Source: Curtobacterium pusillum (GTDB taxonomy: Bacteria; Actinomycetota; Actinomycetes; Actinomycetales; Microbacteriaceae). Taken from it: a stretch of 64,000 nt of DNA. Positions 1-64,000 of the stretch are shown in pieces. The stretch covers positions 186,001-250,000 of the forward strand of contig CP018783.1 in NCBI GenBank assembly GCA_002025645.1, read 5' to 3'. How positions within the stretch are numbered: position 1 is the first letter of the stretch; each line of letters begins with the position of its first letter. The position numbers and the translations under genes were made by a program. A model generated the notes under the pieces. It was not told the origin of the DNA. It saw only the letters and a list, made by a program, of their open reading frames with translations, and ran no database searches.

Positions 1-20
1 GGATCCGCCCCACGCACGAC

Positions 21-55
21 GACACCCCCGCGGCCAGGACGGCCACGGGGGTGTC
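21..55 (-). terminator. Rho-independent-like terminator of the ABC transporter operon
   Basis: A 15-nt arm (21-35) and its complement (41-55) can pair around a 5-nt loop; the core is ACACCCCCG / CGGGGGTGT with GGCC / GGCC next to the loop. It lies 18 nt beyond the stop of the minus-strand substrate-binding protein gene. There is no clear T-tract, as is usual in such GC-rich genomes. Confidence 0.6.
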
Positions 56-72
56 GGACGGAGCGTGCAGCG

Positions 73-1086
73 TCAGCTGGCGTCGAGTGGCAGGCCCTCC
101 GGGTTGAGCTCGGACTGCTTCACGGCCTCGTTCGACAGGTTGTACGCCTTGAGCCACTTGGCGTAGGTGCCGTCGTCGATGAGTTCGTTGATGGCCTCCT
201 GGATCGGCTTCGCGAGCCCGTTCCCCTTCTTGGTCGTCGCCGCGATGAGCCCCTGCAGGTCGGCGCCCGCACCCGAGTACGTGCCGGCGGTCGTCGTCGC
301 CTTGGCCGTCCCCGCGTTCTGCTTGTTCTGGTACGCGATCGTCGGGTTCGGGCCGAGGTAGCCGTCGACCTTGCCGGACTGCACGGCGAGGAGCTTCGAG
401 TTCGCGTCCGGGTAGTACTTCACGGTGATGGTCTTGCCCTGCTTCTCGAGGTCGGCCTTCCACCCGAGCAGGATCTTCTCCTGGTTCGTCCCGGAGTCGG
501 TGGCGATCGTCTCGCCGGCGAGGACGGACGGGTCGCCGTCGAACTGCAGGCTGCTGCCCTCCTTCACCTGCAGGGCGAGGTTGTCCTGGCGGTAGGACGC
601 GAAGTCGTACTTCTCCTTGCGCTGCTCGGTCACCGTGACGTTGGACAGGCCGACGTCGATCGAGCCGCCGTCGATGCCGACGAACAGGTTGTCCCAGGTG
701 GCGTTCTTGACCTGGGGCTCGAGGCCGAGCTTCGCGGCGACGAGGCGGCCGATGTCGGGCTCGGAACCGGTGAGGGTCTTCTGGTCGTCCCCGGTGAAGG
801 CGAGGGGCGGGTACCCGGACGGCAGGGCGCCGATGCCGATGACGAGCTTGCCGGACTTCTTGACGTCGGCCGGGAGCTCGTCGTGGAGCTTCGAGTCCTC
901 CTGCACGGACACCTTCGTCTCGGTCGCGGCGCCGTTCGAGGCGGCTCCGATCGTGACGGTGCCGTCGTCCGAGCCGGTGCCGGCGCTGGCGTTCGCGGCG
1001 CAGCCGGCCAGGGCGACGACGACTCCGGCGGCGAGGACGAGGGCGCCGGCGCGGTTCCGCCAGCGGGAGGGGGTGATCGGGGACAT
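73..1086 (-). CDS. Amino-acid ABC transporter, substrate-binding lipoprotein
   Basis: 337 aa extracellular solute-binding protein of family 3 (SBP_bac_3), which captures polar amino acids or related compounds for the adjacent permease and ATPase. The N-terminus is a lipoprotein signal peptide: basic residues, a hydrophobic stretch about 13-27, then the lipobox LAGC with Cys29 as lipidation site. The mature domain shows the family pattern from PPLAFTG through GSEPDIGRLVAAKLG to a WDNLFVGIDGGSIDVGLSNV segment. The ATG at 1086 is preceded by GGAG on the minus strand at good spacing. It is the last gene of the permease-ATPase-SBP operon, 53 nt after the ATPase gene. The exact substrate cannot be read from the sequence. 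Confidence 0.9.
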   Translation of the reverse strand: MSPITPSRWRNRAGALVLAAGVVVALAGCAANASAGTGSDDGTVTIGAASNGAATETKVSVQEDSKLHDELPADVKKSGKLVIGIGALPSGYPPLAFTGDDQKTLTGSEPDIGRLVAAKLGLEPQVKNATWDNLFVGIDGGSIDVGLSNVTVTEQRKEKYDFASYRQDNLALQVKEGSSLQFDGDPSVLAGETIATDSGTNQEKILLGWKADLEKQGKTITVKYYPDANSKLLAVQSGKVDGYLGPNPTIAYQNKQNAGTAKATTTAGTYSGAGADLQGLIAATTKKGNGLAKPIQEAINELIDDGTYAKWLKAYNLSNEAVKQSELNPEGLPLDAS

Positions 1087-1139
1087 GGTTCTCCAGGGTT
1101 CGGATCGGGTTCTGGTGCGGGTTCTGCGGGGTGGGGAGT

Positions 1140-1912
<773 letters not shown>

Positions 1913-1913
<1 letters not shown>

Positions 1914-3049
1914 CAGATGGCCCTGTCGTTCGTGGTGGAGGTGCCAGCGGCGACCGCCCGCTCGGCGGCGGCAGCCTCGGCACGGCGATCCGCGCCTCCA
2001 GGCCGGCGACCCGCGCCGTGCCGGACCGCAGCCCGCAGTCGCTGGAACGGCGTCGGCGGCAGCGCGCGGACCGAGCCGCGTGCCGTCCAGCGCTCGACGT
2101 AGTACTGCACGACCGACACCGCGCTCGTGAGCGCCAGGTACCAGAGCGTCGCGACGACGAGCAGCGGGATGATGTCCGTCGGGTACGTGCTCGACAGGTT
2201 CTGCACGACCCCGAACAGGTCGAGCAGCGACACGTAGAACAGCAGCGACGACGCCTTGAGCAGGCCGACGATCTGGTTCACGAACGCCGGCACGATCGAG
2301 CGGAGCGCCTGCGGCAGGATCACCCGCACGAACTGGCGGCGACGGGGGAGCCCCAGGGCCTGTGCAGCCTCGTGCTGCCCGTGATCGACGGCGAGCACGC
2401 CGGCACGGACGATCTCGGAGGCGTAGGCGATCTCGCTGAGGCTCAGTCCGATGACGCCGATCGCCAGGTCGCCCAGGACGTTCGCGGTCGGGACCTCGAG
2501 CTGGGGGCCGAACGGGACGCCGATGCCGATGGTCGGGTACAGCGACCCGAGGTTGTACAGGAAGACGAGCACCAGGATGAGCGGCACCGACCGGAACAGC
2601 CACACGTAGCCCCACGCGAGGCCGGACAGCACCGGGTTGCGCGAGAGCCGGGCGATCGCCACGACGATGCCGCCGGCGAAGCTGATCACGGCGCTCAGCG
2701 CCGTCGCGACGAGGGTGAGCTGCAGGCCGGTCAGGATCGCCGGGCTGAACAGCCACTTGCCGACCGCCGGCCAGCCCCACTGCTCGTTCGTGAAGAGCGT
2801 CTCGACGAAGTTCAGGAGCACGACGAGGACGACGGCGGCGGCGATCCAGCGCAGCGGGTGGCGCAGCGGGACGACCGGCCGGTCGAGCGCGGCGCGTCCG
2901 GCGGCGTCGATGGTCGCGTCGACCGGGCTTCCATCCGGACTTCCGTTCGGACTTCCGTTCGGACTGGAGGCGCGGTGCGCGTCCGTCCCGCTCCTCGCGC
3001 CGTCGGGGCGGGTCACGGCGTCCCGCTCCGTGTCGGTGGTCTGGGTCAT
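1913..3049 (-). CDS. Amino-acid ABC transporter, permease
   Basis: 378 aa inner-membrane permease of the His/Glu/Gln/Arg/opine (HisM-type) family. A long hydrophilic N-terminal tail (about 75 residues, including SPNG-type repeats) precedes five or so membrane helices. The EAA-like cytoplasmic loop reads HGQHEAAQALGLPRRRQF, followed by ILPQALRSIVPAFVNQIVGLLK, which is diagnostic of the family. The C-terminus is also unusually long, Arg/Ala-rich and poorly conserved-looking; it carries one copy of the CTGGAGGCGCG motif in antisense (1991-2001) and the N-terminal tail carries another (2964-2974). First gene of the operon; the start ATG at 3049 lacks a good Shine-Dalgarno sequence. Confidence 0.9.
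2928..2963. repeat. Three tandem 12-bp units inside the permease gene
   Basis: Units at 2928-2939, 2940-2951 and 2952-2963. The last two are identical (CTTCCGTTCGGA); the first differs at two positions. In the minus-strand gene they encode a Ser-Pro-Asn/Asp-Gly repeat in the cytoplasmic N-terminal tail. Being in frame, copy-number change would not disrupt the gene. Confidence 0.85.
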
Positions 3050-3126
3050 GTCGCGACCGTAGGAGGTGCGCGGGGATGCGACAACGCGGGGTGCAACACA
3101 TCGGCACGGGACGGAACGCGGCGTCA

Positions 3127-3139
3127 CACACCGGGTGTG
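3127..3139. promoter_or_regulatory. Small palindrome between divergent genes
   Basis: CACACC and GGTGTG flank a single central G in the 132-nt gap between the transporter operon (minus) and the DUF4287 gene (plus). It lies about 30 nt upstream of the TATCGT -10-like hexamer (3169-3174) of the plus-strand gene. It could be an operator, but there is only one copy and no named family motif. Confidence 0.3.
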
Positions 3140-3181
3140 CATGACGCTCTGTGACGCGATGCGGCGGCTATCGTGACCGGC

Positions 3182-3433
3182 ATGACCGCACATCGAGTGA
3201 CCGCACCGGAGCCCCCGGCCGACGGCACCAAGCCCAAGGGGCCGGCGTCCTACTTCCCGAGCATCGAGAAGACGTACGGCCGCCCGGTCCAGGAGTGGCT
3301 CGACCTCGTCGCGGACCGCCTGGACGACCACAGGCACATGGAGGTCGTCGCCTGGCTCAAGGACGAGCACGGTCTGGGCCACGGGCACGCGAACGCGCTG
3401 GTCGCCCACGTTCGGAACGCGCTCGCGGGCTGA
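3182..3433 (+). CDS. DUF4287 domain protein
   Basis: 83 aa small cytoplasmic protein of unknown function. Almost the whole length is a DUF4287 domain: YFPSIEKTYGRPVQEWLDLV, then HMEVVAWLKDEHGLGHGHANALVAH, both closely matching the family consensus. The ATG at 3182 was chosen because a TATCGT -10-like hexamer ends 7 nt before it, consistent with a leaderless transcript; an in-frame GTG at 3173 would add three residues. It stands alone between the transporter operon and the toxin-antitoxin pair, with no operon link to either. Confidence 0.8.
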   Translation: MTAHRVTAPEPPADGTKPKGPASYFPSIEKTYGRPVQEWLDLVADRLDDHRHMEVVAWLKDEHGLGHGHANALVAHVRNALAG

Positions 3434-3455
3434 TCAGCTGTCGAGGCAGCGGAAG

Positions 3456-3506
3456 TGGTTGACGTGGTTGTCGTTCGTGCGGCAGAATTGGTTGACACGG
3501 TTGACG
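3456..3506 (+). promoter_or_regulatory. Four 9-bp repeats upstream of the RES toxin-antitoxin operon
   Basis: Consensus TGGTTGACG. Copies lie at 3456-3464 and 3465-3473 (head to tail) and at 3489-3497 and 3498-3506 (head to tail); the two pairs are exactly 33 nt apart, about three helical turns. The third copy overlaps a perfect -35-like TTGACA (3492-3497). Position and arrangement suggest an operator for autorepression by the antitoxin encoded 30 nt downstream. Confidence 0.65.
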
Positions 3507-3535
3507 CCGTGCACCCGATCAGCAGGAGGCCCAGG

Positions 3536-4084
3536 ATGGCGACGACGGCACGGGCACACACTTGTCCCGGGCGACCGACCGACCGGGTCGAAGCGCTCCT
3601 GACGGCACTCCGCAGCCGACTCGCACTCGACCGGGTCGACGGGGCGCTCGACTCCGGTGCCGACATCGAGGTCCTCGCCGACCGCATGGTGGCGGCGCTG
3701 CCGTCCGGCAAGCACGAGGCCGACGCGCTCCTCGGACCGTTCTACGACACCCCGACCCTGGCTGCCTGGCGCGGCGTGACACGGCAGGCGCTCAGCAAGG
3801 CGACGGCGAAACGGGACCTCATCGGCCTGAAGATCGGCGACGGCAGCCTGGTGTTCCCCTCGTTCCAGTTCGGCGTGACCGGGACGCCCCTGCCGAACCT
3901 GCGGCAGGTGCTCGCGCTCATCGACCCGGACCGGATCGACCCGTGGGGCAGCGCGCTCTGGCTGAACACCCCGTCCGACACGTTCGGCGGCACCACCGCT
4001 GCCGAGGCGCTCCGCGACGGCCGTGACGAGCAAGTCCTCGCGGCGGCGCGTCGGGCGGCGCACGCCTGGGCAGCGGACGCGTGA
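3536..4084 (+). CDS. Antitoxin of a RES/Xre-type toxin-antitoxin pair
   Basis: 182 aa predicted antitoxin. The middle region (about 90-130) looks like a helix-turn-helix: a helical YDTPTLAAWRGVTRQALSKA segment followed by a wing-like LIGLKIGDGSLVFPSFQF. The C-terminal part (about 140-182), with WLNTPSDTFGGTTAAEALRDG, resembles the toxin-binding domain (DUF2384/MbcA-ParS type) of antitoxins that pair with RES toxins. The ATG at 3536 has a perfect AGGAGG (3524-3529) six bases upstream, which decides against the longer frame beginning at 3455. It overlaps the toxin gene by 4 nt (GTGA), the normal antitoxin-first order. The DNA-binding part probably recognises the 9-bp repeats upstream (inference). 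Confidence 0.75.
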   Translation: MATTARAHTCPGRPTDRVEALLTALRSRLALDRVDGALDSGADIEVLADRMVAALPSGKHEADALLGPFYDTPTLAAWRGVTRQALSKATAKRDLIGLKIGDGSLVFPSFQFGVTGTPLPNLRQVLALIDPDRIDPWGSALWLNTPSDTFGGTTAAEALRDGRDEQVLAAARRAAHAWAADA

Positions 4085-4749
4085 CGCCGAGCCGGAACGA
4101 GGTCGCCCAGCGTCCGCCGCGCGACGACCTCGACCTCGCCGCGTTCCCGACCGAGGAGTCGCGGGGCACGACCTTCTACCGAGCGAAGCGGCACGACCGC
4201 GGCGCCTGGTGGTTCGCGAGCACCGAGCCCGACGCCGACGGGGTGGACGGCGGCCGGTTCGACCTCGCCGTGCCACGGGGCACCTGCTACTGGGCGGACT
4301 CCGTCGAGGTCGCCGTGCGGGAACGCCTGGCGCACCACGTCCTGCACACGAACACCGTCTTCGCACCCCGGGCGCGGGAGATGGTCGTGGTGGCGGCCCG
4401 AGCATCGCGCGGGCGGGCCTTCGCCGACGTCACGCACCCCGGTGCCGTCCGGTTCGGTGTGGGGGCCGAGCTGCAGACCATGGGCGACTACCGCGTGCCA
4501 CAGGCGTGGGCGAGGGCGTTCGACGCCGCTGGGTTCGCCGGTGTCCGGTACAGCACCCGGTTCACGAGTGCGGCCCCGGCGAACGCGTGGGCGGTGTTCG
4601 GCGCGGCCGGCATCCCGAAGCGACCACGACCGGAGCGTGTGCACCGCGACGGTGTGACCGCCTGCCGCGAATCGGGCATCCGGGTGCTGGACGACGGGTC
4701 GGACGCCGGTCCCGAGCGCTTCACGTTCGCCGAGCCGCCCGGGTCCTGA
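4081..4749 (+). CDS. RES-domain toxin (NAD-degrading family)
   Basis: 222 aa protein with a RES domain, the family of Mycobacterium MbcT and Pseudomonas/Photorhabdus Res toxins, which degrade NAD+ and halt growth unless bound by the antitoxin. Visible family features are the FYRAK segment with the conserved Arg near residue 35, GRFDL followed by GTCYWADS with the conserved Tyr, and the downstream Glu in EVAVRERL; the C-terminal half contains the FAGVRYSTRF segment that gives an R-S in many members. It begins with a GTG inside the antitoxin stop (GTGA overlap), implying translational coupling and strict co-production. The N-terminal 25 residues are an extension. Toxicity is inferred from the family. 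Confidence 0.8.
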   Translation: MTPSRNEVAQRPPRDDLDLAAFPTEESRGTTFYRAKRHDRGAWWFASTEPDADGVDGGRFDLAVPRGTCYWADSVEVAVRERLAHHVLHTNTVFAPRAREMVVVAARASRGRAFADVTHPGAVRFGVGAELQTMGDYRVPQAWARAFDAAGFAGVRYSTRFTSAAPANAWAVFGAAGIPKRPRPERVHRDGVTACRESGIRVLDDGSDAGPERFTFAEPPGS

Positions 4750-4783
4750 CGCGCTTGTCGGTGGTCGTGCCTAGCGTGACGGC

Positions 4784-5755
4784 GTGGCCGAACCCGTCGA
4801 CGCGTGGTGGCGCCGCCGACAGTGGTCGCGCGGCGTCCCGGTGCCGTACGCCGTGGGGGAGTTCCGTGCCGAGTGGGCCTCGTACCCGGTGCTCGTCCGG
4901 CAGTACCACCCGGACTGGAACCACGGCCTCGTCCTGAGCCAGGTGCCACCGGCGGCAGAGGTCCTGCTGACGTGGGAGTGCGACGTCGGGCACGTGTTCG
5001 TCGCGACCCCGGCCGAGCAGCGCTCCCGTCCGGGTCGTGAACGGCGGCGGTCCGTCTGGTGCCCCGAGTGCGCCGTCCAGGCCCAGCCGCAGCGGTGGCC
5101 CGTCCTGCCGTCCGACTGGCCGACCGCGGTGCCCGTGCCGCAGCGGGTCGTGCGGGTGACCGGTCGACAGACCCTGCCCGCCGCACCGGCACGGGGGACC
5201 CCGGCCGGCGCGGTCGCCTCGACGCAGACCCGTGCGCGGCGTCCGGAGCCCGGTGCTGCCCGGCGGCCCCGACCCGCGGCGGTCCCGCGGTCGATCTGCC
5301 CGAAGACCCCGCAGCTGCCCTCGGGGGAGTCGTTCACGAGCGTGTGCGCCCCGGCGACGGCCTCCGCGGTCGAGGCGGAGCTCCGGGCCGCCCTCGCCGA
5401 ACGGTTCGCCTTCACGTTCGACCACTCGGCGATCCGCCTCGACCGGCCGTTCTTCGACCACGTCGAGGTCTGGCCGGACATCATCCTGCCGGAGCTCCGC
5501 GTGGCGATCGAGTACGACTCGACCGGGCGGCACGGGCTCGAGCACGTCGGACCCCGGCAGGAGACCGACCGGCGTAAGGACCGCGCGGTGCGGGGCGTCG
5601 GGTGGGAGGTCGTCCGCATCAGGACGGGTCGGCTGCAGGCGCTCGGCCCGTACGACCTCGAGGTCTCGGGCATCTCCGGCCGGACCGTCGCCCGGCTGGC
5701 GGACACGCTGCGGGAGATCCGCGGCGCGCTGTTCGTCGACGCCTACGCCCGCTGA
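4784..5755 (+). CDS. Zinc-ribbon protein with a C-terminal PD-(D/E)XK nuclease-like domain
   Basis: 323 aa, apparently two modules. Residues about 1-105 contain a treble-clef/zinc-ribbon pattern, WECDVGHVF followed by VWCPEC, like the 'probable zinc-ribbon' domains of phage and nuclease proteins. A low-complexity Ala/Arg/Pro linker follows (about 120-185). The C-terminal part (about 195-323) has the core of a restriction-endonuclease fold: WPDIILPELRVAIEYDSTG, where the Asp and the Glu of IEYD would be metal ligands, then an Arg/Lys-rich helix and GWEVVRIRTG, as in DUF559/VSR-like nucleases. The GTG start follows a TAGCGT hexamer by 6 nt (leaderless pattern). Function unknown; a DNA-cleaving role is inference from fold. 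Confidence 0.6.
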   Translation: MAEPVDAWWRRRQWSRGVPVPYAVGEFRAEWASYPVLVRQYHPDWNHGLVLSQVPPAAEVLLTWECDVGHVFVATPAEQRSRPGRERRRSVWCPECAVQAQPQRWPVLPSDWPTAVPVPQRVVRVTGRQTLPAAPARGTPAGAVASTQTRARRPEPGAARRPRPAAVPRSICPKTPQLPSGESFTSVCAPATASAVEAELRAALAERFAFTFDHSAIRLDRPFFDHVEVWPDIILPELRVAIEYDSTGRHGLEHVGPRQETDRRKDRAVRGVGWEVVRIRTGRLQALGPYDLEVSGISGRTVARLADTLREIRGALFVDAYAR

Positions 5756-5829
5756 CTGGGCGAGTCTCGGGCCCAGCGACAGTCCTCGGGGACCGGGGCA
5801 CGAGAACTGTCGCCCAGTGTGAGACTCGG
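5756..5829. repeat. Nested palindromic repeat, copy 1 (GAGACTCGG family)
   Basis: Outer arms CGAGTCTC (5761-5768) and GAGACTCG (5821-5828) enclose inner arms GCGACAGTCCTCG and CGAGAACTGTCGC (one mismatch). It fills the gap between the convergent zinc-ribbon nuclease and GIY-YIG genes, so it may also end both transcripts. Related copies occur near 22.3 kb and 49.4 kb. Confidence 0.75.
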
Positions 5830-5845
5830 CGCGGCGGCGCTCCCG

Positions 5846-6418
5846 TCAGCCGCGCAGCGCGAGTGCCTCGCTCCTCCACCGGGCGTGCAGCTCCCACGGG
5901 TCGCTGACGCCCGCGGCCACGGTGGCGACGTGCTCGAGCAGCTCCGGCGTCACCCGGAACCACTCCGTTCCCGGGTAGCGCGTCGCGGCGAACTGCGCGT
6001 GCCGCCGGCGCTCGAGGGTCCGGTCGCCTCGCTCGAACCCGAGCAGGTCCTGGTGCGGGATCGCCGCGAGCCGCTGCCGCGGGTTCGTCGTCGTCCCGAT
6101 CTTGATCCGGTCGCCGAAGTCGTCGCGCATCCGCAGGTAGTAGACGACGTCGACCCGCGGGGGAGCGAGGTCGCCGTCGGGCACGTCGCCCCACCGCCAC
6201 TCGCACGTCGCGCACACGGCGCCGGACGGGAAACGCACGCCGATCCGCGAGCCGCACACCGGGCACGGGCCGGGCAGCGCGTCCTCGACGCCGACGTGCT
6301 CGGCGGCGGCGTCGACCACGAGCGCGACGTGCCCCGCGCACAGCGGCACCGCGGGCACCGTGGACCCGAGAATCGCACCGGCGTCGCAACCGGGCGCGCA
6401 GCACGAGAGGGCGACCAT
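5846..6418 (-). CDS. GIY-YIG nuclease-family protein with cysteine-rich N-terminus
   Basis: 190 aa. The C-terminal half has the T5orf172-type GIY-YIG core: VYYLRM (first motif), then DRIKIGTTTNPRQRLAAI (the KIG motif and following Arg), and further on an Arg/His-rich helix and GTEWFRV. The N-terminal half has cysteine pairs (CCAPGC, CAGH, CPVCG, CATC), probably zinc fingers that could bind nucleic acid. The ATG at 6418 was chosen over a GTG at 6442 because a TAGCGT hexamer ends exactly 7 nt before it on the minus strand. Stand-alone gene, convergent with the preceding nuclease-like gene. Substrate unknown. Confidence 0.65.
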   Translation of the reverse strand: MVALSCCAPGCDAGAILGSTVPAVPLCAGHVALVVDAAAEHVGVEDALPGPCPVCGSRIGVRFPSGAVCATCEWRWGDVPDGDLAPPRVDVVYYLRMRDDFGDRIKIGTTTNPRQRLAAIPHQDLLGFERGDRTLERRRHAQFAATRYPGTEWFRVTPELLEHVATVAAGVSDPWELHARWRSEALALRG

Positions 6419-6484
6419 GCCGGGAACGCTAGCCCGACCCACCGACGCGCGCCGCGCCTCCAGGCCGAACGGACGGACGCCCGC

Positions 6485-7330
6485 CTACTCGGTGAAGATG
6501 ACCCCGATCGGTTCGCGCTTCTCCTCCTGGAACCGGTCCTCGGCGCGGCCGAGTGCCCAGTAGGCGGACAGCGACATCTCGGACTTCTCCAGCCCCCAGT
6601 CGTCCTGCAGCAGCCGACGGATCGCCTTCATCGCGGTCCGCTCGCCGTGCGCGAAGACCTGCACCGGCCGGGAGGCACGCTCCAGCGAGCGGGCCGCGTC
6701 CAGCAGGAGCGTGCCCGGCTCGGCGCCGGTGGCGTCGCGGTGCAGCCACCGCAGGTCGACCCCGGTCGGGTGCGCGATGGTCTGCTCGTCGGCGGGGCCG
6801 GCCACCTCGACCATGGCGACGCCCGTGGCGGACTCGGGCATGGACTCCAGGGCGGCGGAGATCGCGGGCAGCGCGCTGTCGTCGCCGAGCAGGACGTGGG
6901 TGACTGCCGGGTCGGTGGACGGTGCGTAGCCGCCGCCCGGGCCGGAGAGGGCGAGCAGGTCACCGGGCTGCGCGGCCGCAGCCCAGGGACCGGCGAGTCC
7001 GTCGTCGCCGTGCACCACGAAGTCGACGGCGATGGTCTTCGCGTCGTGGTCGACGGCACGGACCGTGTAGGTGCGGCGGGCGGGGCGGTCCTGCTTCGGC
7101 AGGGTCTCGCGGAGTTCCTCGAGGTCGTACGGCGGCGTCAAGCCGAGCGACGGCTTGGCGAGCAGGAGCTTCACGTACTTGTCCGTGGCGTCGAGGCGCT
7201 CCGGGTCGGCGGTGCCGATGAAGTCGTCGAAGGCCGGGCCGCCGAGGTGCACCCGGACCATGTGCGGTGAGAGGCGCTCGGTGTGGTCGACGACGAAGAC
7301 GTGCTGGGGGCGTTTGGGCTTGGAACTCAC
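6485..7330 (-). CDS. Siderophore-interacting protein (FAD/NAD(P)H ferric-siderophore reductase)
   Basis: 281 aa cytoplasmic reductase of the SIP/ViuB family, which releases iron by reducing Fe(III)-siderophores. The FAD-binding region shows RRTYTVRAVD and GDLLALSGPGGGY; residues DFVVHGDDGLAGPWAAAAQPG match the family's flavin-binding stretch closely, and the C-terminal half is the SIP NAD(P)H domain ending in a YWALGRAEDRFQEEK segment. GTG start at 7330, with GAGGAA about 10 nt upstream. It is divergent from the haem oxygenase gene and shares with it a 75-nt gap containing a DtxR/IdeR box, so both are probably induced when iron is scarce. Confidence 0.88.
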   Translation of the reverse strand: MSSKPKRPQHVFVVDHTERLSPHMVRVHLGGPAFDDFIGTADPERLDATDKYVKLLLAKPSLGLTPPYDLEELRETLPKQDRPARRTYTVRAVDHDAKTIAVDFVVHGDDGLAGPWAAAAQPGDLLALSGPGGGYAPSTDPAVTHVLLGDDSALPAISAALESMPESATGVAMVEVAGPADEQTIAHPTGVDLRWLHRDATGAEPGTLLLDAARSLERASRPVQVFAHGERTAMKAIRRLLQDDWGLEKSEMSLSAYWALGRAEDRFQEEKREPIGVIFTE

Positions 7331-7371
7331 GGGACCAGGTTCCTCTTTCCGGCTTGGCGTTCGGTTCTTGC

Positions 7372-7399
7372 TTGACCTTCGTGGAACTAAGGTTAGCCT
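7372..7399 (+). promoter_or_regulatory. Promoter of the haem oxygenase operon
   Basis: -35 TTGACC (7372-7377), 16-nt spacer, -10 TAGCCT (7394-7399). The predicted start site falls on the A of the ATG at 7406, so the mRNA would be leaderless; no Shine-Dalgarno sequence precedes the gene. Confidence 0.65.
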
Positions 7400-7406
7400 T
7401 ACCTCA
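7388..7406. promoter_or_regulatory. DtxR/IdeR iron box
   Basis: TAAGGTTAGCCTTACCTCA closely matches the 19-bp consensus TTAGGTTAGSCTWACCTAA (all central positions fit). It covers the -10 element and reaches the first base of the haem oxygenase start codon, so iron-loaded repressor would block polymerase directly. The divergent siderophore-reductase gene starts 58 nt away and may be controlled as well. Confidence 0.8.
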
Positions 7407-8089
7407 TGGACACGACCGTCATCCCGTTCTCCGAGCTGCTGCGCAAGCGCACGCGTCGCTCGCACGGATCCTCGGCCGGGAACGGCTTCATGCACGACCT
7501 GCTCGGTGGCGGGTGCGATGTCGCCGACTACGCCGCGCTGCTCGGACAGTACTCGTTCGTGTACGACGCCCTGGAGCGCGCCGCCGACCGGATGGCCGAC
7601 CACCCCGTCGCCGCCCCGTTCGTGACCTCGCAGCTCACCCGGATGCCGGCGATCCGCGCCGACCTCGAGTACCTCGTCGGACCGGACTGGTCGGAGCTCG
7701 TGTGCCCGCTGCCGGCGACGACGGCGTACGTCCGACGCCTGAACGAGGTCGCAGCCGAGTGGCCCGGCGGGTTCGTCGCGCACCACTACACGCGGTACCT
7801 CGGCGACCTGTCCGGCGGGCAGATGATCGGCCGCATGCTCGCGGAGCAGTTCGGCTTCGAGACGAACGGGATCCTGTTCTACATCTTCGACCAGGTCGCG
7901 GACCCGAGCGCCTTCAAGGACACCTACCGTGCGCAGCTCGACGCCGCGCCGTGGTCGCCCGAGGAGCAGGAGCGCGTGATCGCCGAGGTCGAACTCGCGT
8001 ACTCGCTGAACAACGGCCTGCTCGAGGGGCTCGACGCCACCCGGAGCCCGGGCGGCACCGACACCGGGAACGTGACGGTGATCGCGTGA
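7406..8089 (+). CDS. Biliverdin-producing haem oxygenase
   Basis: 227 aa haem oxygenase of the HO-1/HmuO family, which opens the haem ring with O2 and reductant to give biliverdin, CO and Fe2+. The proximal haem-ligand region is KRTRRSHGSSAGNGFMHDLL (His20), and the distal helix with its glycine hinge is HHYTRYLGDLSGGQMIGRM. Length is typical (about 215-230 aa). The ATG at 7406 is dictated by the promoter just upstream; no later in-frame start keeps the N-terminal helix. Overlaps the next gene by 4 nt (GTGA). Role: acquiring iron from haem, under iron control. Confidence 0.92.
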   Translation: MDTTVIPFSELLRKRTRRSHGSSAGNGFMHDLLGGGCDVADYAALLGQYSFVYDALERAADRMADHPVAAPFVTSQLTRMPAIRADLEYLVGPDWSELVCPLPATTAYVRRLNEVAAEWPGGFVAHHYTRYLGDLSGGQMIGRMLAEQFGFETNGILFYIFDQVADPSAFKDTYRAQLDAAPWSPEEQERVIAEVELAYSLNNGLLEGLDATRSPGGTDTGNVTVIA

Positions 8090-8379
8090 CCGACCCCCTC
8101 GACGACGATGCCCGCCGCGCCATCCTGCGGCACATGAACGGCGACCACGGGACGGACAACCTCGTGATCGTGCGGGCGAACGGTGCGGCCACGGCGGTCG
8201 CGGCGACCATGACCGAGATCGACGCGATCGCCGGGGTGTGGATCGCGCAGCTCGACGACGGTGCCGAGGAGCAGGTCATCGTGCCGTGGAGCACCCCGCT
8301 CACCGATCGGCGGTCGGCCCGCGTGCAGATCGTCGAGTTGCACTCCGCTGCCCAGGCCCGGTTGAGCGAACCGAGCTGA
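8086..8379 (+). CDS. DUF2470 haem-iron-associated small protein
   Basis: 97 aa, essentially one DUF2470 domain (RRAILRHMNGDHGTDNLVIVR, later DAIAGVWIAQLDD), the domain found at the C-terminus of HugZ/HutZ-type haem-utilisation proteins. The HMNGDH motif carries the His residues that bind haem in HugZ homologues. It is translationally coupled to the haem oxygenase (GTG start within its stop). Here the domain is free-standing; it probably handles haem or its breakdown product for the oxygenase (inference). Confidence 0.85.
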   Translation: MTDPLDDDARRAILRHMNGDHGTDNLVIVRANGAATAVAATMTEIDAIAGVWIAQLDDGAEEQVIVPWSTPLTDRRSARVQIVELHSAAQARLSEPS

Positions 8380-8390
8380 CCCCAGACCCG

Positions 8391-8450
8391 CCGGGATCGC
8401 GGAGCGCGTCGCAACAGCAGGGGTGCTTCCGCCACGCGTCGCGATCCCGG
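8391..8450. terminator. Long-range hairpin after the haem oxygenase operon
   Basis: CCGGGATCGC (8391-8400) pairs perfectly with GCGATCCCGG (8441-8450); the 40-nt interior contains further short complementary GC runs (GCGCGT and ACGCGT). Starts 12 nt after the DUF2470 stop. Possible terminator or repeat-derived palindrome. Confidence 0.45.
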
Positions 8451-8482
8451 CGTTCCCGCGGTGGTGGTCCCGACCACGGCGC

Positions 8483-8540
8483 TTCGTGAGCAGAAGAGGT
8501 CGGGTGCGGTGCGCGCACTCGACCATTTCTGCTCACCGAA
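8483..8540. repeat. GTGAGCAGAA palindromic repeat, copy 1
   Basis: TTCGTGAGCAGAAGAGGTCG (8483-8502) is complementary, with few mismatches, to the end of the element (GACCATTTCTGCTCACCGAA, 8521-8540). A homologous copy lies at about 10431-10496 on the far side of the BCCT gene. Located just beyond the stop of that minus-strand gene. Confidence 0.75.
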
Positions 8541-8555
8541 CGCCCCGCGCCGCGC

Positions 8556-10274
8556 TCAGTGCCGCATGCGGCGCGTCAGCTTCTGGATCGGGCCGGTCTT
8601 CGGCGCGCGCTCCGCGGGGTCGACGACCTCCTGCTGGTAGAACTCCGCCAGGTCCGCCATGAGCGCCCGCCGCTCGGCCCGGACGTACGCCCGACGCTCC
8701 CGGGTGAACGCGACCACGGTGGACCAGCACATCAGCACCATCACGATGCTGAACGGGAGCGCCGTGGTGATGGCCGCGGTCTTCAGGGCGTTCAGGCCCC
8801 CGGCGAGCAGGAGCGCCACCGCGACGAGGGCGGTCACGCCGGCGAAGAACACCCGGATCCAGTTCTTCGGCTCGATCTGCCCGCCGGTGGCGATCATGCC
8901 CATCACGAGGGCGCCGGAGTCCGCCGAGGTGACGAAGAAGACCCCGATGAGGATGATCGCCCCGATGACGAGCACCGAGCCCGCCGGCATCGCGCCGAGG
9001 AGCTGGAACAGGACCTGCTCGACGGACACGCTGCCGTCCGCCCCGACGAGGTCGCCGGTGCCGTGCAGTTGGTCGTAGAGCGCCGTGCCGCCCATGATCG
9101 CGAACCAGAGGAACGTCAGGAGCGTCGGGACGAAAAGGACGCCCAGCACGAACTGCCGAACGGTCCGGCCGCGCGAGATCCGCGCGATGAAGATGCCGAC
9201 GAAGGGTGCCCACGACATCCACCAGCCCCAGTAGAACGTGGTCCAGGCGCCCTGCCAGTCCTGCCCGGCCTTGCCCGCGAAGGCACTCGTGTCGAAGGCC
9301 AGGCCGACGAAGCCCTGGACGTACTGCCCGATCGACTGCACGAACTCGCCGAGCAGGAACTGCGTCGGCCCGACGAACAGGACGAAGACGAGCAGGACGG
9401 CGGCGAGCCCGAGGTTGATGTTCGACAGGATCTTCATGCCCTTGCCGACACCGCTGAGCAGCGACCCGATGGCGATCAGCGTGACGACGACGATCAGCCC
9501 GATCTGCAGGCCGCGGGTGTTGTCCGCGACGCCCGTGTACTCCAGGCCGGACCCGATCTGGAGCACCCCGAGGCCGAGCGACGTCGCGACGCCGAACAGG
9601 GTCCCGATGAGGGCGAGCACGTCGATGAGGTTGCCCCACCCGCCGACGACCGGCTTGCCGAGCAGCGGTTCGAGGGCCCAGCGGATCGACACCGGCCGCG
9701 ACCGCCGGTGGATCGCGTACGCCAGGGCCAGTCCGACGACGACGTAGATCGCCCACGCGTGCAGCCCCCAGTGCAGGAAGGTCTGCGTGAGTGCCTGCTG
9801 CGCGAGGGCGTCGTCGTCACCGCTCACCCCGGGGCGCGGCGAGGCGAAGTGGCTGAGCGGCTCGGCGACTCCGTAGAACACGAGCCCGATGCCCATGCCC
9901 GCGGCGAACAAGAGCGACAGCCACGACAGGGTGGAGAACTCGGGCTTCTCGTCGTCCTTGCCGAGCACGATGTCGCCGAACCGGCTGAAACCGATCCAGA
10001 TCGCGAAGACGACGAACGCGGCGGCCGCGATCACGTAGTACCAGCCGAAGTCCCGCACGATCCAGCCCTGCACGGCGGCGAAAGCGTCCTCGGTGGCGCG
10101 TGGTGCGATGAGCGCGACGGCGACGAACGCCAGGACGATCCCGGCCGCCGGCCAGAACACCCAGCGCTCCACGGGCGGCTTCGCCGGGGCGGGGCGCGTC
10201 CCGACGTCGTTCTGCGGGTGGCCCGTGTCCGGGGCTCGGTCGGTTGGTTCGACTGGTTCGGCTGTCTCGCTCAA
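8556..10274 (-). CDS. BCCT-family betaine/choline/carnitine transporter
   Basis: 572 aa, 12 predicted membrane helices; imports a quaternary-ammonium osmolyte such as glycine betaine, ectoine or choline, driven by Na+ or H+. Family hallmarks: AAGMGIGLVFYGVAEPL, the Trp-rich TFYWGWWMSWAPFVGIFIA, ISRGRTVRQF, and the TSADSGALVM stretch. The MGIG(L/V)FYG segment is like sodium-coupled BetP, not the CaiT exchanger. Hydrophilic N- and C-terminal tails resemble those used for osmosensing in BetP. TTG start at 10274 is supported by GGAGGG 6 nt upstream. Single-gene unit, flanked on each side by a copy of the GTGAGCAGAA repeat. Confidence 0.9.
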   Translation of the reverse strand: MSETAEPVEPTDRAPDTGHPQNDVGTRPAPAKPPVERWVFWPAAGIVLAFVAVALIAPRATEDAFAAVQGWIVRDFGWYYVIAAAAFVVFAIWIGFSRFGDIVLGKDDEKPEFSTLSWLSLLFAAGMGIGLVFYGVAEPLSHFASPRPGVSGDDDALAQQALTQTFLHWGLHAWAIYVVVGLALAYAIHRRSRPVSIRWALEPLLGKPVVGGWGNLIDVLALIGTLFGVATSLGLGVLQIGSGLEYTGVADNTRGLQIGLIVVVTLIAIGSLLSGVGKGMKILSNINLGLAAVLLVFVLFVGPTQFLLGEFVQSIGQYVQGFVGLAFDTSAFAGKAGQDWQGAWTTFYWGWWMSWAPFVGIFIARISRGRTVRQFVLGVLFVPTLLTFLWFAIMGGTALYDQLHGTGDLVGADGSVSVEQVLFQLLGAMPAGSVLVIGAIILIGVFFVTSADSGALVMGMIATGGQIEPKNWIRVFFAGVTALVAVALLLAGGLNALKTAAITTALPFSIVMVLMCWSTVVAFTRERRAYVRAERRALMADLAEFYQQEVVDPAERAPKTGPIQKLTRRMRH

Positions 10275-10377
10275 GCGGTCCCTCCACCCCGGTCCCTCCG
10301 CCCACGGCGGCGGAGCATCCCTGGCCGGATTCTACGAACGCACCCCGAATTCCGTCCGGATGCGATGGGAACCGACG

Positions 10378-10409
10378 GGAGGCGCGTGGCGGCGCCGCCA
10401 CGCGCCTCC
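10378..10409. repeat. Perfect 32-bp palindrome (GGAGGCGCG family)
   Basis: GGAGGCGCGTGGCGGC (10378-10393) is followed directly by its reverse complement (10394-10409). Both halves contain GGAGGCGCG, the core of the CTGGAGGCRCG motif; the right half extends to the full CGCGCCTCCAG. Confidence 0.85.
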
Positions 10410-10430
10410 AGGCCCGCAGACGGCGCCACC

Positions 10431-10496
10431 ACGGCGCATCGTGAGCAGAAACGGTCGGGTCCCGTCCGCAGAGGCGACCTCTTCTGCTCACGAAGC
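10431..10496. repeat. GTGAGCAGAA palindromic repeat, copy 2
   Basis: CATCGTGAGCAGAAACGGTC at the left pairs imperfectly with CGACCTCTTCTGCTCACGAA at the right. With copy 1 it shares an extended block, ACCACGGCGC(A/T)TCGTGAGCAGAA(A/G), then GGTCGGGT. It lies in the upstream region of both flanking genes. Confidence 0.75.
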
Positions 10497-10638
10497 GAGC
10501 GCGCCGCGCCGCGCGCCGAGCGCCCCGCGCGCGCCCGGCACCGCGGTCCGTCCAGACGGTTGTCGTCAGCCGTCCCGACGGGCCGATACGCTGCTGGGAT
10601 ACCGGGAGGGCACTCCCGGCAGACCCGGAAAGGACCAC

Positions 10639-13296
10639 ATGACGGCGATCGATGGATCGACGCGCCACGGGCGCGCTCGGGACGACGTCAGCGGAGCGGT
10701 CGACAGCGACCTGCGTTCGGACGTGCGGTACCTCGGCAACCTCCTCGGGCGGGTGCTGCGGGAGACCGGCGGCGAGGACCTCCTGCACGACGTCGAGAGC
10801 CTGCGTGCCGCGGTCATCGACGCGTTCGAGGGCGGCGAGACCGAGGGTGCAGCACGCGCCGAGGCGATCGTCGCGGGGATGTCGGCCGAGCGGGCCGAGG
10901 CCGTCGCGCAGGCGTTCACGACCTACTTCCACCTGACGAACCTGGCGGAGGAACACCACCGCGTCCGTGTGCTCCGGCACCGCGGCGACGACGGCGGGCT
11001 CGCGGGGGACTCGTTCCCCGCCACCTACGCCTCGCTCGTCGAACAGGTCGGTGCCGACGAAGCCGCAGCACGCCTCCGTGACCTCCGCTTCCACCCCGTG
11101 CTGACCGCGCACCCGACCGAGGCCCGCCGCCGCGCGGTGACCACGGCGGTGCGCCGGATCACCGACCTCATCGACGAGCGCGACCGGACGACGAACGCCA
11201 CCGCGCTGGCCGAGAACGAGCGCCGGCTGCTCGAGGAGATCACGACGCTCCTCCGCACGTCGCCGCTCCGCACCACCCGGCCGACCCCGCTCGACGAGGT
11301 CCGCACCGCGATGAGCGTGTTCGACCAGACCCTGTTCGAGATCGTGCCGCAGGTGTACCGCCTGCTCGACGACCGGCTGCTCGGCGACGACGCCGGCCGT
11401 GCCCCGGTGACCGCACCGGCGTTCGTCCGCTTCGGCACCTGGATCGGCGGTGACCGCGACGGCAACCCGCACGTGACCGCCGACGTGACCCGCCAGGCGG
11501 CCGAGATCGCAGCGGAGCACATCCTGCTCGGGCTGTCCCGCGCCGCGACCCGCATCGGCAGCACGCTGACGCTCGACGCCAGCGAGACCCCCGCCGACGC
11601 CGGGCTCACCGCGCTCGTCGCCGCGCAGGAGTCCCTCGACGCCGGCATCGCGGAGCGCATCGGCGTCCGCGCGCCGAACGAGACCCACCGCCGCGCGCTG
11701 ATGTTCGTCGCCGCCCGGATCGACGCGACCCGGACCGGTCAGGAGGACCTGGCCTACCCCGGCCCCGAGGCCCTCTTGACCGACCTCCGCACGATCCAGA
11801 CCTCGCTCGTCGAGGCCGGCGCGACCCGTCCCGCGAACGGCGAGCTGCAGAACCTGATCTGGCAGGTGGAGACCTTCGGGTTCCACCTCGCCGAGCTCGA
11901 GGTCCGGCAGCACTCGCAGGTGCACCGCAACGCCCTCGCGGAGATCCGTGCCGGCGGCGAGCTGAGCGAGATGACGCAGGAGGTCCTCGAGGTCTTCCGC
12001 ACCATCGCGTCGCTGCAGTCCCGCTACGGGGTGCGCGCCGCCAGCCGGTACATCGTCTCGTTCACCCAGTCCGCAGCGGACCTGGCGAACGTGCACGAGC
12101 TCGCGGTCGCCGCGCTCGGTTCACCCGAGGCAGCCCCGGTCCTCGACGTCATCCCGCTGTTCGAGACCTTCGCGGACCTGCACGCGAGCGTCGACATCCT
12201 CGACGAGGCCGTGCGCACCGAGACGTTCCAGCGCCGCCTCGCCGCGACGGGCCGCAAGCTCGAGGTCATGCTCGGCTACTCGGACTCGTCGAAGGACGTC
12301 GGCCCGGTGTCGGCGAACCTCGCGCTCTACGACGCCCAGGCCCGCATCGCGGACTGGGCGAAGGCCAACGACGTCGAACTGACGCTGTTCCACGGCCGGG
12401 GCGGTTCGCTCGGCCGCGGTGGCGGACCGGCGAACGAAGCGGTGCTCGCGCAGCCCCGCGGCTCGATCGACGGCCGGCTCAAGCTCACCGAGCAGGGCGA
12501 GGTCATCTTCGCCCAGTACGGCGACAAGGACATCGCCGCGCGGCACCTCGAGCAGATGGCCTCGGCCACCCTGTTCGCCTCGTCGCCGTCGAACGAGGAC
12601 CGCACCGCCGTCGCCGCTGCACGCTTCGCCGAACTCGCGCAGCAGCTCGACGACGTGTCGCGTCAGGCGTTCTACGACCTGGTGAAGGCGGACGGGTTCG
12701 CGCCGTGGTTCGCACGCGTGACCCCGATGGAGGAGATCGGTCTCCTGCCGCTCGGGTCCCGCCCGGCGCGCCGCGGGCTGAGCGTCGAGTCCCTCGAGGA
12801 CCTCCGGGCGATCCCGTGGGTGTTCTCGTGGACCCAGGCCCGCATCAACCTCGCCGGGTGGTACGGCCTCGGCTCCGCGCTCGAGGCCGTGGGGGACGTC
12901 GAACTCCTCCGCACCGCGTACGCCGAGTGGCCATTGTTCGGCGCGATGATCAAGAACGTCGAGATGTCGCTCGCGAAGACCGACGAGCACATCGCACGTC
13001 GCTACCTCGAGCTCGCCGACCGCGACGACCTCGCCGCGAAGGTCCTCGACGAGATGCTGCGCACCCGCGACTGGGTGCTCCGGGTCTCCGGCGGCAGCGA
13101 CGTGCTCGAGGACCGCCCGGTCCTCGCCCGCGCCGTCCGCCTCCGCAGCCCGTACGTCGACGCCCTGTCGCACCTGCAGCTGCGCGCGCTCCGCGCGATC
13201 CGCTCCACGGGCAGCACCGACCCGGAGGACGGCGACCACCGTCTCCTGCTCCTCACCGTCAACGGGATCGCCGCCGGCCTGCAGAACACGGGTTGA
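10639..13296 (+). CDS. ppc: Phosphoenolpyruvate carboxylase
   Basis: 885 aa cytoplasmic enzyme that carboxylates PEP with bicarbonate to oxaloacetate, replenishing the TCA cycle. Full-length for bacteria. Signature regions: the catalytic His in VLTAHPTEARRR, FGTWIGGDRDGNPHVT, the GYSDSSKDVG motif, and the glycine loop LFHGRGGSLGRGGGP that shields the intermediate; the C-terminus ends in NTG as usual. The ATG at 10639 follows GGAAAGGA at a suitable distance. Monocistronic; followed by a perfect palindrome that probably ends transcription. Confidence 0.96.
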   Translation: MTAIDGSTRHGRARDDVSGAVDSDLRSDVRYLGNLLGRVLRETGGEDLLHDVESLRAAVIDAFEGGETEGAARAEAIVAGMSAERAEAVAQAFTTYFHLTNLAEEHHRVRVLRHRGDDGGLAGDSFPATYASLVEQVGADEAAARLRDLRFHPVLTAHPTEARRRAVTTAVRRITDLIDERDRTTNATALAENERRLLEEITTLLRTSPLRTTRPTPLDEVRTAMSVFDQTLFEIVPQVYRLLDDRLLGDDAGRAPVTAPAFVRFGTWIGGDRDGNPHVTADVTRQAAEIAAEHILLGLSRAATRIGSTLTLDASETPADAGLTALVAAQESLDAGIAERIGVRAPNETHRRALMFVAARIDATRTGQEDLAYPGPEALLTDLRTIQTSLVEAGATRPANGELQNLIWQVETFGFHLAELEVRQHSQVHRNALAEIRAGGELSEMTQEVLEVFRTIASLQSRYGVRAASRYIVSFTQSAADLANVHELAVAALGSPEAAPVLDVIPLFETFADLHASVDILDEAVRTETFQRRLAATGRKLEVMLGYSDSSKDVGPVSANLALYDAQARIADWAKANDVELTLFHGRGGSLGRGGGPANEAVLAQPRGSIDGRLKLTEQGEVIFAQYGDKDIAARHLEQMASATLFASSPSNEDRTAVAAARFAELAQQLDDVSRQAFYDLVKADGFAPWFARVTPMEEIGLLPLGSRPARRGLSVESLEDLRAIPWVFSWTQARINLAGWYGLGSALEAVGDVELLRTAYAEWPLFGAMIKNVEMSLAKTDEHIARRYLELADRDDLAAKVLDEMLRTRDWVLRVSGGSDVLEDRPVLARAVRLRSPYVDALSHLQLRALRAIRSTGSTDPEDGDHRLLLLTVNGIAAGLQNTG

Positions 13297-13298
13297 GA

Positions 13299-13342
13299 CG
13301 GACTGGAGGCGCGGTGCGGGCCCGCACCGCGCCTCCAGTCCG
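13299..13342. terminator. Perfect 44-bp loopless palindrome after ppc
   Basis: A 22-nt half (13299-13320, containing GGACTGGAGGCGCGGTGC) is followed immediately by its exact reverse complement (13321-13342). It begins 3 nt after the ppc stop and could act as a terminator. Both halves are copies of the CTGGAGGCGCG repeat motif. Confidence 0.8.
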
Positions 13343-13414
13343 CCCGGGGGCTGACCACCGCCCCTGCCGCACCCGCCCTTGTCGAATCGATTCGGGTGCG
13401 CGTAGCGTGGCCGC

Positions 13415-14626
13415 GTGACGACGGAGCGCATGCGGACCCCGGTGACGTCGAGCGTGCTGCCGCCGATCGTGCCGCTCGCGCTCATCGTGGGCGTCTCGCC
13501 CTTCGCGACCGACATGTACATCCCGGCGCTGCCCGCGATCGCACGTGACCTCGGGACGACGCCGGGTGCCGTGCAGCTTTCGCTGACGGCCTTCCTGGTC
13601 GCGTTCGCGGTCGGGCAGCTCCTCGCCGGGCCGGTCAGCGACGGCATCGGGCGTCGACCCCTGATGCTCGTCGGGACGGCGGTGTTCGCCCTCGCGTCGG
13701 TCGGGTGCGCGCTGGCGCCGGACGTCGTGACGCTCGTCGTGGCACGGGTGTTCCAGGGGCTGGCCGGTGCTGCGGGTGCCGTCGCCGGACGCGCGATGGT
13801 GTCCGACGTCACCGGTGGGCCGCGCATGGCGAAGGTGTTCGGCACGCTCGCGGCGATCAACGCCATCGGGCCGGTCGTGGCCCCGCTGGCCGGAGGAGCG
13901 GTGCTGACGATCGGGACGTGGCGGCTCATGTTCGTCGTGCTCGCGGTGCTCGGCGCCGTGTTCTTCGTCGCGGTCGTCGTCCGGTTCCACGAGACCCTGC
14001 CGCGGGGGTCGCGCGGTGGCGTCGGCTTCGGTGCGAACTGGCTGCGCATCCGCGAGCTCATGGGCATCCCGCGGTTCCGGGCGTACGTGCTCACCGGGGT
14101 GCTCTCCACGATCGGGTTCTTCGCGTACATCGCGACGAGCTCGTTCGTGTTCCAGACCGAGTACGGCTTCTCGGAGGGCATGTACACGCTCGTCTTCGCG
14201 ACCAACGCCTCGATGATGATCGTCACGACGCTCGTCTTCCGTCGAGTCGTCGGTCGGTTCTCCGAGGACGCGCTGCTGTCGTTCGGCCTCGTCGTCGGGA
14301 CGGTCGGCGCGGCCGGGGTCCTGGCGTCCGCGCTGCTGGGGCTCGGCGCGGTCCCGGTGTGGTGCTCCCTCGCCGTCGTCACCGCTGCGTGGGGTTTCGT
14401 CCTGCCCGCGGCGATGACGCGGACGCAGCACGTCGGCGCTGCCCACCCGGGGACCGCCGCGGCGCTGCAGGGCGGTCTGACGTTCGGGCTCGGCGGACTC
14501 GGCACACCGCTCGCCGCCGCCCTGGGCGGCACCGCACTCGCGATGGGCTCCGTGATGGCGGCGCTCATGGCGGCCGCCGTCGTCGTGCAGCTGGTCGCCA
14601 CCCGGCGGGGGCGGATCGCCTCGTGA
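13415..14626 (+). CDS. Bcr/CflA-type multidrug efflux MFS transporter
   Basis: 403 aa, 12-helix drug:H+ antiporter of the Bcr/CflA subfamily. Diagnostic features: the N-terminal PFATDMYIPALPAIARDLGT, motif A as GPVSDGIGRRPLML between helices 2 and 3, and motif C-like GLAGAAGAVAGRAMVSD. GTG start at 13415, 6 nt after the -10-like TAGCGT (13403-13408), consistent with leaderless expression. The substrate cannot be read from sequence. It is followed after 55 nt by the STAS gene but has no evident functional link with it. Confidence 0.85.
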   Translation: MTTERMRTPVTSSVLPPIVPLALIVGVSPFATDMYIPALPAIARDLGTTPGAVQLSLTAFLVAFAVGQLLAGPVSDGIGRRPLMLVGTAVFALASVGCALAPDVVTLVVARVFQGLAGAAGAVAGRAMVSDVTGGPRMAKVFGTLAAINAIGPVVAPLAGGAVLTIGTWRLMFVVLAVLGAVFFVAVVVRFHETLPRGSRGGVGFGANWLRIRELMGIPRFRAYVLTGVLSTIGFFAYIATSSFVFQTEYGFSEGMYTLVFATNASMMIVTTLVFRRVVGRFSEDALLSFGLVVGTVGAAGVLASALLGLGAVPVWCSLAVVTAAWGFVLPAAMTRTQHVGAAHPGTAAALQGGLTFGLGGLGTPLAAALGGTALAMGSVMAALMAAAVVVQLVATRRGRIAS

Positions 14627-14681
14627 GCGTGACCCGGTAGGTTGCTTGGTGCACGCCGCACCGACCTGAGGAGGCACCGGC

Positions 14682-15020
14682 ATGGACATCGTCGTACACG
14701 AGGCAGACCCGGACGTCGCGGTGCTGGAGTGCAGCGGCCGGCTGAACATGGTGTCGGCCCCGACCTTCCGCGAGACGGTGGCGCAGGTCGTCACGGGCGG
14801 CCGGCCCAAGGTCGTCGTCGAACTGTCCACGGTCGAGTTCATGGACTCGTCCGGGCTCGGGGCACTCGTGGGCTGCCTGAAGACCGCGCGCCAGGCCGGC
14901 GGCGACCTGCGCATCGCGGCTCCGTCCGACCAGGTCGAGATGGTGCTGAAGCTGTCCAACATGGACAAGATCCTCCGCACGTACCCGGACGGGGACGCCG
15001 CGGTCAGCGACTGGGGATGA
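14682..15020 (+). CDS. STAS-domain anti-anti-sigma factor
   Basis: 112 aa single STAS domain (RsbV/SpoIIAA type). The switch serine lies in EFMDSSGLGALV, the conserved phosphorylation site; an N-terminal strand (VAVLECSGRLNMVSAPTFRE) and a C-terminal helix complete the fold. GAGGAGGC precedes the ATG. It overlaps the next gene, an ATPase of the anti-sigma-kinase type, by 4 nt (ATGA), so the two proteins form a partner-switch module. No sigma factor gene is adjacent, so the regulated target is unknown. Confidence 0.88.
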   Translation: MDIVVHEADPDVAVLECSGRLNMVSAPTFRETVAQVVTGGRPKVVVELSTVEFMDSSGLGALVGCLKTARQAGGDLRIAAPSDQVEMVLKLSNMDKILRTYPDGDAAVSDWG

Positions 15021-15436
15021 GCACCGCGGTGGGCGGGCACAGCCTCGACCTGGCGTGTCCGCCGGACGACGTCACGGCGGTGCACACGTTCCTGGCCTCG
15101 GTGTGGGACTCCGAGCCCTCGGTGACGTCGGAGGACCGGATGGCGCTCGAGCTGGCGTTGGTCGAACTCACCTCGAACGTCATCGAGCACGCGAACGGTG
15201 GCGGCGGGGTCTCCTGCTCGGTGCGCCTCGACGTGGGCGAGGACGCCGTCGAGGTCAACCTCACCGACGACGGGGTCCCGGTGCCCGTCGATCCGTCGGC
15301 CGCCCGGCTTCCCGACGCCCTCGCCGAGAGCGGCCGGGGGCTCGCACTGGTGCAGATGGTCGTCGACGACCTGCGCTACGAGCGGATCGCGGACCGGAAC
15401 CGCTGGACCGTTCGTCGCGGCTTGACCCGAGGCTGA
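15017..15436 (+). CDS. Anti-sigma-factor-type serine kinase (HATPase_c)
   Basis: 139 aa protein with a GHKL ATPase domain of the RsbW/SpoIIAB type. The N box is ELALVELTSNVIEHAN, the G1 box is LTDDGVPV and the G2-like region is SGRGLALVQMVVDD. It would phosphorylate the upstream STAS protein or bind a sigma factor. ATG start overlaps the STAS stop (ATGA), giving balanced production. An orphan pair without sigma factor or phosphatase next to it. Confidence 0.85.
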   Translation: MSTAVGGHSLDLACPPDDVTAVHTFLASVWDSEPSVTSEDRMALELALVELTSNVIEHANGGGGVSCSVRLDVGEDAVEVNLTDDGVPVPVDPSAARLPDALAESGRGLALVQMVVDDLRYERIADRNRWTVRRGLTRG

Positions 15437-15485
15437 GCCGCTTCGTCCGCATCGCGCAGCGCCTGAGCCGTTATCCGCAAGGCGC
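15434..15485 (+). promoter_or_regulatory. Direct repeats upstream of the AraC-family gene
   Basis: Two related sites 30 nt apart: TGAGCCG + CTTCGTCCGC + ATCGCGC (15434-15457) and TGAGCCG + TTATCCGC + AAGGCGC (15464-15485). Spacing near three helical turns and the position 48 nt before the AraC start suit AraC-type operators. Tentative. Confidence 0.35.
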
Positions 15486-15532
15486 ACCGCCGCGGCACCG
15501 GAGTGCCGTGCCGCCGTGTCACGATCCAGTCG

Positions 15533-16492
15533 ATGACTGTCGAGCCCGACCCCAGGATCAGCTTCGAGACGTCCGGGGACGACCTCGCGGCGGCGATCCA
15601 GATGTACGAAGACGCCTACGACGGCGCCGGGTTCCGTGCTGCGCAGACCGAGCGGCCCTTCAGCTACCGGTTCCGGGTCGTCGGCGACGACACGATGTCG
15701 TTCCGCTCGACGCGCTTCGACGCCCGGATGGAGGGCGAACTCGAGGCACGTGACGAGTACGTGGTGATGTGGCTCGCGGACGGTGGTGGACTCGTCGACG
15801 TCGGCAGGGAGGAGGTCGCCTTCGGCCCGGGGACCCCGATGATGTTCCCGACCGGTCGGCCGTTCCGGTTCGACCTGCAGGACGTCCGGCAGAGCCTGGT
15901 GCAGTTCGAGCGGACCTACCTCGAGGGCATCGCCGCCGAGGAGCACGGCACCCGACCCGCGCCGCTGGTGTTCGACCACACGCAGACTCCGCGCAAGGAG
16001 GACCTGCGCGGCTGGAACGCTCAGGTGCAGCGTGCCGCCTCGACCGTGCTGGGCAACGCGCCCGTGTCGCCGATCGTCCTCGCCGAGACCGCCCGCGACA
16101 CCGCGCTCGCTCTGCTCCGGACGTTCCCGCACACCGCGCTCGCGCCGGACGTCTCCCTGCCCCAGGGAGCCACCGGCCGCGTCCGCGAAGCAGTGGAGTA
16201 CATGCACGCCTTCGCGCACACCCCGATCTCCACCACGGACGTCGCCGAGCACGTCGGCCTGAGCGTCCGCGGGTTGCAGCAGGCCTTCCAACGGCAGGTC
16301 GGGACGGCGCCGAACACGATGCTGCGGGGCATCCGGCTCGACCGGGTCCGGGACGAGCTCTGTCGGGCCTCGGCCGGCGAGGTCACCGTCGCCGCGGTCG
16401 CCGTGCGCTGGGGCTTCGCGCACCTCGGGCGGTTCTCCGGCGCGTACGCCAGTCGGTTCGGGGAGTACCCGCGCGACACGCTGCACGGCTGA
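15533..16492 (+). CDS. AraC-family transcriptional regulator
   Basis: 319 aa. The N-terminal two-thirds is a sensing region of the AraC-binding-like type (a cupin-like segment containing GPGTPMMFPTGRPFRFD). The C-terminal ~100 residues are a double helix-turn-helix: DVAEHVGLSVRGLQQAFQRQVG (first HTH) and VAAVAVRWGFAHLGRFSGAYASRFG (second), ending PRDTLHG. ATG at 15533 was preferred over a GTG at 15503 because CACGAT lies 7 nt upstream, matching the local -10 spacing. The controlled gene is unknown; the following hydrolase gene is only 48 nt away but has its own promoter-like element. Confidence 0.85.
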   Translation: MTVEPDPRISFETSGDDLAAAIQMYEDAYDGAGFRAAQTERPFSYRFRVVGDDTMSFRSTRFDARMEGELEARDEYVVMWLADGGGLVDVGREEVAFGPGTPMMFPTGRPFRFDLQDVRQSLVQFERTYLEGIAAEEHGTRPAPLVFDHTQTPRKEDLRGWNAQVQRAASTVLGNAPVSPIVLAETARDTALALLRTFPHTALAPDVSLPQGATGRVREAVEYMHAFAHTPISTTDVAEHVGLSVRGLQQAFQRQVGTAPNTMLRGIRLDRVRDELCRASAGEVTVAAVAVRWGFAHLGRFSGAYASRFGEYPRDTLHG

Positions 16493-16540
16493 GCCCGGGT
16501 GCGTCGTCGTTCGGCGGCGCTCCTCGCTACGATCTGGACC

Positions 16541-17098
16541 GTGCGCAGACCTCGACCGTGGGTGATCGTCCCCGGGATCTGGAACTCCGACCCGGACCAC
16601 TGGCAGTCGCGGTGGCAGGCCGAACGCGCCGCCGTCGACCCCGAGGGCGTCGTGCGCATCGAGCCCACGTCGTGGAGCGACCCCGACCCGACCGACTGGT
16701 CCGCGGCGATCACCCGCGCTGTCCGGTCCGTCGACGAACCGCCCGTCCTCGTCGCGCACAGCCTGGGCGTCCTCGCCGTCGCCGGGTGGTTGGGGGAGCC
16801 GGGGCGTCCGTCAGTCGCCGCGGCGTTCCTCGTGGCGCCGCCGGACCCCGCCGCACCGGGCTTCCCCGCCGAGGCTGCGGGGTTCGCCGAGCCGCGCGCA
16901 GCGTCCGCCGTGCCGACCGTGCTGGTCATCAGCGACGACGACCCGTACTGCTCGGCCGAGCGGGCCGTCGGGTTCGCCGACGTCCTCGGCGCCGAGGCGG
17001 TCCGGATCGGTGCGCGCGGGCACGTGAACGTCGCGAGCGGGGTCGGCGACTGGCCCGCCGGGTGGTCCCTGCTGGCGGACTTCGAGCACGCGCTCTGA
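16541..17098 (+). CDS. RBBP9/YdeN-family serine hydrolase
   Basis: 185 aa small alpha/beta hydrolase. N-terminal VIVPGIWNSDPDHWQSRW is the family's oxyanion-region signature; the nucleophile is the Ser in VAHSLGVLAV, the acid the Asp in ISDDDPYC, and the base the His in ARGHVNVASG. The GTG at 16541 was chosen because TACGAT (16528-16533) ends 7 nt before it; a longer frame starting at GTG 16499 would add 14 Arg/Ala-rich residues. Substrate unknown; related proteins are lipase/esterase-like. Confidence 0.82.
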   Translation: MRRPRPWVIVPGIWNSDPDHWQSRWQAERAAVDPEGVVRIEPTSWSDPDPTDWSAAITRAVRSVDEPPVLVAHSLGVLAVAGWLGEPGRPSVAAAFLVAPPDPAAPGFPAEAAGFAEPRAASAVPTVLVISDDDPYCSAERAVGFADVLGAEAVRIGARGHVNVASGVGDWPAGWSLLADFEHAL

Positions 17099-17214
17099 CG
17101 CAGCCGGGCGGCCCGGCCGACACGCCGTTCACGTTCGACGCGATATGGCAGGGACTCCAGCGACACACCGCGGATGTCCACGGATCTGAGCGTTGCGATA
17201 TTTATGCTCCGACC

Positions 17215-18258
17215 ATGGAAACGCAGTCCGGTGCACGCACCCCCCTCGTCGACCCCTTCGGTCGCGAGCTCGAGGAGTGGCTCCGTGACGCCCCGGCGAC
17301 GCGCGCCCCGTACCTGGCGGACCTCGTGGTCCCGCCGTTCACCGGCCCCGTGCAGCGACCGGACGCAGCGTCGGACGCCGCAGTCGAGCCCGCCAGCACC
17401 GTCCCCGCGCCGGAGGTGGACGCCGCTGCGCCGGCGCCTTCGGCCGCGACGGACGACTCCGCCTTCCGTCGGCCCCGCGACCGTGCTCGGCACGCTGCTG
17501 CCTGCGCTCCGTCGTTCCCCGAACCCCCGGAGCGCCTCGCCCTCCGCATCGAGGACCTCGCCGTCGAGGTGTCCGCGTCGAGCGGTCGCACCACGATCGA
17601 GCGCATCGTGATCCTCGAGGACGAGGTCCGCCGCCGTGACGAGGACCTCGCACGCCTCGCCGCGTGGGAGGCCACCGTCGCCGACCAGACTGACCCCGAG
17701 GTCGAGGCCGCACGGGCCTTCGCCCACACCGTCTTCGCCGACCTCCTCGCCGACGCGGCGCTCGAGTCCGACCGACGCGAGCGTGCCGCCGCCCGCCGTG
17801 CCGCCACCGGCACCGTCCCGGTGCAGCGCGTTGCTGCGCCGACCGTTCCGGCCCCCGCGTCAGCGGTCCCCGCTCTCGTCGAGGCGACCGAGGTCGTCGA
17901 CGCGATCGACGCCCCGGAGCCGACCACGTCGGGACGTGACGAGGTCGCGCGACCCGGGCTGTCCCTCCCGGTCGTCTCACCGGTGTCCGCGAACACGCGA
18001 CCGACCCCGCTCATCCAGCCCGCCACCGGACCCACGGTCATCGACCGTGCCGCGTTCGCCGCCGCGCTGACCGCGCACGTCGGCACGACCGCGAGCACCC
18101 CGGTGGTCCTGCCGGAGGCCGTGCAGCCGCCGACCGTGGCCGACACCGACGCCGTCGAGCCCTCGGACGCACACCGCGCCGAGCAGGACGAGGCGGAGCA
18201 GGCCGGCTGGTGGGCACGACTCGTCGCCCGCATCCTGCACGCGTTCGGCCGTCGCTGA
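17215..18258 (+). CDS. Unknown Ala/Pro-rich protein with coiled-coil centre and amphipathic C-terminus
   Basis: 347 aa; no family recognised. Residues about 1-45 are compact and Trp/Pro-containing (PFGRELEEWLRDAPATRAPY). A Pro/Ala-rich stretch follows, then a highly charged helical region about 115-205 (IERIVILEDEVRRRDEDLAR) that may form a coiled coil, another Pro/Ala/Val-rich disordered part, and a C-terminal helix WWARLVARILHAFGRR that is basic and amphipathic and could touch membrane. No signal peptide. The ATG at 17215 follows TATGCT (17203-17208) by 6 nt, giving strong support for the start. Stand-alone gene before the Nif3 gene. Function unknown. Confidence 0.7.
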   Translation: METQSGARTPLVDPFGRELEEWLRDAPATRAPYLADLVVPPFTGPVQRPDAASDAAVEPASTVPAPEVDAAAPAPSAATDDSAFRRPRDRARHAAACAPSFPEPPERLALRIEDLAVEVSASSGRTTIERIVILEDEVRRRDEDLARLAAWEATVADQTDPEVEAARAFAHTVFADLLADAALESDRRERAAARRAATGTVPVQRVAAPTVPAPASAVPALVEATEVVDAIDAPEPTTSGRDEVARPGLSLPVVSPVSANTRPTPLIQPATGPTVIDRAAFAAALTAHVGTTASTPVVLPEAVQPPTVADTDAVEPSDAHRAEQDEAEQAGWWARLVARILHAFGRR

Positions 18259-18305
18259 TCCACCGGCGAACCTCGGACGCACCGCCCGCTCGGTAGACTG
18301 ACGTG

Positions 18306-19151
18306 ATGCCGACGCTCCGCGAACTCCAGGCCGTGATCGAAGACCTGTGGCCCGCCGCAGGGGCCGAGTCGTGGGACGCCGTCGGCCTCGTCGCCGGTGA
18401 CCCCGACCAGACGGTCGAGCACGTGCACCTCGCCGTCGACGCCGTCCCTGCGACTGCGGACGAGGCCGTCGAGGTCAGGGCGGACCTGCTCCTGACGCAC
18501 CACCCGCTCCTGCTCCGTGGCGTGACGACGATCGCCGAGTCGACCTACAAGGGCCGCGTGCTCGCGACGCTCGTCCGCGGCGGCACCGCACTCGTCGCCG
18601 CGCACACGAACGCCGACGTCGTCACCACCGGGACCTCGGCGGTGCTCGCGGACCGCCTCGGCCTGACCGACCAGCGCCCCCTCGAAGCCGGGGTGGATCC
18701 GTCGACGGGCATCGGCCGCGTCGGGACCCTCACCGAGCCCACGACCCTCGGCACCCTGGCCCGTGCGCTCGTCGACCTGCTGCCCGGTACCGCCACGGGC
18801 GTCCGGGTCTCGGGCGACTTCGAGCAGCCGGTCCGCACGGTCGCGCTCTGCGCCGGCGCCGGCGACGCCTACCTCCGGAACCCCGCCGTCCTGGCGGCCG
18901 ACGTGTACGTCACGAGTGACCTGCGGCACCACCCCGCGTCCGAGTTCCGCGAGCAGGCGCTGCTCGGCGGGGGCCCGGCGCTCATCGACACCTCCCACTG
19001 GGCCACCGAGTGGCTCTGGCTCGACGTCGCCGCCGAGCAGCTCCGTGCCGCCGCCGGGGTCCGCGTCACCGTGAGCGACCTCCGTACCGACCCGTGGGAC
19101 TTCGCCGTCCTGCCGGCCGCCGAACCCACCACCGAAACTGAAGGAGCCTGA
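18306..19151 (+). CDS. Nif3-like dinuclear metal-centre protein (DUF34)
   Basis: 281 aa member of the NIF3/YbgI family (often annotated GTP cyclohydrolase I-like, without proof in bacteria). Metal ligands are visible: His-His in LLTHHPLLLRG, Asp/His in AAHTNADV, and the C-terminal DTSHWATE. WDAVGLVAGD near the N-terminus is also typical. The ATG at 18306 is 6 nt downstream of TAGACT (18294-18299), favouring it over the overlapping GTG 18303. Followed 2 nt later by the CdsZ-like coiled-coil gene, the standard actinobacterial pairing. Confidence 0.88.
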   Translation: MPTLRELQAVIEDLWPAAGAESWDAVGLVAGDPDQTVEHVHLAVDAVPATADEAVEVRADLLLTHHPLLLRGVTTIAESTYKGRVLATLVRGGTALVAAHTNADVVTTGTSAVLADRLGLTDQRPLEAGVDPSTGIGRVGTLTEPTTLGTLARALVDLLPGTATGVRVSGDFEQPVRTVALCAGAGDAYLRNPAVLAADVYVTSDLRHHPASEFREQALLGGGPALIDTSHWATEWLWLDVAAEQLRAAAGVRVTVSDLRTDPWDFAVLPAAEPTTETEGA

Positions 19152-19153
19152 CC

Positions 19154-19888
19154 ATGAAGGCAGCACCCGAGGACCAGGTCATCCTCCTCGACGTCCAACG
19201 ACTCGACAACGACGTCACCCGGATCGCCCACCGGATCACGTCGCTCCAGAAGGGCGACCGCCTCACCGAGCTGAGTACCACTGCGGCCGGCCTGCGAGCC
19301 TCCCTCGCCGCGGCCACGGGCGAGGTCGAGGACGCCGAGCGCGAACTCGCACGCCTCGAGTCCGACACGGCGACGGCGCAGGCCCGGGTCGAGCGCGACA
19401 CCACCATGCTCCAGAACGTGTCGAGCGCGAAGGACGCCGCCGGCCTCCAGAGCGAGCTCGACTCGCTCCAGCGACGCATCGGCGACCTGGAGACCGCCGA
19501 GCTCGAGGTCATGGAGACCCTCGACGGCTTCCGTGCCCGCGTCGGTGACATCGAGGCGCAGCTCGCCGACGTCGAGGCCTCGCGAGCCGGACTGGCCGCC
19601 GAGCGCGACGCCGAGATCGCCCGGCTCGAGGCCGACCGTGCCTCGGCCGTGCAGAGCCGTGCGGACGTCGCCGCGAAGGTGCCCGCCGAGCTCCTCGCGC
19701 TCTACGACCGGCAGCGTGCGCGCTACGGCTTCGGCGCGTCGCTGCTGCAGGGCGGGGTGTCGACGGCGTCGGGCGTGACGCTGACGAACTCGGACCTGCA
19801 GACGATCCGTCGGGCGGCGCCCGACGACGTCGTGCTCTGCCCCGACAGCGACGCGATCCTGGTGCGGACGGCGGAGTCCGGGCTCTAG
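19154..19888 (+). CDS. CdsZ/CT398-like coiled-coil protein with degenerate zinc ribbon
   Basis: 244 aa. A long antiparallel coiled coil (about 10-180, heptads rich in Leu, Glu, Arg and Ala) is followed by the conserved LLALYDRQRARYGFGASLLQGG segment. Family members end in a CxxC...CxxC zinc ribbon; here only one cysteine remains (VVLCPDSDAILVR) and the first pair is replaced by GVTLTNSDL. It begins 2 nt after the Nif3 stop with GGAG upstream, so the genes are co-transcribed. Exact role unknown; the partner pairing suggests a shared pathway (inference). Confidence 0.8.
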   Translation: MKAAPEDQVILLDVQRLDNDVTRIAHRITSLQKGDRLTELSTTAAGLRASLAAATGEVEDAERELARLESDTATAQARVERDTTMLQNVSSAKDAAGLQSELDSLQRRIGDLETAELEVMETLDGFRARVGDIEAQLADVEASRAGLAAERDAEIARLEADRASAVQSRADVAAKVPAELLALYDRQRARYGFGASLLQGGVSTASGVTLTNSDLQTIRRAAPDDVVLCPDSDAILVRTAESGL

Positions 19889-19900
19889 TCGCGACCCACG

Positions 19901-19948
19901 GACGGCCTGGAGGCGCGGTGCCAGCTGGCACCGCGCCTCCAGGCCGTC
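19901..19948. terminator. Perfect 48-bp palindrome after the Nif3/CdsZ operon
   Basis: Arms of 22 nt (19901-19922 and 19927-19948) with core GGCCTGGAGGCGCGGTGCC around a 4-nt AGCT that is itself palindromic. It begins 12 nt after the stop codon. Two head-to-head copies of the CTGGAGGCGCG motif. Confidence 0.8.
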
Positions 19949-19997
19949 GGCGCGGGCGTCGCGTGCGTCGCGGGCGTCGCCTCGCACCGTGCGATTG

Positions 19998-20155
19998 CGC
20001 GTACCGTGCGACGGGGCGTACCGTGCGAGGTTCCGGCCTCGGTGCGAGGGCATCCGCGTCGCACACAGCGCGGCACCTCGCACACTCGCGCGCGCGCCTT
20101 GCACACTGGCGCGCCCGCCTCGCACGGTGCGAGGCGCACGTCGTGCGTGAGAGGT
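19998..20155. repeat. Repeat-rich stretch 3' of rnpB
   Basis: GCGTACCGTGCGA occurs at 19998-20010 and 20016-20028. A 20-nt unit, GCACACTCGCGCGCGCGCCT (20080-20099), is repeated with two changes at 20101-20120 (period 21), and GCCTCGCACGGTGCGAGGC (20118-20136) is a perfect palindrome. No coding potential. The CTCGCACACT word is shared with the palindrome near 34.5 kb. Confidence 0.65.
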
Positions 20156-20522
20156 GCGAATGGGCCGGCCGTACGCCGGGTTCTGTCCCGTCACTTGCGT
20201 GGCGGTGACGGCCATCTCTCTCGGACCGACGTTGCCGTCGGCCTCCAGCGGTCTACCCGAGGACTCGGCGAGCAGCCTCAGCGTCCTCTGTCTGACCTTG
20301 CTCCGGGCGAGGTTTACCGAGCGGATCCGGTCACCCGGACCCCTGGTGGTCTCTTACACCACCGTTTCACCCTTACCGACGTCGCCGCCGGCGGTCTGCT
20401 TTCTGTGGCACTGTCTCGCGGATTGCTCCGGGTGGGTGTTACCCACCGCCCTGCTCTGTGGAGCCCGGACGTTCCTCGGCACTCCCGGGGGAGTGACGCG
20501 ACCGTCTCACCGACCCATTCGC
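20156..20522 (-). ncRNA. rnpB: RNase P RNA (class A, actinobacterial)
   Basis: About 367 nt catalytic RNA that, with RnpA, removes 5' leaders from pre-tRNAs. Reading the minus strand, the ends pair as helix P1 (GCGAATGGG with CCCATTCGC). Conserved core elements follow in order: GAGGAACGTCCGGGCTCCAC, AGAGCAGGGCGGTGGGTAAC, ACAGTGCCACAGAAA, AGGGTGAAACGGTGGTGTAA, CGGAGCAAGGTCAGACAGAG and, at the 3' side, ACAGAACCCGGCGTACGGCC. The 5' end agrees with the promoter hexamer 7 nt upstream. Ends are estimated from P1, good to a few bases. Confidence 0.95.
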
Positions 20523-20529
20523 GGGACTC

Positions 20530-20535
20530 AGTGTA
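20530..20535 (-). promoter_or_regulatory. -10 element of rnpB
   Basis: TACACT on the minus strand, separated by GAGTCCC (7 nt) from the first base of the P1 helix. Confidence 0.7.
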
Positions 20536-20564
20536 GCGGCCCGGACGGGGCCGAGTGCGTCGCG

Positions 20565-21317
20565 CTACGACTGCGAGCGCGCCGCGAGGGTCGCGGCGCC
20601 GATGATGCCCGCGTTGTTCCGGAGGGTCGCCGGGATGATGTCCGCCTGCAGGTCGAGCAGGGGGAGGAACTCCTCGTACTGCTTCGACACGCCGCCGCCG
20701 ACGACGAAGAGCTCGGGGGAGAGCAGCGCCTCGAGCGTCGAGTAGTACTTCTGCAGCCGCTTCGCCCAGTGCTTCCAGGACAGGTCGTCCCGCTCCTTGG
20801 CCGCGAAGGACGCCCGCGACTCGGCGTCGTGCCCGTCGATCTCCAGGTGCCCGAGCTCCGAGTTGACGATGAGGACGCCGTCGTTGATGAGCGCGCTGCC
20901 GATGCCCGTGCCCAGGGTCGTGACGACGACCAGGCCGTCCTTGCCCTTCGCCGCCCCGAACTGCTGCTCGGCGAACCCGGCGGCGTCGGCGTCGTTCACG
21001 AAGTGGATGGAGCGGCCGAGCTCCTTCTCGAAGAGCGCCTCGGCCTCGAAGCCGATCCACTTCTTCGACACGTTCGCTGCCGACATGGTCTTGCCGTCGC
21101 GGACGATCGCGGGGAAGCAGACGCCGACCGCGACGTCCGCTGCCGGGGCGAGCTCCTCGACGATGGACTTCGCCACCGCCACGATGTCGTGCGGCTTCCC
21201 ACCCTCGGGCGTGGCCTTCTTGATCCGGTCGGTGGTGAGTTCGCCGGTGGAGACGTCGACGATCGCGCCCTTGATGCCCGTACCGCCGATGTCGACGCCG
21301 ACTGCGAGGGAGGTCAT
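20565..21317 (-). CDS. ppgK: Polyphosphate glucokinase
   Basis: 250 aa ROK-superfamily kinase that phosphorylates glucose using polyphosphate or ATP. Motifs: phosphate-1 VGVDIGGTGIKGAIVD, the sugar-binding FVNDADAAGFAEQ with catalytic Asp, phosphate-2 VTTLGTGIGSALI, and ELGHLEIDG. The C-terminal helical part with WAKRLQKYYSTLEALLSPEL is characteristic of actinobacterial PpgK and distinguishes it from other ROK kinases. ATG at 21317 is preceded by AAGG. Lies 22 nt downstream of map and is probably co-transcribed with it. Confidence 0.93.
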   Translation of the reverse strand: MTSLAVGVDIGGTGIKGAIVDVSTGELTTDRIKKATPEGGKPHDIVAVAKSIVEELAPAADVAVGVCFPAIVRDGKTMSAANVSKKWIGFEAEALFEKELGRSIHFVNDADAAGFAEQQFGAAKGKDGLVVVTTLGTGIGSALINDGVLIVNSELGHLEIDGHDAESRASFAAKERDDLSWKHWAKRLQKYYSTLEALLSPELFVVGGGVSKQYEEFLPLLDLQADIIPATLRNNAGIIGAATLAARSQS

Positions 21318-21339
21318 GAGGAGCCTTTCGGTAGGGGTG

Positions 21340-22203
21340 TCAGGAGACGGTGAGGAGTTCCGCGCCGCGCTCGGTGACGACGAGGGTGTGCTCGAACTGT
21401 GCGGTCCACGACTTGTCCCGCGTGGACACGGTCCAGTCGTCGGCCCAGATGTCCGCCTCGATGCCGCCGAGCGTGAGCATCGGTTCGATCGTGAAGACCA
21501 TGCCGGGCTCGATGACGTCGTCGAAGCGGGGTGCGTCGTAGTGCGGGATGATCAGCCCGGAGTGGAAGGCCCGCCCGACGCCGTGGCCGGTGTAGTCGCG
21601 GACGACGCCGTAGCCGAACCGCTTCGCGTACGCCTCGATCGCGCGGCCGATGACGTTGACCTGGCGGCCGGGGGCGACGGCCTTGATGCCACGCTCGAGC
21701 GCGGTTCGGGTTCGCTCGACGAGGTCGCGGACCTCCTGCGTGCCCTCGCCGACGATGAACGTCCGGTTCGTGTCCCCGTGCATCCCGTCCTTGTAGGCGG
21801 TGATGTCGATGTTGACGAGGTCGCCCTCCTGCAGGACGGTGTCGTCGGGGATCCCGTGGCAGATGACCTCGTTGAGGCTCGAGCAGAGCGACTTCGGGTA
21901 CCCGCGGTAGCCGAGCGTCGAGGGGTAGGCGCCGTGCGACACGACGAACTCGTGGCCGATGCGGTCGAGCTCGTCGGTGGTGACCCCCGGGCGGATCGCT
22001 TCGCCCACGGCGTCGATCGCCTGCGATGCGATGCGGCCGGCGACCCGGATGCGCTCGACCTCGTCCGGCGTGTACGTGTCGCCGAGCCCGTGCTCGTGCG
22101 GCTCCGCCCGGCCGACGTACTCGGGGCGTTCGATGTCCTTCGGGACGGCCCGCTGCGGGGAGATGCGGCCAGCGGTCAGGTGTCCGTGTTCGTCCCGGGG
22201 CAT
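21340..22203 (-). CDS. map: Methionine aminopeptidase, type I
   Basis: 287 aa metallo-enzyme removing initiator Met from new proteins. Metal ligands of the pita-bread fold are visible: Asp in VNIDITAYKDG, Asp in HGDTNRTF, His in TGHGVGRAFH, and two Glu in FTIEPML and QFEHTLVVT. The ~45-residue N-terminal extension is usual for the actinobacterial MapB-like form. The start is ATG 22203, not the upstream GTG 22212, because TAGAGT (minus strand, 22216-22211) would overlap the GTG and lies 7 nt before the ATG. First gene of the map-ppgK unit. Confidence 0.93.
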   Translation of the reverse strand: MPRDEHGHLTAGRISPQRAVPKDIERPEYVGRAEPHEHGLGDTYTPDEVERIRVAGRIASQAIDAVGEAIRPGVTTDELDRIGHEFVVSHGAYPSTLGYRGYPKSLCSSLNEVICHGIPDDTVLQEGDLVNIDITAYKDGMHGDTNRTFIVGEGTQEVRDLVERTRTALERGIKAVAPGRQVNVIGRAIEAYAKRFGYGVVRDYTGHGVGRAFHSGLIIPHYDAPRFDDVIEPGMVFTIEPMLTLGGIEADIWADDWTVSTRDKSWTAQFEHTLVVTERGAELLTVS

Positions 22204-22261
22204 GCGGACCACTCTAGCCGCGGCGCACCGCGGTGCGCGCCGCGCCGGAGACTCGCCGTCG

Positions 22262-22337
22262 CCGACGCGAGACTCGGTGTCAGCGACGGTTCTCGTGGCT
22301 CGTGCCGCGAGAACCGTCGCCCAGCGCGAGACTCGGC
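22262..22337. repeat. Nested palindromic repeat, copy 2 (GAGACTCGG family)
   Basis: Perfect inner arms GCGACGGTTCTCG and CGAGAACCGTCGC, flanked by GAGACTCGG at about 22269-22277 and 22328-22336. Here the outer words are in direct orientation, unlike copies 1 and 3, and an extra GGAGACTCG word lies just to the left (22247-22255). Sits between the divergent map and small SPOR-like genes. Confidence 0.75.
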
Positions 22338-22376
22338 CGCGGGGCGCGTGCCGCCCCGCGTGGGTACGGTGGCGGC

Positions 22377-22556
22377 ATGAGCGACGAACGCATCGAGTCC
22401 CAGTGGTGGTTCAACGAGAAGACGCACGCCGTCGAACAGGGCCCGCAGTCCCCGCAGCGCGACCGCATCGGCCCGTTCGACAGCCGTGAGGAAGCGCAAC
22501 ACGCCCTGGACCGGATCAAGGCGAACAACGAGCGTTGGGACGACGAAGACCAATAG
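22377..22556 (+). CDS. Small SPOR-like acidic protein
   Basis: 59 aa. The sequence (SQWWFNEKTHAVEQGP, then RIGPFDSREEAQHALDRIK) resembles a short SPOR-like fold seen in small actinobacterial proteins next to glnA2; the pattern GPF-[DE]-S-R-E-E-A is typical. Cytoplasmic, no signal peptide. ATG at 22377 lies 6 nt after TACGGT (22365-22370), the leaderless pattern. It ends 36 nt before glnA2 and may share that transcript. Function unknown. Confidence 0.75.
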   Translation: MSDERIESQWWFNEKTHAVEQGPQSPQRDRIGPFDSREEAQHALDRIKANNERWDDEDQ

Positions 22557-22592
22557 GCTGAGCATCCCAGCTGCACCACGGAAAGGGCGTCA

Positions 22593-23930
22593 ATGGACAA
22601 GCAGACGGACTTCGTGCTCCGCACCATCGAGGAGCGGGGCATCAAGTTCATCCGACTCTGGTTCACGGACGTCATCGGGACGCTGAAGTCGGTGGCGATC
22701 GCCCCGGCCGAGGTCGAGGGTGCGTTCGCCGAGGGCATCGGGTTCGACGGCTCCGCGATCGAGGGCCTGACCCGTTCGTACGAGGCCGACGTCCTGGCCC
22801 ACCCGGACCCCTCCACGTTCCAGATCCTCCCGTGGCGCGGCGAGATCGACCCCACGGCGCGGATGTTCTGCGACATCACGACGCCGGACGGCCAGCCCGC
22901 CGTCGCCGACCCCCGCAACGTGCTGAAGCGCACGCTGGCGAAGGCGAGCGAGCGCGGGTTCACGTTCTACACGCACCCGGAGATCGAGTTCTACCTGCTG
23001 AAGAGCCGAGACTGGCAGGACGGCGGCCCGCAGCCCGTCGACCGCGCCGGCTACTTCGACAACGTCCCCGGCGGCAGCGCGCACGATTTCCGTCGCCGCT
23101 CGGTCCGCATGCTCGAGGACCTCGGCATCTCGGTGGAGTTCTCCCACCACGAGGCCGGCCCCGGGCAGAACGAGATCGACCTGCGCTACGCCGACGCGCT
23201 CACGATGGCGGACAACATCATGACGTTCCGCACCGTCGTGAAGGAGGTCGCGATCGAGCAGGGCGTCTACGCGACGTTCATGCCGAAGCCGATCTCCGGC
23301 CAGCCCGGCTCGGGGATGCACACGCACGTCTCGCTGTTCGAGGGCGACCAGAACGCCTTCTACGAGGCCGGCGGGCAGTACCAGCTCTCCGAGACCGCGA
23401 AGCACTTCATCGCCGGTGTCCTCAAGCACGCGCCGGAGATCACGGCGGTCACGAACCAGTTCGTGAACTCGTACAAGCGCCTCTGGGGCGGTGACGAGGC
23501 CCCGTCCTTCGTGACGTGGGGCCACAACAACCGCTCGGCGCTCGTCCGCGTCCCGCTGTACAAGCCGAACAAGGGCCAGTCGGCTCGTGTCGAGTACCGC
23601 GGGATCGACTCGGCCGCGAACCCGTACCTGGCGTACTCGCTGCTGCTCGCCGCCGGCCTCAAGGGCATCGACGAGGGCTACGAGCTCCCGCCAGAGGCCG
23701 AGGACAACGTGTGGAGCCTGACGGACTCCGAGCGCCGCGCCCTCGGGTACAGCCAGCTGCCGGCGAGCCTCGACCACGCCCTGAGCCTCATGGAGGACTC
23801 CGAGCTGGTGGCGGAGACGCTCGGCGAGCAGGTGTTCAACTTCGTGCTGCTCAACAAGCGGCAGGAGTGGAAGCGCTACCGCGACCAGGTCACGCCGTTC
23901 GAGCTCGACACCAACCTCGGCGCGCTCTGA
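22593..23930 (+). CDS. glnA2: Glutamine synthetase, type I (GlnA2-like)
   Basis: 445 aa enzyme joining glutamate and ammonia with ATP. Signatures: GIGFDGSAIEGL, the metal-binding HPEIEFYLL, the ATP-binding GSGMHTHVSLF, NRSALVRVP and RVEYRGIDSAANPYLA. It lacks the ~25-residue insertion present in the second copy (GlnA1 in this window), so it belongs to the I-alpha-like group; a Tyr does occur in GYELPPEAE at the position of the adenylylated Tyr, but whether it is modified is uncertain. GGAAAGGG precedes the ATG. Followed after 22 nt by glnE, as in Mycobacterium. Confidence 0.92.
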   Translation: MDKQTDFVLRTIEERGIKFIRLWFTDVIGTLKSVAIAPAEVEGAFAEGIGFDGSAIEGLTRSYEADVLAHPDPSTFQILPWRGEIDPTARMFCDITTPDGQPAVADPRNVLKRTLAKASERGFTFYTHPEIEFYLLKSRDWQDGGPQPVDRAGYFDNVPGGSAHDFRRRSVRMLEDLGISVEFSHHEAGPGQNEIDLRYADALTMADNIMTFRTVVKEVAIEQGVYATFMPKPISGQPGSGMHTHVSLFEGDQNAFYEAGGQYQLSETAKHFIAGVLKHAPEITAVTNQFVNSYKRLWGGDEAPSFVTWGHNNRSALVRVPLYKPNKGQSARVEYRGIDSAANPYLAYSLLLAAGLKGIDEGYELPPEAEDNVWSLTDSERRALGYSQLPASLDHALSLMEDSELVAETLGEQVFNFVLLNKRQEWKRYRDQVTPFELDTNLGAL

Positions 23931-23952
23931 CGGTCCGCGGGACACGCACCAG

Positions 23953-26907
23953 ATGACCGGCCGGACGACGACGTCGCGTTCCGAGTTGGCCCGCCTGGGC
24001 TTCGCGGAGCTCTCGGAGAGCCTGCAGCGGATCGCCGACCTGGAGGCACGGTTCGGCTCAGACCTGCAGGTCCCGGTGAGCGACGCCCCGGCCCTGTGGG
24101 AGTCGACCGCCGATCCGGACGGCGCGCTCCGCGCGCTCGAGCGGCTGCTCGAGCGCGCGCCGGACGAGCTGCGTCCGGTGCTCGCCGACGAGGCCGCCAC
24201 CGAACGCCTCGTCCGGTTGCTCGGCGCGTCGGTCGGACTCGGCGAGTTCCTGCACCGTCGTCCGGCCGAGATCGCGCTGCTGCTCGACCCGGTGACCGAG
24301 CCGTGGTCGCAGGAGCGGTACACGGAGTCGCTGGTCGCCGCGATCGACGGTGCCACGGGTGAGGACGCCCGGCTCCGGCTGCGGGTGCGCTACCGCCGGC
24401 ACCTGGCGCAGATCGCCCTGTTCGACGTCCTCAACGTGTCGCCGACCGAGGCGTTCCCTGCCGTGGCCGCCGGACTGGCCGACCTCGCGGGCGCTGCGCT
24501 CGAGGCCGCGGTCGACGTCGCTCGGCGCGAGGTGCCCTTCCCGGCCGCCGACGTCGCCGCGACCCCGCTCGCCGTCATCGCGATGGGCAAGGCCGGTGCT
24601 CGGGAGCTCAACTACGTCAGCGACGTCGACGTCATCTTCGTCACGGAGTCCACCGACACCATCGGTACCGACCGCGCCGTGCTCATCTCGACCCGCCTGG
24701 CGATCGCCGCGACGCACGCCATCACCGACCTCGCAGCCGAGCCCGGGCTGTGGGAGGTCGACGCGAACCTCCGACCGGAGGGCAAGGACGGCGCCCTCGT
24801 CCGGACGCTCGACTCGCACGTGGCGTACTACGAGCGCTGGGCGAAGGAGTGGGAGTTCCAGGCCCTGCTCAAGGCGCGGCCGATCGCCGGGTCCGCCGAC
24901 CTCGGGGAGCGCTACGCCGCCGCGGTGGGTCCGTTCGTGTGGAACTCCGCGAAGCGACCCGGGTTCGTCGAGTCCGTGCAGCGCATGCGGGAGCGGGTCA
25001 CGGAGCACATCCCGGACGCGGAGGTCGACCGGCAGCTCAAGCTCGGTCCCGGTGGCCTGCGCGACGTCGAGTTCACCGTGCAGCTCCTGCAGCTCGTGCA
25101 CGGCCGCGACGACGAGTCCGTCCGGGTCCGCTCCACGCTCGAGGCGATGGACGCCCTCACCGACGCCGGCTACGTCGGCCGACCAGAGGCCGCGCGCTTC
25201 GGCCCCGACTACGCCCTGCTCCGCGTGCTCGAGCACCGCATCCAGCTCCGGCGGCTCCAGCGCACCCACCTCATGCCCTCCGACGAGGAGGAGTTGCGGG
25301 TCCTGGCCCGGTCGAGCGGCCTCGCGAAGTCGGCGTCCGCGCTCGAGACCCGGTGGCGTGGCGTGAAGCTCGAGGTCCGAGGCCTGCACGAGCGGCTGTT
25401 CTACCGTCCGCTGCTGTCCGCCGTGGCCGCGAGCGACGGCGACATCGTGCTGACGAGCGACCAGGCCGTCGACCGCCTCGGTGCGATCGGGTTCGCGGAC
25501 CCGGCCGGCGCGCTGAGCCACATCCGGGCCCTGACGCAGGGTACGAGCCGTCGCGCGGCGATCCAGCGGAACCTGCTCCCCGTGCTCCTGCGGTGGATGG
25601 CGGAGGGACCGGCCCCGGACCGCGCGCTCCTGGCCTTCCGCCGGCTCAGCGACACCCTGGGGGAGTCGAGCTGGTTCCTCCGCATGCTGCGGGACTCCTC
25701 GGGTGCCGCGCACTCGCTCACGACCGTGCTGTCCGAGTCGGCGTTCCTGTCCGGGCTGCTCGAGCGCTTCCCCGAGGCCGTCGCCTGGCTCGACGAACCC
25801 GACACCCTGCTGCGCCCACGGCCGATCGAGTCACTCCTCGCCGAGGTCACCGCGACCACCGCACGCCACGGGGACGACGTCGACGGCGCAGCGGCGCTCG
25901 TGCGGTCCGCTCGACGCCGGGAGACCCTGCGCCTCGGCATGGCCGCCGTGCTCGGCCAGCTCGACGTCGACGCCCTCGGCCCGGCGCTGAGCGACGTGAC
26001 CGAGTCGACCCTCGCCGGCGCGCTGACCCTCGCCCGACGGGACGCCCCGGACGGGCTGGAGTTCGGCGTCATCGCGATGGGGCGGTACGGCGGGCGGGAG
26101 CTCGGCTTCGGGTCGGACGCCGACGTCCTCTACGTCTACCGGGCCCCGGCGGAGATCCCCTCCGAGCAGGCCTCGCGCGCGGCCCAGACCATCGTGCGGG
26201 AACTCGCCCGACTCACCGACGACGCGATCCACCCGTTCGACCTCGACATCGACCTGCGACCCGAGGGCAAGAACGGCCCCGTGGTCCGCACCCTCGACTC
26301 GTACGGCGCGTACTACGCCCGGTGGTCGCTGACGTGGGAGGCCCAGGCGCTCCTCCGTGCACGCGGCGCCGTGGGGGACCAGCAGCTCCTGCGCGACTTC
26401 GAGCACCTCGCCGACCGCACCCGGTACCCGGACCACATCGACGACCAGGAGATCCGTGAGGTCCGGCGGATCAAGGCCCGCGTCGAGTCCGAACGACTCC
26501 CGCGCGGCGCCGATCCCGCACGGCACCTCAAGCTCGGCCGGGGCTCGCTGAGCGACGTCGAGTGGTTCGTCCAGCTGCTGCAGCTCCAGCACGCGCTGAC
26601 GGTGCCCGGGCTCCGGACGACGTCGACGCTCGAGGCCCTGGACGCCGCGACCGATGCCGGGTTCATCGGCGCCGAGGACGCCGAACGCCTGGGCGCCGCG
26701 TGGCGGTTCGCCTCCCGGACCCGCAGCGCGCTCGTGCTCTGGTCGGGGAAGACCACCGACGTGCTGCCCGTGGACCGCATCCAGCTCGAGGGCGTCGCAC
26801 GGCTGATGGAGTACCCGCCGGGGTCGGCGTCGCAGCTCGAGGACGACTACCTCGGCGTCACCCGGCGTGCGCGGCAGGTGTTCGAGCGCGAGTTCTACGG
26901 CGCCTGA
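23953..26907 (+). CDS. glnE: Glutamine synthetase adenylyltransferase/deadenylase
   Basis: 984 aa bifunctional enzyme that adds AMP to GlnA1 and removes it, according to nitrogen state. Two nucleotidyltransferase domains are visible: IAMGKAGARELNYVSDVDVI (about 200-225; deadenylase half) and IAMGRYGGRELGFGSDADVL (about 700-725; adenylylating half). Each is followed by DANLRPEGKDGALVRTL or DIDLRPEGKNGPVVRTL and a helical domain with LKLGPGGLRDVEF or LKLGRGSLSDVEW. Full-length. The ATG is 22 nt after glnA2, so they form an operon. Its substrate gene glnA1 lies 5.5 kb downstream, on the other strand beyond the polysaccharide operon. Confidence 0.95.
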   Translation: MTGRTTTSRSELARLGFAELSESLQRIADLEARFGSDLQVPVSDAPALWESTADPDGALRALERLLERAPDELRPVLADEAATERLVRLLGASVGLGEFLHRRPAEIALLLDPVTEPWSQERYTESLVAAIDGATGEDARLRLRVRYRRHLAQIALFDVLNVSPTEAFPAVAAGLADLAGAALEAAVDVARREVPFPAADVAATPLAVIAMGKAGARELNYVSDVDVIFVTESTDTIGTDRAVLISTRLAIAATHAITDLAAEPGLWEVDANLRPEGKDGALVRTLDSHVAYYERWAKEWEFQALLKARPIAGSADLGERYAAAVGPFVWNSAKRPGFVESVQRMRERVTEHIPDAEVDRQLKLGPGGLRDVEFTVQLLQLVHGRDDESVRVRSTLEAMDALTDAGYVGRPEAARFGPDYALLRVLEHRIQLRRLQRTHLMPSDEEELRVLARSSGLAKSASALETRWRGVKLEVRGLHERLFYRPLLSAVAASDGDIVLTSDQAVDRLGAIGFADPAGALSHIRALTQGTSRRAAIQRNLLPVLLRWMAEGPAPDRALLAFRRLSDTLGESSWFLRMLRDSSGAAHSLTTVLSESAFLSGLLERFPEAVAWLDEPDTLLRPRPIESLLAEVTATTARHGDDVDGAAALVRSARRRETLRLGMAAVLGQLDVDALGPALSDVTESTLAGALTLARRDAPDGLEFGVIAMGRYGGRELGFGSDADVLYVYRAPAEIPSEQASRAAQTIVRELARLTDDAIHPFDLDIDLRPEGKNGPVVRTLDSYGAYYARWSLTWEAQALLRARGAVGDQQLLRDFEHLADRTRYPDHIDDQEIREVRRIKARVESERLPRGADPARHLKLGRGSLSDVEWFVQLLQLQHALTVPGLRTTSTLEALDAATDAGFIGAEDAERLGAAWRFASRTRSALVLWSGKTTDVLPVDRIQLEGVARLMEYPPGSASQLEDDYLGVTRRARQVFEREFYGA

Positions 26908-27423
26908 CACGACACCTGTCGTGCGCGCGACACGCCCGGACCGACGTGTTTCGCGCCGAGTTGAAGCGTCCTCGGAAGTGAATTCGGCGTAACACGAGCC
27001 GTCCCCCGTTCGCGATGCTGTGTACCCCGACACCGCCGACGCGGTGCGTCGTTACCGCGCCGTGATCGATGGGTCGCGCCGTCGCGGTGGCGGCCCCGCT
27101 CCGCATGCGCGCCGCGCCCGGTGACCACGCTCGGACCAGGGCTTTCCTGCATGCGTGATCCGTGCCTCCAGGCCGTCGCTCGACGCACGCAGGGTGAGTG
27201 GCAGGGTGAAACGCGTCCACCGGAGTGCTGTCAGCAGCAGTGCGGACACGATCGCGACGGCGAGAGGGGGACCGGGACGTACCCCGTAACGTCCCCGTAA
27301 CGCCCCCGGACGGGGGTCGCGTTGCGGCGCCGGTCTGCTTTCTGCATCAATGGGGTCACCCGAACCGACCCCGATTTCCCGATGGCGCGGAATCACCCAC
27401 CTCGAACGTTGAAGCAGGGATCG
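26908..27423. other. 516-nt leader/intergenic region before the polysaccharide operon
   Basis: No convincing gene. It contains a short hairpin CACGACA-CC-TGTCGTG (26908-26923) right at the glnE stop (possible weak terminator), one CGTGCCTCCAG repeat half-site (27161-27171), and two CCCCGTAACG words 12 nt apart (near 27284 and 27296). Several GC-rich self-complementary runs suggest a structured 5' leader for the glycosyltransferase operon, but no known riboswitch class was recognised. Confidence 0.5.
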
Positions 27424-29031
27424 ATGTTCACCTTCATTCTGCAGATCAGGCAGATGGTCGACGGGCACCCCGAGTTCTACCTCTTCGCCGTGTACTCCGC
27501 GGTGATCTGGTTGCTCTGGTTGCTCAAGGTCGTCCTCTCCGCCCGCTACCGCCCCTACACCGGCACCTACACCGGCACCACGAGCGTCGTCGTCCCCGTC
27601 GTGGACGAACCGCTCGACCTCTTCCGAGACGTCATCGGCCGCATGGTCGAGCAGCGTCCCGGCGAGATCATCGTCGTCATCAACGGCGCCCGGAACGAGG
27701 CGCTCGAAGCGGTCTGCGACGAGTTCGCCCCACTCGTCCGCTGGACCCACACGCCCATCCCGGGCAAGCGCAACGCCGTCAAGGTCGGCACCGAGATGTC
27801 GAACGGTGACATCACCGTGCTCGTCGACTCGGACACGGTCTGGACGCCCGGCACGCTCGACGAGCTGCTCAAGCCGTTCGCCGACGCCTCCGTCGGTGGC
27901 GTGACGACCCGCCAGCGCATCCTGGAGCCGGAGCGCAGCTGGATCACCCGCTGGGCCGACTGGCTGGAGAACTCCCGCGCGCTGTACTCGATGCCCGCGC
28001 AGAGCGTCCTCGGCCAGATCGGATGCCTGCCCGGACGCACGATCGCCTTCCGCCGCGACATCCTCGTCCGCGTCATGGACCGGTTCATGCACGAGAAGTT
28101 CATGGGCGTGTTCCTCGAGGTCTCCGACGACCGGACGCTGACGAACCTCACGCTCAAGGAGGGCTACCGGACCGTCTACCAGTACACGTCGCTGGTCTAC
28201 ACGGACGCCCCGCTGCAGGTGAAGAAGCTGTTCAAGCAGCAGCTCCGCTGGGCACGCGGCTCGCAGTACAACACGCTGCGGATGCTGCCCTGGATGCTCG
28301 GCCACGCGCCGGTCCTCGCGCTGTTCTTCCTGACCGACATCATCCTGCCGTTCATGCTCTTCGGCGTGATCGCCGGCTGGATCTACCGTGCGTTCACCGG
28401 GCAGGGCGAGAACCTCTACCAGGGCATCCTGCAGCAGTACGGGTTCTCGACCGGGTTCATCTACGTCGCCGCCCTCATGGTGGTCTCGAGCGTGCTCAGC
28501 ATGGCGATCCGACAGATGCGGCACCTCGCCGAGAAGCCGAGCGACTTCTTCCGACTGCCGATGTTCATCATCGTGTCGACGTTCTTCCTCATGCCGATCC
28601 GGCTCATCGGCTTCTTCCGCCTGGCGCACGCGTCCGGCTGGGGGACCCGCGCCGGCGCCTACGCCGGCGGGCCGATGGAAGAGGACCCGGCCGACGCCGT
28701 GCAGCCGTCGGCAGTCGGGACGCAGACCCCGGTGAGCCCGATCGACGCCGCCCCCGTCGACGCGTCCGGCCGTTCGTCCACCCCGGCCGCGGACCAGCGT
28801 GCCGCCGACCGCGCGTTCGACGAACTGTTCGGCCCGGACGCCACCACCAACTCCACCGCGACGGTGCTCGCGACCCGCCGTTCCGCTGCGCAGGCGCAGG
28901 CAGCCGCTCCGGCCGCCGCCTCGGCGGCGAAGCAGTCGCCCGCACGCGTCCGCCGGTACAACCCGTACGCCGCGATCCCGTACTGCATCGGCATCGCGGT
29001 CTTCGCCCTGGAGGCCTTCCTCATTGTCTGA
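27424..29031 (+). CDS. Membrane glycosyltransferase, hyaluronan-synthase/NodC-like (GT2)
   Basis: 535 aa processive polysaccharide synthase. An N-terminal membrane helix (about 15-38) is followed by a GT2 catalytic domain: IIVVINGARNEAL, IPGKRNAVKVG, the DXD-type VDSDTVW, GCLPGRTIAFRRD, the base-containing EVSDDRTLTNLTL, and QQLRWARGS (QxxRW, acceptor/translocation). At least three membrane helices follow, then an Ala/Pro-rich cytoplasmic tail of ~120 residues and a last hydrophobic segment (YAAIPYCIGIAVFALEAFLIV). ATG 27424 was preferred (AGG upstream); MARNHPP at 27382 is possible. It overlaps the hydrolase gene by 8 nt, and a UDP-glucose dehydrogenase follows, suggesting a glucuronic-acid-containing polymer. 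Confidence 0.85.
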   Translation: MFTFILQIRQMVDGHPEFYLFAVYSAVIWLLWLLKVVLSARYRPYTGTYTGTTSVVVPVVDEPLDLFRDVIGRMVEQRPGEIIVVINGARNEALEAVCDEFAPLVRWTHTPIPGKRNAVKVGTEMSNGDITVLVDSDTVWTPGTLDELLKPFADASVGGVTTRQRILEPERSWITRWADWLENSRALYSMPAQSVLGQIGCLPGRTIAFRRDILVRVMDRFMHEKFMGVFLEVSDDRTLTNLTLKEGYRTVYQYTSLVYTDAPLQVKKLFKQQLRWARGSQYNTLRMLPWMLGHAPVLALFFLTDIILPFMLFGVIAGWIYRAFTGQGENLYQGILQQYGFSTGFIYVAALMVVSSVLSMAIRQMRHLAEKPSDFFRLPMFIIVSTFFLMPIRLIGFFRLAHASGWGTRAGAYAGGPMEEDPADAVQPSAVGTQTPVSPIDAAPVDASGRSSTPAADQRAADRAFDELFGPDATTNSTATVLATRRSAAQAQAAAPAAASAAKQSPARVRRYNPYAAIPYCIGIAVFALEAFLIV

Positions 29032-30559
29032 CCTCATCCGATCCTCAAGTACGTGGTGGGCCCAGTCCAGCAAGCACGCTCGGCTCACCGCCGTCGGCAC
29101 CACCGCCATCGTCCTCGTCCTCGGGCTGATCACCTGGAACGTGTGGGTGTCCCCGGCCGGCTCCGTGTCGACCGCGGTGCACCAGGCGCTCGGCGTCACC
29201 CCGCCGAAGAAGAAGGTCTCGGCGGCCGAGCTCCAGACGAAGCTCGACGCGGCGCAGAAGGAGATCTGGGCGCTCGAGGGCAAGCTCGACTCCACCAGCG
29301 CGCAGGCCGGGTCGCGTGCCGACCAGATCACGCAGCTCAAGGCGCAGCTCGCGTCGCTCCAGTCCGAGCTCGGTGCTGCGAAGAGCGGGTCGGGAGGCGC
29401 GTCCTCCTCCGGCGGGTCCGGGAACTCCGTCAACGCGGCCGGGTCCGGCAGCGGCTCCGGCGGGTCCGGCTCCGGCGGGTCGGGTTCGGGCGGGTCCGGC
29501 AACGGCTCCGGCGGTGCCGTGACGAACCCGAACACCGGGCCGTCGAAGGATCCCGACACCACCGACCCGGTCACCACCCCGACCAAGGCGCAGATCCTCG
29601 CGCAGCAATCACGCTGGTACGGCCTGTACACGGCGCAGTCGCCCTTCAACTGGTCCGAGTACGACCAGGTCTCGAAGGAGGTCGGCAAGGCCACGAACAT
29701 GGTCGGGTTCTTCCAGGGCTTCGACCAGGACTTCAACACCAACGCGGTCCAGCGTTCGTGGGCGAACGGCCGCCTGCCGATGATGACGTGGGAGTCCGTG
29801 CCCGCGAAGACCGGCAACGACGAGCCCTACGTCCCCGGGTACACCAACGAGGACGTCATCTCGGGCAAGTTCGACGCCTACCTGACGAAGTACGCCCAGG
29901 CGCTCACGGCGAACGGGCAGCCGCTCGTCATCCGCTTCGACCACGAGATGAACGGCCAGTGGTACAACTGGTCCGAATCCACGAAGCAGCAGAACGCCGC
30001 CGGTTCGTACACGGCGATGTGGAAGCACGTCTGGCAGGTCTTCCAGGACAACGGCGCGAACCAGTACGCCATCTGGGACTGGTCGCCCTCGCGCATCGAC
30101 AAGCTCGGCAACACGAAGTACCAGACGCTCGACTACATGCGGAACTACTACCCCGGTCCGGAGTACGTGGACTGGGTCGGCATGAGCGGCTACTACCGTG
30201 ACGCCACCGAGGCGCCGACGTTCGAGAACACCTTCGGCGCGACGCTCGCGCAGATCCGGGAGGTCGCACCCGGCAAGGGGATCGTCCTCAACGAGATCGG
30301 CGCGACCGAGACCGGCGGGAGCGTGTCCAACTCCCAGAAGTCCCAGTGGATCAACTCGCTGTTCGACGCCCTCGCCGACCCCGCCAACGCGGACATCATC
30401 GGCTTCGCGTACTTCAGCGAGACCGCGACGACCATCGTCGACGGCACCCGCACCACCAACGACTGGCGCCTCGACTCCCGCTCGGACAGCCTCCAGGCCT
30501 TCTCCGACGGCATCAAGCGCACCGACATCGACTACGACCTGCAGGAGGTCACGCCATGA
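29024..30559 (+). CDS. Membrane-anchored glycoside hydrolase, GH26-like
   Basis: 511 aa. N-terminal signal anchor (about 19-40, LTAVGTTAIVLVLGLITWNV), then a coiled-coil segment (about 63-115), a flexible Gly/Ser linker (about 116-155), and an extracellular catalytic domain to the end. The domain matches GH26 (beta-mannanase/endoglucanase clan A): acid/base Glu in VIRFDHEMNGQWYNW, Trp-rich YAIWDWSPSR, and the probable nucleophile Glu in GIVLNEIGATE. The TTG start at 29024, inside the glycosyltransferase 3' end, has GGAGG 9 nt upstream. The coupling suggests that it trims or releases the polymer as it leaves the synthase. It overlaps the next gene by 4 nt. Confidence 0.8.
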   Translation: MSDLIRSSSTWWAQSSKHARLTAVGTTAIVLVLGLITWNVWVSPAGSVSTAVHQALGVTPPKKKVSAAELQTKLDAAQKEIWALEGKLDSTSAQAGSRADQITQLKAQLASLQSELGAAKSGSGGASSSGGSGNSVNAAGSGSGSGGSGSGGSGSGGSGNGSGGAVTNPNTGPSKDPDTTDPVTTPTKAQILAQQSRWYGLYTAQSPFNWSEYDQVSKEVGKATNMVGFFQGFDQDFNTNAVQRSWANGRLPMMTWESVPAKTGNDEPYVPGYTNEDVISGKFDAYLTKYAQALTANGQPLVIRFDHEMNGQWYNWSESTKQQNAAGSYTAMWKHVWQVFQDNGANQYAIWDWSPSRIDKLGNTKYQTLDYMRNYYPGPEYVDWVGMSGYYRDATEAPTFENTFGATLAQIREVAPGKGIVLNEIGATETGGSVSNSQKSQWINSLFDALADPANADIIGFAYFSETATTIVDGTRTTNDWRLDSRSDSLQAFSDGIKRTDIDYDLQEVTP

Positions 30560-31983
30560 CCGCGTCCAAGAAGTCGTCCGCTGCGGCCGACACCCGTCCC
30601 GCACCCGTCATCAGCGTCATCGGCACCGGCTACCTCGGTGCCACCCACGCGGCCGCGATGGCCGAGATGGGCTTCGAGACCATCGGCGTGGACGTCGACC
30701 CGTCGAAGCTCGCGGCGCTGGCCGCCGGCGAGGTCCCGTTCTACGAGCCCGGGCTGCCGGAGCTCATCACGAAGCACGTCGCGAGCGGCAAGCTCCGCTT
30801 CACGGCCGACATCGCGTCGGCCGTGGCCGCGGCCGACGTCCACTTCGTGTGCGTCGGGACCCCGCAGCGCGCCGGGTCGCACGCCGCGAACCTGTCCTAC
30901 GTCGAGAGCGCCACGCGTGGCGTCGCCGAGAACCTGACACACCCCGGCCTCATCGTCGGCAAGTCGACCGTTCCGGTCGGCACCGCGGCGCGGCTGCGTG
31001 GCATCGTCCGCGAGTTCGCACCGGCCGGGATCGACGCCGAGCTGATCTGGAACCCGGAGTTCCTCCGCGAGGGCAAGGCCGTCGACGACACCCTGCACCC
31101 GGACCGCCTCGTCTGGGGCGGTGCGTCACCGGCTGCCGACGCCGTCATCCGCGAGGTCTACGCCGCCCCCATCGCCGAGGGCACCCCGGTCATCACCACC
31201 GACCTCGCCACGGCGGAGCTCGTCAAGGTCAGCGCCAACGCGTTCCTCGCCACGAAGATCTCCTTCATCAACGCGATCTCGGAGATGTGCGCCATCACCG
31301 GTGCCGACGTGTCGACGCTGGCGGACGCCCTAGGGCACGACGCCCGCATCGGCCGGAAGTTCCTCAACGCCGGCCTCGGGTTCGGCGGCGGCTGCCTGCC
31401 GAAGGACATCCGGGCGCTCATGCACCGCGCGAACGAACTCGGCGCGGGCCGCGTGGTCGGCCTCATGCAACAGGTCGACGAGATCAACATGGGGCAGCGT
31501 GAACGCGTCATCGACATGACGATCGAGGCGCTCGGCGGCTCCGTGCTGAACCGCCGCGTTGCCGTGGTCGGGGCCGCCTTCAAGCCCCTCACCGACGACG
31601 TCCGCGACTCGCCGGCGCTCAACGTCGCCGCCGCGCTGCACCTGCGCGGCGCCCAGGTCACCCTGTGGGACCCGGAGGCGATGGAGACCGCCCGGCGCTC
31701 GTTCCCGACGCTCTCGTACGCGTCGTCGATGGTCGACGCGATCGAGGACGCCGACGTCGTGCTCGTCCTCACCGAGTGGGACGACATCGTCGAAGCCTCG
31801 CCCGTCGAGCTCGCCGCCATCGTCGGTCGTCGGTTCGTGATCGACGCCCGCAACTGCCTCCCGGTCACCGACTGGGTCAAGGCGGGTTGGACCGTCCGTT
31901 CCCTGGGACGGCCCACTCCGGTCACGGGTGCACCCGTGAGCGTCGCCGCGGGGACGAACGACGTGCTGGCCACAGCGCGCTAG
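30556..31983 (+). CDS. UDP-glucose 6-dehydrogenase
   Basis: 475 aa NAD-dependent enzyme oxidising UDP-glucose to UDP-glucuronate. N-terminal Rossmann motif SVIGTGYLGATHAAAMA, the NAD domain VCVGTPQ, STVPVGTA, ELIWNPEFLREG, the catalytic Cys in FGGGCLPKDIRALMH, and the C-terminal UDP-binding FKPLTDDVRDSPAL. ATG starts inside the GH26-like stop (ATGA) and has AGGAGG at 30543-30548. A ~15-residue Lys/Ala N-terminal extension is present. It supplies UDP-GlcA for the upstream synthase (inference from operon structure). Confidence 0.93.
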   Translation: MTASKKSSAAADTRPAPVISVIGTGYLGATHAAAMAEMGFETIGVDVDPSKLAALAAGEVPFYEPGLPELITKHVASGKLRFTADIASAVAAADVHFVCVGTPQRAGSHAANLSYVESATRGVAENLTHPGLIVGKSTVPVGTAARLRGIVREFAPAGIDAELIWNPEFLREGKAVDDTLHPDRLVWGGASPAADAVIREVYAAPIAEGTPVITTDLATAELVKVSANAFLATKISFINAISEMCAITGADVSTLADALGHDARIGRKFLNAGLGFGGGCLPKDIRALMHRANELGAGRVVGLMQQVDEINMGQRERVIDMTIEALGGSVLNRRVAVVGAAFKPLTDDVRDSPALNVAAALHLRGAQVTLWDPEAMETARRSFPTLSYASSMVDAIEDADVVLVLTEWDDIVEASPVELAAIVGRRFVIDARNCLPVTDWVKAGWTVRSLGRPTPVTGAPVSVAAGTNDVLATAR

Positions 31984-32310
31984 ACGTCACCGCCAACGAG
32001 CGGGGTCCGGGCCGGGGCGGCACGGGCCCCGCTCTCGCGTGTGCGGGGTGGGCGTGTGGTGTCGTGCGCGTGTTCTCCCGGGCCGTTCCGCGCGTAGGAG
32101 GTCGTTTCGCGCATGGTGTGCGGAACCGCGCGTAGCGAGCAGCTTCTTCCTGCCCCCTACGCGCGATTCGGCTTCCTACTGCGCGTGCGATGGGAAGGAA
32201 AGTCACGAGGCGACCGCCTGGAGGCACGGTGCCGGCCCGGCGGACCGGCACCGCGCCTCCAGGCCGTCACCTCCACTGCACGACCGCCGGTCGACAGGCG
32301 CGGAACGCGG
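31984..32310. other. Intergenic repeats between the polysaccharide operon and glnA1
   Basis: Convergent gene ends. CGCGCGTAGG (32089-32098) is complementary to CCTACGCGCG (32156-32165); a third CCGCGCGTAG word lies near 32128. No gene is supported here; the region also contains the palindrome at 32212-32268. Confidence 0.5.
32212..32268. repeat. Palindrome of the CTGGAGGCRCG family
   Basis: A 24-nt arm (32212-32235, containing CCTGGAGGCACGGTGCCGG) pairs with 32245-32268 around a 9-nt loop, with two mismatches. The left half has the A variant (GGCACG), the right half the G variant (GGCGCG). Confidence 0.8.
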
Positions 32311-32343
32311 AAGGCCCCGCACCGGGAACCGGTGCGGGGCCTT
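32311..32343 (-). terminator. Terminator of glnA1
   Basis: AAGGCCCCGCACCGG pairs perfectly with CCGGTGCGGGGCCTT around a 3-nt loop; on the minus strand it begins 17 nt after the glnA1 stop. AA/TT ends make it a good bidirectional terminator. Confidence 0.85.
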
Positions 32344-32359
32344 CGTGGAGCGCTGTGGA

Positions 32360-33784
32360 TCAGACGCCGAAGTACAGTTCGTACTCGAACGGGTGCGGGC
32401 GCTGGGCCAGCGGGAGGATCTCGTTCTCGCGCTTGTAGTCGATCCAGGTCTGGATGAGGTCCTCGGTGAAGACGTTGCCCTTCGTGAGGAACTCGTGGTC
32501 CGCCTCGAGCGCGTCGAGGGCCTCGTCGAGCGAGCCGGGGACCTGGGGGATGCCCTTGGCCTCCTCCGGGGGGAGCTCGTAGAGGTCCTTGTCGACCGGC
32601 TCGTGCGGCTCGATGCGGTTCTGGATGCCGTCGAGGCCCGCCATGAGCTGCGCGGCGAAGGCGAGGTACGGGTTGCCCGAGGCGTCCGGCGCGCGGAACT
32701 CGATGCGCTTGGCCTTCGGGTTCGTGCCGGTGATCGGGATGCGGATCGCGGCGGAGCGGTTCCCGGCCGAGTAGACCAGGTTGACCGGCGCCTCGAAGCC
32801 CTTCACCAGACGGTGGTACGAGTTGATCGACGGGTTCGTGAAGGCGAGCAGCGCCGAGGCGTGCTTGAGGATGCCACCGATGTACCAGCGCGCGAGGTCC
32901 GAGAGGCCGCCGTAGCCGTTCTCGTCGTAGAACAGCGGCTTGCCGTCCGACCACAGCGACTGGTGCGTGTGCATGCCCGAACCGTTGTCACCGAAGAGCG
33001 GCTTCGGCATGAACGTGGCGACCTTGCCCCACTGGTCCGCCGTGTTCTTGACGATGTACTTGAACTTCAGGATGTCGTCCGCGGCGTGGACCATCGTGTC
33101 GAACTTGTAGTTGATCTCCTGCTGGCCGCCGGTGCCCACCTCGTGGTGCGAGCGCTCGAGCTCGAAGCCCGCCTCGATCAGCTTGAGGGTGATGTCGTCG
33201 CGCAGGTCGGCCGTCTTGTCGACGGGCGAGACCGGGAAGTAGCCGCCCTTGTACGGGGTCTTGTTGGCGAGGTTGCCGCCCTCTTCCTCGCGGCCGGTGT
33301 TCCAGGCGCCCTCTTCGGAGTCGACCGAGTAGAACGACTGGTTCTGGGTGACCGAGTAGCGGACGTCGTCGAAGATGTAGAACTCGGCCTCGGGGGCGAA
33401 GAACGCGGTGTCCGCGATGCCCGTCGACGCGAGGTACTTCTCCGCCTTCTTGGCGACCTGGCGCGGGTCGCGGCCGTAGATCTCGCCGTTCCGCGGGTTG
33501 TAGATGTCGAAGATCATGATCAGCGTGCGCTCGGCGCGGAACTGGTCGATGTACGCCGTCGTCACGTCAGGGATGAGCTGCATGTCGGACTCGTGGATCG
33601 ACGCGAAGCCGCGGATCGAAGAGCCGTCGAAGAGCTGACCGACCGAGAAGAAGTCCTCGTCGACCGTGGATGCCGGGATGTTGAAGTGCTGCTGCACGCC
33701 GGGCAGGTCGGTGAAGCGGATGTCGAGGAACTTGACGTCCGTGTCCTTGATGAAGGCCAGGACCTCGGAGGAATCGCTGAACAT
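32360..33784 (-). CDS. glnA: Glutamine synthetase, type I-beta (adenylylated form)
   Basis: 474 aa main glutamine synthetase (GlnA1). Signatures: [43 protein letters not shown] and [16 protein letters not shown]. It has the insertion typical of I-beta enzymes (about 130-165) and the adenylylation Tyr in [11 protein letters not shown], the target of GlnE. The start ATG 33784 has AGGAG upstream (minus strand), preferred over a longer frame from 33835. Preceded by a double GlnR box; followed by a strong terminator, so monocistronic. Confidence 0.95.
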
Positions 33785-33844
33785 GTGTGTCGATCTCCTG
33801 GGGGTTTGGGTGATGTGGAGGTGCCGCGGGTGCACCCTCCGACG

Positions 33845-33850
33845 AGGCTA
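33845..33850 (-). promoter_or_regulatory. Possible -10 element of glnA1
   Basis: TAGCCT on the minus strand, about 60 nt before the ATG and 10 nt after the GlnR box. No good -35 element is seen, as expected for an activator-dependent promoter. Confidence 0.45.
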
Positions 33851-33860
33851 TTGACATCGA

Positions 33861-33898
33861 GTTTCCCGGACATGACTGGATTGTTTCGTCCGTGTTAC
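33861..33898 (-). promoter_or_regulatory. Double GlnR box upstream of glnA1
   Basis: On the minus strand: GTAAC-N6-GAAAC-N6-GTCAT-N6-GAAAC. Both a-site (GTnAC) and b-site (GAAAC) half-sites are present twice with exact 6-nt spacers, matching the Streptomyces/Mycobacterium GlnR consensus in all but one position. GlnR is the global nitrogen regulator of actinobacteria. Confidence 0.85.
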
Positions 33899-34010
33899 GT
33901 CGAGTGGGGTGGGCGAGTCGGTGTCGGCTCGTGGGCGGGTCCGGTCGGATCGGCGGCGGGTCGTGGCCGCGTCGGTCTCGGCCGGGTCACGGTCGCCTAC
34001 GCTTGGTGGC

Positions 34011-34466
34011 ATGGCCCGCAGCACCACTCCGTCCCCATCGTCCTCTGCCCACCCGGACGGCTGGCCGGGCAAGGACCTCGGGCTCCCCGAGGAGGGCCCG
34101 CGCAGCGTCGGTCGCATCGGTCGGCGGATCGTCGCGCTGCTGATCGACGGCGCCCTGGCAGACCTCGTCGCCTACGTCACCGGGGTGTGGTCGCCGGTCA
34201 ACGGGTCCGGGGACATCGCTCACTCGTGGATCCAGATCGCGATCTTCGCCGCGCTCCAGGTGCTGTTCATCTGCCTGCTGTCCGGGTCGTTCGGCCACAT
34301 CTGCGTGGGGCTCCGGGTCGTGCCGATGCGTGGCGGCTACGTCGGCGTCTGGCGACCGGTGGTCCGGACGGTCCTGCTGTGCCTGATCGTGCCGGCGCTG
34401 ATCATCGACGGTGACAGCCGCGGGGCCCACGACCGGATCGCCGGGACGGTGCTGGTCCGTCGCTGA
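34011..34466 (+). CDS. RDD-family membrane protein
   Basis: 151 aa. A Ser/Pro-rich N-terminus is followed by an RDD domain: GRRIVALLIDGALADLV (with the Arg-Asp pattern), SGSFGHICVGLRVV, a helix about 115-130, and the closing DRIAGTVLVRR. Two to three membrane helices. ATG at 34011 lies 7 nt after TACGCT (33998-34003). Sits between glnA1 and DUF4191 as in Mycobacterium. Function unknown; some RDD proteins affect ion balance. Confidence 0.85.
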   Translation: MARSTTPSPSSSAHPDGWPGKDLGLPEEGPRSVGRIGRRIVALLIDGALADLVAYVTGVWSPVNGSGDIAHSWIQIAIFAALQVLFICLLSGSFGHICVGLRVVPMRGGYVGVWRPVVRTVLLCLIVPALIIDGDSRGAHDRIAGTVLVRR

Positions 34467-34501
34467 GCGGGGCGGGCGCGCGGGCGCTTGCTCGCGCCTG
34501 T

Positions 34502-34572
34502 GCAGTGTGCGAGGTACCCGTCACGGTGCGACCCCGCGCGGCTCCCACGGTGACCGAAACCTCGCACACTGC
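34502..34572. repeat. Long palindrome with GTGTGCGAGGT arms
   Basis: GCAGTGTGCGAGGT (34502-34515) pairs with ACCTCGCACACTGC (34559-34572); inside, GTCACGGTG and CACGGTGAC are complementary with one mismatch. The CTCGCACACT word also occurs in the repeat stretch 3' of rnpB. Confidence 0.75.
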
Positions 34573-34593
34573 GGCACGCGGCACCCCGCACGA

Positions 34594-34627
34594 GAACGCC
34601 CCCGACCTGGCACGGTCGGGGGCGTTC
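34594..34627. terminator. Terminator between the RDD and DUF4191 genes
   Basis: GAACGCCCCCGACC pairs perfectly with GGTCGGGGGCGTTC around a 6-nt loop; lies 20 nt beyond the stop of the minus-strand DUF4191 gene. Confidence 0.8.
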
Positions 34628-34647
34628 GTCGTCGGAGCGGGGTTGCG

Positions 34648-35376
34648 TCAGCGCGGCCGTCCGGCGCGGGCACGCATCGGGTCCATGCCCTTCGGGATCG
34701 CAGCAGCCGGGCTCTGCGTCAACGAGTCGAGTCGGTTCGCGACCGCCAGCACCTCGTTGCGGTTGAGCGACTTCTTGAACTTGTTCATGGCGCGGGGGAG
34801 CTTGTGCAGCGTGACGGCATCGTCACCGTCACCGTCCTTGCCGGAGGCGACGTGCACGACGTGCACCGGGACGTTCGGCACGATGCGCTGGACCTTGCGG
34901 CGCTCTTCGTCGACCTGGCGGTTCAGGTTGCCGCGCTGGCCCTCGGTGATGAGGACGACACCCGGTGTGCCGACGGCCCGGTAGACCGCGGCCTGCGAGC
35001 GACCGTGCACGGCGACGGGCATCTCGCTCGAACGCCACTGCCGGCGGAGCGAGTTCGACAGCACCGCACCGACGGCACCGGGCTGCCCCTCGATCTGCGA
35101 GTACGCGGCACGCTCGGCCAGCCGTCCGAGGACGATCAGGAAGAGCAGCACGCCGAGCAGCACGCCAGCCACGATCCAGAGGATGATCGCGAGCCAGTTC
35201 TGCCCGGGGAGCAGCAGTGCGAGCAGCACGCCCAGCACCACCGGGACCACGAACGCCAGGGCGAACCACCAGACCGAGGTCGGGTCCGCCCGCCGGGTCA
35301 TGGTGAAGACCTGGTACATCTGCTTGAGACGACCCGGCTCCTTCGCCGTCGTACCTTGAGAACTGCTGCGTGCCAT
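34648..35376 (-). CDS. DUF4191 membrane protein
   Basis: 242 aa protein conserved in actinobacteria (Rv2219 type). Two membrane helices near residues 35-80 (VWWFALAFVVPVVLGVLLAL and LAIILWIVAGVLLGVLLFLIVLG), then a cytoplasmic domain with AERAAYSQIEGQPGAVGAVL, TPGVVLITEGQRGNLNRQVDEE and the C-terminal LHKLPRAMNKFKKSLNRNEVLAVANRLD. ATG at 35376 is 6 nt after TATCCT on the minus strand (leaderless pattern). Function unknown. In Mycobacterium the lipB-lipA pair lies between this gene and the dihydrolipoyl succinyltransferase gene; that pair is absent here. Confidence 0.85.
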   Translation of the reverse strand: MARSSSQGTTAKEPGRLKQMYQVFTMTRRADPTSVWWFALAFVVPVVLGVLLALLLPGQNWLAIILWIVAGVLLGVLLFLIVLGRLAERAAYSQIEGQPGAVGAVLSNSLRRQWRSSEMPVAVHGRSQAAVYRAVGTPGVVLITEGQRGNLNRQVDEERRKVQRIVPNVPVHVVHVASGKDGDGDDAVTLHKLPRAMNKFKKSLNRNEVLAVANRLDSLTQSPAAAIPKGMDPMRARAGRPR

Positions 35377-35488
35377 GCACCCAGGATACGGCTTCCGTCG
35401 ACATCTCCGGACCGGCGATGATCCGGCTGTGGGCGAACAGGGTTCTCCACAGGCCACCACCCGGCCTGGAGGCACGACCCACCGATCC

Positions 35489-36274
35489 GTGAGGCTGTCC
35501 GTCGTGCAGATGGTCACCGATCACGTCCGCTGGGTCGCGTCCGACGACGCCGGCGACGAGCTCCTCGCCTGGGCGGCGGACCGGGCGTCGGCGGGCTGCC
35601 GGCACCTCGCTCCGCTCGTCGCGATCGGTCGGCTCCCCGGCGGGCGGCTCGCCGTGGACGTCCTCCGCCCGGCCGGAACCCCGCTGACGACCGCGCTCGA
35701 CACGCTCGGGACGCCAACGACCGGCGTCGCGGTGACCCTGTCCGTCCCGCTCCTCGAACTCGCGGGGGCCGAGCGCTCGGGGGCGCTGTCCATCGGGACG
35801 GGCGGACTCGACGACGTGCTGGTCGACGACGCCGGCGCGGTCGTGCTGTGCGACCGACCACCGGGTAGTGAGGCGGCCCGCGGCACGGACCAGGACGGCG
35901 CACGCCTCCTGGTGCTCGCCGCCAGGGTGGTGTGGGAGCGGACCGATCCGAGCGATCCGGCCCGGCCGCTCGTCGACAGCGCGATCGCCGCGGCCCTCGA
36001 AGGCGATGCCGAAGTGATCCGCGTGGCGCTCTCCCACGTCCGGGCGGCAGCCGCGCCACGTCCGATCCGGTGGGACCCCCCGGCGCACGACCTGCTCCTG
36101 GGCGTCCCACCAGAGCCCCCTGCGGGAGACACCGGCATCTGGGCGATCGCACGCGGCGTCGTCGTGCAGGGCGTCCCCTGGGGCGGCGGACGACGGCTGC
36201 CGTTCCGGTCGGCACTCGTCGGCGTCGTCGTGTCCGTGGGCGTCAGTGCAGCCGCCGTCTTCGCGCTCGGCTGA
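35489..36274 (+). CDS. Unknown protein with C-terminal membrane helix
   Basis: About 261 aa; no family recognised with confidence. The main part is a soluble Ala/Leu-rich domain (residues about 10-190) with a beta-like stretch around SIGTGGLDDVLVDDAGAVVLCDRP, superficially like a degenerate kinase-type fold. Towards the end is a single hydrophobic helix (about 240-258, ALVGVVVSVGVSAAAVFALG), so it is probably a tail-anchored membrane protein. The start is uncertain: GTG 35489, ATG 35510 or ATG 35375 are all in frame. A CTGGAGGCACG repeat half-site lies just upstream (35466-35476). Function unknown. Confidence 0.55.
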   Translation: MRLSVVQMVTDHVRWVASDDAGDELLAWAADRASAGCRHLAPLVAIGRLPGGRLAVDVLRPAGTPLTTALDTLGTPTTGVAVTLSVPLLELAGAERSGALSIGTGGLDDVLVDDAGAVVLCDRPPGSEAARGTDQDGARLLVLAARVVWERTDPSDPARPLVDSAIAAALEGDAEVIRVALSHVRAAAAPRPIRWDPPAHDLLLGVPPEPPAGDTGIWAIARGVVVQGVPWGGGRRLPFRSALVGVVVSVGVSAAAVFALG

Positions 36275-36282
36275 GGAACGCA

Positions 36283-36317
36283 GAACGGCCCCGATCCGCT
36301 GGGGACCGGGGCCGTTC
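36283..36317. terminator. Bidirectional terminator between convergent genes
   Basis: GAACGGCCCCG (36283-36293) pairs with CGGGGCCGTTC (36307-36317) around a 13-nt loop; serves the unknown plus-strand gene and sucB on the minus strand. Confidence 0.8.
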
Positions 36318-36339
36318 CGTCGTGCTGGTGGTGCTGGGA

Positions 36340-37815
36340 TCAGTACCCGAGGTTCGGGCCGAAGTTGCCCTCCTCGAGACGGTTCTTCACCGCGACGAGG
36401 TAGCGCGACGCGTCGGCGCCGTCGATGATCCGGTGGTCGTACGACAGCGCGAGGTAGACGAACGATCGGATCGCGATGGCCTCTTGTCCGTCGACCTTCA
36501 CGACCGCCGGACGCTTCGTGACGATGCCCGTCCCGAGGATCGCCGACTGCGGCAGGAACACGACTGGGGTGTCGAACAGCGCGCCACGCGAACCGGTGTT
36601 GGTCAGCGTGAACGTGCCGCCCGCGAGCTCGTCCGGCTTGAGCTGGTTGTTGCGGGTGCGCTCGGCGAGGTCCGCGATCGATTGCGAGAACTGCGCCAGG
36701 TTCAGCGACGCCGCGTCCTTGATCACCGGGGTGAGCAGGCCGCGCTCGGTGTCCACCGCGATGGACACGTTCTCGGTCTCCGGGTAGACGATCTCCTCGC
36801 CCTCCACGGTCGAGTTGATCTTCGGATGGGCCTTGAGCGCCTCGGACGCCGCGAGGGCGAAGAACGGCATGAAGGAGAGCTTCGAACCGGTCTTCTCGAG
36901 GAACTCGGCCTTGTTCGCGTCGCGGAACTGCGCGACCTTCGTGACGTCCACCTCGACGACGCTGGTGAGCTGTGCGGTCGAGGTCATCGACTGCACGGCA
37001 CGCTCGGCGACGACCTTGCGGAGGCGGGTCATCTTCTCGCGGGTGCCGCGGAGCGGGGAGACCTCGGCGACGAACGGGCCCGACTGGGCGGCGACCGGAG
37101 CCGAACCACCGGCGGCGGGTGCCTTCGCGGCAGCCGCGAGGACGTCCTCCTTGCGGATGCGTCCGCCGACACCGGAGCCGGTGACGGTGGACAGGTCGAC
37201 GCCCTGCTCGTTCGCGAGCTTGCGCACGAGCGGCGTGACGTAGCCGGAGGCCGAGGCGTCCTGCGTCGGGTTCGGGACCGCGGCGGTCGTGGTCGGAGCC
37301 GATGCCGCGGGAGCAGCAGCCGGGGCCGGGACGGCTGCCGGCGGAGCGGCCGCGGGCGGCGGGACCGGAGCGGCCTGGGGGACCGGGGCGGCGGCCGGCG
37401 GGGCTGCCGGGGCCTGCGGCGCAGCGGGCTGCGTCTCGCCGGCGGGGGCCGGCTCGGGCTCGGTCGGCTCCGGAGCTGGGGTCTCGGTCTCCTGCTCGGT
37501 GCTCGGAGCGGCCTCGGGCTCCTCGGCCTCGGCTGCTGCCTCGTTCGATTCGGAGGACCCACCGTCGGACGAGCCGGAGCCGTCGCCGATCTTCACGAGC
37601 GCGGTGCCGACCTCGACGGTCTCGTCCTCCTGCACGAGGATCTCCTCCACGACGCCGGCGATCGGTGACGGGATCTCGGTGTCGACCTTGTCGGTCGAGA
37701 CCTCGAGCAGCGGCTCGTCGACCTCGACCCGGTCACCGACGTTCTTCAGCCATCGGGTCACCGTGCCCTCGGTGACGCTCTCGCCGAGCGCCGGGAGGTT
37801 GACGGATTCGCTCAT
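36340..37815 (-). CDS. sucB: Dihydrolipoamide succinyltransferase (2-oxoacid dehydrogenase E2)
   Basis: 491 aa E2 core enzyme carrying acyl groups on lipoate in 2-oxoglutarate (and in actinobacteria also pyruvate) dehydrogenase complexes. One lipoyl domain (about 1-78) with the modified Lys in [11 protein letters not shown], a long Ala/Pro/Glu linker (about 80-190), the peripheral-subunit-binding domain ([19 protein letters not shown]), and the catalytic acyltransferase domain ending with [18 protein letters not shown], containing the catalytic His-Asp motif. The ATG has an upstream AGGAG. Preceded by lpd in the same direction (49-nt gap), so E2 and E3 are co-produced. Confidence 0.93.
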
Positions 37816-37864
37816 CGGGTGGACTCCTCTTCGCAGGGGTGGTTCGTGGTGGTGGTCATGGTGT

Positions 37865-39238
37865 TCACAGGGCGTGCAGCGGCTTGCCCGCGAGGTGCAG
37901 GAACGCCTCGCCGAGGGCCTCGTTCTGCGTCGGGTGCGCGTGGATGAGCGGGGCGACGTCCTCCGGGTACGCCTCCCAGTTCACGGCGAGCTGGGCTTCA
38001 CCGATGAGCTCGCCGACCCGGGCACCGATCATGCTGACGCCGACGACGGGGCCGTCGACGACGCGGACGACCTTGACCGAACCGGAGGTGCCGATGATGT
38101 GGCTCTTGCCGTTCCCGGCGAGGTTGTACTCGTAGGAGTCGACCTTGTCGGCCCCGTACTGCTCCTCAGCCTTGGACTGCGAGAGTCCGACGGAGGCGAC
38201 CTCGGGGTCGGAGTACGTGATCTTCGGGATGTTCTTGTCCTCGATGATCACCGGGTTGAGGCCGGCGATCTCCTCGGCGACGAAGATGCCCTGCTGGAAG
38301 CCGCGGTGCGCGAGCTGCAGGCCCGGGACGATGTCGCCGACGGCGTACACGTTCGGGACGTTCGTGGCGAGGCGCTCGTTCGTGGTGACGAACCCGCGGT
38401 CCATCGCCACGCCGACCTCGTCGTAGCCGACGTTCTGCGTGACGGGGCCACGGCCGACCGCGACGAGCAGCACGTCGCCGTCGAAGGTCTTGCCGTCCTC
38501 CAGCGTCACGACGACGCCGTTCTCGTGCTGTTCGACGCCCTGGAAGCGCACACCGAGCGAGAACTCGATGCCGCGCTTGCGGAACGCACGCTCGAGCTGC
38601 TTCGACATGGACTCGTCCTCGGCGGGGACGAGGTGGGGGAGTGCCTCGACGATCGTCACCTCGGCACCGAAGGACTTCCAGACGCTGGCGAACTCGACGC
38701 CGATGACGCCACCACCCAGGATGACGACCTTGTTCGGCACGTAGTCCATGCGCAGGGCGGTCTCGGAGGTGATCACGCGACCACCGATCTCGAGCCCCGG
38801 CAGCGACTTCGAGTAGGAACCCGTCGCGAGGACGATGTTCTTTCCGGTCACGGTCTGGTCGCCGACCTGCACGGTGTTCTGCGAGGTGAGCTTGCCCCAG
38901 CCCTCGACGACGGTGATCCCGCGCGCCTTGATGAGGCCCTGGAGGCCCTTGTACTTCGAGTTGATGACGCCCTGCTGGTACTCGATGACCTTCGGGACCT
39001 CGACGCCGGCGAACTCGGCGACGACGCCGTACTTCTCGGCGTCACGGGTCGCGTCGGCGACCTCGGCCGCGTGCAGCAGCGCCTTCGTCGGGATGCAGCC
39101 GCGGTGCAGGCACGTCCCCCCGAGCTTGTCTCCCTCGATGAGCGCGACGCTCATCCCGAGCTCGGCGGCTCGGAGCGCAGCGGCGTAGCCACCACTGCCG
39201 CCACCGAGGACCACGACGTCGTAAGTCTGTTCCGTCAC
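37865..39238 (-). CDS. lpdA: Dihydrolipoyl dehydrogenase (E3)
   Basis: 457 aa flavoprotein re-oxidising dihydrolipoamide of the E2 enzyme encoded next. FAD-binding [21 protein letters not shown], redox disulphide in [23 protein letters not shown]-binding [24 protein letters not shown]-binding [15 protein letters not shown], and the dimer-interface catalytic His-Pro-Thr in [17 protein letters not shown] start at 39238 ([13 protein letters not shown]), with GAGGGAG about 10 nt upstream; the longer frame from 39358 adds unlike sequence. Upstream of sucB in the same operon. Confidence 0.95.
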
Positions 39239-39391
39239 CTGGTGCAACTCCCTCGTGCGTGTCGGGGCCGATCGGACCCCACTGGACACCGCGGCGGCGG
39301 CGTCCGACGGTCGGACCGCATGGTTCCGGTCCCGTCCCGTTGGTTCCGGCGGGGGCACGTCGAGCGCGCTGCCCCGCCGGAGTCAAACCTA

Positions 39392-40873
39392 CTACTTGGC
39401 CTGGAGCTCTTCTGCGAGCGAGATGAGCGTGCGGACCATGACGCCCGTCGCACCCTTGCCGAGCCAGCCGTACCCGCCGCCCTTGTTCTCGGACGGCCCG
39501 GCGATGTCGAGGTGCGCCCACGGGATCCCCTCGCCGACGAAGCGCTCCAGGAACTTGCCCGCGAGCAGCATGCCGCCGGCCGGGTTGCCCACCGTGGCGT
39601 TCACCATGTCGGCGATCTCGCTGGCGAGTCGGGCATCGAGTTCCTCGGGCAGCGGCATCGGCCAGATCGGCTCGGCGACGGACGCGGCGACCTCGCGGAC
39701 CTGCGCGACGAGGTCGTCGCTGCCCATCAGCCCGGTCGTGCGGTCGCCGAGCGCGACGACCTGCGCACCGGTCAGCGTGGCGACGTCGACGATCGCGTCG
39801 GGCTGCTCGAGCGACGCGGCTGCCATGCCGTCACCGAGCACCAGGCGGCCCTCGGCGTCGGTGTTCGTGACCTCGACGGTCTTGCCGTTCTTCAGGGTGA
39901 GGACATCGCCGGGGCGCGTCGCCGAGCCGGAGGGCATGTTCTCCGCGAGGCACAGCCACGCGGTCACCCGGACGTCGAGCCCGAGGCGCGCGGCGGCGAC
40001 GGTGGCGGCGAGCACGGTGGCAGCGCCCGTCATGTCGGTCTTCATGCCGAGCATCGAACCCGCCGGCTTGAGCGAGAGGCCGCCCGAGTCGAACGTGATG
40101 CCCTTGCCGACCAGGGCGAGGTGCTTCGTGGCGGACTCCGGCGCGTACCGGACCACGACGAGCCGCGGCGGACGCTCCGAACCCCGTCCGACGCCGAGGA
40201 TCCCGCCGAAGCCCTGTTCCTCGAGCGCGGTCTCGTCGAGGACCTCGACGGTGAGCGGCAGTCCCTCTGCCTGCGCGAGCGCGACGTCGGCCACGTCCGC
40301 GGGCCCGAGGTCACCGGCGGCGGTGTTGACGAGGTCGCGCACGAGCGTGGCGGCGTCGGCGACGATCGCGGGCCGGACGGCGGCGTCCGCAGCGACGTCG
40401 GCGGATGCCAGGACCGTGATCTCCTGGTCACCGCGCGTCGGGCCCGTGGTGCCGGTGCCCTTGTGGCGGGTGAACGAGTACGCACCGAGGGCAGCACCCT
40501 CGAGCGCGGCGTCGACGAGGTCGGCGGAGTCCGTCGGCAGCGCGAGTGCGATCGACGCGACGGTGGGCAGCTGGCGTACGGCGCTGCCCGCAGCGGAGCG
40601 GACCGCGGCGGGGCCGGTGGCGCTGCCGAGGCCGACGAGGGCGATACCGGTCGCGGCCACACCGGTGCCCGGCAGCCGGACGAGCTGGTCCTTGGCGCCG
40701 GTCGCACCGATCGAGGCGAGATCGAGGTCCGCCAGTGCCTCCACTGCTCCGGCGGCACTCGGCGCGAGGGTCGCGGGGCCGCCGTCCGTTCCGGGTCGGA
40801 CACCGACGACGAGGACGTCGGCGGTGACGGTGGTGGGGCTGGAAGTCGTGGTGGAGAGCGTCGGTCGGACCAT
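39392..40873 (-). CDS. pepA: Leucyl aminopeptidase (M17)
   Basis: 493 aa cytoplasmic aminopeptidase with two metal ions in the active site. Conserved metal/catalytic segments: VGKGITFDSGGLSLK with the Lys and Asp, MKTDMTGAATVL, and the hallmark NTDAEGRLVLGD. N-terminal third is the less conserved domain. ATG at 40873 lies 6 nt downstream of TAGGGT on the minus strand (40885-40880), indicating a leaderless transcript. Divergent from the PAC2 gene with an 84-nt gap. Confidence 0.94.
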   Translation of the reverse strand: MVRPTLSTTTSSPTTVTADVLVVGVRPGTDGGPATLAPSAAGAVEALADLDLASIGATGAKDQLVRLPGTGVAATGIALVGLGSATGPAAVRSAAGSAVRQLPTVASIALALPTDSADLVDAALEGAALGAYSFTRHKGTGTTGPTRGDQEITVLASADVAADAAVRPAIVADAATLVRDLVNTAAGDLGPADVADVALAQAEGLPLTVEVLDETALEEQGFGGILGVGRGSERPPRLVVVRYAPESATKHLALVGKGITFDSGGLSLKPAGSMLGMKTDMTGAATVLAATVAAARLGLDVRVTAWLCLAENMPSGSATRPGDVLTLKNGKTVEVTNTDAEGRLVLGDGMAAASLEQPDAIVDVATLTGAQVVALGDRTTGLMGSDDLVAQVREVAASVAEPIWPMPLPEELDARLASEIADMVNATVGNPAGGMLLAGKFLERFVGEGIPWAHLDIAGPSENKGGGYGWLGKGATGVMVRTLISLAEELQAK

Positions 40874-40957
40874 GCGACCACCCTATCCAGCAGGTGTTCG
40901 CTGTCGGCGTGGTCGCTGCGCACGGGGGAGCACGGTGCCCCGCCTAGCATGGGGACG

Positions 40958-41881
40958 GTGAACCACCCCGAGGAGCTCTACACCTTCGCCGAGGACGCGC
41001 CGACCGTCCCCGCGGGGCTGCACCTGGTCGCCGGCCTCACCGGGTTCGCCGATGCCGGTTCGGCCGTGGCGCAGGTGACGACCGCCGTGCTCGAGGGCCT
41101 CGAGACCGAGCTCGTCGCGGAGTTCGACCCGGACGTGCTGCTCGACTGGCGTGCCCGCCGCCCGGTGATCACCTTCGAACACGACCACATCGCCGCCGTC
41201 GAGCCCCCGCGCCTGCGGCTGCACCTCGTGCGGGACGAGATCGGCCAGCCGTTCCTGTTCCTGTCCGGGTACGAGCCGGACTTCCAGTGGAACCGCTTCG
41301 TCCGTGCCGTGACCGACCTCGCCGACGAGCTGCAGGTCGTCGACACGACGTGGGTGCAGGCGATCCCGATGCCTGTGCCGCACACGCGCCCGATCAGCCT
41401 CACCGTCTCCGGCACCCGGGCCGACCTCGTCGAGCAGATGAGCGTGTGGAAGCCCGAGACGCAGGCGCCGGCGAACGTGCTGCACCTGGTCGAGCACCGC
41501 CTCTCCGAGCTCGGCGCCCAGGTCACGGGGCTCGTGCTCCTCGTGCCGCACTACCTGTCCGACACGGAGTTCCCGGATGCTGCGGTCGCCGCCCTGTCCG
41601 GCATCTCCGCAGCCACCGGCCTGATCTTCCCCTCCGACGAACTGCGCGAGGAAGGCCGCGAGTTCCGCACGCGTGTCGACGAGCAGGTGTCCGGCAACGA
41701 GGAGCTCCAGCGCCTCGTCTCGGTGCTCGAGGAGCGGCACGACACCTACATGGAGGGCAACCCGATCGCCTCGCCGCTCACCGGCGTCGACGGGCAGGTC
41801 CCGACGGCGGACTCGATCGCGGCCGAGCTCGAGCGCTTCCTGGCCGGTCGTCGTCCGGACGGCGACCCGGCAGCCGAATGA
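40958..41881 (+). CDS. PAC2-family protein
   Basis: 307 aa protein of the proteasome-assembly-chaperone-2-like family conserved in actinobacteria. The N-terminal sequence GLHLVAGLTGFADAGSAVAQ and a middle FLFLSGYEPDFQWNRFVRAV are typical; the end carries the helical REEGREFRTRVDEQVSGNEELQRLV. The GTG at 40958 lies 7 nt after TAGCAT; the alternative ATG 40949 overlaps that hexamer. Microbacteriaceae do not always have a proteasome, so its role is uncertain. Confidence 0.85.
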   Translation: MNHPEELYTFAEDAPTVPAGLHLVAGLTGFADAGSAVAQVTTAVLEGLETELVAEFDPDVLLDWRARRPVITFEHDHIAAVEPPRLRLHLVRDEIGQPFLFLSGYEPDFQWNRFVRAVTDLADELQVVDTTWVQAIPMPVPHTRPISLTVSGTRADLVEQMSVWKPETQAPANVLHLVEHRLSELGAQVTGLVLLVPHYLSDTEFPDAAVAALSGISAATGLIFPSDELREEGREFRTRVDEQVSGNEELQRLVSVLEERHDTYMEGNPIASPLTGVDGQVPTADSIAAELERFLAGRRPDGDPAAE

Positions 41882-41969
41882 GCCTGGAGGCGCGACTCGC
41901 GTCGTTCCCGTCCCGCACGTTCTCCACAGCCCGTCCTGGCGGCGGGGCCGCCCCCGGTAGCCTGGGTCG

Positions 41970-43295
41970 GTGAACTCCCGCCGCGCCTTCCTCGTCTGGG
42001 GCGTCGCGGTGCTCGCGTACGTGCTGGCCGTCGTGCAGCGGTCCTCCCTCGGCGTCTCCGGTGTCGACGCGCAGGACCGCTTCGCGGTCTCGGCCGCCGT
42101 GCTCTCGACGCTCGCGGTGGTGCAGATCGCCGTCTACGCGGGACTGCAGATCCCGGTGGGGATCGCACTCGACCGGGTCGGGCCGCGCCGGCTGGTGCTG
42201 CTCGGCGCCGCGTTGCTGGTGGTCGGGCAGGCCGTCGTCGCCGTGTCACCGACGATCGGTCCGGCGATCGCGGGGCGCGTGCTCGTCGGCGCCGGCGACG
42301 CGATGACCTTCATCTCCGTGATCCGCCTCGTGCCGATGTGGTTCAGCGGGCCGATCCTGCCGCAGATCTCGCAGTGGACGGGCAACCTCGGGCAGGTCGG
42401 GCAGATCCTGTCCGCCTTCCCGTTCGCCGTGCTGCTGCACACCGCGGGGTGGTCGCCGGCGTTCGGTGTCGCCGCGGCCGCCAGCGCGGTCGGCCTCGTG
42501 CTCGCGTTCGTCTTCGTGCAGAACGGCCCGGTGCACGTGCGGACGGACACGATCCCGCTGCCGCTCCCGCACTCCTGGCGGGGTGCGTTCCACACGTTCG
42601 GCCACGCGCTCCGTCGTCCGGGCACGCAGCTCGGCTTCTGGTCGCACTACGTGACGCAGTCCTCCGGCACGGTCTTCTCGCTGCTGTGGGGTGTGCCGAT
42701 GCTGCGTGGGCTGGGGTACTCCCCGTCCGAGGCCGCCGGCTTCCTCACGGTGATCGTCGTCACCGGCTTCGTCGTCGGACCGGTCCTCGGGGTGCTGTGC
42801 GCCCGGTTCCCGCTCCGGCGGTCGAACCTGGTGCTCGGCATCGTGGTCGCCCTCGCCGTGGTGTGGACCGCGATCCTGCTGTGGCCGGGCCACCCGCCCA
42901 CGTGGCTGCTGATCGTGCTCGTCGTCGTGATGGGCATCGGCGGCCCCGGGTCGCTCATCGGCTTCGACTTCGCCCGCTCGTTCAACCCGGTCGGGTCGCT
43001 CGGGTCGGCGAACGGCGTGGTGAACGTCGGTGGGTTCCTGGCGGCCTTCGTGATGATGTTCCTGATCGGCACGATCCTGGACATCGCGTCGCGGGCGTCG
43101 GGGGAGACCGTGTTCGCGTGGACGAACTTCCGGCTGGCCCTCACCGTGCAGTACGTGGTGGTCGGGATCGGCGTCGTCATGCTCCTGCACGCCCGACGCC
43201 GGACACGCCGGGAACTCCACGCACAGGACGGAATACGGGTGGGGCCGCTCTGGGTTGCACTCGTTGCGCGCCTGCGGAAGCGGAGCGTGCAATAA
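41970..43295 (+). CDS. MFS transporter (nitrate/sugar-phosphate-like group)
   Basis: 441 aa, 12 helices. FLVWGVAVLAYVLAVVQRSSLGVSG at the N-terminus and GIALDRVGPRRLVLLGA (motif A) resemble the OPA/anion-cation symporter group; after helix 6 a short basic loop leads to the second half (VTQSSGTVFSLLWGVPML). GTG 41970 follows TAGCCT by 6 nt. Substrate cannot be told from sequence. It starts 88 nt after the PAC2 gene, with one CTGGAGGCGCG repeat (41884-41894) between them; sigA follows 192 nt downstream. Confidence 0.82.
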   Translation: MNSRRAFLVWGVAVLAYVLAVVQRSSLGVSGVDAQDRFAVSAAVLSTLAVVQIAVYAGLQIPVGIALDRVGPRRLVLLGAALLVVGQAVVAVSPTIGPAIAGRVLVGAGDAMTFISVIRLVPMWFSGPILPQISQWTGNLGQVGQILSAFPFAVLLHTAGWSPAFGVAAAASAVGLVLAFVFVQNGPVHVRTDTIPLPLPHSWRGAFHTFGHALRRPGTQLGFWSHYVTQSSGTVFSLLWGVPMLRGLGYSPSEAAGFLTVIVVTGFVVGPVLGVLCARFPLRRSNLVLGIVVALAVVWTAILLWPGHPPTWLLIVLVVVMGIGGPGSLIGFDFARSFNPVGSLGSANGVVNVGGFLAAFVMMFLIGTILDIASRASGETVFAWTNFRLALTVQYVVVGIGVVMLLHARRRTRRELHAQDGIRVGPLWVALVARLRKRSVQ

Positions 43296-43400
43296 TGATC
43301 GCGGACCCGTTCGGGCCTCCTGTGTCTCGGAGCACTCCAGTGCGCCGCAGAAACCGGGGGACTTGACATGGGTCCTAGTGCTGCCCGGAACGGTAGGACC
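43291..43400 (+). promoter_or_regulatory. Leader region of sigA with promoter-like and inverted-repeat elements
   Basis: TAATGAT (43291-43297) is a good -10 candidate at the end of the MFS gene. Further on there is a perfect TTGACA (43363-43368), and GGTCCTA (43371-43377) / TAGGACC (43394-43400) form a 7-bp inverted repeat with a 16-nt loop. One or more sigA promoters and an operator or hairpin are likely here. Confidence 0.4.
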
Positions 43401-43487
43401 TGACGACGTGTGAGACCACGGCGCAGGCCCTGGGCGGCGAGGGAGGCCACGACCCCACGAACGTGGCACGACGAGAGAGGTGATCGC

Positions 43488-44753
43488 ATGGCTGCCCGGA
43501 GCACGACGATCGATCCCACGAAGGACACCGAGCCTGAGGACACTGCAGCGGAGAGCGCTGCAGAGGCCGAGGGGACGGCCGCGCCGAAGAAGCGCGCCAC
43601 CAAGACCACCGCCAAGAAGGCCGCCCCGAAGAAGGCGGCCCCGAAGGCGAAGAAGAAGGCCGACGACGAGGACCTCGACGAGGAGACCCCGGCCGCCGAG
43701 ACCGACGTCGACGCCGCCGACGACACCGAGACCGACGAGAAGGACGCCAAGCCGGACGCCGCAGCAGCGGTCGCCGCCGGTGCGCTGGTCATCTCGCAGT
43801 CCGACGACGACGAGGCCCCGGTCTACTCGACGACCATCACGGGCGCCACGGCCGACCCCGTCAAGGACTACCTGAAGCAGATCGGCAAGGTCGCGCTCCT
43901 CAACGCCGAACAAGAGGTCGAGCTCGCGATGCGCATCGAGGCCGGCCTGTTCGCCGAGGACAAGCTGCAGCACTCGACCGGTCTGTCCAAGCCCGAGGAG
44001 CGCGAGCTCCGCTGGGTCGCCCGTGACGGTCAGCGTGCCAAGTCGCACCTGCTCGGCGCGAACCTCCGCCTGGTCGTCTCGCTCGCGAAGCGCTACACCG
44101 GTCGCGGCATGCAGTTCCTGGACCTCATCCAGGAGGGCAACCTGGGTCTGATCCGTGCGGTCGAGAAGTTCGACTACACCAAGGGCTTCAAGTTCTCGAC
44201 GTACGCCACCTGGTGGATCCGTCAGGCGATCACCCGTGCCATGGCCGACCAGGCCCGCACGATCCGCATCCCGGTCCACATGGTCGAGGTCATCAACAAG
44301 CTGGCTCGCGTCCAGCGCCAGATGCTGCAGGACCTCGGTCGCGAACCCACTCCGGAAGAGCTCGCCCGCGAGCTCGACATGACCCCGGAGAAGGTCGTCG
44401 AGGTCCAGAAGTACGGCCGCGAGCCCATCTCGCTCCACACCCCGCTGGGTGAGGACGGCGACTCGGAGTTCGGCGACCTGATCGAGGACACCGAAGCGGT
44501 CGTGCCGGCCGACGCCGTCGGGTTCACGATGCTGCAGAAGCAGCTCGAGAGTCTGCTCGACTCCCTGTCCGAGCGCGAGGCGGGCGTGATCCGCATGCGC
44601 TTCGGCCTCGGGGACGGCCAGCCGAAGACCCTCGACCAGATCGGTGACACGTTCGGCGTGACGCGTGAGCGCATCCGCCAGATCGAGTCCAAGACGATGG
44701 CGAAGCTCCGCCACCCGTCGCGGTCGCAGTCGCTGCGCGACTACCTCGAGTAG
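43488..44753 (+). CDS. sigA: Primary sigma factor SigA (RpoD/HrdB)
   Basis: 421 aa housekeeping sigma factor. The N-terminal ~125 residues are rich in Lys, Ala, Asp and Glu (disordered, Lys/Ala repeats like [20 protein letters not shown]). Region 1.2 begins at [20 protein letters not shown]; region 2 has [20 protein letters not shown] and [20 protein letters not shown] (2.3-2.4, -10 recognition); region 3 [19 protein letters not shown]; region 4.2 [20 protein letters not shown] (-35 recognition). ATG at 43488 has GAGAGAGGTGA upstream. murT follows after 4 nt, so the cell-wall pair is probably co-transcribed with sigA. Confidence 0.97.
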
Positions 44754-44757
44754 GCCG

Positions 44758-46017
44758 ATGCGGTTCTTCATCCCGATCCTCATCGGGCGGATCCTCCGTG
44801 CCCTCGCCAGAGCGCGGGGCGGGGGGTCCGCCTACCCCGGGTACATCGTGCTCAAGCTGGTGCCGAACTTCCTCCAGCACGTGACGCGACAGTTCCCGAA
44901 CGGCGTCGTCTTCGTGCTCGGCTCGAACGGCAAGTCGACGACGACGCACATGATCTCGGACATCGTCCGGGCGCACGGGCTCCGTGTGTTCACGAACCCG
45001 TCCGGCGCGAACCTGCCGCAGGGCATCGCGTCGGCGCTCCTGTCCGAGGTGTCGTTGACCGGTCGCCTCAAGGCCGACATCGGCATCCTCGAGGTCGACG
45101 AGGCCTTCGCGGTCGAGCTCGCCGGCATCCTGTCGCCGTCCACGGTGACGATGCTCAACGTGCAGGTCGACCAGCTCTACCGGTTCTTCGAGACCGAGCG
45201 CGTCGCGACGATGATGCTCGACACCGCGGCACTGTCGACGGCGAACGTCATCACCAACCGTGACGACCAGTTCCTGGACGCGTACGTCGGCACGGACGGT
45301 CAGCGCGTGCTCCGCTTCGGTGCGAGCGCCGAGGTCGTCGCCGCTGCGCCGAACGGCCTGCAGAACGCCGACGACTTCGACCGGCAGGACGCCGTGCCGA
45401 ACGTCGCCGACGCCGAGGTCGTGGTGAACACCGGTGACGGTGCGACCATCCGCTTCGACGGCGCCGACATCCCGGTCCGTCTGCCCGCCCGAGGTCTGCA
45501 CTACGCGGTCGACGCAGCGGCGGCCACCGCGACGGCGAGTGCCGCGCTCGGCGCGCAGTTCCGCGCCGACGCAGTGACGAAGGCCTTCGGGACGATGAAG
45601 CCGGCGTACGGCCGTGGTGAGCGCCTGCCCATCGCGGGCGAGTCCGCCGAGTTCACGATGTTCAAGAACGCCGCGAGCCTCCAGCTCAACCTCGACGCGC
45701 TGCCGGACCACCCCGAACAGGTGCTCATGGCGATCGACGAGGGCACGCCGGACATCTCGTGGATCTACGACATCGACTTCTCGAAGCTCGACCACGTGGA
45801 CGTCGTCTCCGGCGACAAGGCGTGGCAGATCGCGATCGCGCTCGAGCACGCCGGTGTCCGCATCGGCCGCGTCGAGCCCGACGTCGAGGCAGCCATCGCC
45901 CTCATGCAGGGGCTCGGCACGACCTCGACCGGGACGAAGAACTTCATCGTCAACTACGAGATCATGATGATCGCCCGCAAGGCCCTCGGCCACCCGGACA
46001 TGGAGAAGACCGCATGA
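44758..46017 (+). CDS. murT: MurT-like Mur ligase without zinc ribbon
   Basis: 419 aa Mur-ligase-family protein. The central ATPase has the P-loop VFVLGSNGKSTTTHMI and GILEVDEAFAVELAGILSPSTVTMLNVQVDQLYR, typical of MurT; the C-terminal domain has TPDISWIYDIDFSKLD with the Asp that activates the substrate. In Staphylococcus MurT a Cys4 zinc ribbon is inserted in the middle domain; here that region is replaced (PNGLQNADDFDRQDAVPNVAD) and the whole protein has no cysteine. In other bacteria MurT and GatD amidate the alpha-carboxyl of D-Glu in lipid II. ATG is 4 nt after sigA; overlaps gatD by 4 nt (ATGA). Confidence 0.8.
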   Translation: MRFFIPILIGRILRALARARGGGSAYPGYIVLKLVPNFLQHVTRQFPNGVVFVLGSNGKSTTTHMISDIVRAHGLRVFTNPSGANLPQGIASALLSEVSLTGRLKADIGILEVDEAFAVELAGILSPSTVTMLNVQVDQLYRFFETERVATMMLDTAALSTANVITNRDDQFLDAYVGTDGQRVLRFGASAEVVAAAPNGLQNADDFDRQDAVPNVADAEVVVNTGDGATIRFDGADIPVRLPARGLHYAVDAAAATATASAALGAQFRADAVTKAFGTMKPAYGRGERLPIAGESAEFTMFKNAASLQLNLDALPDHPEQVLMAIDEGTPDISWIYDIDFSKLDHVDVVSGDKAWQIAIALEHAGVRIGRVEPDVEAAIALMQGLGTTSTGTKNFIVNYEIMMIARKALGHPDMEKTA

Positions 46018-46787
46018 CGGCCGAACGGCTGACCATCCTGCACGTCTACCCCCGGCAGATGGGTGTGTCGGGCGACCGCGGGAACGTCGCGGCACTCGTG
46101 CGCCGCGCTGCCGCCGCGGACATCGACACCGAGGTGCTCGAGTACGCCCCCGGCGACGCACTGCCCTCCGCGGCGGACGTCGTCGTGATCGGCAACGGCC
46201 CGCTCAGTGCCATGCGGTCCCTCGGCGACGACGTCACCCGGATCGGTGCGCCGTTGCGCGACTTCGCCGCTGCCGGTGTGCCGGTCGTCGCGGTCGGTGG
46301 TGGGTTCGACCTCGCCACGAACGAGGTCGTCCCCACCGACGGCGCCGTCGTCCAGGGCTTCGGGGTGTTCGACGCCCGGGCCGTCCGCGGCGCCGAGCGT
46401 CGGGTGAACTACTTCGTGCTCGACACGAAGTACCCCCTGCTGCCGGGTGCGCCCACCCGCCTCGCGGGCTTCGAGGACCACGCCACGACGATCGAACTCG
46501 GCGCCGGTGTCCAGCCGTTCGCCGACGTCGTGTCGGGCGGCGGCAACCAGGCCGGTGCTCCCGTCGAGGGCGCGATCGTCGGCACCTCGTTCGGCACGCA
46601 CACCCAGGGGCCGATCCTGCCGCTCAACCCGCAGCTGACCGACGGCGTGCTCGCCGCCGCGACCGCCCGCCTCGACCGTGAGTACGCGCCCGACCCGGAG
46701 CGCACGGCGACGATCGACCGGTACGCGCGCGAAGCACGCGCAACCGTCGACCGCTACGTCGACAAGGCGTTCAAGCGGATCGCCTGA
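46014..46787 (+). CDS. gatD: GatD-like glutamine amidotransferase lacking the catalytic cysteine
   Basis: 257 aa class-I amidotransferase fold (CobB/CobQ type), partner of the upstream MurT-like protein. The N-terminal ILHVYPRQMGVSGDRGNVAALVRRA and the later GTHTQGPILPLNPQL with the conserved His are present. The nucleophile elbow, normally with Cys (AVCGGYQ), reads VPVVAVGGGFDLATN: Gly95 (codon 46296-46298) replaces Cys, and there is no cysteine anywhere in the protein. It is therefore unlikely to release ammonia from glutamine by the usual route. Starts within the murT stop (ATGA). Its real role with MurT is discussed in the findings. Confidence 0.75.
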   Translation: MTAERLTILHVYPRQMGVSGDRGNVAALVRRAAAADIDTEVLEYAPGDALPSAADVVVIGNGPLSAMRSLGDDVTRIGAPLRDFAAAGVPVVAVGGGFDLATNEVVPTDGAVVQGFGVFDARAVRGAERRVNYFVLDTKYPLLPGAPTRLAGFEDHATTIELGAGVQPFADVVSGGGNQAGAPVEGAIVGTSFGTHTQGPILPLNPQLTDGVLAAATARLDREYAPDPERTATIDRYAREARATVDRYVDKAFKRIA

Positions 46788-46816
46788 GGCGACGCCCTGA
46801 AACGCGACCAGACGAA

Positions 46817-46858
46817 AGACGGGAGGCGCGGCGCCAGCTGGCACCGCGCCTCCCGTCT
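46817..46858. terminator. Palindromic terminator after the sigA-murT-gatD operon
   Basis: AGACGGGAGGCGCGGCGCC pairs with GGCACCGCGCCTCCCGTCT around AGCT with a single mismatch. Begins 30 nt after the gatD stop and ends 24 nt before the convergent DUF7455 stop. Variant of the GGAGGCGCG repeat. Confidence 0.8.
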
Positions 46859-46882
46859 GTTCTGGGGTGACGACTCGGTCGT

Positions 46883-47107
46883 CTACTTCGACTCGTAGAG
46901 TCGGCTGCTCTCGTCGTGCCACTCGATGGCGGTCGCCGCGAGCTTGTCCTTGAACTCGGCGCCGTGGTGGGCGCAGAAGAACAGCTCGCCGCTGGCCATG
47001 GTCGCTCGGATGTACGCCTGCGCGCCGCAGCTGTCGCAACGGTCGGCAGCGGTGAGCTGGTGGCTGCTGACTTCGTCGATGGAGAGGTCCTGCACGGTCT
47101 GGGTCAT
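46883..47107 (-). CDS. DUF7455 zinc-binding small protein
   Basis: 74 aa. A single domain with two zinc-ligand pairs, ADRCDSCGAQAYIRA and LFFCAHHGAEF, spaced as in the actinobacterial DUF7455 family. The first ~25 residues (MTQTVQDLSIDEVSSHQLTA) are flexible. ATG at 47107 has AGGAGC upstream. Conserved in actinobacteria near sigA and the second type II topoisomerase, as here. Function unknown. Confidence 0.85.
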   Translation of the reverse strand: MTQTVQDLSIDEVSSHQLTAADRCDSCGAQAYIRATMASGELFFCAHHGAEFKDKLAATAIEWHDESSRLYESK

Positions 47108-47275
47108 TGCTGTGCTCCTCACGGATCGCAGGTGGTGCGGGTTGGTCCACCTATTTCAACACGTGATGCCTGAGAGTCGTGCATTGTGCAGCCCCCATTT
47201 CGCTCAGCGCGGATCGACTGTCCCCAGTCCGAGTGTCCGCGCGGCAGTGTCGGTGCGCGTCGCTAGCATCGGAAG

Positions 47276-49402
47276 GTGAGCTCCGACTACTCCGCACGCC
47301 ATCTCTCCGTCCTCGAAGGGCTCGAGGCGGTCCGGAAGCGCCCGGGCATGTACATCGGGTCGACGGACTCCCGTGGCCTCATGCACTGTCTGTGGGAGAT
47401 CATCGACAACTCCGTCGACGAAGCCCTCGCCGGACACGGTGACGAGATCGGTGTCGTGCTGCACGCGGACGGCTCGGTCGAGGTCCGTGACACCGCCCGT
47501 GGCATCCCCGTCGACGTCGAGCCGAAGACCGGGCTGACCGGGGTCGAGGTCGTGTTCACGAAGCTGCACGCCGGCGGCAAGTTCGGCTCCGGTTCGTACG
47601 CCGCGTCCGGTGGGCTCCACGGCGTCGGTGCGTCGGTCGTGAACGCGCTGTCGGAGCGCCTCGACGTCGAGGTCGACCGCGGGGGCAAGACCTACGCGAT
47701 GTCCTTCCACCGCGGGGAGCCCGGCACGTTCGACGACTCGAAGGGCATCGGGCCGGACGCACCCTTCTCGCCGTTCACCTCGGGCAGCGAGCTCCGTGTC
47801 GTCGGCAAGGTGAAGAAGGGCGTCACCGGCTCGCGGATCCGCTACTGGGCCGACCGCCAGATCTTCACCGCCGATGCGAAGTTCAGCACGAGCGACCTCG
47901 TGAGCCGCGCGCGCCAGACGGCGTTCCTCGTCCCCGGACTCGGCATCACCATCACCGACTCCCGGCCCGCCTCGATCGAGGCAGCCGCCGCGCGTGCGGA
48001 AGCCACGGGCACCACGGTCGAGACCGGTCCGGTCGTCGAGCGCTTCCGGTACGAGGGCGGGATCGGCGAGTTCGTCGAGCACCTCGCCGTCGACTCCGCC
48101 GTGACCGACGTCTGGCGTGTCCAGGGCACGGGCACGTTCACCGAGACCGTGCCGATGCTCGACGACAAGGGGCACATGGTGTCCACCTCGGTGTCCCGCG
48201 AGTGCGAGGTCGATCTGGCCCTCCGGTGGGGCAGCGGGTACGAGACGGTGTTCCGCAGCTTCGTCAACATCATCGCGACGCCGAAGGGCGGGACGCACCA
48301 GGCCGGCTTCGAGTCCGGCGTGGTCAAGGCCGTGCGCGCCCAGGTCGAGGCGAACGCCCGCAAGCTCAAGGTCGGGCAGGACAAGCTCGAGAAGGACGAC
48401 GTGCTCGCCGGCATGACCGCCGTGCTGACCGTCCGTCTGCCCGAGCCGCAGTTCGAGGGGCAGACGAAGGAGGTCCTCGGCACGCCGGCCGTCCGCAAGA
48501 TCGTCGACCAGGTCGTGTCGAAGCGGCTGACCGAGATCCTCACGTCGACGCAGCGCACCGAGAAGGCCCAGGCGGCGACGCTGCTCGAGAAGGTCGTCGC
48601 CGAGATGAAGACCCGTATCTCGGCCCGGGCGCACAAGGAGACCCAGCGTCGCAAGAACGCGCTCGAGAACTCCTCGCTGCCGACGAAGCTCGCCGACTGC
48701 CGCTCGCAGGACACCGAGGGCACCGAGCTCTTCATCGTCGAGGGCGACTCCGCGCTCGGCACCGCGAAGCTCGCGCGCAACAGCGAGTACCAGGCCCTCC
48801 TGCCGATCCGGGGCAAGATCCTCAACGTGCAGAAGGCCTCCGTGTCGGACATGCTCTCGAACGCCGAGTGCGCCTCGATCATCCAGGTGATCGGTGCCGG
48901 CTCCGGCCGGACGTTCGAGATCGACCAGGCGCGCTACGGCAAGGTCATCATCATGTCCGACGCCGACGTCGACGGCGCCCACATCCGGACGCTCCTGCTC
49001 ACGCTGTTCTTCCGGTACATGCGGCCGATGATCGAACAGGGGCGGGTGTTCGCCGCCGTGCCCCCGCTGCACCGGGTCGTCGTGGTGAACCGGGGCAAGG
49101 CCAACGACACGCTGTACACGTACTCCGAGCAGGAGCTGCAGGCGGTCCTGAAGAAGCTCGAGAAGCAGGGCAAGAAGTACCAGGAGCCGATCCAGCGGTA
49201 CAAGGGCCTCGGGGAGATGGACGCCGACCAGCTGGCGGAGACCACGATGGACCGCACGCACCGGACCCTCCGCCGGGTGAACATCACCGATGCCGAGGGT
49301 GCTGCGAAGGTCTTCGAGCTGCTCATGGGCAACGACGTGGCCCCGCGCAAGGAGTTCATCCTCGCGGGCGAGGGCCTCGACCGCGACCGCATCGACGCGT
49401 AG
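47276..49402 (+). CDS. parE: Type IIA topoisomerase B subunit (topoisomerase IV ParE)
   Basis: 708 aa ATPase subunit. GHKL ATPase motifs: LEAVRKRPGMYIGSTDSRGL, IIDNSVDEALAGH, the glycine-rich loop SGGLHGVGASVVNAL, and the transducer Lys in QTKEVLG. The TOPRIM domain has EGDSALGTAKLARN, SDADVDGAHIRTLLL, and the C-terminus RYKGLGEMDADQL. It lacks the large gyrase-specific insertion. GTG 47276 is 6 nt after TAGCAT (leaderless pattern). Convergent with parC. The assignment to topo IV and not gyrase rests on location and on the partner lacking a GyrA box. Confidence 0.88.
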   Translation: MSSDYSARHLSVLEGLEAVRKRPGMYIGSTDSRGLMHCLWEIIDNSVDEALAGHGDEIGVVLHADGSVEVRDTARGIPVDVEPKTGLTGVEVVFTKLHAGGKFGSGSYAASGGLHGVGASVVNALSERLDVEVDRGGKTYAMSFHRGEPGTFDDSKGIGPDAPFSPFTSGSELRVVGKVKKGVTGSRIRYWADRQIFTADAKFSTSDLVSRARQTAFLVPGLGITITDSRPASIEAAAARAEATGTTVETGPVVERFRYEGGIGEFVEHLAVDSAVTDVWRVQGTGTFTETVPMLDDKGHMVSTSVSRECEVDLALRWGSGYETVFRSFVNIIATPKGGTHQAGFESGVVKAVRAQVEANARKLKVGQDKLEKDDVLAGMTAVLTVRLPEPQFEGQTKEVLGTPAVRKIVDQVVSKRLTEILTSTQRTEKAQAATLLEKVVAEMKTRISARAHKETQRRKNALENSSLPTKLADCRSQDTEGTELFIVEGDSALGTAKLARNSEYQALLPIRGKILNVQKASVSDMLSNAECASIIQVIGAGSGRTFEIDQARYGKVIIMSDADVDGAHIRTLLLTLFFRYMRPMIEQGRVFAAVPPLHRVVVVNRGKANDTLYTYSEQELQAVLKKLEKQGKKYQEPIQRYKGLGEMDADQLAETTMDRTHRTLRRVNITDAEGAAKVFELLMGNDVAPRKEFILAGEGLDRDRIDA

Positions 49403-49424
49403 GGGCCGGGCGGGCAGGCGGGCT

Positions 49425-49498
49425 CGCGCGAGACTCGGACTGCGCGACCGATCTCGTGGCGATCGGCGCGAGATGTGTCGCTCAGTGTGAGTCTCGGC
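49425..49498. repeat. Nested palindromic repeat, copy 3 (GAGACTCGG family)
   Basis: Outer GAGACTCGG and GAGTCTCGG words in inverted orientation enclose GCGACCGATCTCG and CGAGATGTGTCGC (imperfect inner arms). Lies between the convergent parE and parC genes. Confidence 0.7.
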
Positions 49499-49566
49499 CA
49501 GCCCGACGCCGTGACGTGTCCGCGAACGCGACACCGCTGCGCCAGGGTGCACCGTCCGACCCGCCG

Positions 49567-49609
49567 AAGCGACAGTGTCCCGCCGAGGTTCAGCGGCAGT
49601 CTGTCGCTT
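49567..49609. terminator. Hairpin between parE and parC
   Basis: AAGCGACAG (49567-49575) pairs with CTGTCGCTT (49601-49609), and an inner CCGC/GCGG pair extends it. Sits 46 nt beyond the parC stop; may terminate parC. Confidence 0.6.
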
Positions 49610-49655
49610 TCGCGGAGCTGCCCGGCGCGGCCGGCGCGGCCGGGCGCGGCCCGGC

Positions 49656-52142
49656 CTACGCCTCGCCCGCGGTCCCGTCGAGCGCCGCCGCGCTCCCGCC
49701 GATCGTGCCGATCAGCGCGTCGAGCGGCGCGCCCGAGCCGTCCCGCTTCGACAGCCAGTCCGGCAGCGTCCGGGCAGCCCCGTCCGACCCCACCGCGTGC
49801 GGCGGAGCCACACCCGCCCACGCCACGGTGAGGCCGTCCTCACCCTTCAGGAACGCGTGCGCACGGACACCCTGGGTTGCTCGGCCCTTCGCGGGGAACT
49901 CCGAGAACGCGGAGACCTTCGCGCGGCCGGAGTCCGTGCCGGGCAGCGCCGAGGACGACGTCGACACGGTGGCGACCACGGCGTCGTCGGAGCGGGGGAC
50001 GGACCCGAACCAGATGACGGACGCGCCCGCGGCCAGTGCCACACCTGCGACACCACCGGCGGGCAGACCCTGGGGCCGGACCGCGGCGGCACCGAACCGG
50101 AGCAGTTGCGCGTTGGAGGTGATGAACACGAGGTCATCGGTCTCGGGCGCCTGCGCCGCACCGACGACGGAGTCGCCCGGCTTCAGGCCGATCGCGACCA
50201 CCTCGTCCTTGTCGGGCCAGGCACCGGCGGTGACGCGCTTGACGATGCCCTGCGCGGTGCCGATGGCCAGCGAGTCGGGTGCGCCCGGCGACAGGTCGAC
50301 CAGTGCGACGACGGTCTCGGTCTTGGGCGTGCCGAGGTACTCGGTCACCCGCACGCCGGCGTCGAGCCGCACCGAGGCCGGCGGGACGGCCGGGACGTCC
50401 ACGGGGGAGAACCGCAGCACGCGACCGGTCGAGGTGAGCGCGCCGACCTGCCCGCGCACGGTCGACAGCACCGAGGAGCGCAGGGCGTCGTGCTTGGACC
50501 GCTTCGGGACCCGGACGATGCCCAGGTCGGTGTCGGGGACGTCAACGCGCACGAGGCGCCCGGTCGTCGACAGCAGCACGCGGCACGGGGCGTCGGCGAT
50601 CTGCAGCGACTCCGGGTCCACCGCGGCCTTCTTGCCCCCGCGGACCGGCGCGTCCGCCTCGGTGAGCAGGGTGCGGCGCGGCGTCGCGAAGCGGTCCGAC
50701 ACCTCGGTGAGCTCGAGGGCGACCTGGGCGCGGAGGCGCTCGTCGGACGCCAGCAGCTCTTCGAGTGCCGCGATCTCGGTGAGCAACTGGTCGCGTTCGC
50801 CCTCGAGCTCGAGGCGCGAGAACTTCGTCAGCCGCCGGAGACGGAGTTCGAGGATGTACTCGGCCTGCACCTCGGACAGGTCGAACACCGTCTGCAGGCG
50901 GGAGCGCGCCGCCTCGGAGTCGTCCGACGACCGGATGACCTCGATGACCTCGTCGATGTCGAGGATCGCGATGAGCAGCCCCTCGACCAGGTGCAGTCGC
51001 TCCTTCTTGCGCGCGAGGCGGTACTGCGACCGCCGCGTGACCACCGACAGGCGGTGCTGCACGTAGACGTCGAGGAGTTCGCGCAGCCCGAGTGTGCGGG
51101 GCGACCCACCGACGAGGGCGACGTTGTTGATGCCGAAGCCGTCCTCGAGCGGGGTGTGCTTGTACAGCTGCTCGAGCACGGCCGCCGGGTTGAAGCCGCT
51201 CTTGATGCCGATGACGAGCCGGAGCCCGTGGTTGCGGTCGGTGAGGTCGTTCACGTCGGAGATGCCGACGAGCTTCTTGGACTGGACGCCGTCCTTGATC
51301 TTCTCGATCACGCGCTCGGGGCCGACCAGGTACGGCAGCTCGGTGACGACGAGACCGGCCTTGCGGGGCGTGAGGTTCTCGACCGAGACCTTCGCCCGGG
51401 TCCGGAAGGAACCGCGGCCGCTGGCGTAGGCGTCCCGCACGCCGGAGAGTCCGACGATCGTGCCGCCGGAGGGCAGGTCGGGACCCGGGACGAACTCCAT
51501 GAGCTCTTCGAGGCTGGCCTGCGGGTTCATGAGCAGGTGCTTCGCGGCCTCGACCACTTCGCCGAGGTTGTGCGGCGCCATGTTCGTCGCCATGCCGACC
51601 GCGATGCCCGACGCGCCGTTGACCAGCAGGTTCGGGAACGCCGCGGGCAGCACGCCGGGCTGCATGATCTGGTTGTCGTAGTTCGGGACGAAGTCGACGA
51701 CGTCCTCGCCGAGGCCCTCCGTCATGGCCATGGACGGCTCGGCCAGTCGGGCCTCGGTGTACCGGGCAGCGGCCGGACCGTCGTCGAGCGAGCCGAAGTT
51801 GCCGTGCCCGTCGACCAGCGGCACGCGCATCGTGAACGGCTGCGCCATGCGGACGAGGGCGTCGTAGATCGCGCCGTCGCCGTGCGGGTGCAGCTTGCCC
51901 ATCACCTCGCCGGTGACGCGGGCGCTCTTCACGTGCCCGCGGTCGGGCCGCAGGCCCATCTCGGACATCTGGTAGAGGATGCGCCGCTGGACGGGCTTCA
52001 GGCCGTCGCGTGCGTCGGGGAGTGCCCGTGAGTAGATGACGGAGTACGCGTACTCGAGGAAGGAGCCCTGCATCTCCTCGGAGACGTCGACGTCCTCGAT
52101 GCGTTCACCGTCGGGCAGGCCGACTGCTTCCGTGCGTGCCAT
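49656..52142 (-). CDS. parC: Type IIA topoisomerase A subunit (topoisomerase IV ParC)
   Basis: 828 aa DNA-cleaving subunit. Active-site Tyr in [12 protein letters not shown]; winged-helix region [20 protein letters not shown]; the long coiled coil with [22 protein letters not shown]; and a C-terminal beta-propeller with repeated [12 protein letters not shown]-like blades. No GyrA-box (QRRGGKG) was found, supporting topoisomerase IV. The position equal to E. coli GyrA Ser83 is Gly ([10 protein letters not shown]), whereas Asp87 is kept. ATG 52142 has AAGGG upstream. Convergent with parE, and divergent (26-nt gap) from the phosphodiesterase gene. Confidence 0.9.
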
Positions 52143-52168
52143 GGCACCCTTCTGCGAGACTGGGGGAG

Positions 52169-53320
52169 ATGGGAACAAGCGTACCGACGGCCCCCGACGC
52201 CACCGCCAACCTCGCCGACGTCTTCCCGAGTTGCCTCGTCGCGCTCGGCGCTGCGGACGACGCGTGGTTGCGCACCACCGGACTGGAGGCACGGATCACC
52301 CTCCGTCCCGCCCGTTCCGCGATCGTCGTGCTGGTCGACGGCCTGGGGGCCGGCGCGCTGGCGGCCCGTGCGGGCCACGCGCGATGGCTCGCGGCCGGCA
52401 AGCGGAAGCTGCGCAGCGGCTTCCCCACGACGACGGCAGCGGCGCTCAGCACCCTCACCACCGGCCGGTCGCCCGGCGAGCACGGTGTTGTCGGGTACAG
52501 CGGCTGGAACCCGGCCACCGGCGCGGTCATGAACCTGCTGAGCGGCTGGGACGACGAGGTGCCGGCCGACTGGTTCCTCGCCCGGACCCTGTTCTCCGAG
52601 GCGCCCGAGCTCGGTGTCGACCCCGTGGTGGTCGGTCCGGCCCGGTACCGATCGTCGGGCATGACGGCGAACGTGCTCGGGGGCGCCCGGTACGTCCCCG
52701 CCGATTCGATCCCGCAGCGTGTCGATGCCGCCCTCGCCGAGACGGTGTCGGGTCGGTCGCTGGTGTACCTCTACGTGCCGGAACTCGACTCGATCGGACA
52801 CAAGAACGGGTGGCAGTCCGATCGGTGGACCGGCGCCCTGGAACTCCTCGACGGCGAACTCGCACGGCTCGACCGTGCGGCCGCGAGCGACGTCGGGATC
52901 GTCGTGACGGCGGACCACGGCGTACTCGACGTCCCCGACCACGCGAACATCGCGATCGACCCACTCCTGCTCACGGACGTGATCGGGGTCGCCGGGGACC
53001 CGCGCTGCCGGCAGTTGACCGTGGCACCTGGAACCGACGTCCGGTCACTCGTCGGCGCCTTCCGTGCGCGCTACGGCAAGAAGGCGTACGTCGCCAGCCG
53101 TGACGAGGCGATCGCGGCGGGGTGGTTCGGCACCGTGTCGGACGCGGTCGTCGAGCGGATCGGCGACGTCATCGTCGTGGCACGCGGCTCGTGGGCGTTC
53201 AACGACGACCGCGGCCTGCGCGACGGCGAGGTGCCGAAGCGGATGATCGGCCAGCACGGCGCCATGACGGACGAGGAGACGATGGTGCCCCTGCGGCTCG
53301 CCAGAGCGTTCGCGCAGTAG
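52169..53320 (+). CDS. Alkaline-phosphatase-superfamily phosphodiesterase/pyrophosphatase
   Basis: 383 aa, type I phosphodiesterase/nucleotide pyrophosphatase (PF01663) family. Metal-binding and nucleophile segments: [12 protein letters not shown], the Thr nucleophile in [28 protein letters not shown] with Asp/His, [13 protein letters not shown], and the final [11 protein letters not shown]. The ATG is directly preceded by GGGGGAG. It contains one in-frame CTGGAGGCACG repeat (52283-52293). Precedes sepH on the opposite strand. Substrate not known. Confidence 0.85.
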
Positions 53321-53339
53321 CCCACCGGGCCGCCACGGA

Positions 53340-54362
53340 TCAGGCGGGGTCCTCGTCCGGTCGTGTGCCGAAGACGATCTCGTCCCAGCTCGGCATCGAC
53401 CGGCGGTTGCGCTTCTTGCGCTCCTGTCGGCCGTTCTCGGGTTCCGGAGCGGAAGCGGGCCGGGCATCCTGCGGCTCGGCGGTCGACGAGTCGTCCTCGA
53501 AGCCCTGGAGCGGGATGTCCACGACGCTGATCGAGGTCCCGCGCGGCGCGTCCTGCTGCTCGCCGAAGGCCGCGGACTCGCGCTCACCGCGTCGGCGGCG
53601 CAGGGCCTCGAGCAGGTCGGCGGTCTCGTTGCCCGGGGCGCGCTCCTCGACGGCCGCACCGATGCGGGGGAGCGGTGCACGGAGCGGCCGCTCCTGCACG
53701 TCGGGGTTGGTGAGGTCCTCGTCGGGCTCGTCGACGCGGAACGCACCGGAGTCGAAGCGGGTGCCGTCGGTGTCGTGGTGGTCGGTCTCGACCGCGCGGA
53801 GGCGGGGTGCGATGCCCTCGTCGTCGGTGTGCGACAGGCGGTGCGCATCGCCGTTGTCCGGCGTGAGGGTCGCCGTCTTCGGGTCGAAGCGCCACTGGGC
53901 GTCGTGCTCGACCTCGGCTGCGGTGTAGTGCACGCGCACCTGCCAGCCGCTCTCGACGTGCTTCCAGGAGGCCCAGCTGACCGCGGTGGCCTCGCCGGCC
54001 TCGAGCTTGGCGGTGATCGCCTCGCCGAAGGTGTCGGGCGCCTCGTCGTCGACCGGGGTGACGGCGACACGGTGTGCGGCGTCGAGGATGAACGCACGCT
54101 CGGCGAGCACGGGCCCCTCGAAGCGACGGACGTACTCGACGTCGACGTCGAGCGCCGCGGCGACCTCGGCGGCGTCGGCACCACCGCGGATGCGGGCCTG
54201 CACGTCCTTCGGGGACACGCGCTTCTGCGGACCGGACTCGGGGTTCGCCTGCCGGACCTGGCCCGGCAGCGACGAGGTCACGGGCAGCCGGAACTCGGTG
54301 CCGCCGTCGGTCGCGAGCAGGAGTGCCCCGGACTCCACTCCGATGACTCTCACGTCTTGCAT
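53340..54362 (-). CDS. sepH: Septation protein SepH
   Basis: 340 aa (DUF3071). The N-terminal domain has the SepH helix-turn-helix: SPKDVQARIRGGADAAEVAAALDVDVEYVRRFEGPVLAERAFI, followed by a C-terminal disordered, acidic tail of ~180 residues that ends in a conserved KKRNRRSMPSWDEIVFGTR. Studied in Streptomyces, where it helps FtsZ assemble at the division site. ATG at 54362 has GGAAGG upstream. Convergent with the phosphodiesterase gene (19-nt gap). Confidence 0.92.
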   Translation of the reverse strand: MQDVRVIGVESGALLLATDGGTEFRLPVTSSLPGQVRQANPESGPQKRVSPKDVQARIRGGADAAEVAAALDVDVEYVRRFEGPVLAERAFILDAAHRVAVTPVDDEAPDTFGEAITAKLEAGEATAVSWASWKHVESGWQVRVHYTAAEVEHDAQWRFDPKTATLTPDNGDAHRLSHTDDEGIAPRLRAVETDHHDTDGTRFDSGAFRVDEPDEDLTNPDVQERPLRAPLPRIGAAVEERAPGNETADLLEALRRRRGERESAAFGEQQDAPRGTSISVVDIPLQGFEDDSSTAEPQDARPASAPEPENGRQERKKRNRRSMPSWDEIVFGTRPDEDPA

Positions 54363-54626
54363 GGTTCCGCCTTCCGAGCGTCGCGTACGGTCGTGCGTCG
54401 TACCCCAGGAGTATGCAGCCGTGGACACCCGTTCCCGCGGAGGCGCACGGGCGTGCCGCGGACTCCCGTGACGCGTTTCCGGACGCCGGGAATAGCTGCG
54501 CACGACGACGGGTTGCAGCGCCAGAACGACCCGCCGGAGGCTTCGGTTTGCGCTCTGGCGAGACGTGGTGCAAACTGTCGCCGCCGATCACCGGCGACGA
54601 CCTCTCGATACGAGAAATGGATGGGC

Positions 54627-54926
54627 ATGGCCACCGATTACGACGCCCCCCGGAAGACCGACGACAACTCCGACTCGGAGTCGATCGAGGCCCTCAAGGA
54701 GCGCGTTCCCGACAAGATGTCGGGGGTCGTCGACGATGATTCCGACAACCCCGGCAGCTTCGAGCTCGCCGGACAGGACCTCAGCGACGTCGACCTCGAC
54801 GTCGTCGTGCTCCCGCCCCAGGTCGACGAGTTCACCTGCGTCGAGTGCTTCCTGGTGAAGCACCGCTCGCAGCTCGACCACGAGTCGAAGCTCGGCCCGG
54901 TCTGCGCGGAGTGCGCGGCGCTCTAG
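54627..54926 (+). CDS. DUF4193 protein
   Basis: 99 aa acidic protein conserved next to sepH/dut in actinobacteria. It has a DUF4193 domain: MATDYDAPRK at the N-terminus, an acidic central part, and zinc-type pairs CVEC and CAEC at the C-terminus (FTCVECFLVKHRSQL, GPVCAECAAL). Two in-frame ATGs (54621 and 54627) are possible; 54627 gives the family's usual MATDYD start. Function unknown. Confidence 0.88.
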   Translation: MATDYDAPRKTDDNSDSESIEALKERVPDKMSGVVDDDSDNPGSFELAGQDLSDVDLDVVVLPPQVDEFTCVECFLVKHRSQLDHESKLGPVCAECAAL

Positions 54927-54956
54927 GGGCAGTACACACGGGAACGTACGAACAGG

Positions 54957-54988
54957 AACGGCCCGTCACCGCGAGGTGACGGGCCGTT
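54957..54988. terminator. Terminator after DUF4193
   Basis: AACGGCCCGTCACC pairs perfectly with GGTGACGGGCCGTT around GCGA, 30 nt beyond the stop codon. Confidence 0.85.
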
Positions 54989-55091
54989 CTGCGCTTCCTG
55001 ACCCACGCGCGATCGGACGGAACGCGTGGGGCGGGGCCGCGCCGCGCCTCCAGGCCGACAGCGGCGAGGTGGGGACCGACGCGACCCGGGC

Positions 55092-55556
55092 TCAGGAACG
55101 CAGCGCGGCGACCACCGCTGCCGGGTCGCGCACGCTGACCAGCCAGTAGGGCGTCGGGTCCGCGGCGTCCGCGACCTCCACGCGCACGACCCCGCGCACG
55201 TACCCGCGGAAGAGCGTCCACGCGCGGGCGTCGAGCTTCGGGCCGCGCTGCGTGGTGGCCTCGGCGCCCTCGAACGCCTCCGCCGAACCGACGAGCGATC
55301 GGGGGAGGTGGGCCTTGCCGGCGCGGAACTCGGTGTCCGTGACCTCGATCGTCGGGGCGAGCGCCCAGAGCAGGACGAGGACGCCGAGCTCCATGCCGAT
55401 CGCGACCAGCACGCCGGCGAGCACGCTGATCGGCAGGAACACGAGGAGGCTGGCGGGGATGACGAGCGCCGTCGCCAGGTAGAGGACGGGCGAAGCCCAC
55501 AGTCGTTCGCGGTACAGGGTCACGAGACCATTCGACCACGACTCCGACCAGGTCAC
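55092..55556 (-). CDS. DUF3093 membrane protein
   Basis: 154 aa. Two close membrane helices (about 20-65, VLYLATALVIPASLLVFLPI and GVLVAIGMELGVLVLLWALA) are followed by a beta-rich domain: APTIEVTDTEFRAGKAHLPR, the RGPKLDARAWTLFRGYVRGVVRVEV segment and YWLVSVRDPAAVVAAL, all characteristic of DUF3093. The GTG start (55556) is the most likely, giving VTWSESWSNGLVTLYRERLW; no Shine-Dalgarno sequence is seen. Divergent from dut (32-nt gap), as is common in actinobacteria. Function unknown. Confidence 0.82.
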   Translation of the reverse strand: MTWSESWSNGLVTLYRERLWASPVLYLATALVIPASLLVFLPISVLAGVLVAIGMELGVLVLLWALAPTIEVTDTEFRAGKAHLPRSLVGSAEAFEGAEATTQRGPKLDARAWTLFRGYVRGVVRVEVADAADPTPYWLVSVRDPAAVVAALRS

Positions 55557-55588
55557 GGAACGGTCACGGTCTGCACTACCCTCGACAC

Positions 55589-56080
55589 GTGACCGAACCA
55601 GTCGACGTGCTCTGGACCGGGGAGAACGCTCCCGGATACGCCCACCCCGGTGACGCCGGTGCCGACCTCGTGTCGACGGAGGCATTCGTGCTGCAGCCGG
55701 GCGAGCGTCGTCTCGTGGGCACCGGACTCCGGATCGCGCTGCCCGACGGGTACGCCGCGTTCGTGGTCCCGCGCAGCGGCCTCGCCGCGAAGCACGGCAT
55801 CACGATCGTGAACGCGCCGGGCACGGTGGACGCCGGGTACCGGGGTGAGATCAAGGTCGCACTGCTCAACACCGACCAGTCCGCGGCGCACGAGGTGCAC
55901 GTCGGCGACCGCATCGCCCAGATGATCGTGATGTCGGTCCCGCGCGTGTCGTTCACCCGCGTCGACGAACTCCCCGACAGCGTCCGGGGCCAGGGTGGCT
56001 TCGGGTCCTCGGGCTACGGTGACCGGAGCGGTGCCGTCAGCGGCACCGCCGACAACGCTCAGGAAGGAACGCGCGCATGA
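55589..56080 (+). CDS. dut: dUTP diphosphatase (dUTPase)
   Basis: 163 aa trimeric enzyme that hydrolyses dUTP to dUMP, keeping uracil out of DNA. All five motifs are present: PGDAGADLVS, VPRSGLAAKHGI, NAPGTVDAGYRGEI (with the catalytic Asp), VGDRIAQMIV, and RGQGGFGSSGYG. GTG at 55589 follows TACCCT (55577-55582) by 6 nt, implying a leaderless mRNA. Overlaps the DUF3710 gene by 4 nt (ATGA). Confidence 0.95.
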   Translation: MTEPVDVLWTGENAPGYAHPGDAGADLVSTEAFVLQPGERRLVGTGLRIALPDGYAAFVVPRSGLAAKHGITIVNAPGTVDAGYRGEIKVALLNTDQSAAHEVHVGDRIAQMIVMSVPRVSFTRVDELPDSVRGQGGFGSSGYGDRSGAVSGTADNAQEGTRA

Positions 56081-56799
56081 AGTTCGGTCGACGCAAGCGT
56101 GACGAGGTCGAGGTGGCCGAGGCCGTCGCCGACGAGGTCGAGATCGCGGACACGACGCCGGAGGTCGACATCGCGACCGACGCCGACGCGGACCTCGACG
56201 AGGTGGACGCCGTCGCGCCGACCGACAAGTCCGCGCCGGACGACCGCGCCGACAGTGGGCCGCACGACGAGACCGAGGCGAACCTGGTCCGCCCGTACGT
56301 CGACCTCGGCGGCGTGAAGGTCCTCCCGCGCGAGGGCCTGCACCTGCGGCTCGAGGTCGAGGAGGGCTCGCAGCGCGTCGTCGCGGTCGGGCTCGACTAC
56401 GACGAGTCGACCCTGCAGGTCCAGCCGTTCGCAGCGCCGCGCTCCACCGGTCTCTGGCACGAGATCCGCGCGCAGATCGCGGAGCAGATCGAGCGGCAGG
56501 GCGGCGTCGTGACCGAGGTCGACGGCCCGTTCGGCCCCGAGCTCCGTGCGCAGGTGCCGGTCGTCACCGACGGCTCGGGTGTCACCGACGGTGCCCGCCC
56601 CGCGCGCTTCATCGGCGTCGACGGCCCGCGCTGGTTCCTGCGCGGCGTGATCGCCGGCAAGGCCGCCGAGTCCCCGGACGACGCCGCCGAGATCGAGGAC
56701 CTCTTCCGCAGCGTCGTCGTGGTCCGCGGGAACACGCCGATGCCGCCGCGCGACCTGATCCCGCTGCACATGCCGAAGTCGACGCAGTCGGCCATCTGA
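56077..56799 (+). CDS. DUF3710 protein
   Basis: 240 aa, conserved after dut in actinobacteria. N-terminal basic residues (MKFGRRKRDE), an acidic disordered region to ~residue 65, then the DUF3710 domain: RPYVDLGGVKVLPREGLHLR, QVQPFAAPRSTGLWHEIR, FIGVDGPRWFLRGVIAG, VVVRGNTPMPPRDLIPLHMP. Coupled to dut through an ATGA overlap. Function unknown. Confidence 0.88.
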   Translation: MKFGRRKRDEVEVAEAVADEVEIADTTPEVDIATDADADLDEVDAVAPTDKSAPDDRADSGPHDETEANLVRPYVDLGGVKVLPREGLHLRLEVEEGSQRVVAVGLDYDESTLQVQPFAAPRSTGLWHEIRAQIAEQIERQGGVVTEVDGPFGPELRAQVPVVTDGSGVTDGARPARFIGVDGPRWFLRGVIAGKAAESPDDAAEIEDLFRSVVVVRGNTPMPPRDLIPLHMPKSTQSAI

Positions 56800-56801
56800 G
56801 C

Positions 56802-56812
56802 CTGGAGGCACG
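56802..56812 (+). promoter_or_regulatory. Repeat motif serving as ribosome-binding site
   Basis: CTGGAGGCACG, one copy of the dispersed 11-bp repeat, lies immediately before the GTG of the DUF3159 gene. Its GGAGG (56804-56808) is the only Shine-Dalgarno candidate, with a 4-nt spacer. Confidence 0.65.
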
Positions 56813-57565
56813 GTGCCGGACAACGACGACACCTCCCGTCCCGAGACGGGCGCGTCCGACGCGCTGCCGTCGTTCAACGAGCAGTTCCGCGCGGCCGTCG
56901 CCAACACCGGGCTCGGCAAGGTCGCCCCGGGCGAGGCGCCTTCCGGGCACGCGCTCGTCGCGGCGATCGGCGGGGTCCGCGGCCTCGCCGAGTCGGTCCT
57001 GCCCGGGCTCGCGTTCCTCGTCGTCTACGCGATCACGAAGGAGCTCGTCCCGAGCGTCCTGATCCCGGTCGCGATCGGCGTCGTGTTCGTCGTGCTCCGA
57101 CTGCTGCAGCGGCAGTCGCTCGTGATGTCCCTCGCCGGGATCCTCGGCGTGGCGATCTCCGCGGGCCTCGCGCTCATCACCGGTCGCGCGGAGAGCAACT
57201 TCATCCCGGGCATCATCATCAACGCGGTCTGGCTCGTCGGGCTCCTCGTCACGCTCGCGATCCGGCAGCCGCTCATCGGGCTGGTCGTCGGGTTCCTGCT
57301 GCCGCCGAACGAGGACGGCAGCCACCAGGACTGGCGTGCCGACCCGGCCAAGCGCCGCGTGCTCACGGTGGCGACCTGGCTGTGGGTCGGGCTCTTCGCG
57401 ATCCGGCTCCTCATCGAGGTCCCGCTGTACCTGACCGCCCAGGTCGAACTGCTCGCCGGCATCAAGCTCATCACCGGCGTCCCGCTGTACGCGGCGCTGC
57501 TCTGGGTGACCTGGTTGCTCGTCCGCACGGTGTTCAAGCGCGAGGGCGACACCGCCACGGTGTAG
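56813..57565 (+). CDS. DUF3159 membrane protein
   Basis: 250 aa integral membrane protein with about six helices. The DUF3159 pattern is clear: IGGVRGLAESVLPGLAFLVVYAIT, IPVAIGVVFVVLRLLQRQS, a helix pair with GIIINAVWLVGLLVTL, RQPLIGLVVGFLL, and the Arg/Leu-rich C-terminus. GTG start directly follows the repeat motif. Follows DUF3710 by 13 nt in an operon with dut; aconitase follows. Function unknown. Confidence 0.86.
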   Translation: MPDNDDTSRPETGASDALPSFNEQFRAAVANTGLGKVAPGEAPSGHALVAAIGGVRGLAESVLPGLAFLVVYAITKELVPSVLIPVAIGVVFVVLRLLQRQSLVMSLAGILGVAISAGLALITGRAESNFIPGIIINAVWLVGLLVTLAIRQPLIGLVVGFLLPPNEDGSHQDWRADPAKRRVLTVATWLWVGLFAIRLLIEVPLYLTAQVELLAGIKLITGVPLYAALLWVTWLLVRTVFKREGDTATV

Positions 57566-57568
57566 AGT

Positions 57569-57586
57569 TGTCTCGACATCGAGACA
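57569..57586. promoter_or_regulatory. 18-bp palindromic operator candidate upstream of acnA
   Basis: TGTCTCGA-CA-TCGAGACA: perfect 8-bp arms. It lies 3 nt after the DUF3159 stop and 108 nt before the acnA start. Arm length and spacing fit a TetR- or MarR-type dimer site. Confidence 0.5.
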
Positions 57587-57617
57587 CTTCTCCTCGGCCC
57601 TCCCAGGGCTGCGGGGT

Positions 57618-57636
57618 TTAGGTTTGCCTTGCTGGT
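57618..57636 (+). promoter_or_regulatory. DtxR-like half-site in the acnA leader
   Basis: TTAGGTTTGCCTTGCTGGT matches the left half of the DtxR/IdeR consensus well (TTAGGTT), the right half poorly. Aconitase is an iron-sulphur enzyme and often iron-regulated, so the site is plausible but weak. Confidence 0.3.
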
Positions 57637-57693
57637 GGGACGCCGCGCGCCCCGCTTGGATGGGGGCACACCGATCAACAGGGAGGCGGCACA

Positions 57694-60510
<2,817 letters not shown>

Positions 60511-60547
60511 GGATCGTGAGCACGGGTCGCTGACGCGACCACAGAGC

Positions 60548-60589
60548 GGACCGGAGGCCCGTGGCGACACCGCCACGGGCCTCCAGTCC
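60548..60589. terminator. Palindromic terminator after acnA
   Basis: GGACCGGAGGCCCGTGGCG pairs with CGCCACGGGCCTCCAGTCC around ACAC with one mismatch. Variant of the CTGGAGGC repeat. Lies 38 nt beyond the acnA stop. Confidence 0.8.
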
Positions 60590-60607
60590 GTCCGCGGGTC
60601 GCGCGCA

Positions 60608-60613
60608 TAGAGT
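60608..60613 (+). promoter_or_regulatory. -10 element of dxs
   Basis: TAGAGT 30 nt before the GTG, giving a short leader of ~23 nt with the Shine-Dalgarno AAAGGAG. Confidence 0.45.
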
Positions 60614-60642
60614 GAGTGGTCAGCCCCACGAAAGGAGCGCCC

Positions 60643-62577
60643 GTGAGCCTGCTGAGCAGCATCACGTCGCCGCGCGACCTGAAGCGTCTGTCGGACGCGC
60701 AGATGACGGACCTCGCCGCCGAGATCCGCCGCTTCCTCGTCGCCGAGGTCGCGAAGACCGGCGGCCACCTCGGTCCGAACCTCGGCGTCGTCGAGCTGAC
60801 GCTCGCGATGCACCGGGTGTTCGACTCGCCGCACGACCCGTTCGTCTTCGACACCGGGCACCAGTCGTACGTGCACAAGCTCGTGACCGGGCGGCAGGAC
60901 TTCTCGCGGCTCCGGGAGCGCGGCGGTCTGGCGGGCTACCCGCAGCGGAGCGAGTCCGAGCACGACATCGTCGAGTCCTCGCACGCGTCGTCGTCGCTGT
61001 CCTGGGCCGACGGCATCTCGCGCGCCTTCGTGCAGACCGGCCAGAGCGACCGGACGGTCGTCGCGGTCGTCGGTGACGGTGCGCTGACCGGCGGCATGAC
61101 GTGGGAGGCGCTCAACAACATCTCCGACGGGAACGACCGTCGGCTCGTGATCGTCGTGAACGACAACGGGCGCTCGTACGCCCCGACGATCGGCGGCATG
61201 GCGCGGTTCCTCAGCTCGGTCCGGACACGGCGCGAGTACCGGGCGCTGTACGAGACCACCCGCGCCGTCGCGGGGCGGTTCGGTGCGCCCGGGCGAGCCA
61301 TCTACCGCGGGATGCGCGGCGGCCTGCACGGGTTCCTGTCGCGGTTCACGAACAACGAGGCGCTCTACTCGAACCTCGACATCAAGTACATCGGGCCGGT
61401 CAACGGGCACGACCAGCGTGCGATGGAGGCCGCGCTCCGGCAGGCGAAGGAGTACGGCGCGCCGACGATCGTGCACGCCATCACCGAGAAGGGCCACGGC
61501 TTCGAGCCCGCGCTCCGCGACCAGGCGGACCAGTTCCACGCCGTGGGGCACATCGACCCGGAGACGGGCGAGTCGCTCGACGTCTCGTCGGGGCCGTCGT
61601 GGACGTCGGTGTTCGCGTCGACGCTGGCCACGGTCGGCTCCGAGGACGAGACGATCGTGGCGATCACCGCGGCCATGCTCCGACCGACCGGGCTGCACCT
61701 GTTCCAGGAGCAGCACCCGTCGCGCGTGATCGACGTCGGGATCGCGGAGCAGCACGCCGTGACGACCGCGGCCGGGCTCGCGTACGGGGGACTGCACCCG
61801 GTGGTCGCTCTCTACGCCACGTTCCTCAACCGGGCGTTCGACCAGGTCCTGATGGACGTCGCGCTGCACAAGGCCGGCGTCACGTTCGTGCTCGACCGCG
61901 CCGGCATCACCGGACCGGACGGCCCGTCGCACCACGGCATGTGGGACCTCGCGCTGCTGCAGGTCGTTCCGGGCATCCGGATCGCCGCACCCCGTGACGC
62001 GCCGACGCTGCGCGAGGAGTTCCGCGAGGCAGTCGCGGTCGACGACGCCCCGACGGTGCTCCGGTGGTCGAAAGGACAGGTCGGGCCGGACATCCCCGCG
62101 CTCCGCCGGCTGGACGACGGTGTCGACGTGCTGCACGCGCCCGACTCCGGCGCCGAGGAGGACGTCCTGCTGGTCGCGGTCGGCTCGATGGTCCCGATCG
62201 CCCTCGAGGCCGCAGCGCTGCTGGAGGCGCAGGGCATCGGCGTCACGGTCGTCGATCCGCGGTGGGTGGTGCCGATCCCGGTGTCGCTCGTCGAACTGTC
62301 CCGGACGCACCGCCTCGTCATCACCATCGAGGACGGTGTCCGCGTCGGCGGTGTCGGGACCCGGCTGCGGCAGGACCTCCGCGCGGCGGGCGTCGACACC
62401 GGGGTGAACGAGCTCGGGCTGCCGGACGAGTTCATCGACCACGCGTCGCGGTCCCAGATCCTCGCCGACGTGGGGCTGACCGCGCAGGCGATCGCCCGAG
62501 ACGTCATCGACCAGGTCGTCGGCACGAAGCTGCCCCAGGCGAAGCCCGCGCGGTCGCGGTCGTCCGTCGACGGCTGA
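60643..62577 (+). CDS. dxs: 1-deoxy-D-xylulose-5-phosphate synthase
   Basis: 644 aa thiamine-diphosphate enzyme condensing pyruvate and glyceraldehyde-3-phosphate, first step of the non-mevalonate isoprenoid pathway. Conserved stretches: KTGGHLGPNLGVVELTLAMH, FDTGHQSYVHKLVTGR, the ThDP motif VVGDGALTGGMTWEALN, HAITEKGHGFEPA, IDVGIAEQHAVTTAAG and DRAGITGPDGPSHHG. GTG at 60643 is chosen because AAAGGAG lies at ideal distance; the longer frame from 60616 adds MVSPTKGAP. Single gene ending in a perfect terminator. Confidence 0.95.
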   Translation: MSLLSSITSPRDLKRLSDAQMTDLAAEIRRFLVAEVAKTGGHLGPNLGVVELTLAMHRVFDSPHDPFVFDTGHQSYVHKLVTGRQDFSRLRERGGLAGYPQRSESEHDIVESSHASSSLSWADGISRAFVQTGQSDRTVVAVVGDGALTGGMTWEALNNISDGNDRRLVIVVNDNGRSYAPTIGGMARFLSSVRTRREYRALYETTRAVAGRFGAPGRAIYRGMRGGLHGFLSRFTNNEALYSNLDIKYIGPVNGHDQRAMEAALRQAKEYGAPTIVHAITEKGHGFEPALRDQADQFHAVGHIDPETGESLDVSSGPSWTSVFASTLATVGSEDETIVAITAAMLRPTGLHLFQEQHPSRVIDVGIAEQHAVTTAAGLAYGGLHPVVALYATFLNRAFDQVLMDVALHKAGVTFVLDRAGITGPDGPSHHGMWDLALLQVVPGIRIAAPRDAPTLREEFREAVAVDDAPTVLRWSKGQVGPDIPALRRLDDGVDVLHAPDSGAEEDVLLVAVGSMVPIALEAAALLEAQGIGVTVVDPRWVVPIPVSLVELSRTHRLVITIEDGVRVGGVGTRLRQDLRAAGVDTGVNELGLPDEFIDHASRSQILADVGLTAQAIARDVIDQVVGTKLPQAKPARSRSSVDG

Positions 62578-62596
62578 GTGGACGCCGCGCCCCCGC

Positions 62597-62636
62597 ATGA
62601 ACATCGCGCCCCGTTCTCACGGGGCGCGATGTTCAT
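62597..62636. terminator. Bidirectional terminator between dxs and the hydroxyacyl-CoA dehydrogenase gene
   Basis: A 17-bp perfect stem, ATGAACATCGCGCCCCG with CGGGGCGCGATGTTCAT, around a 6-nt loop. It begins 20 nt after the dxs stop and 29 nt beyond the convergent stop. Confidence 0.85.
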
Positions 62637-62664
62637 CTCGGGGCGCAGTCGGCGGCCGCTGGCC

Positions 62665-64000
62665 CTAGCGCGAGGCGGGGCCGACGATCAGCGGCTCGTG
62701 GAACGCGCCGCCGAAGACCCGCTCGGACGCACCAGAGCGGTCGAGGTACGGGCTGATCCCACCGGCCTGGAACGGGTAGCCGGCGCCGAGGATCAGGCCG
62801 AGGTCGATCTCCTCGACGTGCTGGACGACCCCGTCGTCGAGCATGCGGTGCAGCTCGTCGGCGAGGGCGTCCTCGAAGCGTCGCTGCATCTCGGCAGCGT
62901 CGACCGGCTTCGCGTCCTTCTTCGCCGGTGCGACGAGCTTCACGGCAGCGGGGTCGTACCCGGTCGCGGCGCCCTTCTTGTCGCGGGTCAGGATGTGTCC
63001 GAACTCAGCGATCTTCTTCAGCCCGTCGCCGGGGTAGAAGCGCTCCGGCCAGGCCGCGTGGTGCGAGTCGAGCACGTGCGCACCGACCGGCAGCCCGACG
63101 AGCTCGAGCAGCTCGAACGGCGACATCGGCAGGCCGAGCGGGGCAGCGCCCTGCGCGACCACGTCGAACGACGTGCCCTCCTCGACGCCGCGCATCGCCT
63201 CGCCGAGCACCCGCGCGAGCACGCGGTTGACGACGAAGCCCGGCTGGTCGGCCGTGATGATCGCGGTCTTCTTCAGGGTCTTCGCGACGGCGAGGGCCGT
63301 GACGAGGGCCTCGTCCGAGGTCTTCGACGCGCGGACGACCTCGAGCAGCGGCATGACCGCGACCGGGTTGAAGAAGTGGAACCCGACGAGGCGTTCCGGG
63401 TTGGCGAGCACCGACGCCATCTCGTCGACCGAGAGCGACGACGTGTTCGTGGCGAGGATCGCGTCCGGGGCGATGACCTGCTCGATCTTCCGGAAGACGT
63501 CCTGCTTGACGCCCATCTCCTCGAACACGGCCTCGATCACCCAGTCGGCGTCCGCGAACGCGTCGTAGGAGACCGAGCCGGACACGAGCGCCTTGATGCG
63601 GTTCGCGTCGTCGGGGGAGACCCGGCCCTTGTCGAGCAGCTTGTCGACCTCACCGCGGATGCGTTCCACGCCGGCGTCGACACGGGTCTGGTCGACGTCC
63701 GTGATGACGACCGGGACGCCGAGGCGGCGGGCGAACAGCAGGGCGAACTGGGACGCCATGAGTCCGGCGCCGAGCACGCCGACCTTCGTGATCTTCTTCG
63801 GCTCGACGCCCTCGGGGGCACCGACGGGACGCTTCGCACGCTTATGCACGAGGTCGAAGGCGTACATCGACGCGGCGAACTGGTCACCCGAGATGAGGTC
63901 GGCGAGGGCGTCGTCCTCGTCGGCGAAGCGCTCGTCCAGCGATCCGGACTTGGCCGAAGCGACGAGGTCGAGGGCGCGGAACGGCGACTTCGGGACCGTG
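62665..64000 (-). CDS. 3-hydroxyacyl-CoA dehydrogenase part of a fatty-acid oxidation enzyme (5' end outside the window)
   Basis: The last 444 residues of a larger protein; the frame stays open to the window edge. The Rossmann NAD-binding start VGVLGAGLMASQFALLFARR, DWVIEAVFEEMGVKQDVFRK, the catalytic region ILATNTSSLSVDEMAS, and GFHFFNPVAVMPLLEVV identify 3-hydroxyacyl-CoA dehydrogenase; a second C-terminal helical domain follows. The upstream part (KSPFRALDLVASAK...) looks like the linker from an enoyl-CoA hydratase domain, so the gene is probably the FadB-type two-domain enzyme of beta-oxidation. Length and start cannot be judged here. Confidence 0.85.
   Translation of the reverse strand, partial: TVPKSPFRALDLVASAKSGSLDERFADEDDALADLISGDQFAASMYAFDLVHKRAKRPVGAPEGVEPKKITKVGVLGAGLMASQFALLFARRLGVPVVITDVDQTRVDAGVERIRGEVDKLLDKGRVSPDDANRIKALVSGSVSYDAFADADWVIEAVFEEMGVKQDVFRKIEQVIAPDAILATNTSSLSVDEMASVLANPERLVGFHFFNPVAVMPLLEVVRASKTSDEALVTALAVAKTLKKTAIITADQPGFVVNRVLARVLGEAMRGVEEGTSFDVVAQGAAPLGLPMSPFELLELVGLPVGAHVLDSHHAAWPERFYPGDGLKKIAEFGHILTRDKKGAATGYDPAAVKLVAPAKKDAKPVDAAEMQRRFEDALADELHRMLDDGVVQHVEEIDLGLILGAGYPFQAGGISPYLDRSGASERVFGGAFHEPLIVGPASR

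Follow-up and report, generated by a model that had tools for sequence, protein, structure and literature searches.

Textbooks have for decades recognized group-B peptidoglycan as a class of its own, and its cross-bridge requires the alpha-carboxyl of D-Glu. Our search of the open-access literature found no named enzyme that initiates this bridge; the open-access work on MurT/GatD that it returned treats amidation, with no link found to group-B walls or to a bridge ligase. The 64,000-nucleotide stretch of Curtobacterium pusillum DNA analyzed here (the window) carries two adjacent genes resembling murT and gatD, whose products contain no cysteine, in an organism whose wall we take to be of type B2beta with D-Orn as the bridge residue. 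What can a glutamine-dependent amidating system do once its glutaminase is gone? The answer that we regard as probable is that its two proteins form a ligase that adds an amino acid during the synthesis of group-B peptidoglycan.

The pair and its borders are listed in Table 1. The murT-like gene starts 4 nt after the end of sigA and overlaps the gatD-like gene by ATGA; an alternative, longer reading from a GTG at 44665 would overlap sigA and add one Cys to the protein. With the ATG start, both proteins are Cys-free, as the sequence-only reading had stated. The Pfam profiles Mur_ligase_M, MurT_C and GATase_3 all scored above their own cut-offs, and the top PDB sequence matches were MurT/GatD chains, including those of S. 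aureus and S. pneumoniae. Judged by these Pfam and PDB searches, the two proteins are relatives of MurT and GatD, and the two folds are encoded side by side as in MurT-GatD isoglutaminyl synthases. Against the NCBIfam equivalogs for MurT and GatD (NF045635 and NF045636), they scored 90.2 and 57.3 bits, short of the respective cut-offs of 800 and 400. Three further GATase_3 matches lie elsewhere in the Curtobacterium genome (G000; 4.54 Mb, two contigs). From its second contig (567 kb), a piece of 15 kb aligned with a Curtobacterium megaplasmid over 91%, with a mean identity of 84.6%.

Table 1. The Cys-less gene pair and the genes that border it, in window positions.
Feature	Position	Strand	Description
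sigA-like primary sigma factor gene	43410..44753	+	Conserved upstream neighbor; named by eye
murT-like gene	44758..46017	+	ATG start, end of stop codon; 419 aa, 0 Cys; Mur ligase middle and MurT C-terminal domains; full ATP/Mg core
gatD-like gene	46014..46787	+	257 aa, 0 Cys; class-I glutaminase fold, dead center (Cys->Gly95, His->Gln198)
Small gene	46883..47122	-	Separates gatD from parE; 79 aa with a single CxxC motif; resembles, by eye, small genes at the same position in other sigA-parE loci
parE/gyrB-like topoisomerase subunit gene	47276..49402	+	Marks the conserved downstream end of the locus; identified by eye

The GatD-like subunit has lost its catalytic center. Gly95 aligns with the nucleophile Cys94 of S. 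aureus GatD (SaGatD), as had been read from the letters, and the elbow is VGGGFD where SaGatD has ICGGYQ. The same reading had considered GTHTQGP to be a retained conserved His segment, which was a mistake: SaGatD has GTYLHGP, so that His189 is replaced by Gln198 and the HGP motif is absent, His196 of the window protein occupying the Tyr position of intact GatDs. Tyr19, Gly61, Cys95 and Tyr196 are near-invariant in 127 intact GatDs and occur in 0-5% of the 96 GatDs of class II, in which Gly60, Gly152, Gly199, Leu202, Asn205 and Pro206 are kept at 98-100%. In these alignments, much of the glutamine site was lost along with Cys, and scaffold and interface residues were retained. Taken together, the Cys95Gly and His-to-Gln198 replacements indicate a dismantled glutamine site in a protein pair that keeps its fold, its MurT interface and its Mur-ligase ATP core. 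The predicted structure of the GatD-like protein (pLDDT 96) aligned best with the six GatD entries. Retention of the catalytic His in 57 of 108 Cys-less GatDs of the family counts against the ligase reading; it is found in 15/15 intact GatDs of the family and in 111/112 outside it, the exception (L316) having no residue there.

Experiments in S. aureus suggest how such a subunit could remain useful. Amidation is abolished or severely reduced by GatD C94G or C94S and by MurT D349N (PMC6113224, in excerpt). The C94G protein loses the use of glutamine, and its NH3-dependent activity at pH 8.5 is unaffected; at pH 7.5, ammonia is no substitute, and the authors regard both subunits acting in concert as a prerequisite (PMC3266927, in excerpt). 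In terms of sequence, the natural Cys-to-Gly change of the window GatD is the same as the laboratory mutation C94G. Since GatD-C94G still supports ammonia-dependent MurT, a dead GatD could by analogy stay a working subunit.

The MurT-like subunit, for its part, has a complete ligase core. Both the P-loop GSNGKSTTT and DISWIYDIDF are present, as the earlier reading had it, and the protein has the Mur-ligase ATP/Mg site (GxNGKS/T motif and conserved acidic residues). K59, E112, D114, E115, N134, D138, R142 and R286 are identical in 120/120 MurTs of intact pairs and in 102/102 class-II MurTs, and the C-terminal domain of class II has acquired new invariants, such as N311 (102/102). The predicted structure (pLDDT 94) gave similar Z scores to MurT, cyanophycin synthetase and MurC entries. 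The Asp of the composite triad, Asp349, is Asp332 here (D of DISW against D of DTSW). This residue is kept in 102/102 class-II MurTs, is not obviously needed by a mere ligase and also counts against that reading. The missing Cys4 zinc ribbon is a true feature of the window protein, but of no diagnostic value. Its loss was considered as a marker of Cys-less pairs and rejected on counts of the Cys4 pattern in both kinds of MurT, the pattern being absent from 13 of the 15 MurTs that accompany an intact GatD in the family and present in two that belong to Cys-less pairs (L105 and L107). The ribbon is found in only a subset of MurTs (PMC6113224, in excerpt).

How far Cys loss follows the family was assessed in 199 genomes of Microbacteriaceae, 189 of which gave some match to the window GatD at E<=1e-3 and 161 a match to a 39-row GatD profile at E<=1e-6. 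The catalytic residues were read in 120 of them: 105 hold only Cys-less GatDs among the loci read, 10 only intact ones and five both, namely a congener of the window (G149) and four fragmented assemblies (G050, G060, G113 and G189). The earlier reading had named group-B species with an intact GatD Cys as a refutation, and the 10 intact-only genomes and the five mixed ones, the congener included, speak in part against it. Nor is the pair present throughout the family: 38/199 genomes lack a GatD at E<=1e-6. Among 241 distinct GatDs (identical sequences and rows of less than 150 aligned residues removed, which left out L259), the family contributed 108 Cys-less and 15 intact proteins, and other taxa 6 Cys-less and 112 intact ones. 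Cys loss therefore appears nearly confined to this family, and above chance (108/123 against 6/118). In the order and class samples, 65/159 and 103/158 genomes had a match to the GatD profile, weak distant ones included, and residues were read in the loci returned or fetched. The Cys site of the 108 family proteins is occupied by Gly (73), Ala (17), His (8), Ser (5), Asn (3), Thr (1) or Gln (1). The six outside the family comprise two with Asp in another family of the class and four from Bacillota metagenome bins; for two of the latter (L292 and L305), a scan of ten flanking ORFs yielded housekeeping genes, an amidase, SH3 or nothing, and no link to cross-bridges.

A MurT tree was built from 89 selected rows by a quick method, with a midpoint root for drawing only; no fewer than three changes are required to account for the Cys-less label on it. 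The first clade (40 rows, support 100) includes the window and consists of family members except for one Actinomycetes bin (L259). The second group joins pairs of class III and of the Gryllotalpicola genus with Bacillota bins (support 97), and the third is the family with Asp at the Cys site; L097 and L102 form long branches. Tropheryma whipplei Twist (G013), with a genome of 0.93 Mb, has kept a Cys-less pair together with sigA and a racemase-like gene. The Clavibacter genome G099, assigned by a plasmid identical to one of C. californiensis, and its three congeners (4/4 sampled in genus g31) each have one GatD at E<=1e-6, which is Cys-less.

The coupling to sigA seen in the window proved to be conserved. 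sigA or parE lies in the fetched flank of 90/108 Cys-less family pairs, against 0/15 intact family pairs; short flanks account for many of the remaining Cys-less loci, and neither gene is seen beside L040 and L042, which are second copies. In long loci, Cys-less pairs of three classes adjoin sigA, ahead of parE. A racemase-like gene flanks 37/108 Cys-less family loci, against 0/15 intact loci in the family and 0/112 outside it, and these neighbor counts are lower bounds because most flanks span 1.5-2 kb. The gene order of L259 is sigA, murT, gatD, diaminobutyrate transaminase and racemase. Queries with racemase, transaminase, CofE and ATP-grasp relatives gave no match within the 64-kb window. 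Three strong alanine-racemase matches occur in the Curtobacterium genome, two of them in tandem and adjoining a glmS-like ORF (by eye), and these genes are a possible source of D-Orn. The sigA-parE interval was parsed in nine of the 10 intact-only genomes (G138 is not among them): eight (G012, G021, G003, G014, G043, G168, G183 and G076) have gaps of 14-706 nt with no ligase-sized gene, and G164 has a gap of 1,996 nt without a called gene. Two genomes of genus g45 carry transporter-like genes inside the interval (according to Pfam for one of them), which may be an insertion hot spot.

In some genomes without the pair, other ligases fill this interval. The CofE, ATP-grasp and Mur ligases come from separate families, but each of them couples a carboxylate with an amine at nucleotide expense. 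Of the 38 family genomes without GatD at E<=1e-6, 28 have a CofE-like gene, three a divergent or fragmentary pair (G035, G087 and G005) and seven neither (G017, G045, G047, G057, G108, G110 and G159); the MurT profile gave nearly all of the 38 only weak, MurC-MurF-like matches. The CofE-like gene (E<=1e-100, 28/199 genomes) and GatD (E<=1e-6, 161/199) never co-occur (Fisher p 4.5e-26, a value without phylogenetic correction), and one or the other is found in 189/199 genomes, a count that includes genomes with the intact kind of GatD (10 of the 120 read). More distant CofE-like genes (E 1e-38 to 1e-45) are present in three GatD-positive genomes (G049, G112 and G134). In 27/28 genomes, the CofE-like gene follows sigA at a distance of no more than 1.5 kb; the G040 assembly has them on separate contigs. 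Both states exist within nine genera (g7, g9, g53, g54, g68, g70, g73, g77 and g78), which implies that the swap happened repeatedly.

The region downstream of sigA was taken from 40 genomes, 39 of which had a sigA match, with parE beyond the contig end in two. Nineteen of these intervals hold a gene of about 233 aa of the F420_ligase family (CofE-like; PF01996), accompanied in 18 of the 19 by a relative of ATPgrasp_ST, in at least 10 by a racemase and in two by a diaminobutyrate transaminase. The gene families of the intervals were checked on single members, the transaminase scoring above the TIGR02407 cut-off; the CofE-like and ATP-grasp proteins had no match among PDB sequences. Across the family, ATPgrasp_ST (E<=1e-120) is found in 33/199 genomes, 26 with a CofE-like gene and seven with a MurT/GatD pair, the latter being of class II in G016, of class III in G029, G097, G158 and G163, and class-III-like by score only in G107 and G116.

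Amide ligases swapped at one locus, beside enzymes of D-amino acids and diaminobutyrate, point to one biochemical step. For this repeated exchange beside D-diamino-acid enzymes, the best explanation is that the step attaches the first residue of the cross-bridge to D-Glu in group-B peptidoglycan. The MurT-like subunit, with its intact core and an acceptor deduced from MurT, would use ATP to convert the alpha-carboxyl of D-Glu-2 in the peptidoglycan precursor into an acyl phosphate. Glutamine-derived ammonia would then be replaced as the nucleophile by the residue that begins the cross-bridge, probably D-ornithine in Curtobacterium, acting through its amino group. The GatD-like subunit would no longer split glutamine and would be retained as a structural partner of MurT, for which S. 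aureus C94G offers a precedent. The sigA-parE interval would thus be a cross-bridge locus, in which CofE-like and ATP-grasp ligases can replace the pair. The wall of Clavibacter michiganensis is of type B2gamma, in which D-DAB links D-Glu to D-Ala (2->4) (PMC9603630, in excerpt). Combined with the exclusively Cys-less GatDs of the sampled Clavibacter genus, this bridge leads us to propose that class-II MurT/GatD ligates a D-diamino acid to the alpha-carboxyl of D-Glu.

A broader model can be drawn, for which we consider the chances evenly poised. The sigA-parE interval of Microbacteriaceae would be the missing group-B cross-bridge locus, where unrelated amide ligases (CofE-type, ATP-grasp and, in two or more lineages independently, Mur-type with a dead GatD) were interchanged many times. 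The dead-GatD MurT would put a D-diamino acid directly on D-Glu, CofE-like enzymes or class-III pairs together with ATP-grasp would make two-residue bridges, and glutaminase function would have been lost because an amino acid replaced ammonia. The two-residue bridges are a guess based on the number of ligases. Genomes with only the intact pair or with neither system must, if they have group-B walls, rely on other ligases. The original suggestion that the pair adds an amino acid to D-Glu instead of amidating it is thus favored by the near-confined Cys loss, the exchange with CofE-like genes, the racemase and transaminase neighbors and the intact core; the 10/120 intact-only genomes and the amidated D-Glu listed among the muropeptide modifications of C. 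michiganensis (PMC9603630, in excerpt) weigh on the other side.

That same amidated D-Glu, the ammonia-dependent activity of S. aureus MurT with GatD-C94G at pH 8.5 and the retained Asp332 would suit a pair that still amidates D-Glu with free ammonia, its glutaminase residues having been lost by relaxed constraint. We hold this to be unlikely, as ammonia was not used at pH 7.5 in the S. aureus work excerpted here, the alpha-carboxyl is required for the group-B bridge, and amidation would leave the CofE-like/ATP-grasp exchange and the racemase and transaminase neighbors unexplained. Also improbable is that the pair, as a Mur-type ligase, serves some other envelope component or a secondary product and that sigA-parE is an insertion hot spot for unrelated amide ligases. 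CofE relatives make F420, ATPgrasp_ST is named after sugar transfer, and transporter-like genes fill the interval in the two g45 genomes; such a product is, however, difficult to reconcile with the 28-to-0 exclusion between CofE-like gene and GatD, with the presence of one or the other in nearly all family genomes, with retention of the pair in the reduced genome of T. whipplei, and with D-diamino-acid enzymes inside the interval.

The loss of the glutaminase center could also be taken to indicate a non-catalytic regulator or a decaying remnant that binds precursors without bond formation. Within the Curtobacterium genus, dN/dS of gatD is 0.08-0.16 in four pairs of 92-95% identity and 0.23 in a pair of 70%, and that of murT is 0.03-0.18 in five pairs; the fold, the MurT interface and the Mur-ligase ATP core are maintained by purifying selection. 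With the eight MurT core residues invariant (102/102) and no internal stops among the GatD-profile matches listed, these ratios led us to reject a pseudogene, and make a regulator or remnant very improbable. Least probable of all is a spare duplicate beside a second, intact, amidating pair: both kinds occur in 5/120 family genomes, mostly the fragmented assemblies, but the others are overwhelmingly Cys-less only, and the search for MurT_C in the two-contig Curtobacterium assembly, in which the earlier reading would have accepted an intact pair as a refutation, returned a single match, with the Cys-less GatD beside it. Unless a gene is missing from that assembly, this contradicts the duplicate reading for the Curtobacterium genome.

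The preferred reading, a group-B cross-bridge ligase, has practical consequences. The gene pair, its replacements and its locus make the question of how the bridge starts directly testable. If true, the reading would show clearly how a glutamine amidotransferase can become a ligase of amino acids by losing its glutaminase center, the dead subunit being retained. For plant-associated Clavibacter and for T. whipplei, the pair would also offer a possible target of narrow spectrum.

Among known systems, the closest is the lipid II isoglutaminyl synthase MurT-GatD of S. aureus, S. pneumoniae and S. pyogenes, which likewise has adjacent genes, the ATP core, the MurT Asp and the interface residues, and both folds (Z 27.8-30.5 for the GatD model and 25.6-29.6 for the MurT model against MurT-GatD structures). 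Unlike this synthase, the window pair lacks the catalytic Cys and His, the glutamine-site residues, the zinc ribbon and MurT R137; it differs further by new invariants such as N311, S307 and Q309, by a fixed sigA-parE locus and, in relatives, by racemase and transaminase neighbors. The proposed chemistry, an acyl phosphate attacked by an amino acid, is that of MurC-MurF, folylpolyglutamate synthase, cyanophycin synthetase and archaeal pseudomurein ligases, and the MurT model aligns with MurC, MurD, MurF, CphA and FPGS at Z 25-29. In contrast to the amino-acid-adding Mur ligases, the window protein has a short, MurT-like N-terminus and a GatD partner, and groups with MurT by sequence. The CofE/F420-0:gamma-glutamyl ligase-like gene shares the place after sigA but comes from another family, and travels with an ATPgrasp_ST gene in 26/28 genomes. 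Finally, the archaeal pseudomurein MurT-like protein is a MurT relative apparently active without a glutaminase; GatD is absent there according to the excerpted source (PMC11915815), whereas a dead GatD is retained here.

Two genomes (G012 and G047) have no ligase in the interval between sigA and parE, and the two neighbouring ATPgrasp_ST-like matches found in each are possible alternative cross-bridge ligases. In genus g45 (loci L224 and L255), amino-acid ABC transporter-like genes, recognized by Pfam for the L224 binding protein and by similarity or eye for the remainder, fill this interval, from which ligases are absent. As for the alanine-racemase-like genes of C. pusillum (G000), one of the two tandem paralogs shares up to 46% identity with racemases from sigA loci.

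Alanine-racemase-like genes and candidate alternative ligases
Feature	Position	Neighbours (by eye)
Alanine-racemase-like gene (L358)	G000:C1:449770-450426	FemAB-like and Ddl-like ORFs, flanking
Two tandem alanine-racemase paralogs (L357, L359)	G000:C1:2119436-2121189	glmS-like ORF, adjoining
Two neighbouring ATPgrasp_ST-like matches	G012:C1:1891348-1894021	
Two neighbouring ATPgrasp_ST-like matches	G047:C20:341390-344072	

G111 (L040) and Amnibacterium setariae G145 (L042) each hold, besides the Cys-less MurT/GatD pair at sigA, an additional one with neither sigA nor parE in its flank. In Gryllotalpicola protaetiae (G112) and its congener G049, a distantly related CofE-like gene adjoins the Cys-less MurT/GatD pair (L105, L107), bringing both ligase types together in one place.

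Beyond Microbacteriaceae, GatD of L182 and L183 (G398 and G368, from another family of the same class) retains the His and has Asp at the nucleophile position, a loss of Cys independent of those in other Cys-less GatDs. Four Bacillota metagenome bins also encode a Cys-less GatD (L282, L285, L292 and L305). Their MurT falls into one group with the pairs of class III and of the genus Gryllotalpicola, which suggests that a transfer took place across phyla.
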